Positions 1-64,000 are shown, counted from the stretch's first letter. The stretch is DNA of 64,000 nucleotides from Scytolyngbya sp. HA4215-MV1 (GCA_019359045.1 JAHHIA010000003.1:1-64000), one strand, 5' to 3'. Numbers and translations: made by a program. The notes: generated by a model from the letters alone, not told the origin.

Positions 1-113
1 ACCATCAGCACCCCGAACCAGCCCACATACAGGCGGTTTTCGGTGCTGGTGACCCAGTTGCAGAACTGCTGCCATACATTTGCGCTTTCGCGTCTCTGTA
101 AGGTCGTTGTCAT
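1..113 (-). CDS. psbA: photosystem II D1 protein, N-terminal fragment
   Basis: The minus strand from 113 encodes [20 protein letters not shown] followed by [17 protein letters not shown], which is the conserved N-terminus of the photosystem II reaction-centre protein D1. Only the first 37 codons lie in the window and the gene runs off the left edge. D1 is a thylakoid membrane protein that binds P680 cofactors and the Mn cluster. The residues seen are the stromal N-terminal segment and the start of transmembrane helix A. Which psbA paralogue this is cannot be told from the fragment. Confidence 0.95.
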
Positions 114-152
114 GATGAATGATTGCTTGATGTAACTTTGGAATGAATGGGC

Positions 153-181
153 AGTTTTTACTACCTGTTTAGTAGTGTAAA
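153..181 (-). promoter_or_regulatory. candidate psbA promoter
   Basis: On the minus strand TTTACA (181-176) fits a -35 box. It is followed after 17 bases by AAAACT (158-153), a poor -10 match, about 40 bases before the psbA start codon. A small dyad, ACTAC...GTAGT, sits in the spacer. The position suits a psbA promoter with a short leader, but the -10 assignment is an inference. Confidence 0.35.
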
Positions 182-335
182 CCGTAATGTTTCATTTTGT
201 AAAGCGAAAGGCTCAGATTTTGATGGCGCGCGCCTTTAAACAACGAAATATCAAGAAATTGAAAGATTTCCCAAGCTTAATTTTGTAAATAAAAGTCAAG
301 ACTTTACTCACTAGCGATAATCGCTCTAGGCAAAA

Positions 336-377
336 GTGAATCGAAAACCCCGGAGCTTTCCAGGGTTTTCGATTCAC
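336..377 (-). terminator. 15-bp perfect inverted repeat, probable terminator
   Basis: GTGAATCGAAAACCC (336-350) and its exact reverse complement (363-377) flank a 12-base loop. The hairpin lies about 80 bases downstream of the stop of the minus-strand gene at 456-1523 and upstream of psbA, so it would insulate psbA from that gene. It lacks a long U-tract. Confidence 0.6.
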
Positions 378-455
378 CTCAGTGTAATTTTTGACAAAGA
401 GAACAATCTTCTCCTACGACGATCAATTTTTATCTTAAAAATAGACCCGTGAGAA

Positions 456-1523
456 TCAAGGATTTTTAGGAGCACCGCCAAATTTGAGATTTTTTGCAAT
501 TTGCTGCATATCCTTTTCTAGAAAGCGATCGACTGCTAAGTAAACCCAACTATAAGCTCTCTGCTTATCCGAAGAAATTTCTTGGAAACCCAGCACCAGC
601 TTCAGTTCCTCATACATGGGGTGAACAAAAGCAGAGTAGAGATCGCAAAGGTTAGGAAAGTCTTCACGGACTCGGAGCAATGTCTTTTGAGTATCTTCTA
701 AACAGAGATGAAGACTCTCACGATTTAAGAACGACATGTCGATCGTCCAGGCACGGATATAAGCAGCTGCACAGTGTTCATCCCCAACCACCGCAGCCTT
801 AAATGGATCGACCTCCGTATCTGAGGTCAAATAAACCCCTTTACTAAAGGGTTGATAGAAGATCGATTCCGACTCACTGGCAACCGGATAAATTACAAAA
901 ATTCCCACCGGATTGTGGTTATCAGTCCTTCGTAGTACTCGTATCCCTTTTCCATACTGCTGAGACCATCCCCGCAAAACCTTCACAATTTTATGTGACG
1001 CCATTAAAGGATCTTTCAGGCTACGGTTGGACTGAATCAGCTCTGCATAAGCACGAGCAATTAAATTAGCGGCTGGAATCGCATCAGTCCGAGGGTTGAA
1101 ATCATCCATCTCTAAACTGATAGTCCGCTTTATCTGAGACGGAGACACCAGCAACTCTGGCAGTTGCATGATTTGCAGGCAAAGGGTTTGACCATCAAAT
1201 CGCTTTTCCAGCAATCCCAATGCCACCAAGCGATCGATCATCATCCCAGCGGCACGATCGCTCCCGCGCTCCTGATTGCCATAAAACACTTCAGCGGCTT
1301 CACGATGCGTGCAGGCAACCAAGCCTTCAGGCGGATAAAGCTGAGTCAAAGGCTTGAGGTTACGCCCTTCCGATTCCTGCTTTTGCTTCAGCAAAAGATA
1401 TCCCCATAAACGCACAAAATACTCAGCCCGTCGCCGTGTCAAGCCACCTCGTTTCATCAGCAAAGAGACATAGCTCACTTGCTGTTCAGCAGGGAATAAT
1501 TGGTCAAGACTTTCAGGTTTCAT
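456..1523 (-). CDS. conserved hypothetical protein, possible DNA-binding plus GNAT-like domain
   Basis: 355 aa from the ATG at 1523. The frame stays open to 1640, but the extra 39 residues look like untranslated leader. I do not recognise the family. Residues 1-125 are helical and basic, and the stretch around HREAAEVF...DRLVALGLLEKR resembles a winged-helix turn followed by a wing. The C-terminal part (HNPVGIFVIYPV, later LVLGFQEI) has the flavour of a GNAT acyltransferase fold, with a final GF-(Q/E) motif. Both domain guesses are inference. It reads toward psbA and ends before the 336-377 hairpin. Confidence 0.65.
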   Translation of the reverse strand: MKPESLDQLFPAEQQVSYVSLLMKRGGLTRRRAEYFVRLWGYLLLKQKQESEGRNLKPLTQLYPPEGLVACTHREAAEVFYGNQERGSDRAAGMMIDRLVALGLLEKRFDGQTLCLQIMQLPELLVSPSQIKRTISLEMDDFNPRTDAIPAANLIARAYAELIQSNRSLKDPLMASHKIVKVLRGWSQQYGKGIRVLRRTDNHNPVGIFVIYPVASESESIFYQPFSKGVYLTSDTEVDPFKAAVVGDEHCAAAYIRAWTIDMSFLNRESLHLCLEDTQKTLLRVREDFPNLCDLYSAFVHPMYEELKLVLGFQEISSDKQRAYSWVYLAVDRFLEKDMQQIAKNLKFGGAPKNP

Positions 1524-2113
1524 GCGATCGCGCAATTCTGCGATAAAGAGAAAATAGCCTCGAAGTACAACTAAACACGATTGACATTGACGGCGAACCG
1601 GTCCAGGTACCCAATTAGTCCCAACCGTCCATCTGAACAATTCAGATCACTCAAACGAGGCACAGTAATAAAACAGCGTTTCAAAAGAAAATACTTCATT
1701 CTGACTGCAACGATTTCCTGAATCAAAGGCAAAAAGTACCCAAAAGGGTGAATGCTTTTCAAGCAACTCAGTTCAGAATCTTGATATGAGAGATAGATAC
1801 AACCAATCGAGATTTTTGAGTTGTGATTAGACAGAGATATCTCAGGAGGTTCCCCATTTAACAAGAAATCTCTTCAGCGATAAATTATTTTTTGACTCGC
1901 TAGTCACCTTCAATCGTAGCGAATGTCAAGACATAGCTGCCGACGGTCGGTGATGCGCCATCATTGCCCAGATTGCTGCCTTACAAAAGAAAAGGTAAAA
2001 ACTTCACCCCACTTCAGTAAACTTCACTCTACTTCAGTCTACACGACCCTATTACAGGTGGGTAGATGTCATTGCATTTTACTCATTGCACCTTCATAAG
2101 TGCGGGAAGCAAA
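1524..2113. other. intergenic region without a supported gene
   Basis: This stretch separates the divergent genes at 456-1523 and 2114-2896. Open frames on the minus strand here have no recognisable protein character. Near 2006-2041 the motif ACTTCAGT/ACTTCACT recurs three or four times, about 70-110 bases before the LuxR-type gene. It could be a regulator site, but nothing more can be said from the sequence. Confidence 0.4.
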
Positions 2114-2896
2114 ATGTTTCCAGTACTTGAGGGACATGGGTTTATGACAGCTCGAATCTTTCCAATCTTCCATAGCTTTCTGCCATCCAACGGTTCGTCA
2201 AACGATAGTCAGTTTGTCAACGCTGCCCCCATTCGTGAAACCAATCATTTCAATCGAGAAGGGGCGCCCAAGTGGCTCTCTCCTTCGAGAGAGCAGAAGA
2301 GCTTGGTTGCAGTTGAGCAACTGAAAAAACAAATCGCCGGAACCGAAAACATCACCGAGCCACTTTGGGATGCGTTGGTCAATGCCCTCCAACAAGGGAT
2401 GCTCGTTCTTTCGCGGAATCTGCAATTGGTATACGCCAACGAGAAAGCCCGGGAAATTTGTCAGATGTTGTTAAGTGAACAGCAGATGGTTGGGCTACCG
2501 TCCGAAGTTTCCGAAATCTGTCATCGCCTGACCAGAGAAGGCACAAGCGATGGAGATTCTCTGGTTGTTGAATATCTTGCCCCCAATCACCAAACCATTC
2601 GCCTGTATACCTGCTGGCTTGACTTGGAACCGGGTGCGACGACCGAACCTGCCTATATTTTGATCCGCATGGAAAACTGCCATGAAACTTTGTTGGAAGA
2701 ATTGCGGATTGAGCGCAAAAAATATGACCTGACCGAGCGCGAAGCGGAAATCTGGCTATTGTTGCGGCAAGAGTGCACTTATCAGGCGATCGCCAAATCG
2801 CTTCAGATCAGCCTTAATACCGTTAAAACCCATGTCAAAAATCTATACGCAAAAAAGCGTAGCTTTCAAGGACAAGAGAAAGTCGTGGTGTTCTAA
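2114..2896 (+). CDS. LuxR/GerE-type transcription regulator with PAS-like sensor domain
   Basis: 260 aa from ATG 2114, which follows GGGAAG at a good spacing. ATG 2144, after GAGGG, is an alternative, and the frame is open from 2066. The middle (LWDALVNALQQGMLVLSRNLQLVYANEKAREI) looks like a PAS fold. The C-terminal 60 residues are a LuxR/GerE helix-turn-helix: LTEREAEIWLLL, YQAIAKSLQISLNTVKTHVKN. No receiver domain is present, so the signal is probably bound directly by the PAS-like part. The gene stands alone, 74 bases upstream of cofG. The target is unknown. Confidence 0.8.
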   Translation: MFPVLEGHGFMTARIFPIFHSFLPSNGSSNDSQFVNAAPIRETNHFNREGAPKWLSPSREQKSLVAVEQLKKQIAGTENITEPLWDALVNALQQGMLVLSRNLQLVYANEKAREICQMLLSEQQMVGLPSEVSEICHRLTREGTSDGDSLVVEYLAPNHQTIRLYTCWLDLEPGATTEPAYILIRMENCHETLLEELRIERKKYDLTEREAEIWLLLRQECTYQAIAKSLQISLNTVKTHVKNLYAKKRSFQGQEKVVVF

Positions 2897-2970
2897 TGCC
2901 GGAACAGTGCCCCCTGAACCCGAGCAAAATCGGTCAAACTCTTGATTAAAGATCACGAGTTCTTCCACCC

Positions 2971-3948
2971 ATGATTGCTTTCTCTCGCACGGTTACTTAC
3001 AGTCCTGCTTACACTGTGGTACCGACCTATGAGTGCTTTAATCGCTGCTCTTATTGCAATTTCCGAACCGATCCAGGAAAAAGTCCCTGGTTAACTCTGG
3101 CAGAAGCAGAATCGCGTCTACAGATGCTTCGAGCACAGGGTGTAATTGAAATTTTGATTCTCAGTGGGGAAGTCCATCCCCAGAGCCCCCGGCGGTCTAC
3201 CTGGTTCCAACACATCTATGATTTAGGTGAATTGGCGCTTTCCTTGGGATTTTTGCCGCATACCAATGCTGGTCCGCTGAGTCGGACTGAAATGGAGCGG
3301 CTGAAAAGCGTCAATGTTTCGATGGGATTGATGGTCGAACAAATTACTTCCAGCTTGCTGCAAACAGTGCACCGACATGCTCCCAGTAAAGTGCCTGAAT
3401 TGCGGCTCCAGCAGCTTGCTTGGGCAGGAGAATTGGGAATTCCTTTCACCACAGGCTTGCTGCTGGGCATTGGGGAAACAGCAGCCGATCGCGTCGAGAG
3501 CTTAAATGAGATCACACAAATTCACCAGCGCTGGGGGCATATCCAGGAAGTGATCTTGCAACCCCACAGCCCCGGACAGAGCCAGCAGTGGCAGGGGACT
3601 GCGTTTGAGATTGAGCAGCTAGTAGAAGTGATTGCAACGGCTCGCCACATTTTGCCAAATAGCATCACGCTGCAAATTCCTCCTAACCTAGTCAGCCAAC
3701 CCGAAGCCCTGCTTGCCTGCCTGGAAGCAGGTGCTCGCGATTTAGGTGGCATTAGCCCCCAGGATGAAGTAAATCCTGATTATCCCCATCCCCACATTGG
3801 CAGCTTGCAACCGATTCTGGAATCGGCAGGATGGCAACTAGTCCCGAGACTGCCCGTTTATCCTCAATATGATGCGGAGTTGCCAGCCCATTTGCAAACC
3901 AGAGTAAAACGATGGCGATCGCGACTTGTCCAGCCCACTTTGGCATAA
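2971..3948 (+). CDS. cofG: 7,8-didemethyl-8-hydroxy-5-deazariboflavin synthase subunit CofG
   Basis: 325 aa radical-SAM protein. The cluster motif C22-x3-C26-x2-C29 lies in YECFNRCSYCNFR, typical of CofG. With CofH it joins a tyrosine-derived radical to 5-amino-6-ribitylaminouracil to make Fo, the deazaflavin chromophore. In cyanobacteria Fo is known as the antenna of class I photolyases. GEVHP and the C-terminal GGISPQDEVNPDYPHP stretch also fit CofG. No cofH is in the window. The next gene starts 39 bases later and may be cotranscribed. The F420-type reductases near 30 kb are probably NADP-linked and need not be connected. Confidence 0.93.
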   Translation: MIAFSRTVTYSPAYTVVPTYECFNRCSYCNFRTDPGKSPWLTLAEAESRLQMLRAQGVIEILILSGEVHPQSPRRSTWFQHIYDLGELALSLGFLPHTNAGPLSRTEMERLKSVNVSMGLMVEQITSSLLQTVHRHAPSKVPELRLQQLAWAGELGIPFTTGLLLGIGETAADRVESLNEITQIHQRWGHIQEVILQPHSPGQSQQWQGTAFEIEQLVEVIATARHILPNSITLQIPPNLVSQPEALLACLEAGARDLGGISPQDEVNPDYPHPHIGSLQPILESAGWQLVPRLPVYPQYDAELPAHLQTRVKRWRSRLVQPTLA

Positions 3949-3987
3949 GCGAAGAATTATGCAATGATCCAGGTCAAAAACACTGCA

Positions 3988-5169
3988 ATGAAAATCTGGC
4001 AGCGCACAACGCCTCTTCTAATCGCCCTTGTTCTAATGTTGCTCTGTTGTACAGGCACTGCTTTGGCGGCAGAAGAATCCCCAGCGATTTCTCCGCCTAA
4101 AGTGACGCTTCCCCAATCCCCAATGGGTTCTTTTTGGGACAAGTTGGAACAACTGCGGGGCGATCGCCAGCTTCAGGAGCTAGTGGAAGAAGATTTAGAG
4201 AAAAGTATTGTTATTCGGGGGCAAATTCAAGAAGAAGTCGATCGTGCCTTCAATCACACCACCACGTTGATTAACGTTTTGTTAGGAATTTTAACCTTCC
4301 TGCCAGTGTTGATTGCAGTCAGTGTGTGGTTTATCCGTCGCAGTGTTATTCACCAAATTGTGGGGGAGACGAAGCAACAATTAAAAGCAGAAGTTGAGAA
4401 ACAATTTGAGCAAGAAATTGCGGCTGAATTGAAAGAACAGGCAACTGCTTTTAAGCAAGAAATTGAAAATTTGAGAACAGAGTTTCTTGACCAGTTAGGT
4501 CATCTCAAAGATTTGATTTCAGATACTCAAAAAAAGAAAGATTTGATTATTCAAGAATTGGCTCAGATTACCCCTTCTCCAATTCGAGAATCCGCTTCTC
4601 CTGAAACCCAGGAAAAAATTCAAGCTTTGACGAAAGAATTGGAATTACTGAGTTCTGGAAATACTCAATTACAGTTTACGGCTAATGATTACGTAGAACA
4701 GGGCAAAGCTTTTCACGTGGAAGGACGATTTGAAGATGCTCAAAATTGCTACGAAAAGGCAATTCAACTGGAGCCTAAAAATGCGAAAGCCTGGTTTGGC
4801 AATGCAACAGTGTTAACCAAACTGCACCAAACAGAAGCCGCGATCGCGGCCTATGAACGCGCCATTCAACTCAAACCAGATTTCTCAGAAGCCTGGTTTG
4901 GGAAAGGAACCCTTCTGGGAAAATTGCAAAAATTGGAAGATGCGATTTTGGCTTACGACAACGCTACACGATTGAAACCTGATTTCTTTCTTGCCTGGTT
5001 TGCAAAAGCTCGTTGTTATGCACTACAGAATAATTTGGTGTTAGCGTTGGAGAGTTTAAAGCAGGCAATTCATCTGAATGGGGATAAGCTCAAAGAAGCC
5101 GTTAAGGCAGATGCTTCTTTTGATGGGCTGCGGTCCTATGAACCCTTTAAACAATTGATGGATGGATGA
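3988..5169 (+). CDS. membrane-anchored TPR protein, copy 1
   Basis: 393 aa from ATG 3988; an ATG at 3964 is possible but less likely. In order: a signal-peptide-like start (LLIALVLMLLCCTGTALA); a short external segment; a transmembrane helix near 90-115 (LINVLLGILTFLPVLIAVSVWFI); a long charged coiled coil (about 125-215, many E/K/Q); and three or four tetratricopeptide repeats of the form A-x-x-x-Y-x-x-A-I-x-L-x-P. The helix followed by coiled coil and TPRs suggests a membrane scaffold binding partner proteins. It is followed after 6 bases by a paralogue of the same design, so the pair arose by tandem duplication. Function unknown. Confidence 0.8.
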   Translation: MKIWQRTTPLLIALVLMLLCCTGTALAAEESPAISPPKVTLPQSPMGSFWDKLEQLRGDRQLQELVEEDLEKSIVIRGQIQEEVDRAFNHTTTLINVLLGILTFLPVLIAVSVWFIRRSVIHQIVGETKQQLKAEVEKQFEQEIAAELKEQATAFKQEIENLRTEFLDQLGHLKDLISDTQKKKDLIIQELAQITPSPIRESASPETQEKIQALTKELELLSSGNTQLQFTANDYVEQGKAFHVEGRFEDAQNCYEKAIQLEPKNAKAWFGNATVLTKLHQTEAAIAAYERAIQLKPDFSEAWFGKGTLLGKLQKLEDAILAYDNATRLKPDFFLAWFAKARCYALQNNLVLALESLKQAIHLNGDKLKEAVKADASFDGLRSYEPFKQLMDG

Positions 5170-5175
5170 TAGGTG

Positions 5176-6450
5176 ATGGTCAAGCAACGCCAAAATTGGG
5201 CGATCGCAACCTTTACTGTGGGACTGCTCATCCTGGGCAATGCGATCGCCCAAATGCCTTCTCCTTACCCTCAAATTACCCCTTCGCCAACGCCTTCGTT
5301 CACCCGACAACAACAAGAAACGATCGAGCAAATTGTGGATGAGCGATTTGAGAAAAGCTCACGCGTGAACGATCGTATTCAATCCACAGTCAATAACAAT
5401 TTTGGTTGGGCGATCGGATTACTGACTGCATTGATTGCAGCCTTGGGAATCATGCCCATTATTATTGTGGTATTGGTATGGCTGTTACGAGGCAGTGTTA
5501 TTCAACAGATTGTTTCAGAAACTCAAAAACAAATTGAGAAAGACATTGCGCAAGAAGTGAAAGCGCAATTGGAATTTGCAGTTGCTCAAGAGCTATCGAA
5601 ACAGGTTCAAGCATTCAAGCAAGATTTGGAAAGTCTTAAATCTGACTTTATTCATCAATTACAAAATCTATCGCTCTCGGCTCAAACCGAAAAAGATCGA
5701 ATTTTTCATGAACTCTCTAGTATTACACCTTCTTTGATTCAAACTGAATTTGTCAGCCCAGAAGTACAAAAGAAAATTCAGGATTTGACCCAACAGTTAG
5801 AAGCCCTCAAGGTTGAGAATCTCCAACTAACCCTGTCAGCAGAGGATTATGTTAAGCAGGGAGATGCGCTCTATTTTGAAGGGCGCTACAGTGAAGCGAT
5901 CGAGTCTTTTAATAAAGCGATCGCGCTAAACCCGTCCCTATTTGCTGCTTGGATTAGCAAAGGCAAAACGCTCCGAAAAGCCAAACGCTATGACGAAGCA
6001 CTCAGCACGAACCAAGCTGCAATTCAACTTGATCCCCAAAATTACTGGGGCTGGTTTGGTCAGGGCTATACTTTGACCGATCTCAACCGATACGAAGAAG
6101 CACTGGCAGCTTTTGATCAAGCCATTGCATTAGATCCTGAGCGACACTATAGTTGGCGCAATCGTGGGTATGTATTGACTAAACTGCACCGATATGAAGA
6201 GGCATTTGCCAGTTTAGAAAAAGCATTGGCAATCGACCCCACCTCTTCAAGCACCCATTCTTCAAAAGCTTATTGGTACCTCACGCAAGGGCAGACTGAT
6301 TTGGCAATTGCAAATTTGAAAAAAGCGATCGAATTGAATCCAAGGCATCAGGGATGGGTCAGAACTAATCCTGATTTTGATCCGATTCGAGCAGACGATC
6401 GCTTTCAGCAATTAATCCAGACAGACAGCCAAGAAAAGCTACCCCTATGA
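5176..6450 (+). CDS. membrane-anchored TPR protein, copy 2
   Basis: 424 aa from ATG 5176; GTG 5173 directly precedes it and could also serve. It has the same architecture as the upstream neighbour: signal-like N-terminus (FTVGLLILGNAIAQ), transmembrane helix (AIGLLTALIAALGIMPIIIVVLVWLL), coiled coil, then five TPR units (YFEGRYSEAIESFNKAIALNP and similar). Shared motifs such as GSVIQQIV and the AEDYVKQG linker show the two genes are paralogues. Translational coupling is likely, since the start lies 6 bases after the upstream stop. No enzymatic domain is visible, so an adaptor role is inferred. Confidence 0.8.
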   Translation: MVKQRQNWAIATFTVGLLILGNAIAQMPSPYPQITPSPTPSFTRQQQETIEQIVDERFEKSSRVNDRIQSTVNNNFGWAIGLLTALIAALGIMPIIIVVLVWLLRGSVIQQIVSETQKQIEKDIAQEVKAQLEFAVAQELSKQVQAFKQDLESLKSDFIHQLQNLSLSAQTEKDRIFHELSSITPSLIQTEFVSPEVQKKIQDLTQQLEALKVENLQLTLSAEDYVKQGDALYFEGRYSEAIESFNKAIALNPSLFAAWISKGKTLRKAKRYDEALSTNQAAIQLDPQNYWGWFGQGYTLTDLNRYEEALAAFDQAIALDPERHYSWRNRGYVLTKLHRYEEAFASLEKALAIDPTSSSTHSSKAYWYLTQGQTDLAIANLKKAIELNPRHQGWVRTNPDFDPIRADDRFQQLIQTDSQEKLPL

Positions 6451-6508
6451 TGATTTCTTACAACATGAAAGATAGCGGAGCGTGCAGCATATGGCTTCCG
6501 CTTCAAGA

Positions 6509-7381
6509 TCAGAGATATTTTTGAAGCAACAGTCTTAGTTTCTCCTTGGTGGATGCAGCCACTTTATCCATCGGGGTCAGGATGGCGTATTTCAGTGCCG
6601 AGTGGGCATCGGAAGGGGGAGGATTTTCGGTCAGGCGACGCACCGTCTCCTGAATTACCTTTTGGGCATTCACCGCATTGCGTTGCAGGTTCGCAATCAC
6701 CATTTCCACCGTGACACTGTCGTGATCGGGGTGCCAGCAGTCATAGTCAGTCACTAAAGCCAGAGTCGCATAGGCAATTTCGGCTTCTCGCGCTAGTTTT
6801 GCTTCAGGCAGGTTGGTCATGCCAATGATGGTTGCGCCCCAACTGCGGTAGAGGTGAGACTCGGCTTTAGTCGAAAAAGCAGGACCTTCCATACACACAT
6901 AGGTACCGCCCCGATGCAGGACAACATCCTTCAGATTTTGGCTTTCGACCGCATCAGCCAGTACATTCGCCAGATTAGGGCAGACCGGATCGCCAAAGGT
7001 AATGTGCGCCACGATGCCATCGCCAAAGAAAGTAGAAATGCGATTTTTGGTGCGATCGAGAAACTGATCGGGCACCACCATATCCAATGGCTTCGCTTCT
7101 GCCTTGAGGGAGCCAACCGCTGAAGCAGAGATCAAATACTCCACACCCAGGCTTTTCATAGCATAGATATTTGCCCGAAAAGGCAGTTCTGACGGTAGCA
7201 GGTGATGGTTGCGCCCATGTCGCGCCAGAAACGCCACACTTGTCCCAGCCAACGTCCCCAGGATCAATGCATCTGAAGGCTTGCCAAAGGGAGTGTCAAT
7301 CACGACCTCTTCCACATCCTTCAAGGCTTCCATTTTGTAGAGCCCACTGCCGCCAATGATGCCGATTTTTGCCTGAGCCAT
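6509..7381 (-). CDS. mtnP: S-methyl-5'-thioadenosine phosphorylase
   Basis: 290 aa from ATG 7381, which has GGAG just upstream and gives the usual family length; the frame is open to 7468. The N-terminus ([12 protein letters not shown]) and internal motifs ([57 protein letters not shown]) are those of MTA phosphorylase in the purine phosphorylase family 2. The enzyme phosphorolyses 5'-methylthioadenosine from polyamine synthesis to adenine and methylthioribose-1-phosphate for methionine salvage. It is cytosolic. The gene is monocistronic here and convergent with the TPR gene. Confidence 0.93.
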
Positions 7382-7546
7382 ACTTCTCCACTCCCCGATC
7401 GCCGAATACCTTGTCATTCTACAGGTTGAGGCTGGGAGATAGCAGATTCGAGCAAGGAGATCGGGCATTCAAAAAAGTCCGAATGTCATACCATTTTGGA
7501 TTTGAGAAATCTATACAGTCATGGTTTCAGTTTGTTATCTGAGTAG

Positions 7547-8395
7547 CTAAGGGCGATCTCGATCGGATTGCACTAGCCAGAAGCCAGTGTAGGTCATGCC
7601 GGAGTCGTCGGGTTGCACGAGGAGAAAGTGCAATCCCTGGCTCTGCTGTTTGCGTTGCTCAAACATTTGAGCAGCAGTTTTCACTTCAGCATCTTCAAAA
7701 GTAGCCACAACCCAGCGATCGATCAACCCTGCTTCAAGAATTAGACCATCGGGTTGACCGGCAATAAAATTCAGTGCAAAAGGGCGCGCTTGTTGCAGCC
7801 ATCGGGCAAGCCGCATCGATTGTCGTCCACCATCAATCACCACACCAGGGACAGGCGTCGTGGAAGCCAAACCCAACCTCAGGGGCAATAACGCTTCAGA
7901 CATCTCCAAAATGGGAATCATTCTACCCGAAAAGGTCTCTTGTAGATCGCCCGCAGGGAGGCTGGCAAAACGCCATTGCTCTCCCCAGAGGTTTTCGGAC
8001 AAGGGGACAGGCGGCAATTGCTCTAGCAGGAGTGGATGGTAGGGTTGCCCAGAGTAGTTGGGTTGCTGAGGGTACTGTTGCGCCCGTTGCTGGAGCTGAC
8101 GCTTGAGTGCGAGCGTATGCCGCGTGGGTTCTACTGCAATGCCTAGAGTCTGACAGGCAAGTTCGACAAGAGACAAGGTTGGTGGACGAAAAACTTGGAC
8201 GCGAGCTGGGAGCGATCGTCCTACGGCGGCTATTTGAAATTGTCCCACCAACCAATCGGGCTTTGCCTCAGATTGGGGGCAGAATGCAATGAATTCAAAA
8301 GAATTGTCCGAATCACAAATCAGGAGTTCCCACAAGGGATTGCCCAACTCATCCTGGAGGGGGCGGCGATAAAAATCAACCTGCCAAATGTGCAT
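7547..8395 (-). CDS. Tab2/Atab2-family RNA-binding protein
   Basis: 282 aa from ATG 8395. The start MHIWQVDFYRRPLQDELGNP and the ends of conserved blocks (WELLICD, LPLRLGLASTTPVPGVVIDGGRQSMRLARWL) are characteristic of the Tab2/Atab2 family (DUF1092). In Chlamydomonas and Arabidopsis these proteins bind RNA and are needed for translation of photosystem I and II subunits. Cyanobacterial homologues are near-universal. The short upstream in-frame TTG at 8416 is not needed. The gene is followed by mtnP on the same strand after 165 bases. Confidence 0.88.
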   Translation of the reverse strand: MHIWQVDFYRRPLQDELGNPLWELLICDSDNSFEFIAFCPQSEAKPDWLVGQFQIAAVGRSLPARVQVFRPPTLSLVELACQTLGIAVEPTRHTLALKRQLQQRAQQYPQQPNYSGQPYHPLLLEQLPPVPLSENLWGEQWRFASLPAGDLQETFSGRMIPILEMSEALLPLRLGLASTTPVPGVVIDGGRQSMRLARWLQQARPFALNFIAGQPDGLILEAGLIDRWVVATFEDAEVKTAAQMFEQRKQQSQGLHFLLVQPDDSGMTYTGFWLVQSDRDRP

Positions 8396-8411
8396 GAATG
8401 ACTGATAGTGT

Positions 8412-8489
8412 TTCAAAGGTGTTGTTGGTATTTTTGAAAGCTGTGCTGAGCACAGCTTTCAAAAATACCAACAACATGTCTAGAACATA
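8412..8489. repeat. palindromic repeat copy 1 (27-bp perfect stem)
   Basis: Bases 8420-8446 pair perfectly with 8450-8476 around the loop TGA, giving a 27-bp stem. The same element recurs at 11376-11453, with shared flanks TTCAAAGG on the left and TGTCnAGAACATA on the right. The two copies differ at two stem positions, and the partner base has changed with each. It lies between two minus-strand genes, just downstream of the GTPase-to-Tab2 boundary. Confidence 0.9.
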
Positions 8490-8499
8490 GTCGAATGAC

Positions 8500-10095
8500 T
8501 CAAGTCGGGACAATGGAAGAATCTAGAGGAGCAGCAGACGAAGGACTGACGTTTTGCTGGCTCAACCATTCGGCAGAAGCTGAAGGTTGAGGCAGGTTTG
8601 CCAATGCTGGCGAAGTTGGCGCCCCTGCCAGATGAGACACTGCCTGCTGCACGAAAGATTGCAGAAAAGCCCCGCGCTGATTTTGCTGGAATAGCTGTTT
8701 CAGAATTTGGGTAAGCCAATCGAGCTTGGTAGCGTCTATCGTGGCAGCATCCTTGCCCGATTCCTGCATCTGAAAATATTCCACCAGGCTCAACCCCGCC
8801 AGACGAGTCAGGTAAGCAGCACTCACACCTTGCACCGCTCCTCCTGCAACAAAGGTGGCAGCATTACTTTTGAGCACAGCGGTTACTGCTTGAGTTGCCA
8901 GTTCCACCAATCCCAGTTTCAGCAACAGACTCGCCAAAGTGCTTGCGATCGTCTGCGCCTGTTGCAGCGAAAACTTTTGTTGATAGAGGCGACTGACATC
9001 CAGCACCATCTGACCATTAATCGCAGCCGTTGCCAACAAATCCACCGCTGGGAAGGGACTGGCAAAAGCAGTCGCCGCTGCAATCCACTGGTATTTCTCA
9101 ATCACAGGCAACGCGCGTGCGCGTCGCACCGCATTCAACACATCTTGCACCTGCACTTTCAACCCCTGTGCTTGGTTCCAGGAACTAGCCAAAACCAGTT
9201 GTTGACCTTCTTGCACTAAAACCTGGTTCAGGCGATCGGTCAGAGCGGCAATCTCTGGTTCAGGTTGTTCCAATCGTTCTTGTACCGTGCCATCCGGTTG
9301 GTGCTGCCGGACTTTAATTGCACCTGGTTGGGCAGCGATCGCCACCACATCAGACTGATCCAATACCCCTTGCAAGCGCTCTTGCAGACGCTGTACCACT
9401 AACCGTTGCTCGGCTGGCAAATATTGGTCTTGTTTGTTGAACACCAGCAACACCCGTTTGCGGGCAGCGCGCAACTTCTGCACAGCTTGCAATTCCGGTT
9501 CCATTAAATCGCCCGTGGTAACAAACAGCAACAGATCACATTCCAGAATGTGCTGCCAAAGCTGTTCCTCTTCCGTTGGGGTAACTTCGCGCCCCGCGAA
9601 CAGCCCTGGCATATCTTTCAGCGTGAGCTTTTGACTTTTAGGAATTGCCCAGTGAGTTTGCAAGAGGCGAAACAGAGAAGACTTGCCCACTGCTTGCCCA
9701 CCGATCACCGCTAAGCGAAGCCTATCCCGATCGAGTTCTGCCACAACTTGGCTGATCTGAGTTTGCAACGCCGCCATTTGAGGAATGGGAAAAGAAGATG
9801 CCCCATCTGGCCTCAGTGCCTCTTGCTGCAACTGCTCCACCACTTGCCTGACTTCTGCCAGGGTGGTTTCCACGGTACTGCGATCGACCGACATTGAGAG
9901 GTCAAGCTCTAGGTTGCCAGCCATCTGCCGCTGCAACCACCAGTTGCCAGCGCCGACCAACCCCACCGCCAAAACGCTCAATGTCCCCCAATGTCCCAAG
10001 GTGTGATTCAAATTCTCAAATAGCAAAACTGAGAGCGGTAACCCTAGCCCTGCAATCAACACCGATCGCCGCACACCAAGCACCATAACAGCCAT
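8500..10095 (-). CDS. membrane-associated GTPase, DUF697-type
   Basis: 531 aa from ATG 10095. The N-terminus has two hydrophobic helices (LIAGLGLPLSVLLF, WGTLSVLAVGLVGAGNWWL). A G domain follows with P-loop GGQAVGKSS, G3 DMPGLF and G4 NKQD. The C-terminal half (ALPVIEKYQWIAAATAFASPFPAVDLLATAAINGQMVLDVSRLY) matches the DUF697 membrane segment found after Era-like GTPases in cyanobacteria. Its cellular role is not established; homologues are usually annotated as GTP-binding proteins. The low-complexity tail after about residue 500 is rich in S, A and P. Confidence 0.85.
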   Translation of the reverse strand: MAVMVLGVRRSVLIAGLGLPLSVLLFENLNHTLGHWGTLSVLAVGLVGAGNWWLQRQMAGNLELDLSMSVDRSTVETTLAEVRQVVEQLQQEALRPDGASSFPIPQMAALQTQISQVVAELDRDRLRLAVIGGQAVGKSSLFRLLQTHWAIPKSQKLTLKDMPGLFAGREVTPTEEEQLWQHILECDLLLFVTTGDLMEPELQAVQKLRAARKRVLLVFNKQDQYLPAEQRLVVQRLQERLQGVLDQSDVVAIAAQPGAIKVRQHQPDGTVQERLEQPEPEIAALTDRLNQVLVQEGQQLVLASSWNQAQGLKVQVQDVLNAVRRARALPVIEKYQWIAAATAFASPFPAVDLLATAAINGQMVLDVSRLYQQKFSLQQAQTIASTLASLLLKLGLVELATQAVTAVLKSNAATFVAGGAVQGVSAAYLTRLAGLSLVEYFQMQESGKDAATIDATKLDWLTQILKQLFQQNQRGAFLQSFVQQAVSHLAGAPTSPALANLPQPSASAEWLSQQNVSPSSAAPLDSSIVPT

Positions 10096-10297
10096 CCGGG
10101 GAATTCAAGAGTTCAAGAAGGCATCTAGCACCTAGCCCATACCCTCCACACAAAGTATAGAGGTTGACGGGTTCAGGTGACGAGGAGGTTCCCAGTTTAG
10201 TACGTTCATTCTAACCAAGCCATAAAAAACTGCTCTCCAAAAATTGATATTTATTGGGGAGCTGCATCAAAAGCAGAAAATTGTATATGCAGAAAAT

Positions 10298-10323
10298 AGC
10301 CCTGTGAAGAATTTCACAGGGCT
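10298..10323 (-). terminator. terminator hairpin downstream of tRNA-fMet
   Basis: AGCCCTGTGAA and TTCACAGGGCT form an 11-bp perfect stem with a 4-base loop, 10 bases past the tRNA 3' end, followed on the minus strand by ATTTTCTGC. A second 9-bp hairpin (10232-10262, one G-U pair) lies further on and may back it up. Confidence 0.7.
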
Positions 10324-10332
10324 ACCGTTCAG

Positions 10333-10409
<77 letters not shown>

Positions 10410-10552
10410 TTGCTTTGACTAGTATAGCGAGATAAGTGCAAAAGCGGCAATTTATTTTCACCGTCATTCCGAAGTTACGCTGGATTCACCTCACTCCAGC
10501 CAGATTGTGCCAAGATCGCTGACAAGACCCAACACATTCTGACAGACATCTG

Positions 10553-11269
10553 ATGGAGATCTTAATCGTTGAAGATGAGGCCGAAATTGCCCAATTGATC
10601 CAGCTTTATCTAGAAAAAGAAGGATTTTCTTGCCGTACCTGCCGAGACGGGATCAACGCCCTCCAAATTTTTCAAGAACAAAAACCGGATCTCATCATTT
10701 TAGATCTGATGATCCCAGGTCTAGATGGTTTAGAGGTTTGCGCCCGCATTCGCCAAAAACCAGAAAGCAAAGATCCTTACATTCTGATGCTGACTGCAAA
10801 GGGAGAAGAAATCGATCGCATCATTGGTCTCTCAACTGGCGCAGATGACTACATGATCAAACCCTTTAGCCCCAAAGAACTAGTGGCGCGCGTCAGGGCA
10901 CTTTTGCGCCGTAGTATGCGCCAGGGTGGGCAAAGCCAAACCTATCGTACCCAGCACTTTAGCCTGGATCTTGATCAACGCTGTGCCTATCGCTCTCTGA
11001 AGCCTGGCGAAACTGAACTGCTGGAACTCACCACGCTGGAGTTTGATCTGCTATCCACCTTTATTAGCTATCCCGGTCGGGTCTGGAACCGCACCCAGAT
11101 TATCGACAAGTTGTGGGGCAGCGATTTCTTTGGCGACGAGCGAGTTGTCGATACCCACATTGCCCGATTACGCAAAAAAATCGAACCTGATCCGGCAAAT
11201 CCAACCTTTGTGAAAACAGTGATTGGCGTAGGGTATAAGTTTGAGGACTTAAGCGCAGGGAAGGAGTAA
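10553..11269 (+). CDS. OmpR/PhoB-family response regulator
   Basis: 238 aa. The receiver domain carries the acidic pair in VEDE (residues 6-9), phospho-acceptor D51 in LIILDLMIPG, T/A switch at MLTAKG and K in YMIKPF. A winged-helix OmpR domain follows (LTTLEFDLLSTFISYPGRVWNRTQIIDKLWG, RVVDTHIARLRKKI, VIGVGYKF). A sensor kinase follows downstream on the same strand, so they form a cognate pair, although 194 bases containing the palindromic repeat separate them. The stimulus and regulon cannot be read from the sequence. Confidence 0.92.
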   Translation: MEILIVEDEAEIAQLIQLYLEKEGFSCRTCRDGINALQIFQEQKPDLIILDLMIPGLDGLEVCARIRQKPESKDPYILMLTAKGEEIDRIIGLSTGADDYMIKPFSPKELVARVRALLRRSMRQGGQSQTYRTQHFSLDLDQRCAYRSLKPGETELLELTTLEFDLLSTFISYPGRVWNRTQIIDKLWGSDFFGDERVVDTHIARLRKKIEPDPANPTFVKTVIGVGYKFEDLSAGKE

Positions 11270-11375
11270 GGGAGATGGAAAAGGGAGAGACGCAGGGACA
11301 GGAGGAGAGGAGGGGCAAAGGTGTCATGTCTAGCATCTACAGTCCAGAGTTCAGAGTCTCACTGCCAGGTCGTGC

Positions 11376-11453
11376 TTCAAAGGTGTTGTGGGTATTTTTG
11401 AAAGCTTTGCTGAGCAAAGCTTTCAAAAATACCCACAACATGTCCAGAACATA
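11376..11453. repeat. palindromic repeat copy 2 (27-bp perfect stem)
   Basis: Bases 11384-11410 pair perfectly with 11414-11440 around TGA. Compared with the copy at 8412-8489, T-A has become G-C at 11390/11434 and G-C has become T-A at 11407/11417, so pairing is kept. It lies 10 bases before the histidine kinase start, where it could tune expression of the kinase relative to the regulator. Confidence 0.9.
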
Positions 11454-11463
11454 ACCCACTGCC

Positions 11464-12561
11464 ATGCAAATAAGCAAAATCGGATTACGCGCACGGCTTT
11501 TTTTCTCTCACATTGTGGTCATGGTGGTGGGATTGAGCACGCTCGTGATTGTGGGCAAATTTTATACCCCTCGGCTGTTTCTCATTCACCTTCAGCGCAT
11601 GGAGGTAAGTGAGTTTGGCATGGTGCTGATTCGGAGGAAGTTGGTGGATGGGTTTGAGTCTGCCTGGAGTCGAGGAGCACTGTGGTCAGTCGTGGTGGGT
11701 GGCAGTACTGCGGGGGCGCTCAGTTATCTAGTCTCGAAGCGGATTGTGCGTCCTCTCGTACAAATGGAGGCAATTACCCAGCGTTTTGCAGAGGGGCATT
11801 TGGAAGAACGCCTACCTAGTCAAGAAATTCCAGAACTCCATCGTCTAGCAATTAGTTTTAACCGGATGGCAGTGGGGTTAGAGGGAGTGGAGCAGCGGCG
11901 ACGGGAGTTGGTCAGTGACTTGACCCATGAATTGCGGACTCCCTTGACTGTAGTAGAGGGGTATTTAGAAGGGTTGGCGGATGGGACGATCGCTCCTTCT
12001 TCGGATATCTATCAACGGTTGGCAAAAGAAACCGTGCGCTTGCGCCGCCTGGTCAACGATTTGCAAGAACTTTCGCGAGCAGAAGCGGGGTATTTACCGA
12101 TTCATGCCAGAGCGATCGCGATACGTCCGATTCTGGCTGCCATTATCGAAAAGTTTTCTGACCAACTCTTAGAAGAGGGACCAGCCCTCCAGCTCGAGTG
12201 TCCACTGGATCTGCCCTTGGCGCTGGCAGACCCCGAACGTGTTGAGCAGGTCTTGATTAATTTATTAAGTAACGCATTGCGCTACACCCCAACAGGGTCA
12301 ATTACACTCATTGCTTGGGCAGAGGTTGGGCAACTCTGGATTGCGGTCAAGGATACGGGGCAGGGGATTGCAACGGAGGATCTGCCTTATGTGTTTGAAC
12401 GGTTTTGGCGCGCCGATCGATCGCGAGATCGTAGCTCTGGTGGCACAGGCATCGGCTTAGCAATTTGTCGTCGCTTAGTCGAACTTCAGGGAGGTGAAAT
12501 TCAGGTAGAAAGCCAATTAGGGCAGGGCAGTACTTTTCGGTTTTCGCTGCCAAAGGCATGA
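11464..12561 (+). CDS. sensor histidine kinase (HAMP, HisKA, HATPase)
   Basis: 365 aa. A transmembrane helix at about 12-32 and another at about 72-91 frame a very short external loop. A HAMP linker follows (about 92-145). The H-box has H155 in DLTHELRTPL, the N-box is LINLLSNALRYT, and G boxes are DTGQGI and GGTGIGLAI. It autophosphorylates H155 and passes the phosphate to the response regulator encoded upstream. The short sensing loop suggests detection within or at the membrane. A BaeS-like class is the closest description. Confidence 0.92.
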   Translation: MQISKIGLRARLFFSHIVVMVVGLSTLVIVGKFYTPRLFLIHLQRMEVSEFGMVLIRRKLVDGFESAWSRGALWSVVVGGSTAGALSYLVSKRIVRPLVQMEAITQRFAEGHLEERLPSQEIPELHRLAISFNRMAVGLEGVEQRRRELVSDLTHELRTPLTVVEGYLEGLADGTIAPSSDIYQRLAKETVRLRRLVNDLQELSRAEAGYLPIHARAIAIRPILAAIIEKFSDQLLEEGPALQLECPLDLPLALADPERVEQVLINLLSNALRYTPTGSITLIAWAEVGQLWIAVKDTGQGIATEDLPYVFERFWRADRSRDRSSGGTGIGLAICRRLVELQGGEIQVESQLGQGSTFRFSLPKA

Positions 12562-12670
12562 CAACAGCCCCAAACCGAACCCAACGTTCAACTGAACGTG
12601 ACATGCGATTCACAAGACCGTCAAACGGGTTGTTTATGCTGTCAGCATCAATGATAGGTGGGTTTTACCA

Positions 12671-12769
12671 ATGTTATCTCTTCCTGTCGCCTTGCTCATT
12701 GTCAGTCTGTCAATTTTCTCTGGACTATTTCTGATTCATCGTCTCTTCCCACGCAGTGAACGTTTGTAA
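12671..12769 (+). CDS. 32-aa single-pass membrane protein, hypothetical
   Basis: ATG at 12671 follows AGGTGG nine bases upstream. The product is one hydrophobic helix (VALLIVSLSIFSGLFLI) followed by a positively charged end (HRLFPRSERL), the size and layout of small photosynthetic or transporter accessory subunits. It does not match the small PSI, PSII or cytochrome b6f subunits I know. It overlaps the open frame of the downstream hydrolase by 14 bases if that gene used GTG 12756. Real translation is plausible but unproven. Confidence 0.45.
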   Translation: MLSLPVALLIVSLSIFSGLFLIHRLFPRSERL

Positions 12770-12800
12770 TTCTCAGCCCACTCTGGCTGGATCAGACCCC

Positions 12801-13595
12801 ATGCAGGGTGTGCTGATTAGCCTGCAAAGCGTCCAATTGCATGTCTGCCACACAGCAGGACAGGCTCCCGCTATTGTGTTTATTCACGGTGGGCTAGGTA
12901 ACCGCTTCAACTGGCGCTGGCAATGGGAGTTTTGGCAGCATCGGGGAAGGCAAGTGCTGGTGTATGACTTGGCAGGTCATGGTGACTCGGCTGGCTATCG
13001 TCGTTATTCGATCGGTCGACATCGTCGGGATTTGAGGCGACTGTTGCATCATTTTCAGATCGAAGCGCCGATTTTGTGTTGCCATAGTTATGGTGTTCCG
13101 ATCGGTTTGGAATGGGCAAAACGACATGCAATCAGCGGGTTAATTGCGATCGCAGGCGGCAGCCATAACCTAACACCCTGGTGGGAAATTCCCCTGGTCA
13201 AGTTTTTAGCCGCAGGGGGCGCCCGACTTTGCCAGAATTCCCAATTCCGTCAGTGGATAGAAGCGCAAATGAGCCGTCACACCACCGAACGGATGCAGCG
13301 TTTTTTTACCGAAAGTCCCTTACCTCAAGTGCCTCATCCCTATCAGGCGATCGCCTCCTTTTGGGGCTACGACGGACGCCCCACCCTCCACACGATTGAC
13401 TGCCCAACCATCGTCATGACTGGCGAAAACGACCCAACCTTTCCCCCAGCCATGGGAGAAGCTCTGGCAAATCATCTGCGACAGAGCAACGATCGCAGCC
13501 AACATTGGGTTGCTAAAACAGCGGGACACCTTGTCATCGCAGAAGCTCCAGATCTCGTCAACCAGGCAATTGCTCAAATGCTGGCTTGGGTTTAG
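12801..13595 (+). CDS. alpha/beta-hydrolase
   Basis: 264 aa from ATG 12801; GTG 12756 would add 15 residues. Oxyanion-hole motif FIHGGLGNRFNW, nucleophile elbow CCHSYGVP (Ser in a variant GxSxG), acid in MTGENDPTF and histidine in KTAGHLVIAEAP give a complete catalytic triad. No signal peptide, so cytosolic. The substrate cannot be predicted. The gene is convergent with the esterase gene, whose stop is 24 bases away. Confidence 0.85.
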   Translation: MQGVLISLQSVQLHVCHTAGQAPAIVFIHGGLGNRFNWRWQWEFWQHRGRQVLVYDLAGHGDSAGYRRYSIGRHRRDLRRLLHHFQIEAPILCCHSYGVPIGLEWAKRHAISGLIAIAGGSHNLTPWWEIPLVKFLAAGGARLCQNSQFRQWIEAQMSRHTTERMQRFFTESPLPQVPHPYQAIASFWGYDGRPTLHTIDCPTIVMTGENDPTFPPAMGEALANHLRQSNDRSQHWVAKTAGHLVIAEAPDLVNQAIAQMLAWV

Positions 13596-13619
13596 GTCAG
13601 GGTTGATTGGCGATTTTCT

Positions 13620-14591
13620 TCAATTCTTCAAACACTTCACCTGCGGAAATAAATTGAAACCCGTTTTCGACTTGGCTTGTCCGAAAAGTTGGGCATCCCG
13701 GAAGCGATCGCCCACAAAACTGAGTGAGTCAGCCAGATGCTGATGCCAGTAGTTCCAGCCCACATCGGCACCATGGAGACCGTGCCCACCGGGAAAAGAA
13801 TGGAACACATTGGCAATTCCCAGGCGATCCAATTCTTGATGAAATTGGCGCGATTCGGTCAGGTATTTTTTATCGCCTTCCCCTGCATCCAGGTAAATGC
13901 TCACAGAAGCACGCTGTGCTGAATTCAGCATATGCACATAAGCCAGGGGACTATTTTCAGCCCCGCTCTTGTCTGTGAAGTAACCACTATGGCTAAACAA
14001 AATCGAGAAATTTTGCAAGCGATGGAGACCGATGTTCATCGCTCCCCAGCCCCCAGACGATAGCCCACCAATCGCCCAAAACTGGGGACTGGGTTTGGTA
14101 CGATAGCGACTTTTCACCACTTGCACCAGTTCATCCCCGATCGCAGTGAGCACCTTCCCGTGGGGACCATTGATATACTGGGGGTCCCAAAAGGGACTGG
14201 AGCCGCGCAGGTCATTGCCATCCGGTGTGATGAAAATCGCAGCCGGTAACCGCTGTGTGTTGTAAAGCTGCTGGATGACCGGCAGTGCATTACCTTTGAG
14301 GTTCCAGTCGGTAGCATTCCCATGTCCACCATGCAGCAAAAAGATCACCGGATACTGCTGTTGAGAATGCTGCTTATACCCAGGCGGTAACACCAGTCCG
14401 TAGGTGCGCGACATGCCTAGCACTTGGCTGTTGTAGGGTACCAGTTGAAAAGCAAGATCCGTTGCCTCGGCTGCCTGAGCACTTAGAGCATTCAACGGGG
14501 CACACCCTTCAACAAAGAGATACCAGTATCCTCCCACTGCCAGGGTAGATACGAGCGCCACCCCCATACCCAAAACTCGTTGGAACTTCAT
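13620..14591 (-). CDS. secreted esterase, EstD/enterochelin-esterase-like fold
   Basis: 323 aa with an N-terminal signal or anchor helix (VLGMGVALVSTLAVGGYWYLFV). The fold shows HGGHGNATDW (oxyanion), GGLSSGGWGA (Ser nucleophile), YLDAGEGDKKY (Asp) and PGGHGLHG (His), typical of the putative esterase D family. It probably acts in the periplasm on acyl or carbohydrate esters. The gene is monocistronic. Confidence 0.82.
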   Translation of the reverse strand: MKFQRVLGMGVALVSTLAVGGYWYLFVEGCAPLNALSAQAAEATDLAFQLVPYNSQVLGMSRTYGLVLPPGYKQHSQQQYPVIFLLHGGHGNATDWNLKGNALPVIQQLYNTQRLPAAIFITPDGNDLRGSSPFWDPQYINGPHGKVLTAIGDELVQVVKSRYRTKPSPQFWAIGGLSSGGWGAMNIGLHRLQNFSILFSHSGYFTDKSGAENSPLAYVHMLNSAQRASVSIYLDAGEGDKKYLTESRQFHQELDRLGIANVFHSFPGGHGLHGADVGWNYWHQHLADSLSFVGDRFRDAQLFGQAKSKTGFNLFPQVKCLKN

Positions 14592-14941
14592 GATGGTGAC
14601 TCAAAACTAACTACGAGCGCTGCTTCAGCACAACAACAAAAGATAGACTGATTCAGAGGTCTAAATGCCGTCTCATGCTTGGTCTCTGAACCGTTTAACA
14701 GAGAGGATGAGCATACATTCAACCTAATGAGTGACGCTGAAAGCAACATAAGTAGGTCTTGGGGAAGTACCAGAAGCTGAATCAAAACTGACATAAATGA
14801 AGTTTCTGGCAACAGCCAGGCAACATAACAAAAAATTTCTTTCAAAGTCTAATTAACCCATGTGTCAGCCATAAGTCAGTTACGTGGACAAAAAATGTCA
14901 GTTTCTATCTCCTCCACCTTTTATCCTGCTTCTTCAAAATC
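14592..14941. other. intergenic region, no gene supported
   Basis: 350 bases between divergent genes (esterase and sixA). An 85-codon minus-strand frame here has no protein features. The motif TGTCAG or AAGTCAG recurs around 14850-14900 upstream of sixA; it may be chance. Confidence 0.4.
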
Positions 14942-15442
14942 ATGTCTCATCTCCACCTGTATCTCATTCGCCATGGCTTAGCCGCAGAGCATGGTTCTTA
15001 TGCCAATGATGATGAACGACCTCTAACAGAAGAGGGGCGTCAGAAAACTCGGCAAGTGGCAAAGCAACTGCGGCAGTTGGGTTTACAGTTCAATTTGATG
15101 CTGACCAGTCCGCTGGTTCGAGCCCGGCAAACCGCTGATATTTTGCAGAAAGAACATTTAGCAGCAAGGCTGGAAGAGTCAGCCCTGCTGGCTGGGGGAG
15201 TTGATATTCGGCTTTGGCTGGAGTGGTTAACCCAGTGGCAGCGGACTGACCCGGCTTGTTTGGCGCTGGTTGGGCATGAACCGGATCTGAGTGCCTGGGC
15301 GGAAATCTTGCTCTGGGGCGAAGCGAGCGATCGGCTAATTCTCAAAAAGGCAGGGGTGATTGGCTTGCAGCTTCCTGATCGGGGCGATCCCATTGGCAAC
15401 AGTCAACTCTTTTGGTTAACCCCACCCCGCTTTTTGCTTTAA
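14942..15442 (+). CDS. sixA: phosphohistidine phosphatase SixA
   Basis: 166 aa histidine-phosphatase-fold protein. The catalytic RHG lies at residues 9-11 (LIRHGLAAEHG), the second histidine in LVGHEPD, with conserved DERPLTEEG and SPLVRARQTADI. SixA removes phosphate from histidine-containing phosphotransfer domains and so dampens phosphorelays. It is cytosolic. The ABC exporter gene starts 102 bases later on the same strand. Confidence 0.88.
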   Translation: MSHLHLYLIRHGLAAEHGSYANDDERPLTEEGRQKTRQVAKQLRQLGLQFNLMLTSPLVRARQTADILQKEHLAARLEESALLAGGVDIRLWLEWLTQWQRTDPACLALVGHEPDLSAWAEILLWGEASDRLILKKAGVIGLQLPDRGDPIGNSQLFWLTPPRFLL

Positions 15443-15544
15443 CCAAGCAAATTTGGTTTGTCAGGTCATTCCCTATCTCTCTGTCGTTAGGGTTTCAAGT
15501 TGAAACTGATACCGTAGGAGAGGTACTTTTGCGATCGCCAAGCT

Positions 15545-17392
15545 ATGCCGACTCCTGCTGCACCTCCTCCCCCAACCCCAACTCGCCCATTACCTCGAGA
15601 AAATGACTGGCGATTGCTCCTGCGTCTATTGCCTTATGCCCGTCGTAATCGGCGATTGCTGATTATTTCCATGACGTTATTGCTGCCCGCCTCTGTGGCA
15701 GGCGCCATTCAACCGATTCTCATCGGGCAGGCAGTTTCCTTGATTCGGGGTGAACACACGGTCTACACTTTCCTGCGAGATCGTCCGCTTTCGGAAGGAC
15801 TCAACCTGCTGGCATTGATCTTGATGCTAACGATCGCGATTCGCTTGGCTCTGGATGCCACTCAGGGCTACCTCGTCCAAAAAGTAGGACAACGGGTCAC
15901 TGCCAACATTCGGGAAGATCTGTTCCAGCATGTCACCTCCCTGGCTGTTCGTTTTTTCGATCGCACCCCGGTTGGTCGCCTGATCACGCGCCTGACCAGC
16001 GATGTGGATGCCTTGGGCGATGTGTTTTCCACTGGGGCGATCGGTATTGTCGGCGACCTATTCTCCATCCTGGTGCTTGCTGTCACCATGTTTTCCATTC
16101 AGTGGCAACTAGCGGCAATGCTGGTGTTGATGTTGTTGCCCGTTACCGTGTTGATTATCTACTTCCAACGCGAGTACCGCAAAGCCAACTATCGGGCACG
16201 GGAAGAACTCTCCTCCCTGAATGCTGCTTTGCAGGAAAACATCACGGGTATGGCAGTGGTGCAGCTCTTCCGGCGAGAGAAGTTCAATTCAGAACTGTTT
16301 CGCACCATCAACCTGCGCTACATCCACGAAGTAGACAAAACCATTTTTCATGACTCCGCCATCTCTGCCACGCTGGAGTGGATTTCCCTGGTGGCGATCG
16401 CGGCTGTCCTCTGGCTGGGCGGCATTTTTATCCTCAATGACACACTCACCCTCGGTACGCTTTCGACCTTCATTCTGTTTGCCCAGCGATTGTTTGATCC
16501 TTTGCGTCAGTTCGCCGAGAAATTTACCGCCATCCAGGCAGGCTTTACCGCAGTAGAACGGGTCAGCGACATTTTGAATGAACCGATCGAAATTCGCGAT
16601 CGGGAGCAACCTCATGAAGATGGAAGAATCCAACCCACCCTCATGCCTGATGCCTCCTTAGTTGCAGGCGAAATTCGGTTTGAGCATGTCTGGTTTGCTT
16701 ACAAGGGCGATGAATACGTCTTGCAAGATCTAGACTTCGTCATTCATCCTGGTGAAAAAGTTGCTCTTGTGGGACCGACCGGAGCCGGGAAAAGCTCGAT
16801 TATCCGCTTGTTGTGTCGGCTTTACGAACCTAGTCAGGGCAGAATTTTGTTGGATGGGGTCGATATTCGCGATTTGCCCCAGCAAGAACTGCGTCGCCGC
16901 ATGGCAGTGATTTTGCAAGATGGCTTTTTGTTTGCCGGCGATGTCAAAAGCAACATCACGCTGGGTGAAACCTACAGCTTCGAGCAGATTCGCACTGCGG
17001 CGGAGCAAACCAATGTTGCGACTTTGATTGAGCAGTTGCCCCAGAGCTATGACACACCTTTGCGGGAACGGGGCACCAATCTGTCGGGCGGACAAAAACA
17101 ATTGCTGGCATTTGCTCGGGCGGCGATTCGCAATCCCCATATTTTGGTACTGGATGAGGCAACCGCAAGTTTAGATGTGGGGACGGAATCGCTCATTCAA
17201 GAGGCGCTGGAAAAGTTGCTGGTAGGTCGAACAGCGATCGTCATTGCCCACCGCCTGTCTACGATTCGTAATGTCGATCGGATTTTTGTGCTGAAACGGG
17301 GTCATTTGGCTGAGTCGGGGAGCCATGAAGAACTGCTGCAACAGGGCGGGTTGTATGCCAGTCTGTATCATTTGCAGTTGCTGGGGAGGTAA
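15545..17392 (+). CDS. ABC exporter, fused permease-ATPase half transporter
   Basis: 615 aa. A six-helix type I exporter membrane domain (about 30-330) is followed by an ATPase domain with Walker A GPTGAGKSS, Q-loop ILQDGF, signature LSGGQ and Walker B ILVLDEA, then the H-loop AHRLST. This is the MsbA/MdlB-like class working as a homo- or heterodimer to export lipids, peptides or drugs. The N-terminus is rich in proline and threonine (MPTPAAPPPPTPTRPLP). The substrate cannot be predicted. Confidence 0.92.
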   Translation: MPTPAAPPPPTPTRPLPRENDWRLLLRLLPYARRNRRLLIISMTLLLPASVAGAIQPILIGQAVSLIRGEHTVYTFLRDRPLSEGLNLLALILMLTIAIRLALDATQGYLVQKVGQRVTANIREDLFQHVTSLAVRFFDRTPVGRLITRLTSDVDALGDVFSTGAIGIVGDLFSILVLAVTMFSIQWQLAAMLVLMLLPVTVLIIYFQREYRKANYRAREELSSLNAALQENITGMAVVQLFRREKFNSELFRTINLRYIHEVDKTIFHDSAISATLEWISLVAIAAVLWLGGIFILNDTLTLGTLSTFILFAQRLFDPLRQFAEKFTAIQAGFTAVERVSDILNEPIEIRDREQPHEDGRIQPTLMPDASLVAGEIRFEHVWFAYKGDEYVLQDLDFVIHPGEKVALVGPTGAGKSSIIRLLCRLYEPSQGRILLDGVDIRDLPQQELRRRMAVILQDGFLFAGDVKSNITLGETYSFEQIRTAAEQTNVATLIEQLPQSYDTPLRERGTNLSGGQKQLLAFARAAIRNPHILVLDEATASLDVGTESLIQEALEKLLVGRTAIVIAHRLSTIRNVDRIFVLKRGHLAESGSHEELLQQGGLYASLYHLQLLGR

Positions 17393-17658
17393 GAGTAATG
17401 AGGTGATGGGGTGATGAGCAAGAAGTCCAAAATTCTGGAAGAACATTTGATCTATCTTTCCTTCAACATCGGCTAGAATTTGCCTAAGGATTGTGAATTA
17501 AATAAAATCGACGATTTGGCAGTAGTAGAGGCGCGGCATTTGGCAGATCAATTCTGCAACCCCTGCCAGGATTTTTGCCCAAATGCCACGCCCTTACAAA
17601 ATTCCATCTTGCTTAATTTCTATTCCTAAGCAGATTGCACTCCGCTTTCTTTTTGCCG

Positions 17659-18873
17659 ATGCTTGATCTTACGAAACTCGCTCAGCAGATGCAGGGGATT
17701 AGCCAGCATCTCAGCCAGGAAGCCACTGCGACTCGTCAACGACTGGAATTGGCGCAGCGGTTGTTGCAGCAGGCACAATCTCGACAAAGTGAACTGGTGG
17801 AGCAGCAGCAGTTGTGGCGCGATCGTATGGGGTTTAATGCGGCACAACCGATCGAACCGCTCAGCACCCGTATCCCCATCAATCCGCCTCCGACTGCTCA
17901 TACGGTGCTGGCAACGGATGGATCGCAAATTGCCCCCAGTCATCATGAGATTGCTTATTGCTACCTGATTAACGTTGGACGGATCATTCTGCACTATGGG
18001 CAAAACCGTTTGCCATTGCTGGATAGTCTGCCGGAGGTGTTTTATCGGGCTGAAGATCTCTATCTGTCGCGTCAATGGGGAATTGGCACGGAGGAGTGGA
18101 TGGGATATCGCCGCACGGTTTCAGAAGCGACGATGCTGGCAGAACTGGCGCAGGCGGTGCAGGCGAATAACAGCATGTCGGATGATTTCGCTTCTCCGAC
18201 GATAGCTCAGCCGACGATCGCCCTGGTGGATGGTTCCCTGATCTACTGGTTTCTAGAAGCGTTGCCCAGGGAAGCGCGTGAGCAAATTCTGCCACCCATT
18301 CTGGCTGCCTGGGAGCAACTGCGCCAATTGAGAATTCCGCTGGTGGGTTATCTGAGTGCGTCGCGCAGTGGCGAATCACTGAATTTTCTGCGTCTGCCTG
18401 CTTGTCCCCATCCGGCTCCAGACTGCGCGACCTATTGCACCGGACAAACCGATCGCGCCCCCTGTCAGGTGTTTGATCCGTTACGCGATACCAGTCTCTG
18501 GGCGATGTTGTTGCAACCCGGCGATCGCAGTCCACTCTGGCGCAGTTCCGCCCGTATTCTAGATGATTATGGCGCACATCTGGTATATTTTTGCTATGCC
18601 CACGTGGGGGCAGAAATTGCCCGGATTGAGTTTCCTGCGTGGGTTGCAGAAGATGCTGATCTGCTCAATTCGGCACTGAGTCTGACGCTGACTCAGGTAC
18701 AAAAGGGCTATGGCTATCCGGTAGCGCTGGCGGAGGCGCACAATCAGGCAGTAGTGCGGGGGGGCGATCGTTCTCGCTTTTTTGCGCTGTTGGAGCAACA
18801 GATGATTAAGGCCGGTTTGAGAAATGTGGGAACGTCCTACAAAGAAACCCGCAAGCGGGGCAGTATTGCATGA
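17659..18873 (+). CDS. NurA-domain nuclease, copy 1
   Basis: 404 aa from ATG 17659; the frame is open from TTG 17635. A helical N-terminal part with many Q, A and L residues precedes the NurA domain. Two acidic motifs coordinate Mn in NurA: VLATDGSQIAPSHH and ALVDGSLIYWF. In archaea NurA is a 5'-3' nuclease acting with the HerA helicase in double-strand break end resection. Cyanobacterial homologues are common, but their role is unproven. A second NurA-type gene lies at 58119-59276. No HerA gene is in the window. Confidence 0.85.
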   Translation: MLDLTKLAQQMQGISQHLSQEATATRQRLELAQRLLQQAQSRQSELVEQQQLWRDRMGFNAAQPIEPLSTRIPINPPPTAHTVLATDGSQIAPSHHEIAYCYLINVGRIILHYGQNRLPLLDSLPEVFYRAEDLYLSRQWGIGTEEWMGYRRTVSEATMLAELAQAVQANNSMSDDFASPTIAQPTIALVDGSLIYWFLEALPREAREQILPPILAAWEQLRQLRIPLVGYLSASRSGESLNFLRLPACPHPAPDCATYCTGQTDRAPCQVFDPLRDTSLWAMLLQPGDRSPLWRSSARILDDYGAHLVYFCYAHVGAEIARIEFPAWVAEDADLLNSALSLTLTQVQKGYGYPVALAEAHNQAVVRGGDRSRFFALLEQQMIKAGLRNVGTSYKETRKRGSIA

Positions 18874-18933
18874 GAAGGAAATGTGGTGTTGCTGATTCAA
18901 AACATGAATCGATGGTTGAAAGCCGTAAAACTC

Positions 18934-19040
18934 ACAGATAGAAGATAGCCCAACAAATGCTGATTATGCTCTTGGTCAGTGCTGCAAGGAAAAAGCAATG
19001 CTGGGTTTCGTATCGTCAACCCAGTCTATGGCAATAAGCG
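18934..19040. repeat. degenerate copy of the sequence at 40893-41003
   Basis: Roughly 80% of bases match 40893-41003, including the blocks ACAAATGCTGA, TTGGTCAG and AAGCAATGCTGGGTTT, with one 6-base deletion and other indels. At 40893 the sequence encodes the C-terminus of a small protein, whereas this copy lacks an intact frame, so it is a gene fragment or mobile relic. Confidence 0.65.
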
Positions 19041-19092
19041 ATCGCACAGACAGTTACGTTCTCAACTACTGTCATTACAGATAACTCAAGCG

Positions 19093-19178
19093 GCATCACG
19101 ATCCGCTTCACCTGCCGTTGAGATAATCTCGATCTTAACGGATCTTCCATACGGTCAGGTGCAAGCGGCTTGTTGCGC
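19093..19178 (-). other. attC-like integron recombination site 1
   Basis: Read on the minus strand: R'' GCGCAAC, spacer AA, L'' CCGCTTGCACCTGACCG, about 40 central bases, L' CGGCAGGTGAAGCGG, R' GTGATGC. L'' and L' are complementary except for an unpaired G and A in L''. That extra base in the 5' half is the orientation mark of attC sites. It begins 41 bases after the stop of the isochorismatase gene. R' departs from GTTRRRY. Confidence 0.72.
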
Positions 19179-19219
19179 TGCTGACAAAACGACACATTCT
19201 ACTGAGCTACCAACTAACA

Positions 19220-19816
19220 CTACTCATTTATCAACTTTGAAAGAATTTCCTCATACATAATCTTTTGGATTTGGTGTCCTGCGCCATTTGCCCAATCGTA
19301 GGCGAGTTCCGCCATAACCTGATTGGTCGTTGTCAGCGTCACACCGTGGTCTTTCATTCTCTGCGCCGAAGTCTCGTCTGCCACTTGCGTTGGCGATCCG
19401 CCTGCATCAATCACAACTTGCACCTCGTAGCCGTCTTCAGTTGCACTGATTGCCGGAAAGACAATGCAGACATCATTTGTCAAACCAGCCATAATTAGTT
19501 TCTTCTTGCCAGTCGCTTCCACCGCTTTTTTGAACGGCTCAAATTCCCAGCAATCAACAATGCCGGGACGTTTAACTCGTTTTTCGTATTCTTCGGGCGC
19601 GAGTTTTTGCAAATCTTCAAGCAGCAATCCTTGAAAATTCTCCTCCTCACTACTGGTTAAAACGAGCGGCATTCCGGTTTCCTTTGCTGTCCTTACCAGT
19701 GCCCTAGTGTTCTGTACGATTTGATCGTAAGCAATGTTTTTAGCAAGTTTGATTGTGCCTTGCTGATGGTCAATCAACAACATTACTGAATCCTGAACAG
19801 TAAATTTATTTTTCAT
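19220..19816 (-). CDS. isochorismatase-like cysteine hydrolase
   Basis: 198 aa, preceded by a perfect AGGAGG. The catalytic triad of the isochorismatase-like fold is visible: Asp in VMLLIDHQQG, Lys in RVKRPGIVD and Cys in GLTNDVCIVFPA. It resembles the YcaC-type subgroup, whose substrate is unknown. It is divergent from the hxlR-type gene at 19908, a common pairing in which the regulator controls the hydrolase. The gene ends directly before attC-like site 1, as expected for a cassette gene. Confidence 0.87.
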   Translation of the reverse strand: MKNKFTVQDSVMLLIDHQQGTIKLAKNIAYDQIVQNTRALVRTAKETGMPLVLTSSEEENFQGLLLEDLQKLAPEEYEKRVKRPGIVDCWEFEPFKKAVEATGKKKLIMAGLTNDVCIVFPAISATEDGYEVQVVIDAGGSPTQVADETSAQRMKDHGVTLTTTNQVMAELAYDWANGAGHQIQKIMYEEILSKLINE

Positions 19817-19872
19817 TCTCAGCCTCCTAGAATCACGTATCGATTATGTTGTAAATGCCTTCAAACAAGCAA

Positions 19873-19899
19873 GTAGGCACAAAAAAGTGCTGTACCTAC
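19873..19899. promoter_or_regulatory. candidate HxlR operator
   Basis: Between the divergent isochorismatase and hxlR genes lies GTAGG...CCTAC (arms 19873-19877 and 19895-19899), with an inner CAC...GTG dyad around an A-tract. It ends 8 bases before the hxlR start, which would suit autoregulation. It is an inference from position and symmetry only. Confidence 0.35.
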
Positions 19900-19907
19900 A
19901 AAAAAAT

Positions 19908-20282
19908 ATGCACGAATCAGAAGAACCCATTTCCAACCTGCTCGACTCTCACCCCTACCTACGGCAAACCCTAGACCTTGTTGCCGATAAATGGGTCGTG
20001 GCGGCTTTGTATATTCTCTCCCACGGTACAAAGCGCTATGGTGAGTTACAGCGAGAGATTGGTAATATTTCCCAACGAATGCTCACTCGGACTCTTCGCG
20101 ATTTAGAACGGAATGGACTGGTTGCCCGAAAAGTGTATCCCGTTGTACCACCAATGGTTGAGTACTCCTTAACCCCCTTGGGAAGAACTTTAAGCCAAGT
20201 CATGGAAAGTCTTTGTGAATGGGCAACAATCAACTTTCAAGACGTAGAGGTTGCAAGAAGTCAATATGACCTCTCAAACTAA
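19908..20282 (+). CDS. HxlR-family winged-helix regulator
   Basis: 124 aa from ATG 19908; GTG 19887 is an alternative. LVADKWVVAALYILSHGTKRYGELQREIGNISQRMLTRTLRDLERNGLV is the HxlR winged helix, with VYPVVPPMVEYSLTPLG in the wing. HxlR regulators often respond to aldehydes or thiol stress and control a divergent gene. Here that gene is the isochorismatase-like hydrolase. It is the one gene in the attC region reading on the plus strand, and its stop is 16 bases from attC-like site 2. Confidence 0.88.
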   Translation: MHESEEPISNLLDSHPYLRQTLDLVADKWVVAALYILSHGTKRYGELQREIGNISQRMLTRTLRDLERNGLVARKVYPVVPPMVEYSLTPLGRTLSQVMESLCEWATINFQDVEVARSQYDLSN

Positions 20283-20298
20283 TGCCACAATCTGTAAA

Positions 20299-20388
20299 GC
20301 ATTACAACGATCTGGCTGAGCGGCTGCAAGTAACTTTTTCAACACCACCCAGATCTCTCAACAATCCGCTCTAGTCGGGTTGTTATGC
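20299..20388 (-). other. attC-like integron recombination site 2
   Basis: Minus strand: R'' GCATAAC with AAC, then an inner arm CTAGAGCGG. The matching CCGCTCAG and GTTGTAATGC stand at the other end. The outer arms pair in 9 of 10 positions and the inner GAGCGG/CCGCTC arm is perfect. Length 90 bases. It lies 58 bases after the stop of the second isochorismatase-like gene. Less canonical than site 3. Confidence 0.6.
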
Positions 20389-20446
20389 TGCCGACGCAAC
20401 CAGATAACCTAAAATCTCCTTCTACTGCTTATGAAATTGTCCAGTC

Positions 20447-21025
20447 TTAGGGAAAGACGCTATCTCGATGATGTAAAGATTCACCAATGATTTGCAGCAA
20501 TTTTGTTCCAGGCTCTTGGGTGTAATTGTGCTGGATTTCACCTGTAAATCCTGTCCAAGTGGTGAGAATAACACCTGCCTGTACCATGCGCATCCAAGCC
20601 GCTTGTTCATTACGACTATTGAGCGTCCCAGAAACATCAATGATGGCATAGACCTGATACCCAGCCGCAACCGCTGAAATTGCAGGAAGACATAATCCGA
20701 CGTCAGTTGCGAGTCCAGCCATCGCTAAGGTTTTGCATCCTGTTTGCTCGACTGCGCGAACAAAGTCCGGGGTTTCCCAAGAATTGTTGGTTGCGTGTTT
20801 AATCTGAATGGCATCCGGTAGGAGGTCTGTTAATTCAGGCAGAACTGTACCGCGATCGCCCACAATATCTGCCGCAGCAATAATCACAGGCAGTTGAAGA
20901 ATGGTACAGACTTTAGCAAGTGCGATCGCATTCCGTTTGAATTCCTGTTGATCCATTGATTGAATTGTGCTGATTGCACCCAGTTGCATATCAATGAAGA
21001 CTAGGACTGTATCTTCAGAGTTCAT
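20447..21025 (-). CDS. isochorismatase-like protein lacking the usual catalytic cysteine position
   Basis: 192 aa with the isochorismatase fold: VFIDMQLG has the Asp and IQIKHATNNSWETPDF the Lys. The motif that normally reads TNDVC here reads LATDVGLCLPAIS, so the nucleophile position is Gly with a Cys two residues later. Activity may be lost or altered. It is a distant paralogue of the protein at 19220-19816. It follows an NTF2-like gene, a FAD monooxygenase and a MarR gene on the same strand, probably as one operon. Confidence 0.82.
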   Translation of the reverse strand: MNSEDTVLVFIDMQLGAISTIQSMDQQEFKRNAIALAKVCTILQLPVIIAAADIVGDRGTVLPELTDLLPDAIQIKHATNNSWETPDFVRAVEQTGCKTLAMAGLATDVGLCLPAISAVAAGYQVYAIIDVSGTLNSRNEQAAWMRMVQAGVILTTWTGFTGEIQHNYTQEPGTKLLQIIGESLHHRDSVFP

Positions 21026-21092
21026 AGTTTTTAGATTCTGTGTTCCTGAAATCTGCTATTTAATTGCTCGATTGTTGGCTGAATAAGGGATA

Positions 21093-21488
21093 TCAGATAT
21101 GTTGCAGTGGAGTAAGATCGATATAAATCTTATAATCCTTAACTTGGGTGCTTTCCAGTTCAAGGACGTCAACGTAGGGTATCGTGACTTGACTCCCATC
21201 TTTGCGCGTGTAGGTTACTTCGGCTTCAAAGATGACTGTTGTTTCATCCTCCCAAGCTTTAATCAGATGATGCTGTAGTCCTTGGATTGTGGAAAAGAAG
21301 GTCGTGATCATCTGGAATACGGATGCACGCCCGGTTATTAATGGATTGCTACCCAACCGAAATTGCACATCTTCTGTCAGAAGAGCAACAAAGGACTCCG
21401 CATCAAGGGCTTCATCAGCGGCGTAAATTTGTTGAATTAATGCGGATGTACGCAAACTAAGGGCTGTTTCTCGTTGGCTCATGGGCAT
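21093..21488 (-). CDS. SnoaL/NTF2-like protein
   Basis: 131 aa from ATG 21488; MSQ at 21482 is equally possible. The sequence ALIQQIYAADEALDAESFVALLTEDVQFRLGSNPLITGRASV, followed by mixed beta strands, is the cone-shaped NTF2-like fold used by polyketide cyclases, ketosteroid isomerase and small-molecule binding proteins. It sits between the FAD monooxygenase and the second isochorismatase-like gene, with gaps of 52 and 67 bases, and may act on the monooxygenase product. The substrate is unknown. Confidence 0.78.
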   Translation of the reverse strand: MPMSQRETALSLRTSALIQQIYAADEALDAESFVALLTEDVQFRLGSNPLITGRASVFQMITTFFSTIQGLQHHLIKAWEDETTVIFEAEVTYTRKDGSQVTIPYVDVLELESTQVKDYKIYIDLTPLQHI

Positions 21489-21540
21489 CTCCAGCTACTT
21501 TCAGTACTTTGTGTAGACGTTAACGTTGGTTTAGCGTTCA

Positions 21541-23217
21541 TCACTTTGCCTGGGTCATGACTGAGCTAGTGGTTAAAATCCCTGAGAGGTAATCCAGTAG
21601 GCGATCGCTATCGGCAATACCCCCACGAAAACCGATATACCAATCAGGACGAACCAGGTAAAGGCAGGCAGAAGCGACCCCATACCGTTCATGGGCAAAG
21701 TGTTCGCCATCCATCAGAATCGAGTTAGATGCAGAAAACGCTTGTGGCGGCAGCAGTTCTGGCACAACGAAGTAGGAGTGAATTAACCGACCATACGCCT
21801 GACTCACCTGTTGTTGAAGGCTCAAGAGTTTCTGATAAGTTTCAGCCGTGGCTTTTTGTCCCGCAAAGAGGAGTAATGTCCAATGCGTTCCTCGCAACAC
21901 ATCAAATAACTGGATCGTTGCTTTATCCGCCAGTCGAACAACGGTGGCATTGGGAGCGCGATCGCCTGCACCTGCACCACTACTGCCAGCATGATCCTCG
22001 ATAATTGGGCTGGTGTCTCGATAGCTAATATCCACCTCTTCCAACGTGTGCATCAACTTGGTGCGAACCACTTGCTGATTGACAATGAAAGGACCCAACA
22101 GCCGCACCGCAGTCTGCTTCAACTCATTGGGATGCAGAATGATGCGATAACTTTTGTCAGTTCCCGCTAGCAATGCTTCGGCAACTGGAACCCGCTCCGC
22201 ATTGTAACTATCCAATAGGTCAGGCGTAGCGTGGCTTTGCACCGTGTAAGCCAGTTTCCAGGCGAGATTAAAGGCATCTTGAATGCCTGTATTCATGCCT
22301 TGTCCACCCAATGGCACATGGATATGTCCCGCATCGCCTGCCAGGAAAATGCGTCCGTCTCGAAAGCGATCGGCGCGTCGATGGGACGTGCGATACCGCG
22401 CTAACCAGGTAGGATCATACAGCTCGGCATCAAGTCCACCGAGAGCATTCAGCGCATCTTGCACTTCTTGTAGAGAAGGGGCATCGTCACTTGCTCCATG
22501 TTCGTCAACGGTTGCATCCGTCGGTTGATCGGGCAGTGAGATAAACACTCGCACCTGATCGTCCGGCATCTCAATCACCATCATGTAACCTTCACGGGTC
22601 AAGAACAGATGGCTGATTCCTTTCGGTAGTGTCCAGCGAATTTTGGCATCCGCTTGAATGAATTGCTCGCCTTCGTATTTGCCGCCTTCAAAGCTGAATC
22701 CCAGTTTCTTCCGAATCATGCTATGAGCGCCATCACAAGCGATCAGATAGTGCGATCGGATGACTTCTTCAGTTCCATCAGGATGACGCACGGTGACTGA
22801 AACCTGGGTTTCATCCTGTTCAAAGCCGATCGCTTCCGTTTGCCATTCCACTCGTCCGCCTAATTGATGCAAATGCTCTTCTAAAACATGTTCGGTGCGG
22901 TCTTGTCCCAGAATGACGGGATGTGGATAAGGACTATCCGCAATTTCAGAATGCAAATGTCCGATAATCTTGCCGTAGGCGCGCAGAGAGATTTGGCGCA
23001 TGGGCACACTGACTGACTTTGCAGCAGCGATCGCACCCATGGCATCAAACACTTCTTGCGTGCGAACATGCAAGATCAGTGCCTTCGAAATGTTTTTTGT
23101 ACCCGGATCTTTATCGATAATGCGGCAAGCAATCCCATAGCGGTTTAACTCAGCAGCCAGAGTAAGACCAACGGGACCTGCACCCACTACCAAAACATTG
23201 AGCAAGTCAGAAGACAT
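21541..23217 (-). CDS. FAD-dependent aromatic monooxygenase (PheA/TfdB family)
   Basis: 558 aa. It has the N-terminal dinucleotide fold VLVVGAGPVGLTLAAEL, a DG motif (YLIACDGAHSMIRKKLG) and a second FAD motif (DGRIFLAGDAGHIHVPLGGQGMN), plus the extra C-terminal thioredoxin-like domain of phenol/resorcinol hydroxylases. The enzyme would hydroxylate an aromatic or polyketide substrate using NAD(P)H and O2. The gene follows a MarR regulator by 41 bases, with a palindrome between them, which suggests ligand-induced expression. Confidence 0.88.
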   Translation of the reverse strand: MSSDLLNVLVVGAGPVGLTLAAELNRYGIACRIIDKDPGTKNISKALILHVRTQEVFDAMGAIAAAKSVSVPMRQISLRAYGKIIGHLHSEIADSPYPHPVILGQDRTEHVLEEHLHQLGGRVEWQTEAIGFEQDETQVSVTVRHPDGTEEVIRSHYLIACDGAHSMIRKKLGFSFEGGKYEGEQFIQADAKIRWTLPKGISHLFLTREGYMMVIEMPDDQVRVFISLPDQPTDATVDEHGASDDAPSLQEVQDALNALGGLDAELYDPTWLARYRTSHRRADRFRDGRIFLAGDAGHIHVPLGGQGMNTGIQDAFNLAWKLAYTVQSHATPDLLDSYNAERVPVAEALLAGTDKSYRIILHPNELKQTAVRLLGPFIVNQQVVRTKLMHTLEEVDISYRDTSPIIEDHAGSSGAGAGDRAPNATVVRLADKATIQLFDVLRGTHWTLLLFAGQKATAETYQKLLSLQQQVSQAYGRLIHSYFVVPELLPPQAFSASNSILMDGEHFAHERYGVASACLYLVRPDWYIGFRGGIADSDRLLDYLSGILTTSSVMTQAK

Positions 23218-23232
23218 AGTGCAAGCCCTTAA

Positions 23233-23272
23233 TAGATCAAGCTTGATGCAATATTAGTTCAAACTTGATCTA
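23233..23272. promoter_or_regulatory. candidate MarR operator
   Basis: TAGATCAAG (23233-23241) and CTTGATCTA (23264-23272) form a perfect 9-bp inverted repeat with a 22-base spacer, overlapping the 3' end of the MarR gene just upstream of the monooxygenase. Inner CATCAAG/TTCAAAC halves add symmetry. Position and symmetry fit a MarR-type site controlling the monooxygenase operon. Confidence 0.5.
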
Positions 23273-23765
23273 TCTTGACTGGGTGGCTTGTAAACTTCAG
23301 GTTTTCTTCCAAATCCTGCCTTAACCGATCGACCATTTCAGACAGACTGGCTTTTTCTGCTGCAGATAAAGATTCAAACAGTTGCCGATCTAAATCCTGC
23401 GCCTGCTGGGGCAAGCTATCCTTTAACGCTTTGCCCTTAGAGGTTAGCCAAACTCGCCAGATTCGGCGATCTTTTTCATCGCACTGACGCTGGATATATC
23501 CCTGCTTCTCCATCAGGGGCAAGGCAACAGTCACATTGCCGCTCCGTTGTTGTAATTGCTTGCTAATTTGAAGCGTGGGCAATCCATTGGTTTGCCATAG
23601 GCAGCAAAGAATTCCCCACTGCAAAGGAGTCAGCCCAAATTTGTCTAAGATATCTTGGAATCGTCGCTCAATCACCAGACTGAGAAGCTTCAGCCGATAC
23701 CCTAAAGCATTCGGAGGTAGAATATCTCGATATTGAACAAAAAACTCATCATCTGGCTCGACCAA
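23259..23765 (-). CDS. MarR-family regulator
   Basis: 168 aa, apparently from TTG 23765; no in-frame ATG occurs before the conserved core. The winged helix is clear: LTPLQWGILCCLWQTNGLPTLQISKQL, QRSGNVTVALPLMEKQGYIQRQCDEKDRRIWRVWLTSKG. MarR proteins repress genes for phenolic or antibiotic metabolism until ligand binds. It is the first gene of the monooxygenase block, directly after attC-like site 3 on the minus strand. Confidence 0.85.
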   Translation of the reverse strand: MVEPDDEFFVQYRDILPPNALGYRLKLLSLVIERRFQDILDKFGLTPLQWGILCCLWQTNGLPTLQISKQLQQRSGNVTVALPLMEKQGYIQRQCDEKDRRIWRVWLTSKGKALKDSLPQQAQDLDRQLFESLSAAEKASLSEMVDRLRQDLEENLKFTSHPVKIDQV

Positions 23766-23857
23766 GAATCGTTAATCCAAACTTAGACAACTCTCAAATC
23801 TTACATGATGGTACCAGTAGATCAGCTTGAAACATGCCTTGTCCATCACTAAAAGTG

Positions 23858-23946
23858 GCCTAACGCCCCCGTTCACCCGCCGCAAGCAACCTCTCGGGCT
23901 CAATAAAGAGACTATGTACGGTCGGTGTGCAACGGGATTGTTAGAC
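23858..23946 (-). other. attC-like integron recombination site 3 (best match)
   Basis: Minus strand: R'' GTCTAAC, spacer AATC, L'' CCGTTGCACACCG, about 40 central bases, L' CGGCGGGTGAACGG, spacer GGGC, R' GTTAGGC. R'' fits RYYYAAC and R' fits GTTRRRY exactly. L'' and L' pair apart from extra bases in L''. This is the full canonical attC architecture at a canonical length of 89 bases. It starts 79 bases after the CLC gene stop. Confidence 0.82.
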
Positions 23947-24025
23947 CGTACCTCAGCGATCGCGCTTGGTTAACCTTAGATAATTTTGGAGTTTTAGGCA
24001 GCGTTATAGAATAATCCTTGCTAAA

Positions 24026-25306
24026 TCAATCCGTCTGAGACTTTATTTGAGACTTGATGAAAGGCAATTTAGGAGCAAGAAAAAACCCCACTAGACTCGC
24101 AAATAGAATCGGAGTGAGCGGCGAAAATCCAGTTAATTTGGTTAATAACAGAGTTGTGCTGATCGGTGTGCGCGTCACTGCGGCATTAAGCGCTGCCATC
24201 ACTGCGATCATTGTTAAAACAGGATGAAGCCCAGGGACCAGCAGCGCGATCGCTTTACCGATACACGCCCCGGTGAAAAAAAGTGGAATAATAAATCCGC
24301 CGCGCCATTCCCCGTTGACGGTGATTGCGATCGCACTCATCTTGGCAAACGCCAAAATCAGCAAAAATAAAGCGCCTTCACGACTCTCGACGACCCTATT
24401 AAGCTCTTCATGCCCAAAGTAGCGGGTCAGAGGAACGAAGGTGGCTAAAATTCCGAGTCCCAAACCTGCCATCGTCGTCCGAATATAAACAGGTTCAGGC
24501 AGCTTTGCAAACAGCCACGCGCCACTTTTAACCAAGCCAATAAACACCCAAGCCGCGATCGCACCGACCACACCAGACGCGATCGCCAGCGGGAAATCAT
24601 CAATGTTATTAACGTGATATTGAGGAAACGTCCAGGTCGGACTAATCCCCAAATGAGTAATGAATGCAAAAACCAGGTAGCTTGCACAACTCGACACGAT
24701 CGCAGGCAAAACCGCCTGATAATATTCGGCAACGTACTGATGATGCAGAATTTCCAGTGCAAAGAAAGCCCCACCCAACGGCGCACCAAACAATGCAGTA
24801 AAGCCCGCTGCCATGCCTGCAACACTTAGCGATCGCACATCTTCACCTTGTAGCTCTAAGAAATCGGCAACCCACGTTCCAAATGACCCTGTAACCTGAA
24901 CCATTGGAGCTTCAGGACCTAAGCTCCCACCCGACGAAATGCTGACTAAAGATGCAAGCACCATGGATGGGTTTTCGCGGGTATCAATCCGTCCTCCCCG
25001 CGAATGAATGTTATCGACGATTAAACTAATTTCACCAGGATTTCCTAGAACATGAATGATCAGTCCGATCAATAAACCCGATAGCGACATCACAATCAAT
25101 AGACTGATGCCCTGAAACGATCGCAGAAAATGGGTCAACAGTTCTAAAACATTCCAATACAAGCCAGCGAAAAGCCCACTCCCAATCCCAATCACTGCCC
25201 AGCAAACCACCCAGCGAGATAAAGTGAAAGGATTTCTAGCTGATAAATGAGAGAGCCAGCAAACCGCCCAGTTGTGTTGGTCGAAACGATGCTTTTTGGG
25301 AGCCAT
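24026..25306 (-). CDS. CLC-family chloride channel/transporter
   Basis: 426 aa with about ten hydrophobic helices. Selectivity-filter segments are recognisable: SSGGSLGPEAPMVQ stands for the usual GxGREGP, GAPLGGAFFALEI for the next helix, and GGFIIPLFFTGACIG for GxFxP. There is no C-terminal CBS domain. It would pass chloride or another anion across the cytoplasmic membrane. The gene lies between attC-like site 3 and an HPP-family gene on the same strand. A MITE-like element separates it from that gene. Confidence 0.88.
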   Translation of the reverse strand: MAPKKHRFDQHNWAVCWLSHLSARNPFTLSRWVVCWAVIGIGSGLFAGLYWNVLELLTHFLRSFQGISLLIVMSLSGLLIGLIIHVLGNPGEISLIVDNIHSRGGRIDTRENPSMVLASLVSISSGGSLGPEAPMVQVTGSFGTWVADFLELQGEDVRSLSVAGMAAGFTALFGAPLGGAFFALEILHHQYVAEYYQAVLPAIVSSCASYLVFAFITHLGISPTWTFPQYHVNNIDDFPLAIASGVVGAIAAWVFIGLVKSGAWLFAKLPEPVYIRTTMAGLGLGILATFVPLTRYFGHEELNRVVESREGALFLLILAFAKMSAIAITVNGEWRGGFIIPLFFTGACIGKAIALLVPGLHPVLTMIAVMAALNAAVTRTPISTTLLLTKLTGFSPLTPILFASLVGFFLAPKLPFIKSQIKSQTD

Positions 25307-25501
25307 TGTTCAGGATGGATTAGCGTTTATGGCAGTCTGAGCAGAATCTTAGATACAGCTAGTACAGCAAACTGAAAGTTTTGTTAGGGGTGAAGGGGTG
25401 AAATCCCTTCTTAGTGGCGAAGCCCCCAAACTCCCATGTTGCAGAATTTAGTGTTTGCAACACTAGATTCAAGCAAACTTGTTGAGAAAACAATCCGCTA
25501 G

Positions 25502-25685
25502 TACAACAAGGCGTAAGTCTATGTACCATTCCGATCCGCTCTCATCCCCCAACCCCCCTTCGACTTCGCTCAGGATACCGCTTCTCCCAAAAAGGGAGAA
25601 GGGGAGTTCCGGATTAAAGTCCCTCTCCCCAAATGGGGAGAGGGATTTAGGGTGAGGGCGGATCGGTATACGAACTTACGCTACT
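25502..25685. mobile_element. MITE-like element with terminal inverted repeats
   Basis: Ends begin GCGTAAGT on each side as inverted repeats, extend into a second matching block (CGATCCGC), and enclose the GC-rich inner palindrome CCTCTCCCC...GGGGAGAGG. A direct repeat AATCCGCTAG stands just outside each end (25492-25501 and 25686-25695) and would be the target-site duplication. It is non-coding and lies between the HPP and CLC genes. Confidence 0.65.
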
Positions 25686-25703
25686 AATCCGCTAGAGAAA
25701 TTA

Positions 25704-26261
25704 CTACAGCCAATGCTTCGGATAGGTTCTTTCTGCCGCTAAGTTATTGAAGATCACAGCACAGAATACCAAGATCATCGATCCCTCAAAGGCAGGTGTG
25801 AGCAGAAATTTCCAGTCAGGCTTCGTCATCATCACAACTAGAGCAACGGCTCCTGAAGGCGGATGCAATGTTCCGGTGATCTGCATGAGGGCGATCGCAC
25901 TTGAAACCGCAACGCCCATTGCCCAAGGAGAGGCACCCACACACTGCAGAACAACCAGACTGATCAAAGCGGCTAAGAAATTGCCTCCAATTACATTGCG
26001 AGGTTGAGCTAACGGACTGTCAGGCACACCAAAGATCAAAACGCTGGTTGCGCCAAACGGAGCCATCAGCAAGGGAGAATTTGTTTTGATTGCCAGATAC
26101 GAGGTTGCGGTAATCCCCAAAAAACTTCCAAACCAACTCCAAAAAATGTGCCGATGATGAGGTCTATCAACTGGACAGGCTAAAGGGCAGGATCTCCATC
26201 GGCCCAAGACTTTAAACCAATAACTTTCCCATTTCAGCCAAGCATTTTTCAGATTTATCAT
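25704..26261 (-). CDS. HPP-family membrane protein
   Basis: 185 aa. It carries the name-giving motif in GTLHPPSGAVALVVMM and five hydrophobic segments, for example SWFGSFLGITATSYLAI and FEGSMILVFCAVIFNNLA. In cyanobacteria some HPP proteins have been linked to nitrite transport, but many are uncharacterised. It lies in the same orientation as the CLC gene and 281 bases from attC-like site 4. Confidence 0.85.
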   Translation of the reverse strand: MINLKNAWLKWESYWFKVLGRWRSCPLACPVDRPHHRHIFWSWFGSFLGITATSYLAIKTNSPLLMAPFGATSVLIFGVPDSPLAQPRNVIGGNFLAALISLVVLQCVGASPWAMGVAVSSAIALMQITGTLHPPSGAVALVVMMTKPDWKFLLTPAFEGSMILVFCAVIFNNLAAERTYPKHWL

Positions 26262-26542
26262 GAAATCACACTTTTAGAGTTGCCTCGCCCAGACGTTGCT
26301 AAAGTCAGAGTACCATGACATTTCTAAAATGATCTAAATTCAGTATCAAGCTGTACAGACTTTTTTTACTTTAAATGGATAAAGCAGCAATGATTGGCAA
26401 AAAGCTCAGCATTCAATCTTTCAAGGGCGACGGTCAAACTGATTCAGGTAGAGTTTTCAATTATGGGCATACAGTTGATACAGCGATACCTTGCAGGTCT
26501 CTCAATGCGATCATTTATCTAATATCGACTCGAAACGCACAG

Positions 26543-26629
26543 GCTAAGGCCCGGCATCAGCCGCCGCGCATGGACTGCGGAGAATAAAATCAACACTCCC
26601 TCGAGATCGGCTGCATGCCGTTGTTAGGG
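26543..26629 (-). other. attC-like integron recombination site 4
   Basis: Minus strand: R'' CCCTAAC, spacer AA, L'' CGGCATGCAGCCG, central part, L' CGGCTGATGCCG, then R' CTTAGCC. L'' and L' are perfectly complementary over 12 bases with a single extrahelical G in L'', as in textbook attC sites. R' has C for the first G. It begins 32 bases after the stop of the PH-like gene. Confidence 0.78.
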
Positions 26630-26661
26630 GAGCATACGTAGTTCAACTCTCATCGCCATCT

Positions 26662-27141
26662 TTACTGCTCTCGATAGGGGATGTCCGTAACCTTACTAAG
26701 CAACCTGCCTAGCTCGCCGTGATCGAGATACCCTTTAGCTGGGCTGTTTAATAGAAATTTGCCCTTGTTCCCATACATGTACAAATATTGCTTCCTCGTC
26801 CCCCTATCATCCCTCTTCATTTCCAGCTCGATACCTTGAATGTCACTCAAATCTATCACCTGCTTCTTGTTTCTAAAGACGCCGCTGACTCTTCTCATCA
26901 GAACCTTTGTAGTTGGATCGATCTGAATCCGTTCTCGTGTGGCGACGAATTCCAAGAAGATCCAGAGGATGAAGAGACCAAAGAACAAACAGAAAAATTT
27001 GCCATCAGCCTCAGTCCCGCTGAAGAGATGAAACAAAGAGTAGGCTAATGGAGGAAGGCTAAAGAGCGCGGCGACAAAAAACAACAAAAGAGGCACTTGC
27101 CTAATAACAATGTGTGATCCATGACGGCTTACTAAATTCAT
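26662..27141 (-). CDS. PH-domain-like membrane protein, hypothetical
   Basis: 159 aa. Two hydrophobic helices near the N-terminus (VPLLLFFVAALFSLPPLAYSLF and FFCLFFGLFILWIFLEFVA) are followed by a beta-rich part (TKVLMRRVSGVFRNKKQVIDLSDIQGIELEMK) reminiscent of bacterial PH-like (bPH) domains. The function is unknown. It stands alone between attC-like sites 4 and 5, with 32 bases from its stop to site 4 and 30 from site 5 to its start, which is the layout of a single-gene integron cassette. Confidence 0.75.
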   Translation of the reverse strand: MNLVSRHGSHIVIRQVPLLLFFVAALFSLPPLAYSLFHLFSGTEADGKFFCLFFGLFILWIFLEFVATRERIQIDPTTKVLMRRVSGVFRNKKQVIDLSDIQGIELEMKRDDRGTRKQYLYMYGNKGKFLLNSPAKGYLDHGELGRLLSKVTDIPYREQ

Positions 27142-27171
27142 ACTTGAAAAGATGTAGACGATTTAATCAGA

Positions 27172-27259
27172 ACATAACAATTGAGATGAGTCGCCGTAGA
27201 TAACCTCTGATTCTTACAGACAACCTCTCGGCGATCGGTGTGCATTGGGGGTGTTATGT
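27172..27259 (-). other. attC-like integron recombination site 5
   Basis: Minus strand: outer arms ACATAAC and GTTATGT are perfect reverse complements. Inner TCGCCG/CGGCGA arms also pair, with partial CAAT/ATTG matches between them. Length 88 bases. It lies 32 bases after the GNAT gene stop. The middle of the stem is less regular than in sites 3 and 4. Confidence 0.62.
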
Positions 27260-27291
27260 GCCGATCTCTCACCAGTCGCTGCTTCTGGAGC

Positions 27292-27825
27292 TTACTTGCT
27301 CACTGCATAGCAATAACAGTCTCGCGGCTCTTTAGACATATTTGGGTGAATGATCCACCGCTTTAATATCCCTTCTCGCTGCATTCCCACCTTCTCCATG
27401 ACCCGTGCTGATGCAGGATTTTCGAGATCACAAACAGCCCAGACCCGATAAATCTCATCTTGTTCTAGTGCCCAGCCTGTCAATACTTGGACGGCTTCTG
27501 GCACATATCCTTTACCCCATTCTGATTTTGCAAGGACATATCCTAAATCTGCTTTAAAGTTATTGAAGCGAATCTCTACCATACCGATGAGTTGAGCATC
27601 TTCCTTACGAATCAGGACATAAGGAAATGCAGAAGCATCAACCCACACCGAGATACATCGGCTGACCCATTTATGTGTTTCTTCAATTGATTGATGAGGT
27701 TGCCAAACTGTATATTTAGCTACTTCTGGATCTTGCGCGTACTGTTTGAAGATTAATGCTGCATCTTCAGCAACTGGTTGCCTTAAAGATAATCGCTTAG
27801 TTTCTAGAGTTTGTGGTAGTTTCAT
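27292..27825 (-). CDS. GNAT N-acetyltransferase, RimJ/RimL-like
   Basis: 177 aa. TKRLSLRQPVAEDAALIFKQYAQDPEVAKY at the start and LGYVLAKSEWGKGYVPEAVQVLTGWALEQ in the acetyl-CoA-binding region, then RVWAVCDLENPASARVMEKVGMQREGILKRW, are the RimJ/RimL pattern. It would acetylate an amine of a protein or small molecule. Its ATG follows the R' end of attC-like site 6 by one base, and its stop is 32 bases before site 5. It is thus a second single-gene cassette. Confidence 0.87.
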   Translation of the reverse strand: MKLPQTLETKRLSLRQPVAEDAALIFKQYAQDPEVAKYTVWQPHQSIEETHKWVSRCISVWVDASAFPYVLIRKEDAQLIGMVEIRFNNFKADLGYVLAKSEWGKGYVPEAVQVLTGWALEQDEIYRVWAVCDLENPASARVMEKVGMQREGILKRWIIHPNMSKEPRDCYCYAVSK

Positions 27826-27826
27826 G

Positions 27827-27957
27827 GCGTAATCCCAATTTCCAGACTCAACTCACAGTGTACTAAGCTCTCTTTGCAATCAACCTCAAAACACTACCAC
27901 ATAGCAATTCATGCTAACTTGGCCTCGAACACCAACAAATTAGATTTGGGTTACGCC
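27827..27957 (-). other. attC-like integron recombination site 6 (degenerate)
   Basis: Minus strand ends are GGCGTAAC and ATTACGCC, complementary except for one base, followed by CCAAAT and the matching ATTGGG. At 131 bases it is long but within the range of attC sites. Evidence is weaker than for the others, but its position, touching the GNAT start codon, is exactly where the preceding cassette's attC should be. Confidence 0.5.
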
Positions 27958-28000
27958 CCCACCAAGAACTAAGCGGCATAACTGTTAATAGGCTAATTTT

Positions 28001-28129
28001 TTCCGCCTAACATTCCAAGATGGGCAGATAGGCAGAATGATTCTGCATAAGATTCCAAATTATTACTTATGCCGATTACTTCCGCATAATATGCCGTTTA
28101 AGCCGATTAGCCAGAATCTTTCCGCCTAT
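28001..28129. repeat. iteron-like array, TTCYGCMTAW every ~40 bp
   Basis: TTCCGCCTAA (28001), TTCTGCATAA (28041), TTCCGCATAA (28080) and TTCCGCCTAT (28120) recur at intervals of 40, 39 and 40 bases. The first two share a longer ATTCCAA extension, and inverted forms (CTTATGCC, CGGCATAA) stand between or before them. The stretch is non-coding. Such spaced short repeats are usual for recombinase or replication-initiator binding. The actual binding protein is unknown. Confidence 0.6.
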
Positions 28130-28229
28130 TTTCAGATTTCTGACAAAGAGGCAGGTGCGCCATTAGATACAATGTTCATTTGTAATAGTTGAAACTTAAT
28201 CTGACAGAGCGGACTTAGCGGAAACTGAG

Positions 28230-28376
28230 AGGATATCTGAAAAGTGTAGATTCTTACGCTAGATCCCCCCTAGCCCCCCTTAATAAAGGGGGAAACAGAA
28301 CCAAAGTCCCCCTTACCAAGGGGGATTTAGGATCAGAGATTGGCAACGTAGCCGAAAACTACTTTTCAGACAACCT
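28230..28376. mobile_element. MITE, 147 bp with 5-bp target duplication
   Basis: Terminal inverted repeats read AGGATATCTGAAAAGT at the left and, in reverse complement, AGGTTGTCTGAAAAGT at the right. CTGAG stands directly outside both ends (28225-28229 and 28377-28381) as a target-site duplication. The inside holds the paired blocks CCCCCTTAATAAAGGGGG and CCCCCTTACCAAGGGGG. It is non-coding and abuts an IS481 relic. A decayed relative lies near 47140-47273. Confidence 0.78.
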
Positions 28377-28686
28377 CTGAGAATGGTGTCAGACCTGTCT
28401 TATTTATTGCTCTCTCTTCTACGTGTTTCTCACGGTCTTCTTTGCTCTCCATCGGACCTTCAAACTGTTGATCCAGTATTTTCTCCTTGACCAAGTGTTT
28501 GCTGTCAAAAAACGTCTGCATCGGCGTCTTGCCATAACAAGAGCGTCTAGAGTGTGGACGGGTGCAATGGTAAGAATCCATTCAATCATCCATATCATGC
28601 TGCAACTGCTCCACGCTGCTGTACCGCTTTTTGCGGAACGCCACCTGGTAAAACTCTTCCAATATCGTCCGGTGAAACCGCTCAAG
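28366..28686 (-). pseudogene. IS481-family transposase, 3' fragment with nonsense codon
   Basis: The minus strand from 28686 gives LERFHRTILEEFYQVAFRKK, then RYSSVEQLQHDMDD, a stop (TGA where TGG is expected) and in the same frame MDSYHCTRPHSRRSCYGKTP followed by MQTFFDSKHLVKEK. This is the C-terminal end of a DDE integrase-fold IS481 transposase. The N-terminal two thirds are missing, and the right boundary coincides with the start of a duplicated block at 28682. The reading frame ends inside the MITE terminal repeat. Confidence 0.8.
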
Positions 28687-28861
28687 TAAGTGATCGCTCC
28701 TGCTTCACAGTTTCTTCCTAGCGATCTCGCTGTTATCGGGCATACGTTTTGTGTCCAAGTTAAGCAATTCAACCATTTCACTCATCAAAACAATCATCGT
28801 CTTGCTAGAACCAGCCTAAATTGCCCAAATACAAGAGGCTACAATGTCCATGCAATATCCA
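28682..28861. repeat. ~175-bp duplicated block, copy 1
   Basis: This block matches 31489-31665 closely over its whole length, including GATCGCTCCTGCTTCACAG, CATACGTTTTGTGTCCAAGTT and AATTCAACCATTTCACTC. The second copy directly follows the stop of a reductase gene. This one runs from the IS481 fragment into the first codons of a broken NTF2-like gene. It probably carries a shared promoter region. Confidence 0.75.
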
Positions 28862-29348
28862 TTCGTGCGTGAACTTTACGACGCATTTCAAACAGGTGAG
28901 TTCGTTCGTTATGACGCACTTGTGTTCGTTATGACGCACTTGTGGCAGAAGATGTCCTTGTCAACTCAACAATGGGGCGTGACATTCGAGGACGTGAGGC
29001 GTTAAAAAACTGGGCTTCGCAATTCGTCAACGCGCTTAAATCTCGTGTTGATCTGGTCGATGAATTTGAAGCGATTGATGCAGCGGGTAATGGGCGCGCC
29101 TTCTTCACCATGTGCTTACATTGGAAGCAGGAAGAAGAGTTCATGGGTCTGAAACCGACAGGTCGTGAAGGCACCTCAATTAAAACCATGATCCTGACTG
29201 TAAAAGACGGCAAGGCTGTGCGGTGGATGTTGCCGACAATACTGTAGAAATTAATATCTACTTCTGGGAACGGGGTTGGGCAATACCCCACAATGTCCAT
29301 CCTGAGATTCTTGTGAAAGGAATTGAACGTCGCATAATGGTGGGATAA
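28844..29348 (+). pseudogene. SnoaL-like protein, broken by tandem duplication and a second frameshift
   Basis: Frame 1 starts MSMQYPFVRELYDAFQTGEF. A 20-base exact tandem duplication (TTCGTTATGACGCACTTGTG at 28905-28924 and 28925-28944) shifts the frame. The next frame reads AEDVLVNSTMGRDIRGREAL and later RAFFTMCLHWKQEEEF. Near 29222 it shifts again to VDVADNTVEINIYFWERGWA. Assembled, it is a SnoaL/NTF2-like protein of about 155 residues. Two independent frame breaks mean it is not functional unless there are sequencing errors. Confidence 0.75.
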
Positions 29349-29418
29349 AACGGCAAACTCAGGTCAATAGTGAATCCGTTCTTGCTGTTAATTCGATTTA
29401 GAAAAGGAAGCAACCTCT

Positions 29419-30051
29419 ATGAAAATCGGAATAATCGGATCAGGCAACATTGGCGGAACATTGGGGCAACACTGGGCAAAAGTGGGACATGAAGTGATGT
29501 TTAGCTCCAGAAATCCGGAAGCACTGAAACCGATCGCAGCAGAAGTGGGTGCCCAGACGGGAACGGTTCAGAAAGCGGCTACATTCGGCGATGTGATTTT
29601 GCTGGCAATTCCGTTTGGCAGAATTCCTGACCTGGCACAGCAGATCGGACGATTAGACACCAAGATTCTGATTGATGCGACCAATCCCTATCCACAGCGG
29701 GATGGGGATGTGGCTCAACAGGTGATTGAGGACAAGTCACAAACCGCAACAGGCTACGTTGCCCATCAGTTTCCCGGTGCTCAGACGATTAAGGCGTTCA
29801 ACTCCATCTACTACAAAGTATTGGAAGAAAAGGCGTTTCGTGACGGCGATCAACGCATTGCAGTGCAGGTGTGTGGTGATGACGTACAGGCAAAACAAAC
29901 GGTCAAACAATTGATTGAAGACATTGGGTTTGTGCCTCAAGATATCGGTGATCTCAGCAGTGGTACGGTCTTTGAACCGGGTGCGCCACTTTATAACAAG
30001 AACCTTCCGATTGCTGATGCAGCAGCTCTATTGAAACAACTCTCTGGATGA
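29419..30051 (+). CDS. NADP oxidoreductase, F420-dependent-type (copy 1)
   Basis: 210 aa. The Rossmann motif IGIIGSGNIGGTLGQHWAKVGHEV and the family signature AHQFPGAQTIKAFNSIYYKVL place it in the NADP-oxidoreductase, coenzyme F420-dependent family. In bacteria without F420 these proteins use NADP(H). It is a paralogue of the protein at 30815-31495 (shared GSGN-G, KAFN and SDD-AKQTV motifs). GAAAAGGAAG precedes the start. The GST gene follows after 80 bases. Confidence 0.85.
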   Translation: MKIGIIGSGNIGGTLGQHWAKVGHEVMFSSRNPEALKPIAAEVGAQTGTVQKAATFGDVILLAIPFGRIPDLAQQIGRLDTKILIDATNPYPQRDGDVAQQVIEDKSQTATGYVAHQFPGAQTIKAFNSIYYKVLEEKAFRDGDQRIAVQVCGDDVQAKQTVKQLIEDIGFVPQDIGDLSSGTVFEPGAPLYNKNLPIADAAALLKQLSG

Positions 30052-30131
30052 ATATGCAAGCGAGAGTTGCTGCAACCTTACCCCTCCAAATATCGCAGTT
30101 AAAGTTTTACAACGCTAGGGCTTACACAATT

Positions 30132-30749
30132 ATGATCAAACTATTCTACGCTCCTGGAACCTGCGCTCTTGCCCCTCATATTGTCTTGGAATGGATTGGC
30201 AAACCCTATGATCTGCAAAAAGTGAAGCCGAGCGATCCAGAGTATCTCAAGCTCAATCCCTTGGGACAAGTTCCGGCCATTATTGACGGTGAGAGCGGCG
30301 TGATGAATCAGGCGGATGCTGTGCTCAAATATTTAGCCCGAAAATATCCAGAGGCGAAGCTGGGCGATGACGGCACATTGCAGGATGGGTATGACCTCGA
30401 TCGCTGGCTTGCCTTCCTCACGGGTGATATGCATCCCGCTTTCTTTCCATTTTTTGTGCCAAATCGTTACTCAACGGATAGTAGCGATCTGGCTAAGCAA
30501 TCAATAAAGGAAGCCTCCTATAAACTCATTGATCGCGTGTACCAGCATTTAGATCGACATTTAGAGGATAAAGATTATGTGGTGGGAAATCGCCGCACGA
30601 TCGCAGATGCCTATGCGTTTGCGATGATTCGTTGGGGGCATAGTTTGCCGAATGGTTTGGCAAATTATCCGAATCTCGATCGCTTCTATCACCATTGGCG
30701 CGAAGACGAGGGAGTAAAACGGGCGATGGAGCAGCAGCAGATTTATTGA
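30132..30749 (+). CDS. glutathione S-transferase
   Basis: 205 aa from ATG 30132, the normal GST length; the frame is open from 30048. The N-terminal thioredoxin fold contains MIKLFYAPGTCALAPHIVLEW, with S/C near residues 9-11 as in beta-class GSTs, and the cis-Pro motif GQVPAII. The C-terminal helical domain carries YVVGNRRTIADAYAFAMIRW, the N-capping box. It conjugates glutathione to electrophiles in the cytosol. It lies between two related reductase genes in a redox island. Confidence 0.9.
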   Translation: MIKLFYAPGTCALAPHIVLEWIGKPYDLQKVKPSDPEYLKLNPLGQVPAIIDGESGVMNQADAVLKYLARKYPEAKLGDDGTLQDGYDLDRWLAFLTGDMHPAFFPFFVPNRYSTDSSDLAKQSIKEASYKLIDRVYQHLDRHLEDKDYVVGNRRTIADAYAFAMIRWGHSLPNGLANYPNLDRFYHHWREDEGVKRAMEQQQIY

Positions 30750-30814
30750 AATGTTTTCAGATTTAATCTTGCGAGTTAACCCGATGATTGATCGACCCCC
30801 AAAAAGGAGCTTTT

Positions 30815-31495
30815 ATGAAAATTGGCATTATTGGCAGTGGCAATATGGGACGATCGCTCGGCATTCTCTGGGCAGAACGGGGCCATGAAGTGTTTTTTGG
30901 TGCCCGTACTACAGAAAAAGGTCAGGAGGTTGCTGCAAACGCAGGTCACAAGACTCAGGGCGGTTCCAATGACGCAGCCGCAGCGTTTGGAACAGTGTTG
31001 CTGTACACGGTGCGCGGGGTGAATCCGGCTAAAGTGTTTTCGGCAGTCAGCGTTCTGGATAACAAAGTTCTGATTGATTGTAACAACCAGGAAATTCCAG
31101 AGAACTTTGCATATCCAGCAATTACACAGTCTCTGACTGAGACACTCGCTGCCGAAGTGCCCAAGGCACGGGTCGTTAAAGCTTTCAACACGATGGCACA
31201 GGAATTGTTTGAACTGGCTCCAGACCCACTCAAAAGTTATAACGTCTCAGTGTTTATTGCTAGTGATGATGCATCGGCGAAACAAACGGTGATGCAGCTT
31301 GCGAATGAGATTGGCTTTCAGGCGATCGACTGTGGCGAATTGCGACACGCCCGGTTAATCGAGGGTGCCGGAGATTTAATCCGCTTGTTGATGATTCAGC
31401 AACAGATGGGATCAACTGCAACAATCTCTATCCATACCTTGCCACCTGCTCAAACGCAACGTCTCGGAGGGCGACAAGACTCAAATCTTAAGTGA
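30815..31495 (+). CDS. NADP oxidoreductase, F420-dependent-type (copy 2)
   Basis: 226 aa from ATG 30815, with AAGGAG upstream. Rossmann start MKIGIIGSGNMGRSLGILW and later VPKARVVKAFNTMAQELFE. The C-terminal part from LLMIQQQMGS onwards has been copied into the chimeric ORF at 35411-35599. Probably an NADP-dependent reductase of a small carbonyl or quinone substrate. The duplicated block at 31489 begins at its stop codon. Confidence 0.85.
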   Translation: MKIGIIGSGNMGRSLGILWAERGHEVFFGARTTEKGQEVAANAGHKTQGGSNDAAAAFGTVLLYTVRGVNPAKVFSAVSVLDNKVLIDCNNQEIPENFAYPAITQSLTETLAAEVPKARVVKAFNTMAQELFELAPDPLKSYNVSVFIASDDASAKQTVMQLANEIGFQAIDCGELRHARLIEGAGDLIRLLMIQQQMGSTATISIHTLPPAQTQRLGGRQDSNLK

Positions 31496-31665
31496 GCGAT
31501 CGCTCCTGCTTCACAGTTTCTTCCTAGCGATCGTGCTGTCACCGCGCATACGTTTTGTGTCCAAGTTAATTAATTCAACCATTTCACTCCTCAAATCAAT
31601 CATCGTCCTGCTAGAACCAATCTAGACTACCCAAATAGCGGCGGCTGCAATATCCATACAATACT
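31489..31665. repeat. ~175-bp duplicated block, copy 2
   Basis: Close match to 28682-28861, beginning at the stop codon of the upstream reductase. In this copy the ATG that starts the NTF2-like pseudogene in copy 1 reads ATA, and no gene follows directly. The remaining 130 bases to 31793 hold nothing recognisable. Confidence 0.75.
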
Positions 31666-31793
31666 GAGATTTTGAGTCATGAATGAACCTCATGGCTTTC
31701 AGAATAGATCAAAGTAGTCAGATAAGTACTTGGCCATTATTGCTCTCACACATCAGGCTAATCAAATAATTGTTTAATTACTTGAGGCGAGTC

Positions 31794-32702
31794 ATGAAAA
31801 TCGGTTTCATTGGATTGGGAAGCATGGGACAGCCAATGGCTCGTAGTCTTCTTCAGGCAGGGCATGAATTGACGGTTTATAACCGCACTCCGCAAGTGGC
31901 TGAGCCGCTTCGCCAGCAAGGTGCTACTGTGGCGCAATCTCCAGCCGAAGCGGCTCAGGACGTGGAAGTTCTGATCACGATGCTAGCGAATGATACCGCT
32001 GTTGAGGCGGTGCTGTTTGGGGCGAATGTTGCAGCAGGAGCGCTGAATGCGCTTGCCAAAGATGCCATCCATCTCTCAATGAGTACGATCAGTGTCTCGT
32101 TGTCTAAACGACTGGCAGAAACTCACGCTACAGCAGGGCAGGGTTACCTAGCAGCCCCAGTTTTTGGGCGATCGGAAGTTGCGGCACAAGCAGCATTGTG
32201 GATCGTGGCAGCAGGCGAGGCTGAGAATGTCGAACGTTGTCGGCCTCTTTTTGAAGCGATGGGACAGGGCGTGTTTCATGTTGGCACAGAGGCTTGGATG
32301 GCAAATTTAGTGAAACTCACCGGAAATTTTATGATTGCGGCGGTGTTAGAAACGATGGGAGAAGCGTTTGCCCTGATGCAAAAATCGGGAGTTGCACCAG
32401 AGCAATTTTTAGAGATCGTGAACACGGCTTTGTTTAAATCACCGCTTTATCAGAATTACGGTAGTTTAATTGTTCAGGAACGGTACGAACCTGCTGGATT
32501 TAAGCTACATCTGGGATTGAAGGATGTGCAATTAGTCTTGAGTGCAGCAGAATCAATGGCTGTACCGTTGCCGCTCGCCAGCCTGATTCGCGATCATTTT
32601 CTCACGGCAATCGCTCAGGGGCAAGGTGAAATTGATTGGGCAGGATTAGCACAAGTCGCTGCTGAAAATGCTGGTTTGAATCAAAAAAATAGAAAGGCTT
32701 GA
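31794..32702 (+). CDS. beta-hydroxyacid dehydrogenase / 6-phosphogluconate-dehydrogenase-like
   Basis: 302 aa from ATG 31794. MKIGFIGLGSMGQPMARSLL is the NAD(P)-binding start of 3-hydroxyisobutyrate dehydrogenase-type enzymes. The usual GPxxG-type substrate loop is replaced by YLAAPVFGRSEVA, and the catalytic Lys is in LVKLTGNFM. Loss of the SGG substrate motif places it among imine-reductase or GLYR-like members. It would reduce an imine, aldehyde or ketoacid. The next gene starts 4 bases later. Confidence 0.88.
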   Translation: MKIGFIGLGSMGQPMARSLLQAGHELTVYNRTPQVAEPLRQQGATVAQSPAEAAQDVEVLITMLANDTAVEAVLFGANVAAGALNALAKDAIHLSMSTISVSLSKRLAETHATAGQGYLAAPVFGRSEVAAQAALWIVAAGEAENVERCRPLFEAMGQGVFHVGTEAWMANLVKLTGNFMIAAVLETMGEAFALMQKSGVAPEQFLEIVNTALFKSPLYQNYGSLIVQERYEPAGFKLHLGLKDVQLVLSAAESMAVPLPLASLIRDHFLTAIAQGQGEIDWAGLAQVAAENAGLNQKNRKA

Positions 32703-32706
32703 GCTA

Positions 32707-33150
32707 ATGCGCCTGATTTTTCTCGTTTTTGCCTTGCTTGCAGGTACGCTTTTACCGACTCAAGCTGGCATTAATGCTCAGTTAGCAAAACAGCTTGGAA
32801 ATCCACTACTCGCGGCGACGATATCTTTTTTACTCGGAACACTGGCACTATTGTTATTTACGGCAATGTCACATCCCTCCCTCCCTACATTTGAGCGATT
32901 GATTCAGATTCCTTGGTATTTGTGGCTGGGAGGACTACTCGGTGTGATGTATTTAACCGCAACCATCATCTTGGCTCCTTTATTGGGTGCTGCCTCTATG
33001 ATTGGGCTGATCATCACAGGACAAATGCTGGCGGCGATCGCTCTAGATCATTTTGGTTTAGTTGGTTTTCCCATTCATCCACTGAGTTCCTGGCGAGCGA
33101 TTGGTGGAGTTTTGCTAGTCGCTGGCGTAATTTTGGTGCAACGGACCTAA
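32707..33150 (+). CDS. DMT-superfamily membrane protein (YdcZ/DUF606 type)
   Basis: 147 aa with about five transmembrane helices (LIFLVFALLAGTLLP, AATISFLLGTLALLLF, YLWLGGLLGVMYLTATIIL, IGLIITGQMLAAIAL, AIGGVLLVAGVIL). QAGINAQLAKQLGNPLLAA near the N-terminus is typical of YdcZ/DUF606. It starts 4 bases after the dehydrogenase gene, so the two are almost surely cotranscribed. It may export the product of that enzyme. Confidence 0.85.
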   Translation: MRLIFLVFALLAGTLLPTQAGINAQLAKQLGNPLLAATISFLLGTLALLLFTAMSHPSLPTFERLIQIPWYLWLGGLLGVMYLTATIILAPLLGAASMIGLIITGQMLAAIALDHFGLVGFPIHPLSSWRAIGGVLLVAGVILVQRT

Positions 33151-33225
33151 TGCGATCGCCCCAACTAATTGTCTTCAAGTACCGCCTACATCGGTAACTC
33201 AAGTAACCTAACCATTATTTAGAAC

Positions 33226-34185
33226 ATGATACATACTCGGAAGTTAGGTCAAGAATTAACAGTCTCAGCCATTGGCTTAGGCTGTATGGGCATGTCTGAA
33301 TTTTATGGTTCACAGGATGACCAGGAATCGATTGCTACCATCCACTATGCGCTTGAGTTAGGCATCAACTTTCTGGACACCGCCGACATTTATGGCATAG
33401 GGCACAATGAAAAGTTAGTTGGACAAGCCATTCAGGATCGCCGCGATCAGGCGATTATAGCAACCAAGTTTGGTGTTATACGCGGACAAGACGGCAGTTC
33501 TCAGGGCTTCAACGGACAACCAGAATACGTGAAAGCAGCGTGTGAAACGAGCTTAGAGCGTTTAGGAATCGATGTCATTGATTTGTACTATCTACACCGA
33601 GTCGATCCAAACACCTCGATCGAAGAAACCGTGGGTGCAATGGCAACGTTGGTCAAGGAAGGCAAAGTCCGTCACCTTGGTTTGAGCGAGGTTTCGCCTG
33701 AGATGCTACGCCGCGCTCATGCGGTGCATCCCATTACGGCACTGCAAACTGAATACTCGCTTTGGAGCCGTGATCCAGAGGATGAAGTTTTATCTGCTTG
33801 TCGCGAATTGGGGATTGGTTTCGTCGCTTACAGTCCTCTCGGTCGAGGCTTTCTCACCGGACAGATCAAAACGCCTGATGATTTAGCTGAAGATGATTGG
33901 CGGCGGAAATCCCCTCGCTTTCAGGGAGAAAATTTCTACCGCAATCTAGAGTTGGTTCAGCGGATTCAAGAGATTGCGGTTGAGAAGGGATGTAAACCGT
34001 CACAACTGGCGATCGCCTGGGTATTGGCTCAAGGAGAACACATTGTTCCCATTCCAGGCACAAAGCGACGTTCTTATTTGGAAGAGAACTTGGGCGCGTT
34101 GTCATTAAAACTGAGCGAAGAAGAGTTGGCGCGGATCAATGAAGTTGCACCGCAAGGTAGTTTTGTGGGAGCTTCACGAGCATAG
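33226..34185 (+). CDS. aldo/keto reductase (AKR13-like)
   Basis: 319 aa TIM-barrel oxidoreductase. Catalytic tetrad residues are seen in [14 protein letters not shown] (Asp, Tyr), IATKFG (Lys) and LYYLHRVD (His). NADPH-binding motif [14 protein letters not shown] is at the C-terminus. [14 protein letters not shown] at the start is typical of YhdN/AKR13-type members. It reduces aldehydes or ketones. It belongs to a run of plus-strand redox genes. Confidence 0.92.
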
Positions 34186-34229
34186 TTCGATGTAATTCAG
34201 CAGATAAATCGAAGTTAAAGGAGTTAGAG

Positions 34230-34946
34230 ATGCGATTGGCCAATCAAGTTGTGGTTATAGTCGGAGGTGGTTCGGGAATTGGCTTGGCAGTGGCAAAACT
34301 AGCTCACCGTGAAGGCACAAACACAATCATTTTAGGGCGAACGCTCTCTAAACTTGAACAAGCGAAAGATTCTATAGGAGAGAATACCAAAGCGATCGCG
34401 ATCGATGTCATGGATGAAGCTGCCGTAACCCAAGCATTTGACAAGATTGGAGATTTCGATCACCTATTTATTTCTGCTCAAGATGCTTCTACTGCCTCCT
34501 TATCGACAACTACGATCGAAAAACTTCGTCCTACGTTAGATAGCAAAATCTGGGGAGCTTTACAGGTCGTTAAGCACGGCGTTTCGCAAATGAGGGTTGG
34601 GGGTTCAATCACCTTTATCTCAGGATTGGCTGGTCGTCGCGGCTACCCTGGATTTGCCGTTGCTGGTGCTGCAAATGCGGGAATCGAAGCTGTAGCCCGC
34701 AATCTGGCTGTAGAGTTGGCTCCAATCAGAGTGAATACCGTTTGTGCAGGTGTAATTGATACTGAAATGCTCGATAAAGTATTCGGTGAGAAGCGTGGAG
34801 AAATTGTGGAAGCGATCTCCAACAAGCTTCCAGTTAAGCGAATCGGTAAACCTGAAGAGATTGCCGATGCCGTACTTTTTTTAATGAGTAATGGCTTTGT
34901 TACAGGAGCTACTTTGCTAGTAGATGGTGGCGATGCTTTAGTTTGA
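34230..34946 (+). CDS. short-chain dehydrogenase/reductase lacking Tyr and Lys
   Basis: 238 aa. The TGxxxGIG-type motif reads VGGGSGIG, and the C-terminal NTVCAGVIDTEM and GATLLVDGG are standard. The catalytic region reads TFISGLAGRRGYPGFAVAGAANAGIEA. The Ser is present, but the Tyr and Lys of YxxxK are replaced by Ala/Val and Asn. Some natural SDR groups share this pattern and their chemistry is unclear. GGAG-like AAAGGAGTTAG precedes the start. Confidence 0.85.
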   Translation: MRLANQVVVIVGGGSGIGLAVAKLAHREGTNTIILGRTLSKLEQAKDSIGENTKAIAIDVMDEAAVTQAFDKIGDFDHLFISAQDASTASLSTTTIEKLRPTLDSKIWGALQVVKHGVSQMRVGGSITFISGLAGRRGYPGFAVAGAANAGIEAVARNLAVELAPIRVNTVCAGVIDTEMLDKVFGEKRGEIVEAISNKLPVKRIGKPEEIADAVLFLMSNGFVTGATLLVDGGDALV

Positions 34947-34992
34947 CATGCATTAAAAAAGTTGACAGCAAACCAATTAGAGGAAGTAACTC

Positions 34993-35400
34993 ATGAACAT
35001 ATCCATTGGTGCGCAGTGGCTTAACGATTACGCTTCGGCATTAGAACAAGCTGACTCGCAGGCGATCGCCCAACTTTTCCATCCAGGACTAGCTTACATT
35101 GTGAATGACAAGTTACATCAAGGTTCGGCATCTTTTTGTAATCAAGCAACTTGGCAGTTGATCTTTACCAAAATCGAATTTAGGTCAGCCAAGGCTCACA
35201 ACCTGATGGAGGTTTATCCAGGCCACATCACGTATCACGAAGTATTAAAGATTCGGATCAAGCTCAATGGCGAAGAGTTAGAAGGACACTTCGGCGACCA
35301 ATCCGTTGTGAATAGTGACGGAAAAATGTTGCTAATTAACCGCATTGCCGATCCTGCCTATTTCACTAAATTCACTTCAGCCCTGACAAACAATTCATAG
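34993..35400 (+). CDS. NTF2-like protein
   Basis: 135 aa. WLNDYASALEQADSQAIAQLFHPGLAYIVND at the start is the helix-plus-strand opening of the NTF2/SnoaL fold, followed by IEFRSAKAHNLMEVYPGHI strands. A role in binding or isomerising a small hydrophobic substrate is inferred. It starts 46 bases after the SDR gene, with GAGGAAG in front, and the chimeric ORF follows after 10 bases. Confidence 0.72.
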   Translation: MNISIGAQWLNDYASALEQADSQAIAQLFHPGLAYIVNDKLHQGSASFCNQATWQLIFTKIEFRSAKAHNLMEVYPGHITYHEVLKIRIKLNGEELEGHFGDQSVVNSDGKMLLINRIADPAYFTKFTSALTNNS

Positions 35401-35410
35401 GAGTTCAATC

Positions 35411-35599
35411 ATGCGCTACAAACTATTGGGCAACAGCGGTTTGCGAGTTTCAGATCTGCCTGTTGATGATTCAGCAACAGATGTGATCAACTGCAACGAT
35501 TTCTGTCCATGTCTTACTGCCTGCTCAAACGCAGCGTCTCGGCGGACGACAAGACTCAAAGCTCAAGTGAGAGCGCTACCATCTCAATCACTTCATTGA
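35411..35599 (+). pseudogene. chimeric scar: aldo/keto reductase start fused to F420-type reductase end
   Basis: The first 16 codons (MRYKLLGNSGLRVSDL) match the start of the aldo/keto reductase at 38147. From about 35460 the DNA instead matches the 3' end of the reductase at 30815-31495 (GTTGATGATTCAGCAACAGAT and onward to the ACAAGACTCAAA stretch), in a different reading frame. The 62-codon frame therefore joins two unrelated genes and cannot make a functional enzyme. It marks a recombination or deletion junction. Confidence 0.8.
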
Positions 35600-35609
35600 A
35601 TACTTCGTT

Positions 35610-36464
35610 GTGAACACTGAATTATCTTGTGCCAGTAGCTTTAAGGCAGACTTATCCAGTATCAAAGCCTGGACATTTCAAGACTCGCTGTTTGAACTCT
35701 ACCAGTATGCTCCAGGACCGCCGGAGGTATTGCCAAAACATAGCCACGACGAATATCAGTTCTGCCTCAGCTTCGAGGCTCCGGGGGAATATTGGTACCA
35801 GGGTAGTCGCCTTCCTGTACCGCCTACCAGTCTCAGCCTGATTCATCCGGGCGAAATTCATGCTGCTCGTGATGTTGAGGATCGATTGAGCGTTGCCACT
35901 TTTCGCATGCTGTATGTTGCGCCAGCCTTGCTGGAAAATGTTGCAACCACGATCGCCGCACATCCTGCGCCATTGCCGTTTTTTGCTTCGCCGATCGTTT
36001 TAGATCCCTCATTAGCACGGCAATTTCTCGAACTGCATTTGGCAACTGAAACGGCTGCCTCAACCCTAGAACAGGAATCTCAATTGCTGTCGGTATTGAC
36101 CCAGTTTATTCTGCGTCATGCAGAGCCGCTATCGCCGAAGCCTGTCAAACAAGCTCCTTTGCAGGTGCAGCGAGTCCGGGAGTACTTGCGGGAAAACCTG
36201 AGCGAAAACGTCTCGCTCGATCGCCTTGCCCAAATCACTGACCTGAATCCGTATTATCTCCATCGAGTCTTTTGTCGAGCGGTTGGGATTCCGCCGCATC
36301 GCTATCAAACTCAATTGCGAATTGATCGGGCGAAACTTCTGTTAGCGCAGGGAGGGTCGATCGCGGACGTTGCCGCAGCAGTGGGATTTGCTGATCAGAG
36401 TCACTTAACGCGGCAGTTCAAAAGCCTAGTGCGCTTCACGCCAGGGAGCTATGTCTCTAGGTAG
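35610..36464 (+). CDS. AraC-family transcription regulator
   Basis: 284 aa starting at GTG 35610. The N-terminal cupin sensor domain (HSHDEYQFCLSFEAPGEYWY, LSLIHPGEIHAA) is followed by the double helix-turn-helix: VSLDRLAQITDLNPYYLHRVF, SIADVAAAVGFADQSHLTRQFK, FTPGSYV. It probably activates neighbouring redox genes in response to a small ligand. It is the only regulator between 28 and 41 kb, so it is the obvious candidate controller of the island. Confidence 0.9.
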   Translation: MNTELSCASSFKADLSSIKAWTFQDSLFELYQYAPGPPEVLPKHSHDEYQFCLSFEAPGEYWYQGSRLPVPPTSLSLIHPGEIHAARDVEDRLSVATFRMLYVAPALLENVATTIAAHPAPLPFFASPIVLDPSLARQFLELHLATETAASTLEQESQLLSVLTQFILRHAEPLSPKPVKQAPLQVQRVREYLRENLSENVSLDRLAQITDLNPYYLHRVFCRAVGIPPHRYQTQLRIDRAKLLLAQGGSIADVAAAVGFADQSHLTRQFKSLVRFTPGSYVSR

Positions 36465-36555
36465 AGCAATAACCTTCAAGACGCTGTGAGGTGAGCTAAG
36501 TAAGCTGATACTCGACAGTCCTTTATCTAACGACGCAGCAGCGAAGGAAACTATT

Positions 36556-37449
36556 ATGTCAGAGGTATCACGTCGTCAAATGTTAACGGCTGGAGCGATG
36601 GGCGCGGCAGGAATTGCAGCGACGACCATTGCCCAACAGGTTCAAGCAAATACGAAAGTACCAATCGCCTCTGAAACAAAAACCAATTCTCAAGGCAAAT
36701 TTGCCAATAAAGTCGTCCTAATTACCGGAGCCACATCAGGAATTGGCGAAGCCACCGCACGAGCCTTTGCCAAAGAAGGAGCGATCGTTCACTTCTGCGG
36801 ACGGCGAGAAGCTTTAGGAAATAAAGTTGCTCAGGAAATTACGGCTCAAGGAGGACGCGCCAGCTATCAAAAAACTGATATCAGGCTTGAGCAAGAGGTG
36901 AAAGCCTTTATCGATACTTGTGTGCAGAAGTATGGGCGTATTGACATTGCATTTAATAACGCTGGCGTTGAAAGTTCTCCTAAAACTATTGCAGAACGAT
37001 CGCTAGAAGAATGGCTGAATGTCATGGCAACCAATGCGACGGGCGTGTTTCTTTCAATGAAATATGAACTTCCCCATTTGCTAAAACAAGGTGGTGGCGT
37101 GATTGTCAATAATGCTTCGGTTTCCGGTCATGTTGGGTTCGCCACGATCGCACCTTACAGTGCCAGCAAGCACGCAATTGTGTCGTTAACGAAAGTAGCG
37201 GCGCTAGAGTATGCCGATAGAAATATCCGGGTGAATGCGATTGCTCCGGGTGCAGTTGACACCCCAATGCTACGGCGTGCCCTGGCGGCTTGGAACACAA
37301 ACTTCGAGAAGGTTTCACAAGAGTATCCGATCAAGCGCATTGTTATGCCTGAAGAAATTGCCAGAGGCGTAATGTTTTTAGGCTCTGACGATGCAAGCTG
37401 CATCACAGGTATGGATTTGGATGCAACGGGCGGCTATTTAACGAAGTAA
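36556..37449 (+). CDS. short-chain dehydrogenase with twin-arginine signal
   Basis: 297 aa. The N-terminus MSEVSRRQMLTAGAMGAAG is a twin-arginine (Tat) motif followed by a hydrophobic stretch. The SDR domain begins near residue 50 with VVLITGATSGIGEATARAF and has NNAG, NNASVSG and the catalytic YSASK. An exported NAD(P)-dependent SDR is unusual because the cofactor is cytosolic. Tat export of a folded holo-enzyme, or a misleading N-terminus, are the alternatives. Confidence 0.88.
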   Translation: MSEVSRRQMLTAGAMGAAGIAATTIAQQVQANTKVPIASETKTNSQGKFANKVVLITGATSGIGEATARAFAKEGAIVHFCGRREALGNKVAQEITAQGGRASYQKTDIRLEQEVKAFIDTCVQKYGRIDIAFNNAGVESSPKTIAERSLEEWLNVMATNATGVFLSMKYELPHLLKQGGGVIVNNASVSGHVGFATIAPYSASKHAIVSLTKVAALEYADRNIRVNAIAPGAVDTPMLRRALAAWNTNFEKVSQEYPIKRIVMPEEIARGVMFLGSDDASCITGMDLDATGGYLTK

Positions 37450-37473
37450 GTTAGCGATACAAGGGAAAACAAA

Positions 37474-37893
37474 ATGGACGGAATAGAAATTATTAGTGTC
37501 GTCAACCGCATCGCTATTCTGTCTGATTTGCGCGATTGGGCAACGGTGCGTCAGTGTTTTACCGATCAAGTCGCACTCGATTACACCTCACTTACGGGAG
37601 GACAACCTGAAACGATCGCCGCTGATGCCCTGGTGCAACGCTGGAAGTCTGCATTTGAAAGCACCTTCAAAACCACGCAACACCTATTAGGAAGTCACGC
37701 CGTTACTATTCAAGGCGACACTGCCACCTGTTTATCACACTTCCAAGCGCGACACGTTGCCCTTAATGCATCAAAAGGAGTATGGACATTGGGAGGACAT
37801 TACAATCATGATTTGGTCAAAACTTTCTCTGGTTGGCAAGTTCGCGGCATGAAAATGACCTGGACATGGGAAGAGGGCACACGCCCCTTCTAA
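37474..37893 (+). CDS. SnoaL-like protein
   Basis: 139 aa with a SnoaL_4-type pattern: VNRIAILSDLRDWATVRQCFTDQVALDYT, later KTTQHLLGSHAVTIQGDTATC and a conserved His/Trp-rich end (GGHYNHDLVKTFSGW, MKMTWTWEEG). It starts 24 bases after the SDR gene and is likely cotranscribed with it. It may dehydrate or isomerise the same substrate. Confidence 0.82.
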   Translation: MDGIEIISVVNRIAILSDLRDWATVRQCFTDQVALDYTSLTGGQPETIAADALVQRWKSAFESTFKTTQHLLGSHAVTIQGDTATCLSHFQARHVALNASKGVWTLGGHYNHDLVKTFSGWQVRGMKMTWTWEEGTRPF

Positions 37894-37931
37894 TCGAAGT
37901 TTGATCCTGTTCTTTACTGCATTTATTAACC

Positions 37932-38144
37932 ATGATTCCTAATCTCACAATTACAGAAGCGTTGCAAGACCGGCTGAAAGCGCAAATTTTGCAACTGAGT
38001 GTAGATACGCTGAAATTGAACGCTGTCACCTGTACTGCCTAAGGTGAGATATTGGGCACTTACATCATTAACTACAAAGGCAATCGCTTTCGTCTTTCAC
38101 TCGAACAAACCTACGCTTTTCTCAAATTCGTTCAGGAGAATTAA
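37932..38144 (+). pseudogene. small hypothetical ORF with internal stop
   Basis: A single frame of 71 codons is broken by TAA at 38040-38042: first MIPNLTITEALQDRLKAQIL and 16 more residues, then GEILGTYIINYKGNRFRLSL and EQTYAFLKFVQEN. The part after the stop keeps a protein-like composition and ends two bases before the start of the aldo/keto reductase gene. The family is not recognised. It is probably decayed. Confidence 0.45.
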
Positions 38145-38146
38145 CC

Positions 38147-39199
38147 ATGCGCTATAAACTTTTAGGCAACAGCGGCTTGCGGGTTTCAGAACTGTGTCTC
38201 GGCACCATGACCTTTGGCGAAGATTGGGGTTGGGGTGCATCGTTGGACGAATGCAAAACCATCTACACAGCCTTTCGTGAAGCAGGCGGTAACTTTATCG
38301 ACACTGCCAATATTTACACCAACGGCACCAGCGAGAAGTATGTCGGTGAACTGATTGCCTCCGAACGAGAGGCGATCGTCGTTGCCACCAAATATTCCAA
38401 CGGCACACCCAGCAATGATCCCAATGGTGCAGGCAATCACCGTAAGCGCATGGTGCAATCGGTTGAAGCTAGCCTCAAGCGACTCAATACCGACTACATT
38501 GATGTGCTGTGGGCACATGCCTGGGACTTCACTACACCGCCCGAAGAAATGATGCGATCGTTTGATGATCTCGTCCGTCAAGGCAAAGTGCTGTACATTG
38601 GCATCTCCGACGCTCCCGCCTGGGTCGTGGCACAATGCAACACGATCGCCGCTTTACGAGGTTGGACTCCCTTCATTGGTCTGCAAATTGAGTACAACCT
38701 GCTGCAACGCACAGTGGAACGGGAATTAATCCCAATGGCGCGATCTCTGGATATTGGCATTACTGCCTGGTCACCGTTGGCAGGCGGTATGCTCACTGGG
38801 AAATACACCAAAGATAACGGCAGTGAAGAACCAAAACGGTTCGATAGCAAAGGGATGCCGGATTTTGTACAGCAGGATGAACGTAAGCAGGCGATCGCCC
38901 ACGCTGTCGATGCAGTTGCAGCTCAAATTGGCTGTCGTTCCTCTCAGGTGGCGCTAAGTTGGCTGCTGCATCAGGGTACTATTCCCATCATTGGTGCCCG
39001 CAAAGCATCACAAGTCAAAGATAATCTTGACTGCGTGAACGTGAAATTATCAAGTGAACAGCTTGCGCAGCTTGATCAGGTGAGTCAAATTGAACTTGGC
39101 TTTCCCCACGACTTCTTCAATCAGGAAATGCCGCAATCGTTCATTTTTGGAGGACAGTTTAAGGCGATCGACAATCACCGCTACACGCAAATACACTAA
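38147..39199 (+). CDS. aldo/keto reductase
   Basis: 350 aa TIM-barrel reductase. Tetrad residues lie in FIDTANIYTNGTSE (Asp, Tyr), VVATKYS (Lys) and LWAHAWD (His). The C-terminal NADPH motif is PIIGARKASQVKDNL. Its first 16 codons are duplicated at 35411. It lies at the 3' end of the redox island and probably reduces aldehydes or ketones. AGGAG stands 11 bases before the start. Confidence 0.92.
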   Translation: MRYKLLGNSGLRVSELCLGTMTFGEDWGWGASLDECKTIYTAFREAGGNFIDTANIYTNGTSEKYVGELIASEREAIVVATKYSNGTPSNDPNGAGNHRKRMVQSVEASLKRLNTDYIDVLWAHAWDFTTPPEEMMRSFDDLVRQGKVLYIGISDAPAWVVAQCNTIAALRGWTPFIGLQIEYNLLQRTVERELIPMARSLDIGITAWSPLAGGMLTGKYTKDNGSEEPKRFDSKGMPDFVQQDERKQAIAHAVDAVAAQIGCRSSQVALSWLLHQGTIPIIGARKASQVKDNLDCVNVKLSSEQLAQLDQVSQIELGFPHDFFNQEMPQSFIFGGQFKAIDNHRYTQIH

Positions 39200-39283
39200 A
39201 CATCAAGCTTTGAGGTATAACGATGGGGGTTTGAACCGCAGCACTCGAGTTCAAACCCCCAAGTTCTCAGATCAGAGGTGCAA

Positions 39284-39500
39284 CTGTTGAGTTCAGAAAC
39301 CCAATTATCGAGTCCAGAAGTCCAAATTCCGACTTCAAGGCTTCACGTTCCGAGTTCAGAAGCCCGAACTTCAAGCAAAAAACTGCAAATTCCGAGTTCA
39401 AAGCCCCACTATTTGAGTTCAAAAGTCCAAGTTCCGAGTTCAAAGCCTCGCTAATCCAAATCAGAACTTCAATCCTCTTCTCTAGAACCAAAAGAATCAA
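39284..39500. repeat. degenerate tandem repeat around GAGTTC/CCGAGTTCAAAG
   Basis: The motif GAGTTCA(A/G)A(A/G) or its variants (CGAGTTCAGAAG, TGAGTTCAAAAG, CGAGTTCAAAGC) recurs about ten times, spaced mostly 20-30 bases. The minus strand frame of this region would read repeated LNSE and GLLNS units. Codon-like periodicity comes from the repeat itself, so coding is not supported. It fills the gap between the aldo/keto reductase and the NmrA pseudogene. Confidence 0.6.
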
Positions 39501-39557
39501 GCTCAGAGGCTCAACCGTCTCGTTTAGAAAATGGTCTTAATTCAAGAGTAACCCCTG

Positions 39558-40197
39558 ATGACCCTTACCAAACCCATAGTTCTGATTCTAGGTGCAACAG
39601 GCAAAACCGGATCTCACCTCGTCAACCTACTGGAACCAGACTTCGATCGTCTCGAACTACGGATTGCCATTCGTAAACCGAAGCAGGCGGATCAATTCTC
39701 GAAACGCGGCATTAGCCACTGTGCATCTTGATCTGGATGACCTTTCCACATACGCAGCGGCACTTCAGGGCGTTCAACGCTTGTTCATGGTCACGGGCTA
39801 CACCGTCGAGATGATGAATCAGGGTAAGAATCTGACAGACGCTGCCAAGGGACAGGGGGGTTGAACACATTGTTCATGTCAGTACATTCCATCAACCGGG
39901 TCGTCCTCAATCCAAGCTGATTCGTCACTACATCTGGCATCAATTAATTGAGACCTACATCGAAGCCAGCGGGCTCGGTTGGACGCATCTGCATCCCAAT
40001 GCTTTACGCAAAACTTCTTTGGTGCGGTGCAAGATGGCAAACTGCGGATGTTTTTTGGACAGGAACGAGTGGGGTTAGTGGATTATTTTGATCTGGCACG
40101 GGTGGCAGCAGCAGTGTTACGGGAACCCACCAAACATGCCGAAAAATACTACTTCTTAAGTGTGGAAGCACTCACCATGCCCGAAGCTGCCCAGGAA
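39558..40197 (+). pseudogene. NmrA-like NAD(P)-binding protein, multiply frameshifted
   Basis: Frame 1 opens MTLTKPIVLILGATGKTGSH, the NmrA Rossmann start. The sequence then changes frame near 39690 (VHLDLDDLSTYAAALQGVQR), again near 39860 (GVEHIVHVSTFHQPGR), and again near 39990 (NFFGAVQDGKLRMFFGQERV) before reaching VEALTMPEAAQE. At that point a REP element follows. It is a remnant of an NmrA/QOR2-type regulator or reductase. At least three frame breaks make it non-functional. Confidence 0.8.
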
Positions 40198-40280
40198 TGT
40201 AGGATGGGCACGCGTTGCTTTGCCCATCTATTTTTATGTTCTTGATGGGCACGGGCGGATCGCCATTTGCCCATCCTACA
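40198..40280. repeat. REP-type palindromic element
   Basis: TGTAGGATGGGCA at the left and TGCCCATCCTACA at the right are exact inverted repeats, with further inner GATGGGC/GCCCATC copies giving two nested hairpins. Such paired GTAGGATGGGC units are the usual substrates of REP-associated tyrosine transposases, and one is encoded 73 bases downstream. It interrupts the NmrA pseudogene. Confidence 0.8.
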
Positions 40281-40352
40281 ATTGAGCCAAGCTGCCTATA
40301 ACCCTATGCTCCTATCGTAATTTTGGTAATACTCCTGGGTATTCCTAAACTC

Positions 40353-40718
40353 ATGGACTATCGACGCTATTATCAACCAGGCGGAACCTATTTCTTTTTC
40401 GTTGTTACCGCACATCGGCAACTCCTGCTGATTGAACATATCGATCGTCTGCGAGCTGCATTTCGGCATGGGATGGACCGATATCCCTTCATGATTGAAG
40501 GCATTGTGATTTTGCCCGATCATCTGCACACACTATGGCGACTGCCTGAAGGCGACGACAACTTTTCAATTCAGTGGATGGTGATTAAGCGCAAATTCTC
40601 GGCTGAACTTAAAGCAGACAAAGTGAATCGATCGAAACAAGCCAAGCGGGAAAAAGGAATCTGGCGAGGATCAGGATGTATAGAGGAATTTTGGGGTTTT
40701 ACGAGATACGTTCGATGA
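40353..40718 (+). pseudogene. REP-associated tyrosine transposase (RAYT), truncated
   Basis: 121 residues from MDYRRYYQPGGTYFFFVVTA. The HUH metal-binding motif appears as DHLHTLW, and LPEGDDNFSIQWMVIKRKFS follows, all typical of RAYT/IS200-like Y1 transposases. The product stops at FWGFTRYVR, where intact members continue for about 50 residues with the YIHxNPVKHG end. That part, including the region usually holding the catalytic Tyr, is not recognisable, so it is probably inactive. Confidence 0.75.
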
Positions 40719-40775
40719 ACGGCAACCAGATGAATGGTGCTCAGCCCACTTTAAGCGGTGGACGATCGTAGGACG

Positions 40776-40994
40776 ATGATAAATGACGATCGCCCTGAAG
40801 CAGAAGTTGTTGAGTTCCCTGCATCAATTCAAACTGTAAACTCGGCGATCGCACATTTCATCAGAGCGATCGCTTGGCAACGATACACTCTACAGCCAGA
40901 AGACAGCCAAACAAATGCTGAGCGAAATTATGTTTTTGGTCAGCGCTGTGAGGGAAAGCAATGCTGGGTTTTCGATTATCACCCCAGGCTATAG
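40776..40994 (+). CDS. small conserved-looking hypothetical protein
   Basis: 72 aa from ATG 40776; GTG 40758 is an alternative. VEFPASIQTVNSAIAHFIRA and IAWQRYTLQPEDSQTNAERN, then a Cys/Trp-containing end (CEGKQCWVFDYHPRL), look like a genuine small globular protein, but I do not know the family. Its last 100 bases have a decayed relative at 18934-19040. The upstream half overlaps the end of the truncated RAYT region by position only. Confidence 0.5.
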   Translation: MINDDRPEAEVVEFPASIQTVNSAIAHFIRAIAWQRYTLQPEDSQTNAERNYVFGQRCEGKQCWVFDYHPRL

Positions 40995-41003
40995 GGATGA
41001 GCG
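40893..41003. repeat. intact counterpart of the degenerate repeat at 18934-19040
   Basis: This is the 3' part of the small ORF plus a few downstream bases. It matches 18934-19040 over about 105 positions with roughly 80% identity and a few indels, although the sites are 22 kb apart. Both lie at the edges of the accessory region. Confidence 0.65.
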
Positions 41004-41010
41004 AAAGCCG

Positions 41011-41355
41011 CTATGGATACTCTTGCTCAAGAATTAAACGAATTTCAGCTTCCAGTACAGGGATTTTATTGACTACAACATCCCAAACAATGTCATAGTC
41101 AACCCCGAAGTAGTTGTGAATCAGTCGATCGCGCATACCTGCCATAGCCCGCCATTCAACAGCATTGTATTTTTGCCGCAATCCATCTGGTAGCTGTTTA
41201 ACGGCTTCTCCAATCACTTCGATACTACGAACGTAGGCACGTTTCAATGTCTCGTCTTGGACAAAGACTGATTTGTCCAGTCCCGCAGAACTCGTCATGA
41301 TATAAGTTGTCTCGTCAAGAATGTGTTGTAGATACTCACGACCTGACGGAGACAT
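41011..41355 (-). CDS. hepT: HepT-type HEPN toxin (DUF86)
   Basis: 114 aa from ATG 41355, giving a 20-base overlap with the upstream antitoxin gene. The HEPN catalytic motif R-x4-6-H-x-Y appears as RDRLIHNYFGVD near residue 85. HEPN proteins of this class act as RNases held inactive when the partner nucleotidyltransferase AMPylates the motif Tyr. The pair forms a MntA/HepT (type VII) toxin-antitoxin module at the edge of the accessory island. Confidence 0.88.
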   Translation of the reverse strand: MSPSGREYLQHILDETTYIMTSSAGLDKSVFVQDETLKRAYVRSIEVIGEAVKQLPDGLRQKYNAVEWRAMAGMRDRLIHNYFGVDYDIVWDVVVNKIPVLEAEIRLILEQEYP

Positions 41356-41653
41356 ACTCAACTTCATCCAGAATATGTGGACCAATGTATGGGCTTAAGG
41401 ACTCGATCGTAACCAAATCAACCGCTCTACCAAAAAGATCTTCTAAAAAGAATGACAAGTGCATGAAGTTATCAAACGTTTTCTGCTCTGGCTCAAAAGC
41501 AACCAAGATATCGACATCGCTTTGTTCATGAATTTCAGCATCGTGTACAAACGAGCCAAAAATGCCACAGCGACTCACACCAAAACGATGTAATTCCTGT
41601 TGATGTTCTTGAAGCAGGGACAACACTTGAGTTTTTGTTTGCACAGGCATCAT
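41336..41653 (-). CDS. mntA: MntA-type nucleotidyltransferase antitoxin
   Basis: 105 aa. The minimal nucleotidyltransferase motif GSFVHDAEIHEQSDVDILVAF has GS...DxD, the signature of MNT-domain AMP transferases. It precedes and overlaps the HepT gene, the usual order. It would AMPylate and neutralise HepT. Confidence 0.88.
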   Translation of the reverse strand: MMPVQTKTQVLSLLQEHQQELHRFGVSRCGIFGSFVHDAEIHEQSDVDILVAFEPEQKTFDNFMHLSFFLEDLFGRAVDLVTIESLSPYIGPHILDEVEYVSVRS

Positions 41654-41878
41654 TTATACAGAGTATTCATCTCATATTGAGCCTAGTCTAAGCGCTGAAA
41701 TGTAGTGATTATTCAGGTAGTAAGGTTAACTCAAACAATTAATTGATATTCAATTGTGATAATGAAAAAGACCCAACGATAAGCAAATAGCATATGCAAC
41801 AGACTGCTACCAATGAACTTAATAAACCCAACGTTCTATGGATTTTTAGAATGAGGTTTATTTCTTCTATGATTTTTT

Positions 41879-42112
41879 TCATAGCACTTTACCTCCTTCG
41901 CCACCTTCTGCTGGTGGCATGCTATTAGACCTCTTACGCAGCTTAAGTGCCACGTAAGCAATGGGTGTAGCAATCTGTGAGATATGATGAGCTTCCGTCA
42001 TTAGCCTTTTCCCCTCTGGGAGGCTCGTGGAACTTAGAAGTAAGAATCTTAGTTCAAATGTTCCTAACCATAGCATAACAAAATTAAGTCTTGTCATGGT
42101 TCTGGTTTTCAC
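41879..42112 (-). CDS. doubtful small hypothetical protein
   Basis: 77 codons with some hydrophobic character (LNFVMLWLGTFELRFLLLSS) and a charged C-terminus. No motif is recognised and no good ribosome-binding site is seen. It lies in an A/T-rich stretch (41654-42236) that otherwise holds no supported feature. Confidence 0.25.
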   Translation of the reverse strand: MKTRTMTRLNFVMLWLGTFELRFLLLSSTSLPEGKRLMTEAHHISQIATPIAYVALKLRKRSNSMPPAEGGEGGKVL

Positions 42113-42236
42113 TACTCACTAAGGGGTAATAAACGCTTAGTTATTTCACTGCATTAAATAAACAAAGACTGAATGGGTACATATAGCTTCACATAGCCAT
42201 AGAAAAAGTCAAGAGTAGATATCTTACATTTAATTA

Positions 42237-42800
42237 CTACCCTGCCATTTTAAGGAAGTTGAATACTACCGCAACCGTAATTGTGAGGGAAACGTCTGGT
42301 AAGACAGCAAGTACATCATCATCCTTCAACAGTTTTGGCTGTTGATTGGGATGAAAGATGAGAATGGAGCGATCGCTGGGGTCAATTAGCCATCCGAGCT
42401 GACAACCATCTTCTAAACAATAAAGAATGTTACCAATCACCCGATTGGAGCTTTGTTCCGGAGACAGAATTTCAATTACCCAATCAGGTGGCAAGAAAAA
42501 ATCGTCGGGGACTTCTCCGGCTGCATCAAACGGAATGCGCTCCCACTTAAAGATTGCCACATCCGGGACGATCGAACGAGTACCAAAATTACAGCGCAAT
42601 TCTGGAAAAGCTGAGGCAATCTTTTGAGACTCAGCCTGTTGGTTAATTTGGTCGCACAGTCTAAGTTGTAGGCGACTATGCTTGCCTTTAGGCATGGGTT
42701 TTTGAATAATTTGTCCATCAATATATTCGCTAGCAGGTTCCGTTTCCGACAATTGCAAAAACTCTTGCAATGTCATTGCGTTAGAAAGTATGGTTGCCAT
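42237..42800 (-). CDS. Uma2-family protein (DUF820)
   Basis: 187 aa. MTLQEFLQLSETEPASEYIDGQIIQKPMPKG, VPDVAIFKWERIP, PDWVIEILSPEQSS and GCQLGWLIDPSDRSILIF are the standard blocks of Uma2, a PD-(D/E)xK nuclease-like family vastly expanded in cyanobacteria. The acid residues (Glu in EYIDG, Asp in VPDVA, Glu in VIEILSP) form the nuclease-like site. Function in the cell is unknown. Confidence 0.88.
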   Translation of the reverse strand: MATILSNAMTLQEFLQLSETEPASEYIDGQIIQKPMPKGKHSRLQLRLCDQINQQAESQKIASAFPELRCNFGTRSIVPDVAIFKWERIPFDAAGEVPDDFFLPPDWVIEILSPEQSSNRVIGNILYCLEDGCQLGWLIDPSDRSILIFHPNQQPKLLKDDDVLAVLPDVSLTITVAVVFNFLKMAG

Positions 42801-42920
42801 CGGAATGACCTACAAAATGTGACAGCGAATCCTACCTGCTATTTTACTTTAGCGATTTTTGCTTTCTGCGTTCCTAACGACGATCGTAAAGGCACAAGGA
42901 GATCGTTCTCTTGATGCATT

Positions 42921-44243
42921 TTAACTGTGCTTGCTCAACCGCTGATACACCGTTGCCAGCGCATTTGCATCGCCGACATTGCCGGGAAATAGCACCACAG
43001 GCAAATCGGAAAATTGGGGATGGTCATCCGGCGTGCGGACCATCGAAACGCCAGCCAACACCTGTCCCAATAGTCGCGCCGTTCTCAATGCCAAGCCCGT
43101 ACTGAGCGTATCGTTGGAAGTGATGCCGCCTTTGCTGATCAGGAAACCAATGTCGGCAGGCAGGTTGCGTAGGATCTCCATCAGCAGGGTGGAAACCGCT
43201 TCGCCAAAGTCCAGGCGGGTCTGCACATCGTCAAACGTGAGTTCCTGGCGACTAGTGTAGATCACGGGGGTTTTGCCATTGGTATGAGCCGCGTTGACCT
43301 GAGAGATCGCCTCTTTCAACAACGCCGATCGTTGATCCGTCGCCCGATCCAGCAAACGAGCCACCTCCAGCTCAATGCCCACCGTTCCTGCTGCCTGGAG
43401 CAATTGCGTCAACTGCTCCGTCGTTTTTTTGACATGGGAGCCGACAATCACCGCGCCTGGTTTGCCTTGCCGGACATACTGCGCCATCGCTTCTGGGGCG
43501 ATCGGTTGCGGCGGCAAATTCGCCAAGGCTGTCAACAAACTGGCAGCGCTGCGAAACAGGAACCGTTTGCCCTGAGACGCAGCGGTAAGAATATCCTGGG
43601 CAAAGCGATTCAGATCGGCTTGAGTCTCAGCATCAACGACACCGCACTGGTTGTCGTGTAGGTTCAGCAACCGCTCCAGCACACCAGTCCGAATCTCTGA
43701 CAGCAAGAACCGTTTGACCGACTCGGATTTGATGCGCCCACCCGTTTTCTCTTCTACATAATCGGGCAAATAGCTATGGCGGTAGCCGAAGACGGAATCG
43801 CGAGCAAACTCAGTTTCATGGACAGGCGTATCGACCCCATTCACGTTGAGGTAATGGATGCTATCACAGGTGGTACGCCCGCCTTCAAAAAAGGCAGGGG
43901 TAAGGAAGTGGGCATCGAAAGGACCCAGTTCTGCCGCAATCACATCGGTTTCGATCGGGTAATGTCCCCGCAGCGTCGAGTCAGATCGACTGACCACCAA
44001 AAAATCTTGAATGCCTTCTGCTGAGATCGCGGCTTTCAGGTTTTGACAAACCTCTCGCGTAGTATCAGCGGCTTTATCGGGAGTCAGCGATCGGGTATTG
44101 GTTAGAACGAAAAAAATAGGCGATGCATCGGTCAGCCCAAGTCTCAAGGTTTCCACATCCCACTGCATCAGTAACAGGCAACTGTGCACAGTTTGGGAAC
44201 CCGTGGGATCGTCATCCAGAACAATGATTTTGGGCTGAGGCAT
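42921..44243 (-). CDS. four-carbon acid sugar kinase family protein (DUF1537)
   Basis: 440 aa. IIVLDDDPTGSQTVHSC at the start, VVSRSDSTLRGHYPIETDVI and the C-terminal GFLISKGGITSNDTLSTGLAL are the signature blocks of the DUF1537 two-domain kinases (OtnK/DtnK type). These phosphorylate four-carbon acid sugars such as erythronate or threonate. The partner dehydrogenase and aldolase genes usually seen with it are absent here. It lies downstream of ndhH, separated from it by a hairpin. Confidence 0.87.
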   Translation of the reverse strand: MPQPKIIVLDDDPTGSQTVHSCLLLMQWDVETLRLGLTDASPIFFVLTNTRSLTPDKAADTTREVCQNLKAAISAEGIQDFLVVSRSDSTLRGHYPIETDVIAAELGPFDAHFLTPAFFEGGRTTCDSIHYLNVNGVDTPVHETEFARDSVFGYRHSYLPDYVEEKTGGRIKSESVKRFLLSEIRTGVLERLLNLHDNQCGVVDAETQADLNRFAQDILTAASQGKRFLFRSAASLLTALANLPPQPIAPEAMAQYVRQGKPGAVIVGSHVKKTTEQLTQLLQAAGTVGIELEVARLLDRATDQRSALLKEAISQVNAAHTNGKTPVIYTSRQELTFDDVQTRLDFGEAVSTLLMEILRNLPADIGFLISKGGITSNDTLSTGLALRTARLLGQVLAGVSMVRTPDDHPQFSDLPVVLFPGNVGDANALATVYQRLSKHS

Positions 44244-44280
44244 GGGGCAGACAGTAAAGGATCAGGGGGAGGCAGAGTCC

Positions 44281-44322
44281 TCCAAAGCGTATTCCCTGAA
44301 AAGCCAGGGAATGCGCTTTGGA
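44281..44322 (-). terminator. 18-bp stem hairpin after ndhH
   Basis: TCCAAAGCGTATTCCCTG (44281-44298) pairs with CAGGGAATGCGCTTTGGA (44305-44322) with a single G-U pair and a 6-base loop. It lies 34 bases downstream of the ndhH stop. No U-tract follows, so it could also be an RNA-stabilising hairpin. Confidence 0.65.
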
Positions 44323-44356
44323 AGATTTGAGAATCGTCTTGTCCGTCTGCGATCGA

Positions 44357-45541
44357 TTAGCGATCGACCGAACCCATAATCACGTCGATACTGCCCAGAA
44401 TTGCCACAATATCAGCGACCTTCATTCCTTTTAACAGGTAAGGCAGGATCTGAAGGTTATTGAAATCGGCAGCCCGAATCTTCCAGCGCCATGGGAAGAC
44501 GGTATCATCGCCAATTATGTAAATACCCAGTTCCCCTTTGCCGCTTTCCAGGCGCACATAATGTTCGCCCTTGGGAATCTTCCAGGTCGGAGCAATCTTC
44601 TTGCCAATGAACTGATAGTCAAAGCTATTCCATTCCGATTTTGGACCACCCTGCATCTTCTTGGCTTCCAGGTTCTCGTAGGGACCACCCGGCAGACCTT
44701 TCAACGCTTGGCGAATAATCTTAACCGACTCCCGCATCTCGCGCATCCGCACCACATAGCGGGCAAAAGCATCCCCTGCGGTTTCCCACTGAATTTCCCA
44801 GTCAAAATCGTCGTAGCACTCGTAGTGATCCACCTTGCGGAGATCCCACTTCACGCCTGAACCGCGCAACATGGGACCTGAAAGCCCCCAGTTGATCGCT
44901 TCCTCGCGGCTAATCGTGCCAATCCCTTCAATCCGCCGCCGGAAGATGGGGTTGTCGGTCACCAATCGCTCGTATTCATCCACTTTGGGCAAGAAGTAGG
45001 TGCAGAAATCTTCGCACTTATCCACCCAGCCGTAGGGCAGATCCGCCGCCACTCCACCGATCCGCCAATAGTTGTTGTTGACCATGCGGTAGCCCGTTGC
45101 GGCTTCCCACAGGTCATAAATCATTTCCCGCTCACGGAATTGGTAGAAGAAGGGAGTCTGAGCGCCGACATCTGCCAAGAAGGGACCAAACCACAGCAGG
45201 TGATTGGCAATCCGGTTTAGTTCCAGCATGATGACGCGGATGTAGCTGGCGCGCTTGGGCACTTCGATGCCTGCCAATTTCTCTGGCGCGTTGACTGTAA
45301 TTGCCTCGTTGAACATGCCTGCCGCATAGTCCCAACGGCTGACGTAGGGCACATACATGATGTTGGTGCGGTTTTCGGCAATCTTTTCCATACCCCGGTG
45401 CAGATAGCCGATGACGGGTTCACAATCGACAACGTTTTCCCCATCCAGGGTCACAATTAGCCTCAAAACCCCGTGCATGGAGGGGTGATGGGGACCCATG
45501 TTGAGCACCATGGGTTCGGTCTTAGTTTCGATTAATGCCAT
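44357..45541 (-). CDS. ndhH: NAD(P)H-quinone oxidoreductase subunit H
   Basis: 394 aa from ATG 45541, the exact usual length; the open frame extends further upstream. [20 protein letters not shown], followed by [20 protein letters not shown] and [20 protein letters not shown], is the 49-kDa-like subunit of the photosynthetic NDH-1 complex. NdhH is part of the peripheral arm near the last iron-sulfur cluster and quinone site and serves cyclic electron flow and respiration. The leader carries a four-unit tandem repeat. Confidence 0.97.
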
Positions 45542-45563
45542 GAATGAACCGTCTCCCTCTATA

Positions 45564-45632
45564 AAAGCGCGGTAAAACGTAAAGCGCAGTAAAACGTAAA
45601 GCGCGGTAAAACTACAAAGCGCGGCAAAACAT
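45564..45632. repeat. four tandem ~17-bp repeats in the ndhH leader
   Basis: AAAGCGCGGTAAAACGT (45564), AAAGCGCAGTAAAACGT (45581), AAAGCGCGGTAAAACTAC (45598) and AAAGCGCGGCAAAACAT (45616) follow each other without gaps, ending 23 bases before the ndhH start codon on the minus strand. The position is promoter or 5'-leader of ndhH. Confidence 0.85.
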
Positions 45633-45652
45633 CTATGCAATACTTCTTTAGA

Positions 45653-46807
45653 TTATAGGGATTCATGCTGAAAGGTTGGTCGAATCTGCTCCAAATTGCT
45701 ATTCGCTTTGCCATTAGCAACGATAGATTGTGTTGAATTGTTGGTTAACCGATCGAGGGTTGCTGCCATAATATCTGTGGTTTGCCCCGAAACACTGAAT
45801 AATAGGGCTTCCCGATAAACTCGCTGAGCCGGATGATCGATCGTATTTGCCGCCCCCCGACTGACCACCACCGCAGCATGAGCACACCGCACTGCTAATT
45901 CGATCGCCCATGCCCGTAGGTTCGCCTGCTCTGCAAACACCTCCACGCTAGGTTTTGCTGAAAAAATGGCTTGGCGACAGTCTAGGAGTTCTTGATTGAG
46001 AGACTCGAACGCCGATCGGATAAAAGGGTGTTTTTGCTGGGGATCAGCCATTGCCAGGATATCCAGTCCGGCTCTGGCGCACCCCAACGCCAAAAAGCTA
46101 TGTTGGAGCACATTCAGACGATCACTCTTTGCCTGGGCACTGAGGGGGCTGATTGCCACCACCTGATCGGTTGGCAAAAACCAGTGATTGAACTGTACCG
46201 TGACCGTTCTGGTGGAAGTCACCACTGCCAGGGGCATCGGCTCACTGCACAGCAATTCGCTGCCATCCGACTGTTGGCTAGACTGAAACGGCACCATGCC
46301 ATACACCGCCCGCCCATCCGGCAAGGCTGCCGCCACAATAAATGTTTGAAAAAAGCCCCAACCCGTAACCCAGGGCGACACGCCCTGGAGCTGATAGCCC
46401 CCTGGAACTGCGATCGCCTGCACAGGTGAGGGATCTCGCCGCAGATGGGCAAAGCTAATCCCCACCAGGGCTTCTCCCGCTCCCATGCAAGGGAGATAGG
46501 TTTGCTGCAGTGCCTTATTCTCACTGCGTGCCAACATTGACCCGGCGCTCTGGTGTTGCGCTTGGAGAAACGCTAGCGCTCCCGAATAACGGGCAATCTG
46601 CTCCTGAATATACCGAAAAGTCGTCTCATCGACTTCTGCGCCACCCCAGGTTTGAGGCACCCGCAACGCCAGCAGCGAAACCCTACCGAGTTCTTGCAAC
46701 GCAGTTCGAAGGGCTTCAGGCTGACGATCGATTTTCTCAGCATGGGGAGCAACCGATCGACGCAATAGAGGCTCCAACAATGCTAACGAGGCGGAATTTA
46801 ATCCCAT
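45653..46807 (-). CDS. acyl-CoA-dehydrogenase-like flavoprotein, non-canonical
   Basis: 384 aa. The helical N-domain (LGRVSLLALRVPQTWGGAEVD), middle FAD-binding part (GISFAHLRRDPSPVQAIAVP, GVSPWVTGWGFFQTFIVAAAL) and C-terminal helical domain follow the acyl-CoA dehydrogenase plan. The catalytic Glu motif YEG is replaced by SVSGQTTDIMAATLDRL, so normal alpha-beta dehydrogenation is unlikely. A flavin monooxygenase or other role, as in DszC-type relatives, is possible. The CysO-like gene lies 15 bases upstream. Confidence 0.78.
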   Translation of the reverse strand: MGLNSASLALLEPLLRRSVAPHAEKIDRQPEALRTALQELGRVSLLALRVPQTWGGAEVDETTFRYIQEQIARYSGALAFLQAQHQSAGSMLARSENKALQQTYLPCMGAGEALVGISFAHLRRDPSPVQAIAVPGGYQLQGVSPWVTGWGFFQTFIVAAALPDGRAVYGMVPFQSSQQSDGSELLCSEPMPLAVVTSTRTVTVQFNHWFLPTDQVVAISPLSAQAKSDRLNVLQHSFLALGCARAGLDILAMADPQQKHPFIRSAFESLNQELLDCRQAIFSAKPSVEVFAEQANLRAWAIELAVRCAHAAVVVSRGAANTIDHPAQRVYREALLFSVSGQTTDIMAATLDRLTNNSTQSIVANGKANSNLEQIRPTFQHESL

Positions 46808-46822
46808 GGATATGAATCGGGA

Positions 46823-47098
46823 TCAGCCACCCGCGATCGCCGGGACAATACTTACTTCATCCCCATCATTCAGCGGCGTATTTGCCCCATCTAAAAAGCG
46901 AATATCCTCACTGTTGACGTAGAAGTTGACAAAACGGCGGAGGTTGCCTGCTTCATCACACAATCGGGCTTTGATGCCGGGGCAATTTTGCTCCAGCGAT
47001 TCTAACAACTCGGCAACATTGGCACCGTTGCATTCAACCGTTGCCTGGTCGTTGGTTAGTTTTTGTAGGGGAGTCGGAATGAGAACTTTGACGGACAT
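46823..47098 (-). CDS. ubiquitin-like sulfur-carrier protein, CysO-like (MoaD/ThiS family)
   Basis: 91 aa ending in the exposed GG needed for thiocarboxylation. [20 protein letters not shown] and [14 protein letters not shown] closely resemble the CysO end I recall from Mycobacterium, more than MoaD or ThiS. Such carriers deliver sulfide as a C-terminal thiocarboxylate, in CysO's case for cysteine synthesis. It lies downstream of thrC on the same strand, beyond a MITE relic, and upstream of the dehydrogenase-like gene, which starts 15 bases after its stop. Confidence 0.85.
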
Positions 47099-47139
47099 AG
47101 ATCAAAGATGAAAGATTAATTTTGCAATTCATTGACGAT

Positions 47140-47273
47140 CGCCCTAAATCCCGCGCTTCGCGTCGCTAACGCTAGAAATAAGGGGGACTTTGAGTCAGGT
47201 CCCTCCTTATTAAGGGGGCTAGGGGGGATCTATGACTGCTCAACATCACAGCGAATACCTTTTCAAACAACCT
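47140..47273. mobile_element. decayed MITE, relative of 28230-28376
   Basis: One end carries the terminal repeat AGGTTGTTTGAAAAG (reverse complement of 47259-47273). The interior shares AGATCCCCCCTAGCCCCCTT and AAAGTCCCCCTTA with the element at 28230. The other terminal repeat is lost. It separates thrC (47374) from the CysO-like gene, so it may interrupt a former operon. Confidence 0.6.
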
Positions 47274-47373
47274 CCCAGAATTACGCCAACCTTGGAGGTT
47301 GTAACCAAGAAAGTTGAGATTTCGACTTCAGATAATGGCTTAAACTGCCGAGGTTTCAGTCAGGACGACTTTA

Positions 47374-48675
47374 TTAGACCAGGACTTGTTGCCATTCCAA
47401 TCGATCAAGGGTCTGTGCCCGTTCCAGCGCTCGCTCAAAACTGTCGAGGCTGGGTTCAATCGTCAGAGGTTCGCCAATGTAGCCTTGAATCGCTTCCTGG
47501 GTTTTGAGACCATTTCCGGTGATGTAAACAACCGTGGTTTCGTCGGGATCGATTTTACCGGCTTCTACCAGCTTTTTCAGCACTGCGACGGTCGTACCGC
47601 CAGCAGTTTCGGTGAAGATGCCTTCGGTTTCAGCCAGCAGCTTCATGCCTTCCACAATTTCAGCATCGGTTACGGATTCAATATTGCCGTTGGTCTTGCG
47701 GGCAATATCCAGCGCATATACCCCATCGGCAGGATTACCGATCGCGATCGATTTGGCGATCGTGCTGGGTTTTACGGGAGAGATAAAGTCACGCCCATCC
47801 CGGAAGGCTTGGGCGATCGGCGAACAGCCTTCTGCCTGAGCACCGCTGAACCGTACCGCTTTTTCATCCACCAGACCAACTTTGACAAATTCTTGGAAGC
47901 CCTTGTAGATCTTGGTAAACAAGGAACCCGAAGCCAACGGTGCCACAATATGGTCGGGCAATTGCCAGCCCAACTGTTCTACCACTTCATAGCCCAAGGT
48001 CTTTGAACCTTCTGAATAATAGGGACGCAGGTTAATATTGACAAATCCCCAACCATGGGTGTTCGCCACTTCCGAGCAGAGACGATTGACCTGGTCATAG
48101 TTGCCCTTGACCGCCATCAGCGTGGGACCATAAACCAAGGTACCAATCACCTTGCCAGATTCCAGATCAGAGGGAATGAAAACGCAACAGTCCAACCCAG
48201 CATGAGCAGCGATCGCGGCGGTCGAGTTCGCTAAATTGCCGGTGCTGGCGCAAGACACAGTTGAGAAACCCAACTCACGGGCACGAGTCAACGCCACCGA
48301 GACCACCCGGTCTTTGAAGCTGAGGGTGGGCATGTTGACCGCATCATTTTTGATGAAAAGCTGGTTAAGTCCAAGACGGCGTGCTAACCGATGTGATTTC
48401 ACCAGCGGAGTCATCCCGGTGCCCACATCAATCAGGTTATCGGTTGTGACGGGCAGAAAAGGACGGTAGCGCCAGATGGAGTTGGGTCCTGCCTGAATGG
48501 TTTCGCGAGTCACGGTGCGACGAAGTGCCTCATAGTCATAGGCAACCTCAAGTGGACCGAAACAATACTCACAGACATGCGTTGCTTTCAGTTCGTAAGT
48601 CGCTCCGCATTCGCGACACTTTAATTCTTTTAACGCAGCAGCAGTCGAACTTTTGGTTTGGGTTGCCTGTGGCAT
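47374..48675 (-). CDS. thrC: threonine synthase
   Basis: 433 aa from ATG 48675. An N-terminal zinc-ribbon (CRECGATYELKATHVCEYC) precedes the PLP fold, as in many cyanobacterial ThrC proteins. TGMTPLVKSHRLARRLGLNQ and FIKNDAVNMPTLSFKDRVVS (PLP Lys in SFKDR), ASTGNLANSTAA and GNPADGVYALDIARKTNG support the call. It converts O-phosphohomoserine to threonine in the cytosol. Ubiquitin-like sulfur-carrier genes lie on both sides. Confidence 0.94.
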   Translation of the reverse strand: MPQATQTKSSTAAALKELKCRECGATYELKATHVCEYCFGPLEVAYDYEALRRTVTRETIQAGPNSIWRYRPFLPVTTDNLIDVGTGMTPLVKSHRLARRLGLNQLFIKNDAVNMPTLSFKDRVVSVALTRARELGFSTVSCASTGNLANSTAAIAAHAGLDCCVFIPSDLESGKVIGTLVYGPTLMAVKGNYDQVNRLCSEVANTHGWGFVNINLRPYYSEGSKTLGYEVVEQLGWQLPDHIVAPLASGSLFTKIYKGFQEFVKVGLVDEKAVRFSGAQAEGCSPIAQAFRDGRDFISPVKPSTIAKSIAIGNPADGVYALDIARKTNGNIESVTDAEIVEGMKLLAETEGIFTETAGGTTVAVLKKLVEAGKIDPDETTVVYITGNGLKTQEAIQGYIGEPLTIEPSLDSFERALERAQTLDRLEWQQVLV

Positions 48676-48805
48676 AGAATGGCTCTCCCTGAGGTTGTGA
48701 GGATGATGAGCGGAATTGCTTGATCGCTTTGGTGATAGTAACACGGGCTTTTTTCTTCCGTCAAACATACCCGACAAAAATAGTCGGCATTAAAAAAGGG
48801 AAATA

Positions 48806-48837
48806 AAATCCCCAGATCTGGAAAAATCTGGGGATTT
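48806..48837 (-). terminator. Rho-independent-type terminator after moaD
   Basis: AAATCCCCAGAT and ATCTGGGGATTT form a 12-bp perfect stem with an 8-base loop, 20 bases past the moaD-like stop, and are followed on the minus strand by TATTTCCCTTTTTTAATG. This ends the rpe-moaD unit before thrC. Confidence 0.85.
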
Positions 48838-48857
48838 GAGAAGATGACTTGAATGAT

Positions 48858-49133
48858 TTAATCTTCCGTTCCACCACTGACGGGGGGAATCAGAACCACT
48901 TCATCTCCTGCTTGCAAAATCGTACTGGGTTCTGCAAATTGGAAATTTACACCAAATCGAGTGAGGTTTCGCCACTGAGCCAATTCGGGATGCTCTGTGA
49001 TTAGCCGATCTCGCACCTGTTCCACTGTCGTGCCCACTGGCAACGCTAGCGAAAGCTCTGATACACCATACGCCTCCTGGTAAGCTGCAAAGAGCTTAAC
49101 TGTAATCCCGATCGTCGCTTCAGAAAGACTCAC
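48858..49133 (-). CDS. MoaD-like ubiquitin-fold sulfur carrier with residues after the diglycine
   Basis: 91 aa. TIGITVKLFAAYQEAYGVSE, PVGTTVEQVRDRLITEHPEL and DEVVLIPPVSGG match molybdopterin synthase small subunits. The product continues as TED after GG, so the C-terminal glycine is not free for thiocarboxylation unless trimmed. Only 10 bases separate it from the rpe stop, so the two are cotranscribed. It may serve molybdopterin or thiolation chemistry after processing. Confidence 0.85.
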   Translation of the reverse strand: MSLSEATIGITVKLFAAYQEAYGVSELSLALPVGTTVEQVRDRLITEHPELAQWRNLTRFGVNFQFAEPSTILQAGDEVVLIPPVSGGTED

Positions 49134-49143
49134 GGCTCAATCC

Positions 49144-49851
49144 TTAAACTTTTGCCAGTTCGGGGGCAGGGCGCTTGCTATTCCGGACACCTTCGATCGC
49201 CTTGGCATAGTCCGGCGCATTGAAAACCGCAGACCCAGCGACGATCGCATTGGCACCCGCTTCCAGCACTTGCCAGGTATTGTTGCCTTTCAGTCCACCA
49301 TCCACTTCAATCCAGGGATCGAGACCGCGCTCGTCGCACATTTGACGCAGCTTGCGGATCTTAGGAAGTACGGCTGGAATAAAACTCTGCCCACCAAAGC
49401 CAGGGTTGACGCTCATGATCAATACCAGATCACAGACATCTAAGACGTACTCAATAAAATCTAACGGTGTGGAAGGATTGAGAACGACACCCGCTTGCTT
49501 GCCCAATTCCCGAATCTGGCAAAGCGTGCGGTGCAGATGAGGCGAAGCATTATGCTCAGCATGGACTGAAATGATATCCGCTCCGGCTTTGGCAAAGCCT
49601 TCCACATATTTTTCTGGCTCGACGATCATCAAGTGTACGTCGAGCGGCTTTTTCGTTACGGGACGAATGGCTTCCACGATCAGGGGACCGATCGTGATGT
49701 TGGGAACAAACCGTCCATCCATCACATCAACGTGAATCCAGTCGGCTCCCGCTTCATCCACCGCGCGGATTTCTTCTCCTAAGCGGCTAAAATCGGCTGA
49801 TAGAATCGAGGGAGCGACAACAATGGGTTTCTGAGAAGTCGGCTGAGTCAT
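49144..49851 (-). CDS. rpe: ribulose-phosphate 3-epimerase
   Basis: 235 aa from ATG 49851; ATG 49860 is three codons earlier. [74 protein letters not shown] and IEVDGGL are the signature blocks of the TIM-barrel epimerase. The Zn ligands His/Asp are in HVDVMDG and DVHLM. It interconverts ribulose-5-phosphate and xylulose-5-phosphate in the Calvin cycle and pentose phosphate path. Confidence 0.97.
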
Positions 49852-49948
49852 AGATGGCAAGTTCTCCTATCTGCAATTGTATCTATTTTAACTAAATGCT
49901 TCGGAAGCCTCAGTTCAATCATCCCATCTCTGTCGCGCCCAAATTTAA

Positions 49949-51694
49949 ATGATGTTTAAAGATTTTGTGGGTAGTTCTGTGTCTCAACAGTTTTTCAGAC
50001 GGTTAGCATGGGTCGTGGTCGGAGGGTTTCCCTTCTGGTCGGGCATCTGGATGGTCATGGCTCAGAATGATCCGCTGCGTAACCCGCTCGAAAAAAGTTC
50101 GGTTGGGGAGACTGGGATCGATGCACTCCGCTTGCACAAACCTCCTTACAATCTGACAGGTCGCAAAATTGCGATCGGGCAAGTAGAAATCGGCAGACCA
50201 GGACAATTCGGGATCGACAAAGAAGTTTCTCGCAGCCCCTGGCTGAATCCAGCGCGGGTCTTTTTCCGGGATGCCCCTATCAAAAGTGGCAAGGGGGTAG
50301 ATGGGCACGCCCACAACGTTGCCAGTGTGATGATTAGTTTTGCCAAGGCAGCCCCTGGTGTAGCACCGGACGCTCGGCTCTATGCCTCAGCCGCAGGCAA
50401 ACCTAAAAAAAGCGGGCAACCAGAAGAGTGTTTGGCGGCCCAATATATTGCCAACCAGAATGGGGGAGACGTGCGGGCAATCAACTTTAGTTTTGGCGAA
50501 TCGTTGCAGCAAGACCCTCGCCCCGATGCAATTTTAGATGGCAATGCTCTGCTGACCCAGTGTATCGATTGGTCTGCCAGAATCCACAATGTCCTGTACG
50601 TGATTGCTGGCAATCAGGGCAAAGGCGGCATTCCCATTCCCACCGATAACTTCAATGGCGTCAATGTGGCGTTCTCCATGCGAGTGGATGGCATCTTTGC
50701 AAAGGCAGATTTTGCCAATTTAGGGGATATTTCACCTCTGGCGGTCGCACGGTTTGACGGAACGGAAAGCAACCTGGGTGCTCGACGATCGATCGGGCTA
50801 ATCGCACCGGGAAATAACATTTTGATGGTGAATCTGGATGGCAGCTTGAGTACCTCCAGTGGGACAAGTTTTGCCGCACCGCATGTCACAGCCACCGTTG
50901 CCCTCCTGCAAGAATATGGCGATCGGCAACTGGCAACCTCTTGTAAATCCGTCTGCAAACTGCCCTGGGGACTCAACGCCCGCCAGCACGAAGTGATGAA
51001 AGCCGTATTACTTAACTCGGCAGACAAAGTGAAAGATAAAGGGGATGGACTCAACCTGGGCATGACCCGCACGATCCTTGATAAAAGTAACCGCAACTGG
51101 CTCGATTCCGATGCCTATCGAGATGCTCACATTCCACTCGATTTGCAAATGGGCACCGGGCAACTCAATGCTTACCGAGCTTATTTGCAATTCAGTCCGG
51201 GACAATGGAGTCCGGCAACGCCAGTTCCAACCATTGGGTGGGACTATCGCAGTGTTGGAGTCGCGAATCCTCAAAGCACAACGCCCGCTGCAGCTGAGCC
51301 TGGTTCTCCTGGTCTCCACCCCTCAGCTTTTCAGGACTATTTGCTCGAAAAACCTTTACAGGCAGGTAGCTTTATCTCTGTCACCCTGACGTGGGATCGG
51401 ATGGTAGACCTGATTGATGCGAACCAAAATGGAGAATACGAGATTGGCGAAAACTTTCGCGCTCATTCCCTCAACAACCTGGATCTCTACTTAATGCGAG
51501 CCGAAGACAGCGACCCGCGTCAAGCCATTTGGTCTTCGGTCAGCGAAGTCGATAGTATTGAGCACATTTTCCAGAAAATTCCGAAAACTGGACAATATAA
51601 GATCCGGGTACAGTTCCACCAGCAACTGGGAGGAACAACTCAACCCTATGCGCTGGCATGGTGGGCAAAATCCGCCGAGTCAGCATCTCGATGA
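49949..51694 (+). CDS. subtilisin-like (S8) protease, exported, with Glu in the Asp motif
   Basis: 581 aa with an N-terminal hydrophobic export helix (LAWVVVGGFPFWSGIWMVMAQ). The catalytic Ser is in SGTSFAAPHV, the oxyanion Asn in VIAGNQGKGG and the His in GVDGHAHNVASVMIS. Where S8 proteases have DTG or DSG, this reads IAIGQVEIGRPG, with Glu for the catalytic Asp. The last 200 residues are beta-rich, resembling a P-domain-like or prepeptidase C-terminal module. It is probably periplasmic or surface located. HEAT-repeat gene follows after 26 bases. Confidence 0.85.
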   Translation: MMFKDFVGSSVSQQFFRRLAWVVVGGFPFWSGIWMVMAQNDPLRNPLEKSSVGETGIDALRLHKPPYNLTGRKIAIGQVEIGRPGQFGIDKEVSRSPWLNPARVFFRDAPIKSGKGVDGHAHNVASVMISFAKAAPGVAPDARLYASAAGKPKKSGQPEECLAAQYIANQNGGDVRAINFSFGESLQQDPRPDAILDGNALLTQCIDWSARIHNVLYVIAGNQGKGGIPIPTDNFNGVNVAFSMRVDGIFAKADFANLGDISPLAVARFDGTESNLGARRSIGLIAPGNNILMVNLDGSLSTSSGTSFAAPHVTATVALLQEYGDRQLATSCKSVCKLPWGLNARQHEVMKAVLLNSADKVKDKGDGLNLGMTRTILDKSNRNWLDSDAYRDAHIPLDLQMGTGQLNAYRAYLQFSPGQWSPATPVPTIGWDYRSVGVANPQSTTPAAAEPGSPGLHPSAFQDYLLEKPLQAGSFISVTLTWDRMVDLIDANQNGEYEIGENFRAHSLNNLDLYLMRAEDSDPRQAIWSSVSEVDSIEHIFQKIPKTGQYKIRVQFHQQLGGTTQPYALAWWAKSAESASR

Positions 51695-51720
51695 GCCATT
51701 CTGTGCTGTAGAGTTACAGT

Positions 51721-52476
51721 ATGTACGATGAAGATGATCTGAGCGTTCTCGATCTTGAGGCTGAGCTAGAAAGTCCTCTGGACAAACTGGAGCCAGTCGA
51801 TGCCGAGTCAGACGTTCCCAAACCTAATCCAGAAGCGATGCTGGCACTGTTGGATTCAACTGACGTGCAGCAGCGCATGTTGGCAGCGCGCGCATTTTGT
51901 GAGCTTCAGGATGAGCGGTCAATTCCTCATTTGATTCGCCTCTTGCCTGATCCTTGTCCGCTGGTGCGGGTCAGTGCGGCGTATGCCTTGGGGCGCAACC
52001 CCAGCCTTGATGCGGTTGTACCACTGATTGCTCAACTCGCAGATTGGAATGGCTATGTCCGCAAAGGCGTTGTTTGGGCATTGGGCAACTGTCACGATCG
52101 CCGTGCGCTGAGTCCTTTGCTAGATTCGCTCAAAACGGATATTTCGGCGGTACGCCTGTGGGCAGCCAGCTCTCTGGCACAAATGGCAACCGTCGGCTAT
52201 GACTGCGTTATTGCAGCCATTCCTGCCCTGATTGAGGCAATGCGGAAAGATCCGATCGCTGCCGTGCGCAGCAACTGTGCCTGGGCGTTGGGTCAACTTT
52301 GTCGCGAACTACCTTCCAATGTGATTTATGCCACTGCGATCGATGCGCTGATTGAAACCTGCGCGGAAGACGAAGATGTGGGCGTACGAGAAGACGCCAA
52401 AGCCTCTGTGCTGAAAGTCGGCGATCCTCGTGGATTACAGGTGATTGAAGAATTGGAGCGCGACGGCTTCTTGTAA
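51721..52476 (+). CDS. HEAT-repeat protein (PBS lyase-like repeats)
   Basis: 251 aa. An acidic N-terminal tail (about 45 residues) is followed by five or six HEAT-like helical repeats, for example DVQQRMLAARAFCELQDERS and PLVRVSAAYALGRNPSLDAV. The repeats are of the type in CpcE/CpcF phycobilin lyases, but the protein lacks clear lyase features and is better seen as a protein-binding scaffold. The gene follows the subtilase closely and may be cotranscribed. Confidence 0.82.
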   Translation: MYDEDDLSVLDLEAELESPLDKLEPVDAESDVPKPNPEAMLALLDSTDVQQRMLAARAFCELQDERSIPHLIRLLPDPCPLVRVSAAYALGRNPSLDAVVPLIAQLADWNGYVRKGVVWALGNCHDRRALSPLLDSLKTDISAVRLWAASSLAQMATVGYDCVIAAIPALIEAMRKDPIAAVRSNCAWALGQLCRELPSNVIYATAIDALIETCAEDEDVGVREDAKASVLKVGDPRGLQVIEELERDGFL

Positions 52477-52517
52477 CCGATCGCTGCTTCTGCAAGAAAC
52501 TTTGGGCGAAAGATTCA

Positions 52518-52535
52518 AGTCTGTTAAAACAGACT
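52518..52535. promoter_or_regulatory. 18-bp perfect palindrome
   Basis: AGTCTGTTAAAACAGACT lies 41 bases after the HEAT-repeat stop and 125 bases before the SH3 protein start. It could be a short terminator arm or an operator. No U-tract follows, so an operator reading is as likely. Confidence 0.4.
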
Positions 52536-52659
52536 AAAATGCTGGTTCAATCAGGTTTTTAACCCGCTTGTACGGATTGGAACAAATCAACACCCCGTCT
52601 AGAACATCACCCTCCGCGTTCTGGATAGGCTGTTCTCTTACAGGACGTCGATCATCGCT

Positions 52660-53502
52660 ATGAACTCTAATAAATCTTCATGGTTTGTACTGGCAGGTGT
52701 GGCTGCGGTGGGTGGTGCTGCTGGGATGACCTATGCTCTGATGCAGCCCACTCCCGATGCCTCCCCGATCGCCAGTACCAGCCCAACCCCCACCGAATCT
52801 GCCTCGATCTCGACTTCTACCAGCCCTTCTGCTTCACCTGCTATCAAAACTGCGCCGATGCAGGCTGGGAAACCCGCCGCATCGGCAGCCAATTCTGCCT
52901 CGTCCCCCACATCGAACTCTGCCGCGAATCCGGTAAACAACCCCGATATCGCCCCTGCCCCGTCTGCCAGCGCCCAACGTATCAGAGTGGCATGTGAAAC
53001 CCGGATGGCAATCATCGCTGACCCCAACCCACCACTTAATGTGAGATCGACCCCAGATGCCGAAAACAGCAAAGTGGTGGGCACCTTACCCAATAATACG
53101 TTCGTCACAGTGGTGAACCAGAACACAGGCTGGTTTCAAATCAGTGATCCGATACAGGGCTGGATTGCCAAAAACCGCACGGAGAGTAGCTGCAACCAAA
53201 AGGTTGAGAAGATCCAGTTTGGCAAAGGCAGTAACTCCGCAGTCATTCGCGATCGCTTCATTGGCACCGGCAGTCACGAATACATCTTGCAAGCCCAGCA
53301 AGGACAAACCATGACCCTCTATGTCTCCGAAGGTCCCTTCCCCTCTGTGTGGACTCCGGATGGCAAAGTGTTCGCCACAGATCTGGGAGACAAAGGACGC
53401 ACCAATTGGTCTGATCAACTGCCCGTAGACGGCAACTACAAATTAGTTCTGGAATCGAACTTCAAAGGTTACGATTACTCTTTTGAGGTGGAAATTCGAT
53501 GA
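52660..53502 (+). CDS. secreted SH3-domain protein
   Basis: 280 aa. N-terminal signal or anchor (FVLAGVAAVGGAAGMTYALM), then an approximately 85-residue linker rich in Ser, Thr, Pro and Ala. A bacterial SH3 domain follows (PPLNVRSTPDAENSKVVGTL, then GWFQISDPIQGWIAKN) and a C-terminal beta domain (GSHEYILQAQQGQTMTLYVS). Such proteins usually bind cell-wall peptides or surface ligands in the periplasm. Function not known. Confidence 0.82.
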   Translation: MNSNKSSWFVLAGVAAVGGAAGMTYALMQPTPDASPIASTSPTPTESASISTSTSPSASPAIKTAPMQAGKPAASAANSASSPTSNSAANPVNNPDIAPAPSASAQRIRVACETRMAIIADPNPPLNVRSTPDAENSKVVGTLPNNTFVTVVNQNTGWFQISDPIQGWIAKNRTESSCNQKVEKIQFGKGSNSAVIRDRFIGTGSHEYILQAQQGQTMTLYVSEGPFPSVWTPDGKVFATDLGDKGRTNWSDQLPVDGNYKLVLESNFKGYDYSFEVEIR

Positions 53503-53580
53503 GGCAGGGGTCAGCTAAAGACTGAAGCATGGGCAATCGGCAGGCTCAACTTTGCCAGCCCTAATTCCAGTTCTCCTCAT

Positions 53581-54876
53581 TCAAATTCCTAATCGCTGAT
53601 AGATCTGATCCAGATGCTTTAGGTGATGTTGCGGATCGAAGCAAGTCGCGATCGCTTCAGGGGAGAGATAAGCAGTAATGGCGGCATCTTGGCTGACCAG
53701 CGTGCGAAAATCGCCATCGGGTTTGTTCCATGCTTGATGAGCACAAGCCTGTACAGCAGCATAGGCGGCTTCGCGACTCATGCCTTTTTCTACCAAGGTC
53801 AACAACACCCGCTGACTGAACACGACCCCACCGTAGCAATTCAAATTGCGTGCCATGTTGTCGGGGTAGACTAGCAAGTTTTTCACCAGGTCGGTGATTT
53901 CCACTAGCATAAAGTGGGTCAGGATACAGGCATCAGGTAGCATCACCCGCTCCACCGAACTGTGAGAAATATCTCGTTCATGCCAGAGGGCAACGTTCTC
54001 TAGCGTGGCAACGGCAGCCGCCCTCACCATCCGTGCCATACCAGTTAAGCGTTCCGAGCGAATGGGGTTGCGCTTGTGGGGCATGGCAGAAGAGCCTTTT
54101 TGTCCTTTCGAGAAAAATTCTTCGACTTCTAGCACATCGGTGCGTTGGAGATTGCGGATTTCTACAGCAAACCGTTCGATCGACGCAGTCAGCAGTGCCA
54201 GATCGTTGACATATTCGGCATGACGATCGCGAGAAATCACCTGAGTAGAGGCACAGTCGGGTTGTAAGCCCAGCTTCTGACAGGCGATCGCTTCAATCTG
54301 AGGATCGACATTGGCATAAGTCCCCACTGCCCCAGAAACTTTGCCAACTGCAATACTGTGGTGCAGTTGACAGAGACGATCACGATGGCGGAGCATTTCA
54401 GCCAACCAACCAGCCAGCTTAAACCCAAAGGTGATGGGTTCTGCATGAATGCCGTGTGAGCGCCCAATCATGATCGTATTACGATGCTGCTGAGCCTGAT
54501 AGCGGAGTGCCTGCACCAGTTCTTCCAGTTGTCCCTGGATCACTTCCAAACTGGCAACCATCTGCAATGCCAGCGCTGTATCCAGCATGTCGGAACTGGT
54601 CAACCCCAAATGGATGTAGCGTCCAGCATCACCTACATACTCGTTCACATTGGTGAGAAAGGCAATCACATCATGTTTGACTTCTTTCTCAATTTCTAAT
54701 ACCCGTTTCGGGTCAAAGTTTGCCCTTGCCTTGATTTCATCCACCGCCTCTGTTGGAATATAGCCCAACTCAGCCTGCGCCTCGCAGACGGCAATTTCGA
54801 CTTGTAGCCAGGTTTTTAGCTTGTAGTCATCAGTCCACAGATCGCCCATTTCGGGCAGAGTATAACGCTCAATCAA
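53581..54876 (-). CDS. purB: adenylosuccinate lyase
   Basis: 431 aa, probably from TTG 54876 (LIERYTLPEMG at the start). The frame extends seven codons to another TTG at 54897, and no ATG fits the usual length. HLGLTSSDMLDTALALQM, IGRSHGIHAEPITFGFKLAG and the signature GSSAMPHKRNPIRSE are diagnostic. It cleaves adenylosuccinate and SAICAR in purine synthesis, in the cytosol as a tetramer. Monocistronic. Confidence 0.95.
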   Translation of the reverse strand: MIERYTLPEMGDLWTDDYKLKTWLQVEIAVCEAQAELGYIPTEAVDEIKARANFDPKRVLEIEKEVKHDVIAFLTNVNEYVGDAGRYIHLGLTSSDMLDTALALQMVASLEVIQGQLEELVQALRYQAQQHRNTIMIGRSHGIHAEPITFGFKLAGWLAEMLRHRDRLCQLHHSIAVGKVSGAVGTYANVDPQIEAIACQKLGLQPDCASTQVISRDRHAEYVNDLALLTASIERFAVEIRNLQRTDVLEVEEFFSKGQKGSSAMPHKRNPIRSERLTGMARMVRAAAVATLENVALWHERDISHSSVERVMLPDACILTHFMLVEITDLVKNLLVYPDNMARNLNCYGGVVFSQRVLLTLVEKGMSREAAYAAVQACAHQAWNKPDGDFRTLVSQDAAITAYLSPEAIATCFDPQHHLKHLDQIYQRLGI

Positions 54877-55038
54877 GGCAGGTATGGCAGAATACAACCG
54901 TCATATTCTACCCAAGATTTTGACCTTGTGGGATGACCTGGGCTGAATCATCGGCTGCGATCGAGCTATCCTGCTATGTTGGATTTTAGATTGTTTGGCT
55001 AAAGCCGTGGGATCGCATGGTTAGTAAAACCCTAAAGC

Positions 55039-56475
55039 CTAAAGGGTGGGTTCGCTGGTAGGTTTAGGCGTCGGTGCTCCCGGGGTGGGCGGCTCGATCG
55101 GCTGACCAAACGCAATCCTGAGAAAAGGTGGCGCCAAAAAGGTGGTTAAAATCACCATGATGATGATGGAAACCTCCAGCGGTTTATCTAAAACACCACT
55201 GGCAGAGCCAATTCCAGCAAACACCAACCCCACCTCACCCCGCGGAATCATGCCAACCCCGATCGCCAGGCGGTTGATGCCAGGCTGACCAAACACCACC
55301 CAGCCAGTCACCATCTTGCCCAGAATGGCAACTCCCATCAAAAAAACAGCAATCCAAAGTCCAGCCCGATTCTCAGGCACTATAGGGTTCAACACTCCCA
55401 AATCCGCCCGTGCCCCCACCGTGACAAAAAAGATCGGCACAAACAGATCAGAGATCGGCTTCACCAATTCATCTAACTCATTGCGGGCATCGGTTTCATC
55501 GAGCACTAATCCGGCGGCAAATGCACCCAAAATTGCTTCCAAATGAATCGCATTGCCTAAAAATGCCATAAAAAAGGCAAAGGTAAAAGCAGGGACAATT
55601 ACATTGCCGCGCGTTTTGAGCTGTTCGACGATCGCCACAAAACTCTGGTTAAATAAACCGCCCAGCAAAATTGAACCGATCAAAAAAGCCGTTGCACTGA
55701 TGATTAAGTAAAGGACATTGGCAATATCAATCTCACCCGTTTTTGCCAAACTTGCGACCACTGCCAGCACAATGATGCCAAGCACATCATCAATTACCGC
55801 CGCACCGACAATAATTTGTCCTTCTTTCGACTTGAGTTGCCCCAATTCTGATAACACCTTAGAGGTAATGCCAATACTGGTTGCTGTCAGTGCCGCCCCT
55901 GCAAAAATTGCGGGGATCGCTGCAACATGAAACCAGGTCATCAAGCCTACCGTGCCTGCGGCAAAGGGCACTGCCACCCCAACACATGCCACGATCGTCG
56001 CCTGATACCCCACTTCCTTCAGTTGCTTGAGATCCGATTCCAGCCCAATTTCAAACAACAGAATGATGACACCTAATTCTGCCAGAACTGAAATCACTTC
56101 GCTTTGTGATTCAAAGACGCCAGTCAGCGCAGCAGGAGACAAATGATTGAGCCATTGCAACACGGACATGAGCAGCGAATCCGATGCGGATAATCCACCT
56201 TCAGGAAAAATCACTAAATGTAAAGCAGAGACCCCAATAATCACGCCTGCCACCAGTTCACCCAAAACAGGGGGGAAATCTAAATGCTTCGCCACCTCTG
56301 CTCCTAGCTTACTGGCGAGGTAAATCACGACTAGACTCAGCAACACGCCGGTCAGAACGATCGGTGCATTTTCTGCTTCAACCGTTGCTAGCAAGGGAGC
56401 ACACAACCACGGTATCGATGGCAGTGAAGCTACGATCGATGCCAGAATAGGAGTCATGAGGTTGGACAAAAACAT
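55039..56475 (-). CDS. cation:proton antiporter (CPA2/NapA-like)
   Basis: 478 aa from ATG 56475; ATG 56457 is also possible. It has about twelve hydrophobic helices, with DFPPVLGELVAGVIIGVSAL near the start. The inner region includes GAAVIDDVLGIIVLAVVASL, with the two Asp residues typical of electrogenic antiporters. The C-terminus is Pro/Thr rich (EPPTPGAPTPKPTSEPTL). It would exchange Na+ or K+ for H+ across the plasma or thylakoid membrane. Confidence 0.9.
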   Translation of the reverse strand: MFLSNLMTPILASIVASLPSIPWLCAPLLATVEAENAPIVLTGVLLSLVVIYLASKLGAEVAKHLDFPPVLGELVAGVIIGVSALHLVIFPEGGLSASDSLLMSVLQWLNHLSPAALTGVFESQSEVISVLAELGVIILLFEIGLESDLKQLKEVGYQATIVACVGVAVPFAAGTVGLMTWFHVAAIPAIFAGAALTATSIGITSKVLSELGQLKSKEGQIIVGAAVIDDVLGIIVLAVVASLAKTGEIDIANVLYLIISATAFLIGSILLGGLFNQSFVAIVEQLKTRGNVIVPAFTFAFFMAFLGNAIHLEAILGAFAAGLVLDETDARNELDELVKPISDLFVPIFFVTVGARADLGVLNPIVPENRAGLWIAVFLMGVAILGKMVTGWVVFGQPGINRLAIGVGMIPRGEVGLVFAGIGSASGVLDKPLEVSIIIMVILTTFLAPPFLRIAFGQPIEPPTPGAPTPKPTSEPTL

Positions 56476-56936
56476 GAATTCGGTTAGAGAGGGAGGGACA
56501 ATGCAAACCAATTGACATCTTAACTTGGTAACGTTTCTTTATAAAGATTTGTGGCTTTTTTGCAACAGCGCTCAACCCACCCGTTTAAGCGGAACCCGTC
56601 ACTCAGATGTACCAGCAAGGGGTGGAGAAACAGGTAACACTACTAAGCTTTGGGTTGTTCATTCATCGAGCAGTGCTTTGACACCACAAAAGATTCACTG
56701 CCTAGAACATGTTCTCCAACCAACCGAGCATCAGCTTCGCAATCCACTCAGACTCTTAGCCTTGCCATAGAAAATCTTTGTCGAAGCTTATCTGACAGCG
56801 TGTTTCAAGAATCAGTAGGGCGAAAGATGCCACCTCCACCTCAGTGAAAGACGCTGTGCAGAATAGCAAAGTCCGATTGCGAACCTTCAAAACTGGCAGA
56901 CCGCCACCCAAGTCATTCACCTTCCTGAGTTCAACT
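56476..56936. other. intergenic region, nothing recognised
   Basis: About 460 bases between the antiporter and the PAAR gene. The plus-strand frame of the PAAR gene extends back to 56844, but the added residues (MKDAVQNSKVRLRTF...) lie outside the PAAR fold. No tRNA, repeat or clear promoter was identified. Confidence 0.4.
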
Positions 56937-57227
56937 ATGACGTTTCCTGCAGCCCGCATCACTGACCTAACCGCCACTGGCGATATCATCACGGGACCCG
57001 GTGTTCCTAACGTGCTCATTGGCGGATTGCCTGCCTCCGTCGTTGGCGATCTTGTGGCTGGCTCTGTAGTGGTCTCAGGCGCGATCGTCACAGGAGCCTT
57101 TACGGTCTTGATTAGTGGACGCCCCGCCGCTCGCATCACGTCCCAAGTCGCTGGAACGACTGCGGCTGGTGTACCCATCACGACCGTGGTTGCCAAGGGT
57201 CTACCGAATGTTCTGATCGGTGGATAA
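56937..57227 (+). CDS. PAAR-domain spike-tip protein
   Basis: 96 aa from ATG 56937, the normal size for a stand-alone PAAR protein. The name-giving motif occurs twice (FPAARITDLTATGD and GRPAARITSQVAG), each followed by Gly/Pro-rich turns and NVLIGG, giving the short beta cone that caps VgrG-like spikes. PAAR proteins sharpen contractile injection systems and carry effectors. No VgrG, sheath or baseplate genes are in the window, so it is an orphan here. Cyanobacteria are known to have thylakoid-anchored contractile systems. Confidence 0.85.
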   Translation: MTFPAARITDLTATGDIITGPGVPNVLIGGLPASVVGDLVAGSVVVSGAIVTGAFTVLISGRPAARITSQVAGTTAAGVPITTVVAKGLPNVLIGG

Positions 57228-57287
57228 GTCATTGCTAGCGCATTCTATTTCCCACTCATCCGAGTTTATGGGATAGTAGTTAGCACT

Positions 57288-57947
57288 ATGGCGCATCCTC
57301 AAGTTATTTTCCTCGATGCAGTTGGCACCCTGTTTGGTATACGGGGCAGCGTTGGCGCAATCTACAGCCAGGTTGCGCGTGAGTTTGGTGTTGAGCTTTC
57401 GATTCCTGAGTTGGATCAAGCATTCAAAGAAAGCTTCAAAGATTCCGTCCCTCCAGCCTTTCCAGGGGTTGATCCAGCCGATATCCCTGGCAAAGAATTT
57501 AGCTGGTGGCTGGCGATCGCGAGCCAAACCTTGAAACGGGCAGGCATGTTGCACAACTTCCCCAACTTCCCTGAATTCTTCTCCGTCCTCTATGACCACT
57601 TTGCCACCGAAGATCCCTGGATGCTTTATCCCGATGTTTATCCGGCGCTCCGTTACTGGCGCAAGCAAGGCATCGAAATGGGTATCATCTCCAATTTCGA
57701 TTCGCGGCTCTACTCAGTACTGGATGCACTCAAACTTTCTCCCTTCTTTGCATCGGTCACCCTTTCGACCGAAGTGGGCAGCGCTAAACCCGACCCTCAG
57801 ATTTTTGCGATCGCCCTGCAAAAACATCAGTGCCTGCCCGAATCTGCCTGGCATATCGGCGATAGCCTCAGCGAAGACTATCATGCTGCCAAAACTGCCA
57901 ACCTGCGGAGCATTTGGCTCAATCGTCCGGTTCTGAAGCACAGTTGA
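57288..57947 (+). CDS. HAD-family hydrolase (HDHD3-like)
   Basis: 219 aa. Motif I is VIFLDAVGTLF, with the nucleophile Asp and Val-Gly in place of the second Asp, as in HDHD3-like members. Motif II is GIISNFDSRLYSVL, motif III includes EVGSAKPDPQIFAIAL and motif IV GDSLSEDYHAAKTANL. The absent second Asp suggests a weak or special phosphatase. It begins 60 bases after the PAAR stop. Confidence 0.88.
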   Translation: MAHPQVIFLDAVGTLFGIRGSVGAIYSQVAREFGVELSIPELDQAFKESFKDSVPPAFPGVDPADIPGKEFSWWLAIASQTLKRAGMLHNFPNFPEFFSVLYDHFATEDPWMLYPDVYPALRYWRKQGIEMGIISNFDSRLYSVLDALKLSPFFASVTLSTEVGSAKPDPQIFAIALQKHQCLPESAWHIGDSLSEDYHAAKTANLRSIWLNRPVLKHS

Positions 57948-58118
57948 TTCTGAAGCATAAGTATTGTGAGTTGACTAAATCAGGCTGAACCAGAGCAGTG
58001 CAAATAGGGCACCCATGCAGAAAAACATCCTCATTTCGTCAATACTTCTCAAGAAACAGGAAAATCTGCACTCTAAAACCTAGAATCAAGATTGCTGCTC
58101 TCCACCCAATCCCATCTC

Positions 58119-59276
58119 ATGCCGCTCAAACCTTCACAGGTGCTTGCCAAACTGCAAAATAAGCGAGACGATTTCCAAATCTTTGACCAAAAGACTCTCA
58201 AGGAATTCCAGCAATACCAGAAAGCATTGCAGGATGCTACTCAGCAACCCAATGCCTGGTTCCTGGAACAACTTGCAGGTGACTGTGGCGCTATCCCTCT
58301 GGAGCCTTTGAACCATACCCCTGATTGGATCGTCCGTTCTAACTTAGTTTGGCAAAGCCGGGAACAAAGTCTCACCTGGGTGAAAGAGAAACTTACCGGC
58401 ATCGCCACCTTTGCCGTTGATGGCTCCCAGATCTATCCCAGCAAAGATCTTTCAATTCCCGTCGCTTTAGTGCAAATCGGCTGGTTCGAGAATCCCCACC
58501 TCCCCACTGGCAGTTACGAAAAAGACATCGAACTGGATGTGATGACCCCCGCCGATTTGCGTGCAGGTAACAGTGGTGAGCCAGTCGATCGTCGCGTCAG
58601 TATGCGTCGATTTGAGATGGAAACACAGCGGCTCATTACCTATATGGAAGAGCGCGCCCACAGCGAAACTTGCCTAGTTTTCTTTGATGGTTCGTTGATC
58701 GTTACCTTTGCCGAAGCTTTTGACGAGGAAACCCGCAACTTCTACACCCGCTGTGTACTGAAACTCCTCCAGGCAAGTGAAACCTTCCGTGTGCCTCTGG
58801 TGGCATACATCGACACCAGCTATGCCCGTGACTTGACTGTGATGCTGCAAACGCTCTTTGAACTGCCTGAATCACGATCGGTCCACGATGCCCAACTCTT
58901 GGGACGCAACATGCAATGGGGCGATCGCACTCCCTTGTTTCTCAGCCAACGTGCCGGAATTCTCGATCGCTATGGCGAACAAGCAGACAAAATTGCCTTC
59001 ACCTATCTCAAAACCCACGATGGCTACCCAGTGCGCTTGGAGCTCCCTCTCTGGCTCTACGACGCTGGACTCAGCGATCGCGTCATTGACTGGGTGCGCG
59101 GCGAAGTCATCGTCGGCAATGGCTACCCCTACGTAATTGAAACTGCCGACCAGGTCGCCGTGCTCAAAAACGACGATCGACAAGTCTTCTATCGCCTCTT
59201 ACAAGATTGGGCAGATAAAGAAGAGCTGAATCTCCGCCTCTCTCGCAAAATGGTTAGTAAAGCCCGACGCAGATAA
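58119..59276 (+). CDS. NurA-domain nuclease, copy 2
   Basis: 385 aa from ATG 58119; the frame is open from 58092. The NurA acidic motifs FAVDGSQIYPSKD and CLVFFDGSLIVTFAEAF are present, and the C-terminus has the HDGYPVRLELPLWLYDAG and VGNGYPYVIETADQVAVLKN blocks seen in cyanobacterial NurA-like proteins. It differs clearly from the copy at 17659-18873, so the two are ancient paralogues. A nuclease role in DNA end processing is inferred from the family. Confidence 0.85.
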   Translation: MPLKPSQVLAKLQNKRDDFQIFDQKTLKEFQQYQKALQDATQQPNAWFLEQLAGDCGAIPLEPLNHTPDWIVRSNLVWQSREQSLTWVKEKLTGIATFAVDGSQIYPSKDLSIPVALVQIGWFENPHLPTGSYEKDIELDVMTPADLRAGNSGEPVDRRVSMRRFEMETQRLITYMEERAHSETCLVFFDGSLIVTFAEAFDEETRNFYTRCVLKLLQASETFRVPLVAYIDTSYARDLTVMLQTLFELPESRSVHDAQLLGRNMQWGDRTPLFLSQRAGILDRYGEQADKIAFTYLKTHDGYPVRLELPLWLYDAGLSDRVIDWVRGEVIVGNGYPYVIETADQVAVLKNDDRQVFYRLLQDWADKEELNLRLSRKMVSKARRR

Positions 59277-59577
59277 ACGATCGGAACGCATGGCGAGTGT
59301 CTAAGGAAAACATCACGATAGACTCGGCACATGGGATACGTAGGAACTTGCAGCTCAGACCTCCAAGTTTTTTTGGAAACCTCGGAGATCCGAACCCAGT
59401 CCATCTATCCACTCTAAAGCCTATAGCTCGAACCACTCCTTTCTCCGGAATCGATTGCGACAACGTGTAGTATGCTGTAGTGCGGATTTTGATCACTCTT
59501 TCCGCGATCGTCAGGGCGCGTAAAGCCTAATGCCCTAATCGTTTAATCTCTCATCCCTCAACCAGGAGGCAACCACC
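59277..59577. other. intergenic region upstream of rtcB
   Basis: About 300 bases. Only a weak stem (TCCAA...TTGGA around 59370) is seen. The rtcB start at 59578 is preceded by AGGAGG-like sequence (CCAGGAGGCAACCACC). Confidence 0.4.
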
Positions 59578-60759
59578 ATGCCTTACGAACAACTCCCCCT
59601 CTCTACCTCAGCCCCCGTTCTTTCCTGGGCAAACCACGAGTTGGGACATGAAGAACTGAAAATGGCAAAAAATGTTGCCTCCCTGCCCTTCATTTTCAAA
59701 CATGTGTCCCTCATGCCTGACGTTCACCTGGGCAAAGGTGCTCTGGTCGGTTCTGTCATTGCCACGAAGGAAGCGATCATCCCCGCTGCGGTCGGCGTAG
59801 ATATTGGCTGCGGTATGTGCGCTATCAAAACGCCCTTTGTTGCCGATCAACTGGAAGGCAAGCTCAAGAAAATCCGTCAGGATATCGAAGCGTCCATTCC
59901 CGTTGGCTTCAACGACAACCCAGAAGTTGAAACCACCGCCAGCAATTGGCAAGGGTGGCAACGCTTCAAGGAACTGCACTCCGGTGTGCAAGACCTGCAA
60001 GTCAAAGCCATGAAGCAGATGGGTTCCCTCGGCGGCGGCAACCACTTTATTGAGGTGTGTCTAGACACAAACAACCAGGTCTGGCTCATGCTGCACTCCG
60101 GTTCTCGCAACATTGGCAACAAGTTGGCGCAATGCCATATCAGCACGGCGAGAGAACTGGCAAAACTAGCCGGCGACCGCTTGCCCGACCCTGACCTGGC
60201 ATACTTTGTTGCCCAGACCAACGAGTTCGATGCCTACTGGCGCGACCTACAGTGGGCACAAAACTACGCCCGAATGAATCGCGAAGTCATGATGGCACGC
60301 TTCAAGCGCTTGGTAGAAAAGCACCTGGTTGGCGGCAAACCCACCAAGCCCTTGCTATCGGTTAACTGTCACCATAACTACGCTGAAAAGGAAGTCCATT
60401 TTGGCGAAGAAGTGTATGTGACCCGCAAAGGAGCAGTGCGGGCGCGGACAGAAGACTACGGCATCATCCCTGGCTCCATGGGGGCAAAGTCCTTCATTGT
60501 AAAAGGCAAGGGAAGCCATGAGAGCTATTGCTCTTGCTCTCACGGTGCTGGACGGACCATGTCTCGCAACAAAGCAAAGCTCCACTTCACGCTGGATGAC
60601 CTAATCCAGCAAACCCAAGGGGTGGAGTGCCGCAAAGATCCTGGCATCCTGGATGAAATTCCGGGCGCTTATAAGCCGATCGACCAGGTCATGGCGAACC
60701 AGTCCGATTTGGTAGAAGTGGTCGCGACCCTTAAGCAAGTGGTTTGCGTCAAGGGCTAG
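59578..60759 (+). CDS. rtcB: RNA ligase RtcB
   Basis: 393 aa. Metal- and GMP-binding motifs are intact: PDVHLGKGALVGSV, VGVDIGCGMCAIKTP (Cys78), GGGNHFIEV, LHSGSRNIGNKLA and the guanylylated His in CSHGAGRTMSR. RtcB joins 2',3'-cyclic phosphate or 3'-phosphate ends to 5'-OH RNA with GTP and Mn. It repairs or splices tRNA and damaged RNA. No archease gene is nearby. It is monocistronic with a hairpin downstream. Confidence 0.95.
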   Translation: MPYEQLPLSTSAPVLSWANHELGHEELKMAKNVASLPFIFKHVSLMPDVHLGKGALVGSVIATKEAIIPAAVGVDIGCGMCAIKTPFVADQLEGKLKKIRQDIEASIPVGFNDNPEVETTASNWQGWQRFKELHSGVQDLQVKAMKQMGSLGGGNHFIEVCLDTNNQVWLMLHSGSRNIGNKLAQCHISTARELAKLAGDRLPDPDLAYFVAQTNEFDAYWRDLQWAQNYARMNREVMMARFKRLVEKHLVGGKPTKPLLSVNCHHNYAEKEVHFGEEVYVTRKGAVRARTEDYGIIPGSMGAKSFIVKGKGSHESYCSCSHGAGRTMSRNKAKLHFTLDDLIQQTQGVECRKDPGILDEIPGAYKPIDQVMANQSDLVEVVATLKQVVCVKG

Positions 60760-60792
60760 ACGATGTTTGGCTCGCGACAATTGACTATAGAT

Positions 60793-60840
60793 AACTGCCC
60801 CAGTTCGATGGACTCATTTGACCATCCAATTGGGGCAGTT
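60793..60840 (+). terminator. terminator-like hairpin after rtcB
   Basis: AACTGCCCCA (60793-60802) and TGGGGCAGTT (60831-60840) form a perfect outer stem of 10 bp, with GATGG/CCATC pairing further in. It lies 34 bases after the rtcB stop. Confidence 0.7.
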
Positions 60841-61282
60841 GTCTGAAGGAAGCGATGGAAAGCCCCGATCCTTCGATCGATCGTCTACACTGCGGATATT
60901 GCCCACTCCGTCTGTAAAGCTTTGATATAAAGCGACACAATCGGAAAACTCGATCGCGTATCTTGGAATCGGCGATCCGAGGATAGTTGATTGACCCCTA
61001 AAAACTCCTTTTTCCCACACCGATTTGAATCTAGCAACCTCCCTGATTCTCTTAAAAACCAATCTTTTGACAGTCATTTCATGTAAATATCTGCAAAGTC
61101 TTTGCAAAGACTACACAGTCCCTTCAATCTTCTTGAGAAATTTCAGGTTAGCTTAGGAAAGAATTATGGGGCTATCTCACCCAGGCTGCTCATTGCATAG
61201 ATTGGCTAGAGATCAAGATTACAGGTTTTTGCAAGGCTAGATCGCCCCCCGTTCACAACGTCTACAGACAAGGATATTGAGG
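60841..61282. other. intergenic region upstream of gmd
   Basis: About 440 bases without a supported gene. It presumably holds the gmd-fcl promoter, but no clear consensus was recognised. A minus-strand frame here has no protein features. Confidence 0.4.
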
Positions 61283-62362
61283 ATGACGCAAGGGAAACGA
61301 GCGCTGATTACGGGCATTACTGGTCAAGATGGCTCTTACTTGAGCGAACTTTTGCTAGAAAAAAGCTACGAAGTTCACGGCATCATTCGACGCACTTCCA
61401 CGTTTAATACCGATCGCATCGATCACATGTATGAGGACCCCCACAACGAAGGGGCAAAGCTATTTTTGCACTATGGTGACTTGACCGACGGCACCACCCT
61501 GCGTCGCATTCTAGAAGAAATCAAACCCACAGAAATTTATAACCTGGGCGCTCAATCCCACGTTCGGGTAAGCTTTGATTCTCCCGAATATACCGTTGAT
61601 TCCGTGGGTATGGGCACACTCCGATTGTTGGAGGCAGTCCGCGACTACCAGCAACGCACTGGCATCGAAGTTCGCTTCTACCAGGCAGGCTCCTCGGAAA
61701 TGTTTGGTAAAGTCCAAGAGATTCCTCAAAAAGAAACGACTCCGTTTTATCCCCGTAGTCCCTACGCCTGTGCCAAAGTCTACGCCCACTGGCAAACGGT
61801 CAACTACCGCGAGTCGTACGGCTTATTCGCTAGCAACGGCATTCTGTTTAACCACGAATCACCCCGACGGGGCGAAACTTTCGTCACCCGCAAAATTACT
61901 CGCGCCGTTGCCCGCATTGTGGCTGGCAAGCAAAAGAAACTCTACATGGGGAATTTGGATGCCAAGCGCGACTGGGGTTACGCCAAGGACTATGTCAAGG
62001 CAATGTGGCTAATGTTGCAGCAGGAGCAGCCTGATGACTATGTTGTCGCAACTGGCGAAACTCACTCTGTCGAAGAATTTCTTGGCATTGCCTTCGGTCA
62101 TGTCAACCTCGACTGGCACGATTATGTAGAGTTTGATGAGCGCTACCTGCGTCCGGCAGAGGTCGAATTATTGATTGGAGACCCTGCCAAAGCCAAGCAA
62201 AAATTGGGTTGGGAACCAACCGTAACGTTTGAACAATTGGTCATTTTGATGGTAGAAGCTGACCTGAAAGCGTTGGGCTTGGTACCTCTGAATGGTCACA
62301 AACAACAACAGGTTCAAGATATTGCGACCGTCCGTCAGGGTGTGAGCGGTTTAATGTCCTAA
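61283..62362 (+). CDS. gmd: GDP-mannose 4,6-dehydratase
   Basis: 359 aa from ATG 61283. [20 protein letters not shown] is the NADP-binding start, [29 protein letters not shown] and [15 protein letters not shown] (catalytic Ser/Tyr/Lys) follow, with [19 protein letters not shown]. It oxidises and dehydrates GDP-mannose to GDP-4-keto-6-deoxymannose. The next gene, 128 bases downstream, completes the pathway to GDP-L-fucose for cell-surface glycans. Confidence 0.96.
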
Positions 62363-62395
62363 GTTCTGGAAGATCCACTTTCAGAGAAATCCCCA

Positions 62396-62425
62396 TTTCC
62401 AGAGATGCGATCGCGTCTCTGGAAA
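62396..62425. repeat. 30-bp palindrome centred on a HIP1 octamer
   Basis: TTTCCAGAGA and TCTCTGGAAA flank TGCGATCGCG, so the GCGATCGC octamer forms the centre of a nearly perfect palindrome. It lies between gmd and fcl and could attenuate transcription between them. Confidence 0.6.
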
Positions 62426-62490
62426 GTACAGTACGGTTATCCATAAATTACCTAGAATCTCTAGCCTATCCCCCTTTATAGGAGTGCCCC

Positions 62491-63444
62491 ATGACCTCCA
62501 CGCCTTTGGATCTGACCAACAAGCGCATTTTGGTGACAGGTGGAGCAGGCTTCCTGGGTCGCCAGGTGATTGCCCAACTCTGTCAAGCCGGAGCCGATCC
62601 TGAGAAAATCACGGTGCCGCGATCGCGCGATTGTGACCTGCGCCAGATGGAAAGCTGCAAACGTGCCGCCGATCAACAAGACATCATCGTTCACCTAGCT
62701 GCTCACGTGGGTGGTATCGGCTTGAACCAGGAAAAACCCGCCGAACTGTTCTACGACAACCTGATGATGGGCACCCAACTCATCCACGCTGCTTATGAAG
62801 CAGGTGTGCAGAAGTTCGTCTGCGTAGGCACCATCTGCGCCTATCCCAAATTCACCCCCGTTCCGTTCAAAGAAGATGACATCTGGAACGGCTACCCTGA
62901 AGAAACCAATGCCCCTTATGGCGTTGCCAAAAAAGCACTGCTGGTGCAACTCCAGTCCTATCGCCAACAGTATGGATTTGATGGAATCTATCTCTTGCCC
63001 GTCAACCTCTACGGTCCTGAAGACAATTTCGACCCACGTAGTTCCCATGTCATTCCTGCCCTAGTGCGTAAGGTGCATGAGGCACAACAGCGCGGTGATG
63101 CCCAAATCCCGGTTTGGGGTGATGGCAGCCCCACCCGCGAGTTTCTTTATTCGGAAGATGCTGCTCGTGGCATCGTCATGGGCACCCAGTTCTACAGCGA
63201 CCCGGAACCGGTCAACCTGGGAACAGGTTACGAAATCTCCATCAAAAACCTGATTGAACTGATCTGTGAACTGATGGAATACAAAGGCGAACTAGTCTGG
63301 CAAACCGACAAACCGAACGGTCAACCCCGGCGTTGTTTAGACACTCAACGCGCAAAGGAAAAGTTTGGCTTTGTCGCACAGGTAGAGTTTAAGCAAGGGC
63401 TGAAAAACACGATCGACTGGTATCGCCAGCACGCTGCTGAGTAA
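62491..63444 (+). CDS. fcl: GDP-L-fucose synthase
   Basis: 317 aa. [19 protein letters not shown] at the start, [54 protein letters not shown] (Tyr/Lys) and [20 protein letters not shown] are diagnostic. It epimerises and reduces the gmd product to GDP-L-fucose. It forms an operon with gmd and ends before a strong hairpin. Confidence 0.95.
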
Positions 63445-63475
63445 AAATTCGCGAATTTTCTTCGCACCCTTGTAA

Positions 63476-63538
63476 AGATCCCCGATTTCTCAAACGCTCC
63501 TGCTTAGCATGGAGTTATAGCTGAGAAATCGGGGATCT
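63476..63538 (+). terminator. 17-bp perfect stem terminator after fcl
   Basis: AGATCCCCGATTTCTCA (63476-63492) pairs exactly with 63522-63538. The 29-base loop has its own small stem (GCTCC/GGAGT). A further 16-bp palindrome, AAAATTCGCGAATTTT, overlaps the fcl stop at 63444-63459. Confidence 0.75.
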
Positions 63539-63592
63539 GTCGTTTACAGGTCTCGATTGAATTGAAATATCAAAAATCAAGGATAGGAAAAA

Positions 63593-64000
63593 ATGAAATT
63601 ACAAAAATTGTCAGCGATCGGGTTAACTACTCTGGCGTTCTTCCCCAGCTTATGCTTGACTGCTCCTCAATCGGTTCAAGCACAAACTTGCAACTACTCT
63701 GCCGGTCGAGCCATCGGTGGGCAGAGTGTAAATGTTGATCTATGCTCGATTTCGCAAGCCAGTTCTCGCAGTATCGACTTTGTTTACTACTTGGGAAATG
63801 AGCGCGTTCAAAGTCAGGCAAATTGTGAAGCAGGCACCTGGACGACTTTTCCAGAACGATCGGTGCATCGTCCCCAATCTCAGGCAACCCAGAATATGTT
63901 GAAGGTGGTTTGTAGCTATCGGGCTTACAGCCCAACCTCTGATGTAGGCGTTGCCACCGTGTTCGATCCTCCTTCCAATGTCAGAACTGCCCCCAATGGC
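63593..64000 (+). CDS. secreted protein with probable SH3-like domain, 3' truncated by window
   Basis: 136 codons from ATG 63593 up to the window edge. The signal peptide is MKLQKLSAIGLTTLAFFPSL, with an A-x-A-like cleavage site near AQSVQAQ (SVQAQT). The mature part has conserved Cys residues (TCNYSAGRAIGG, VDLCSIS, ANCEAG, VVCSYRAY). The last residues DPPSNVRTAPNG open a bacterial SH3 domain. It is probably periplasmic; the function is unknown. Confidence 0.75.
   Translation, partial: MKLQKLSAIGLTTLAFFPSLCLTAPQSVQAQTCNYSAGRAIGGQSVNVDLCSISQASSRSIDFVYYLGNERVQSQANCEAGTWTTFPERSVHRPQSQATQNMLKVVCSYRAYSPTSDVGVATVFDPPSNVRTAPNG

Follow-up and report, generated by a model that had tools for sequence, protein, structure and literature searches.

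The window analysed here, a 64-kb stretch of DNA from Scytolyngbya sp. HA4215-MV1, lies in a 606-kb contig (C5) of the 6.6-Mb home genome (G000; 33 contigs) and contains an array of five cassettes with ten genes, numbered here from the attI-like element at its head outward, 1 to 5. Cassette 1 (27178-27981, minus strand) carries the gene for a GNAT acetyltransferase (27292-27825; Pfam family Acetyltransf_3) and an attC. It is followed by cassette 2 (26548-27177, minus strand), which is bounded by attC sites and, in addition to its own attC, contains the gene for a hypothetical protein (26662-27141) that belongs to no Pfam family. Cassette 3 (23864-26547, minus strand; 2.7 kb) encodes a ClC chloride channel (24026-25306; Voltage_CLC) and an HPP membrane protein (25704-26261; TM_HPP), again with an attC. 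Cassette 4 (20308-23863, minus strand; 3.6 kb) is a four-gene operon with an attC at the end, assigned through Pfam, that encodes an isochorismatase (20447-21025), a SnoaL-like protein (21093-21488), an FAD monooxygenase (21541-23217) and a MarR regulator (23259-23765). Cassette 5 (19099-20307, minus strand), also annotated through Pfam, combines a second isochorismatase gene (19220-19816, minus strand) with a divergent gene for an HxlR regulator (19887-20282, plus strand) and an attC. The two isochorismatases are only 29% identical, so they do not stem from a recent duplication. Between the ClC and HPP genes, there are two interspersed repeats (25359-25466 and 25577-25659) that have dozens of copies in genomes of the family and are not attC sites. 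The possibility that the GNAT cassette is a copy of a cassette on contig C7 of the home genome was considered and rejected: the first 29-47 bases are common to both but the encoded proteins are unrelated, that is, the leader alone is shared.

The attC sites

The attC sites were searched for with a covariance model (R1) that was derived from seven attC-like sites of contigs C10 and C25 of the home genome and excluded every site in the window; the E-values for the window sites were calculated over 184 kb. Such a search had been named as the check on the original prediction of six attC-like sites in a common orientation. R1 matches five of the six, all on the minus strand, with E-values from 4e-10 to 0.24, so that five sites and their shared orientation stand and the sixth falls. 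From cassette 1 outward, the matches are 27172-27259 (30.5 bits, E 2e-5; R'' ACATAAC and R' GTTATGT), 26542-26629 (15.9 bits, E 0.24; degenerate, with R' CTTAGCC in place of GTTAGCC), 23858-23946 (37.1 bits, E 3e-7; consensus ends GTCTAAC and GTTAGGC, as had been claimed for this site), 20302-20388 (47.3 bits, E 4e-10; R'' GCATAAC and R' GTTGTAA) and 19093-19178, the last attC of the array (22.7 bits, E 0.003; degenerate, with R' GTGATGC). All five conform to the attC plan, in which outer RYYYAAC and GTTRRRY boxes enclose paired L''/L' arms on the folded strand, and those at 19093, 23858 and 26542 display the predicted extrahelical base, a single unpaired G in the 5' arm of the gene strand. 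The sites are spaced by 1.1, 3.5, 2.6 and 0.5 kb along the array, and the gaps that separate them from the ends of the preceding genes, given before as 32-79 bases, are 33-80 by our recount. The GTT core is retained in three of the sites and lost in two (19093 and 26542), which points to decay.

The rejected candidate is an inverted repeat inside cassette 1 (27827-27957), for which R1 yields at most 2.3 bits with filters switched off. One of its arms falls within the leader of the acetyltransferase gene; a related genome shares this leader but not the repeat, the right arm of which is not conserved there.

Several controls bear on the specificity of R1. Among 80 IntI loci in named genomes, all 55 attC matches are on the strand opposite to intI and 54 of the 55 lie upstream of it, which validates the orientation given by the model, as integrons require. 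In the home genome, a same-strand gene directly precedes 37 of 42 attC matches, mostly at a distance of less than 90 bp. Among 43 matches, in an alignment that had itself been fitted to the attC structure, none of 500 shuffles equalled the observed base-pair covariation score or percentage paired, and covariation was also far above that of slid controls. Scans of the window with Rfam and tRNA models found nothing besides one tRNA.

The explanation of the sites as chance or REP-like intergenic inverted repeats gains some ground from the abundance of palindromes in cyanobacterial genomes, and the repeat at 27827-27957 is precisely such a false positive. We nevertheless consider it extremely improbable, given that the out-of-sample R1 scores exclude it for at least four of the five sites and that 108 of 146 genomes of the phylum yield no R1 match at the same threshold (E 0.01). 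The orientation opposite to intI, the adjacency to genes, the covariation and a cassette boundary in a related genome (G388, see below) likewise argue against it. Three of the attC sites (20302, 23858 and 27172) recur in many genomes of the family as isolated pieces of about 65-105 bp without their flanks; in the case of 23858-23946, these are 85-90 bp that recur alone, the flanking DNA being absent.

The attI-like element and the integron integrase

In integrons, a circular cassette is inserted at attI by the integrase IntI through its folded attC; newcomers come to lie beside attI and older cassettes shift outward. The structure of the window array agrees with this scheme throughout. The element that heads the window array (about 27976-28125, minus strand) is the predicted primary site of cassette insertion, with the crossover G^TT placed between 27982 and 27981. 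A sequence profile (R2) of five other attI sites, from which the window element was excluded, matches 27979-28061 (43.8 bits, E 1.2e-12), and a further module is located upstream (28071-28125). In 51 of 52 loci of other genomes, the best R2 match is located upstream of intI at a distance of no more than 450 bp, so that the element at 27979-28125 is best read as a cyanobacterial attI at the head of the array. In an alignment, the attI sites resolve into three inverted-repeat modules (TTAGGCGGAA...TTCnGCCTAT) separated by spacers; the GTTA crossover lies in the last one, and the resulting cyanobacterial consensus has the terminus CTATTAATAGTTA. Individual attI-like elements terminate in CTATnAAnAGTTA or close variants (CTATAAAGTAGTTA in those adjoining intI) and the sequences diverge right after it. 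In the window, the end of the element coincides with the G^TT crossover and the start of cassette 1.

The home genome has one intact intI but no fewer than six attI-like elements, all of which head co-oriented attC sites. The window attI shares 71-77% identity with its counterparts at C5:160.7k, C15 and C27; the intergenic regions next to the intact intI (C25) and a truncated intI (C10) show a more distant resemblance to it. The attI sites of C25 and C10 are 95% identical to each other, with the matching ending near the GTTAGCC insertion point, whereas the window attI is only about 55-59% like that of C25. It is, however, 75% identical to the intI-linked attI of strain CCP2, and this type occurs next to intI in other strains as well. 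In the vicinity of the window attI, there is a short frame that resembles a transposase remnant (28366-28781) and a segment (28681-28860) that is repeated at 31487-31663 with 86% identity; these could possibly be traces of an event that removed intI.

A tblastn search of the window with the C25 IntI as the query detected neither intI nor a remnant of it. The earlier statement that no integrase gene is visible thus holds for the window but not for the genome as a whole: C25 encodes an intact IntI (C25:2345-3286; 488 bits against a cut-off of 265), a member of TIGR02249, and codons 69-128 of another intI are left on C10 (C10:62648). The genome-wide search for IntI found only these two; the remaining matches, to other tyrosine recombinases, were weak and partial. 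The C25 IntI aligns over its full length with the solved Vibrio integron integrase 2A3V (E 1e-95) and, as read from the alignment, has the catalytic residues R142, K166, H273, R276, H299 and Y308; the extra region characteristic of IntI is present as well. Compared to a complete integron, the window array has the attI at its head and lacks the adjoining intI.

Altogether, the home genome has about 40 attC matches spread over some 18 loci. The C25 locus (C25:1-3300) consists of the intact intI, attI and one cassette for a hypothetical protein at the contig end, and a PycTM-like gene (Pycsar effector) is located beyond the attC. On C10 (C10:51385-62850), about 7-8 attC sites lie behind the attI next to the truncated intI, in cassettes that include Fic/Doc, PIN-domain and HNH genes.

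Cassette boundaries and spread among related genomes

Comparison with related genomes bears directly on the cassette edges; gain and loss boundaries falling away from the sites had been named as the observation that would speak against the array. Genome G388 (contig C42) has the ClC/HPP cassette, 86-89% identical to its counterpart over much of the block, with an attI-like element (16.5 bits) immediately preceding it. The similarity starts exactly at G^TTAGCC, window position 26547, which is the crossover (26548/26547) predicted for the weakest attC; this boundary at its very junction rescues the site at 26542-26629, for which R1 gives an E-value of only 0.24. The match to a GNAT homolog in G416 ends at 27262, three bases off the attC edge at 27259, and that to an isochorismatase/HxlR homolog in G430 (contig C236) ends at 19172, inside the R'' box of the attC. 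Thus, the informative edges all fall at the sites or within a few bases of them and, in view of the R1 matches, neither of the two observations named beforehand as refuting the array was made; the remaining homologs align only within genes and carry no information on cassette edges. In another contig of G430 (C321), parts of the gene order of cassette 4 are present and no attC was detected there. A search for an empty site around the flanking NurA gene in relatives found none, and synteny in this region is not conserved. The attC behind the isochorismatase/HxlR homolog in G430 (C236:11337-11424, L264) points the opposite way, as would be expected had the divergent pair been turned into a cassette in reverse.

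Integron components are common in this group of cyanobacteria. Of the 42 genomes of the family (the order comprises the same 42), 28 encode an IntI above the curated cut-off and all have attC matches; in a sample drawn from the whole phylum, such an IntI is encoded in 22 of 386 genomes. The nearest named genomes that carry IntI are those of Myxacorys, Leptolyngbya, Nodosilinea and similar filamentous cyanobacteria. Sites resembling attI are more numerous than integrases: four genomes (G395, G427, G388 and G429) have 8 to 13 attI-like matches each, a few of them duplicates from the two strands of a single site, whereas none of the four has a match to IntI at E 1e-60. Among 21 attI sites from 20 regions of related genomes that were picked for the presence of attI without a known intI, 18 are followed by attC sites within 5 kb, always in the same orientation; intI remnants are present in only two of the 20 regions, and two of the attI sites are at contig ends, with intI possibly off the contig. 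In one genome (G426:C38, L312), two attI-headed arrays of cassettes, neither with intI, converge on each other across 4.3 kb. At three loci (L192, L228 and L232), an IntI 67-71% identical to the cyanobacterial one is encoded in metagenome-assembled genomes labelled Gracilibacteria, Ktedonobacter and Poribacteria, which reflects either transfer or mis-binned contigs.

Origin and status of the array

The attC sites, their shared orientation, the attI-like element, the lack of intI in the window and, in the informative comparisons, cassette edges at or near the predicted sites are established, and we are highly confident that the locus is an integron that was built by IntI, with attI followed by five cassettes that each end in an attC, and is now devoid of the neighboring intI. 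The tyrosine recombinase IntI would have inserted the cassettes one by one at attI, with the attC sites folding as single strands; judging from the order, the GNAT cassette, beside attI, would be the newest, and the isochorismatase/HxlR cassette, at the far end, the oldest. The intI gene that normally adjoins attI was probably lost from this spot, and the cassettes would now be fixed unless the C25 IntI, or an IntI entering from outside, acts in trans. By the published definition of a CALIN, namely, at least two attC sites less than 4 kb apart with no neighboring IntI (IntegronFinder, PMC9024848), the original classification of the array as a candidate CALIN is appropriate; it requires amendment with respect to the one wrong site, the retained attI and the intact IntI elsewhere in the genome.

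With regard to the present status of the array, we favor, with odds somewhat better than even, a dead relic: an array immobilized by the loss of intI that now decays like any other genes of the chromosome. This preference is based on the limited similarity of the window attI to the attI of the intact intI and on the lack of the GTT core in two of the five attC sites. The absence of an intI remnant from the window and the transposase-like debris adjoining attI fit this reading, as does the proposal that CALINs are degraded integrons (PMC9024848); the intact cores of attI and three attC sites, and the presence of an intact IntI in the cell, do not. The latter features are better accommodated by a secondary platform that is still live and is served in trans by the C25 IntI, one integrase acting on several scattered attI sites. 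The existence of at least six attI-like elements with co-oriented attC sites and one intact intI is in line with this possibility, as is the conservation of the core sequence in orphan attI sites despite the loss of intI; in related genomes, co-oriented attC sites follow 18 of 21 such attI sites. We regard it as a serious but less probable alternative because the attI differs in type, so that the matching integrase may be absent from the genome, two attC sites are degenerate and there is no direct sign of recent movement.

The window array shares with CALINs (PMC9024848) attC sites less than 4 kb apart on the same strand, a gene before each of them and no IntI nearby, and differs in keeping an attI-like site; its cassettes reach 3.6 kb and include a four-gene operon. 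One CALIN that possesses an attI has been described, in the Shewanella prophage M16-3 (PMC9892861); there, as here, a complete integron and an integrase-less array, each headed by attI, coexist in one genome. In the Shewanella case, however, both attI sites are of one type, whereas the window attI differs in type from that of the intact intI, and several such arrays are present. The sedentary chromosomal integrons of Vibrio and Xanthomonas (PMC12444791) are also similar in that the attC sites within a genome resemble each other and attI, IntI and CALINs off the main locus are present, but these integrons form one large array, in contrast to the many short, dispersed arrays, most without an integrase, described here. 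Reports of integrons in cyanobacteria date back to 2008 or earlier (PMC2426708) and an attC covariance model for Cyanobacteria exists (PMC8352920), so that the expectation that such an array would be notable for its phylum is not borne out. The array has the phylum and the integrase family in common with these reports which, in the parts available to us, describe neither a cyanobacterial attI nor integrase-less attI platforms. Our literature search for integrons in Leptolyngbya found no paper.

In itself, the window array is of an ordinary type, although its host has received little study. What has been less described so far is the recurrence, in this cyanobacterial family, of integrase-less platforms with their own attI. 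The attI detection of IntegronFinder is confined to class 1 integrons (PMC9024848), which may explain why attI-headed CALINs went uncounted. The value of the present analysis lies in a cyanobacterial attI consensus that goes beyond this class 1 detection and in the evidence that integrase-less, attI-headed arrays are common in one family, which makes the choice between CALINs as relics and as members of a trans-acting network a testable question. More tentatively, the whole family might possess a distributed integron, in which one or a few integrases serve, in trans, many small attI-headed arrays across the chromosome, and in which attI platforms persist beyond the integrase or disseminate independently of it; at present, we are inclined to doubt this scenario.

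Finally, the cassettes could have been inserted one at a time into attG sites, which are non-classical chromosomal targets, by an IntI acting in trans, in which case there never was an integron at this location. Insertion of this kind has been demonstrated experimentally (Loot 2024, as cited in PMC12444791 and PMC12901181), and several single attC sites without a detectable attI exist elsewhere in the genome; the window array, in contrast, starts directly at a specific attI-like element, which makes this explanation very improbable here. Additional attC arrays and single attC sites on contigs C7, C14, C18, C20, C23, C31 and C32, for which no attI was detected, are candidates for attG insertions. 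On C32, an attC follows the gene for a 969-aa type I restriction protein HsdR, suggesting that very large genes may ride as cassettes.
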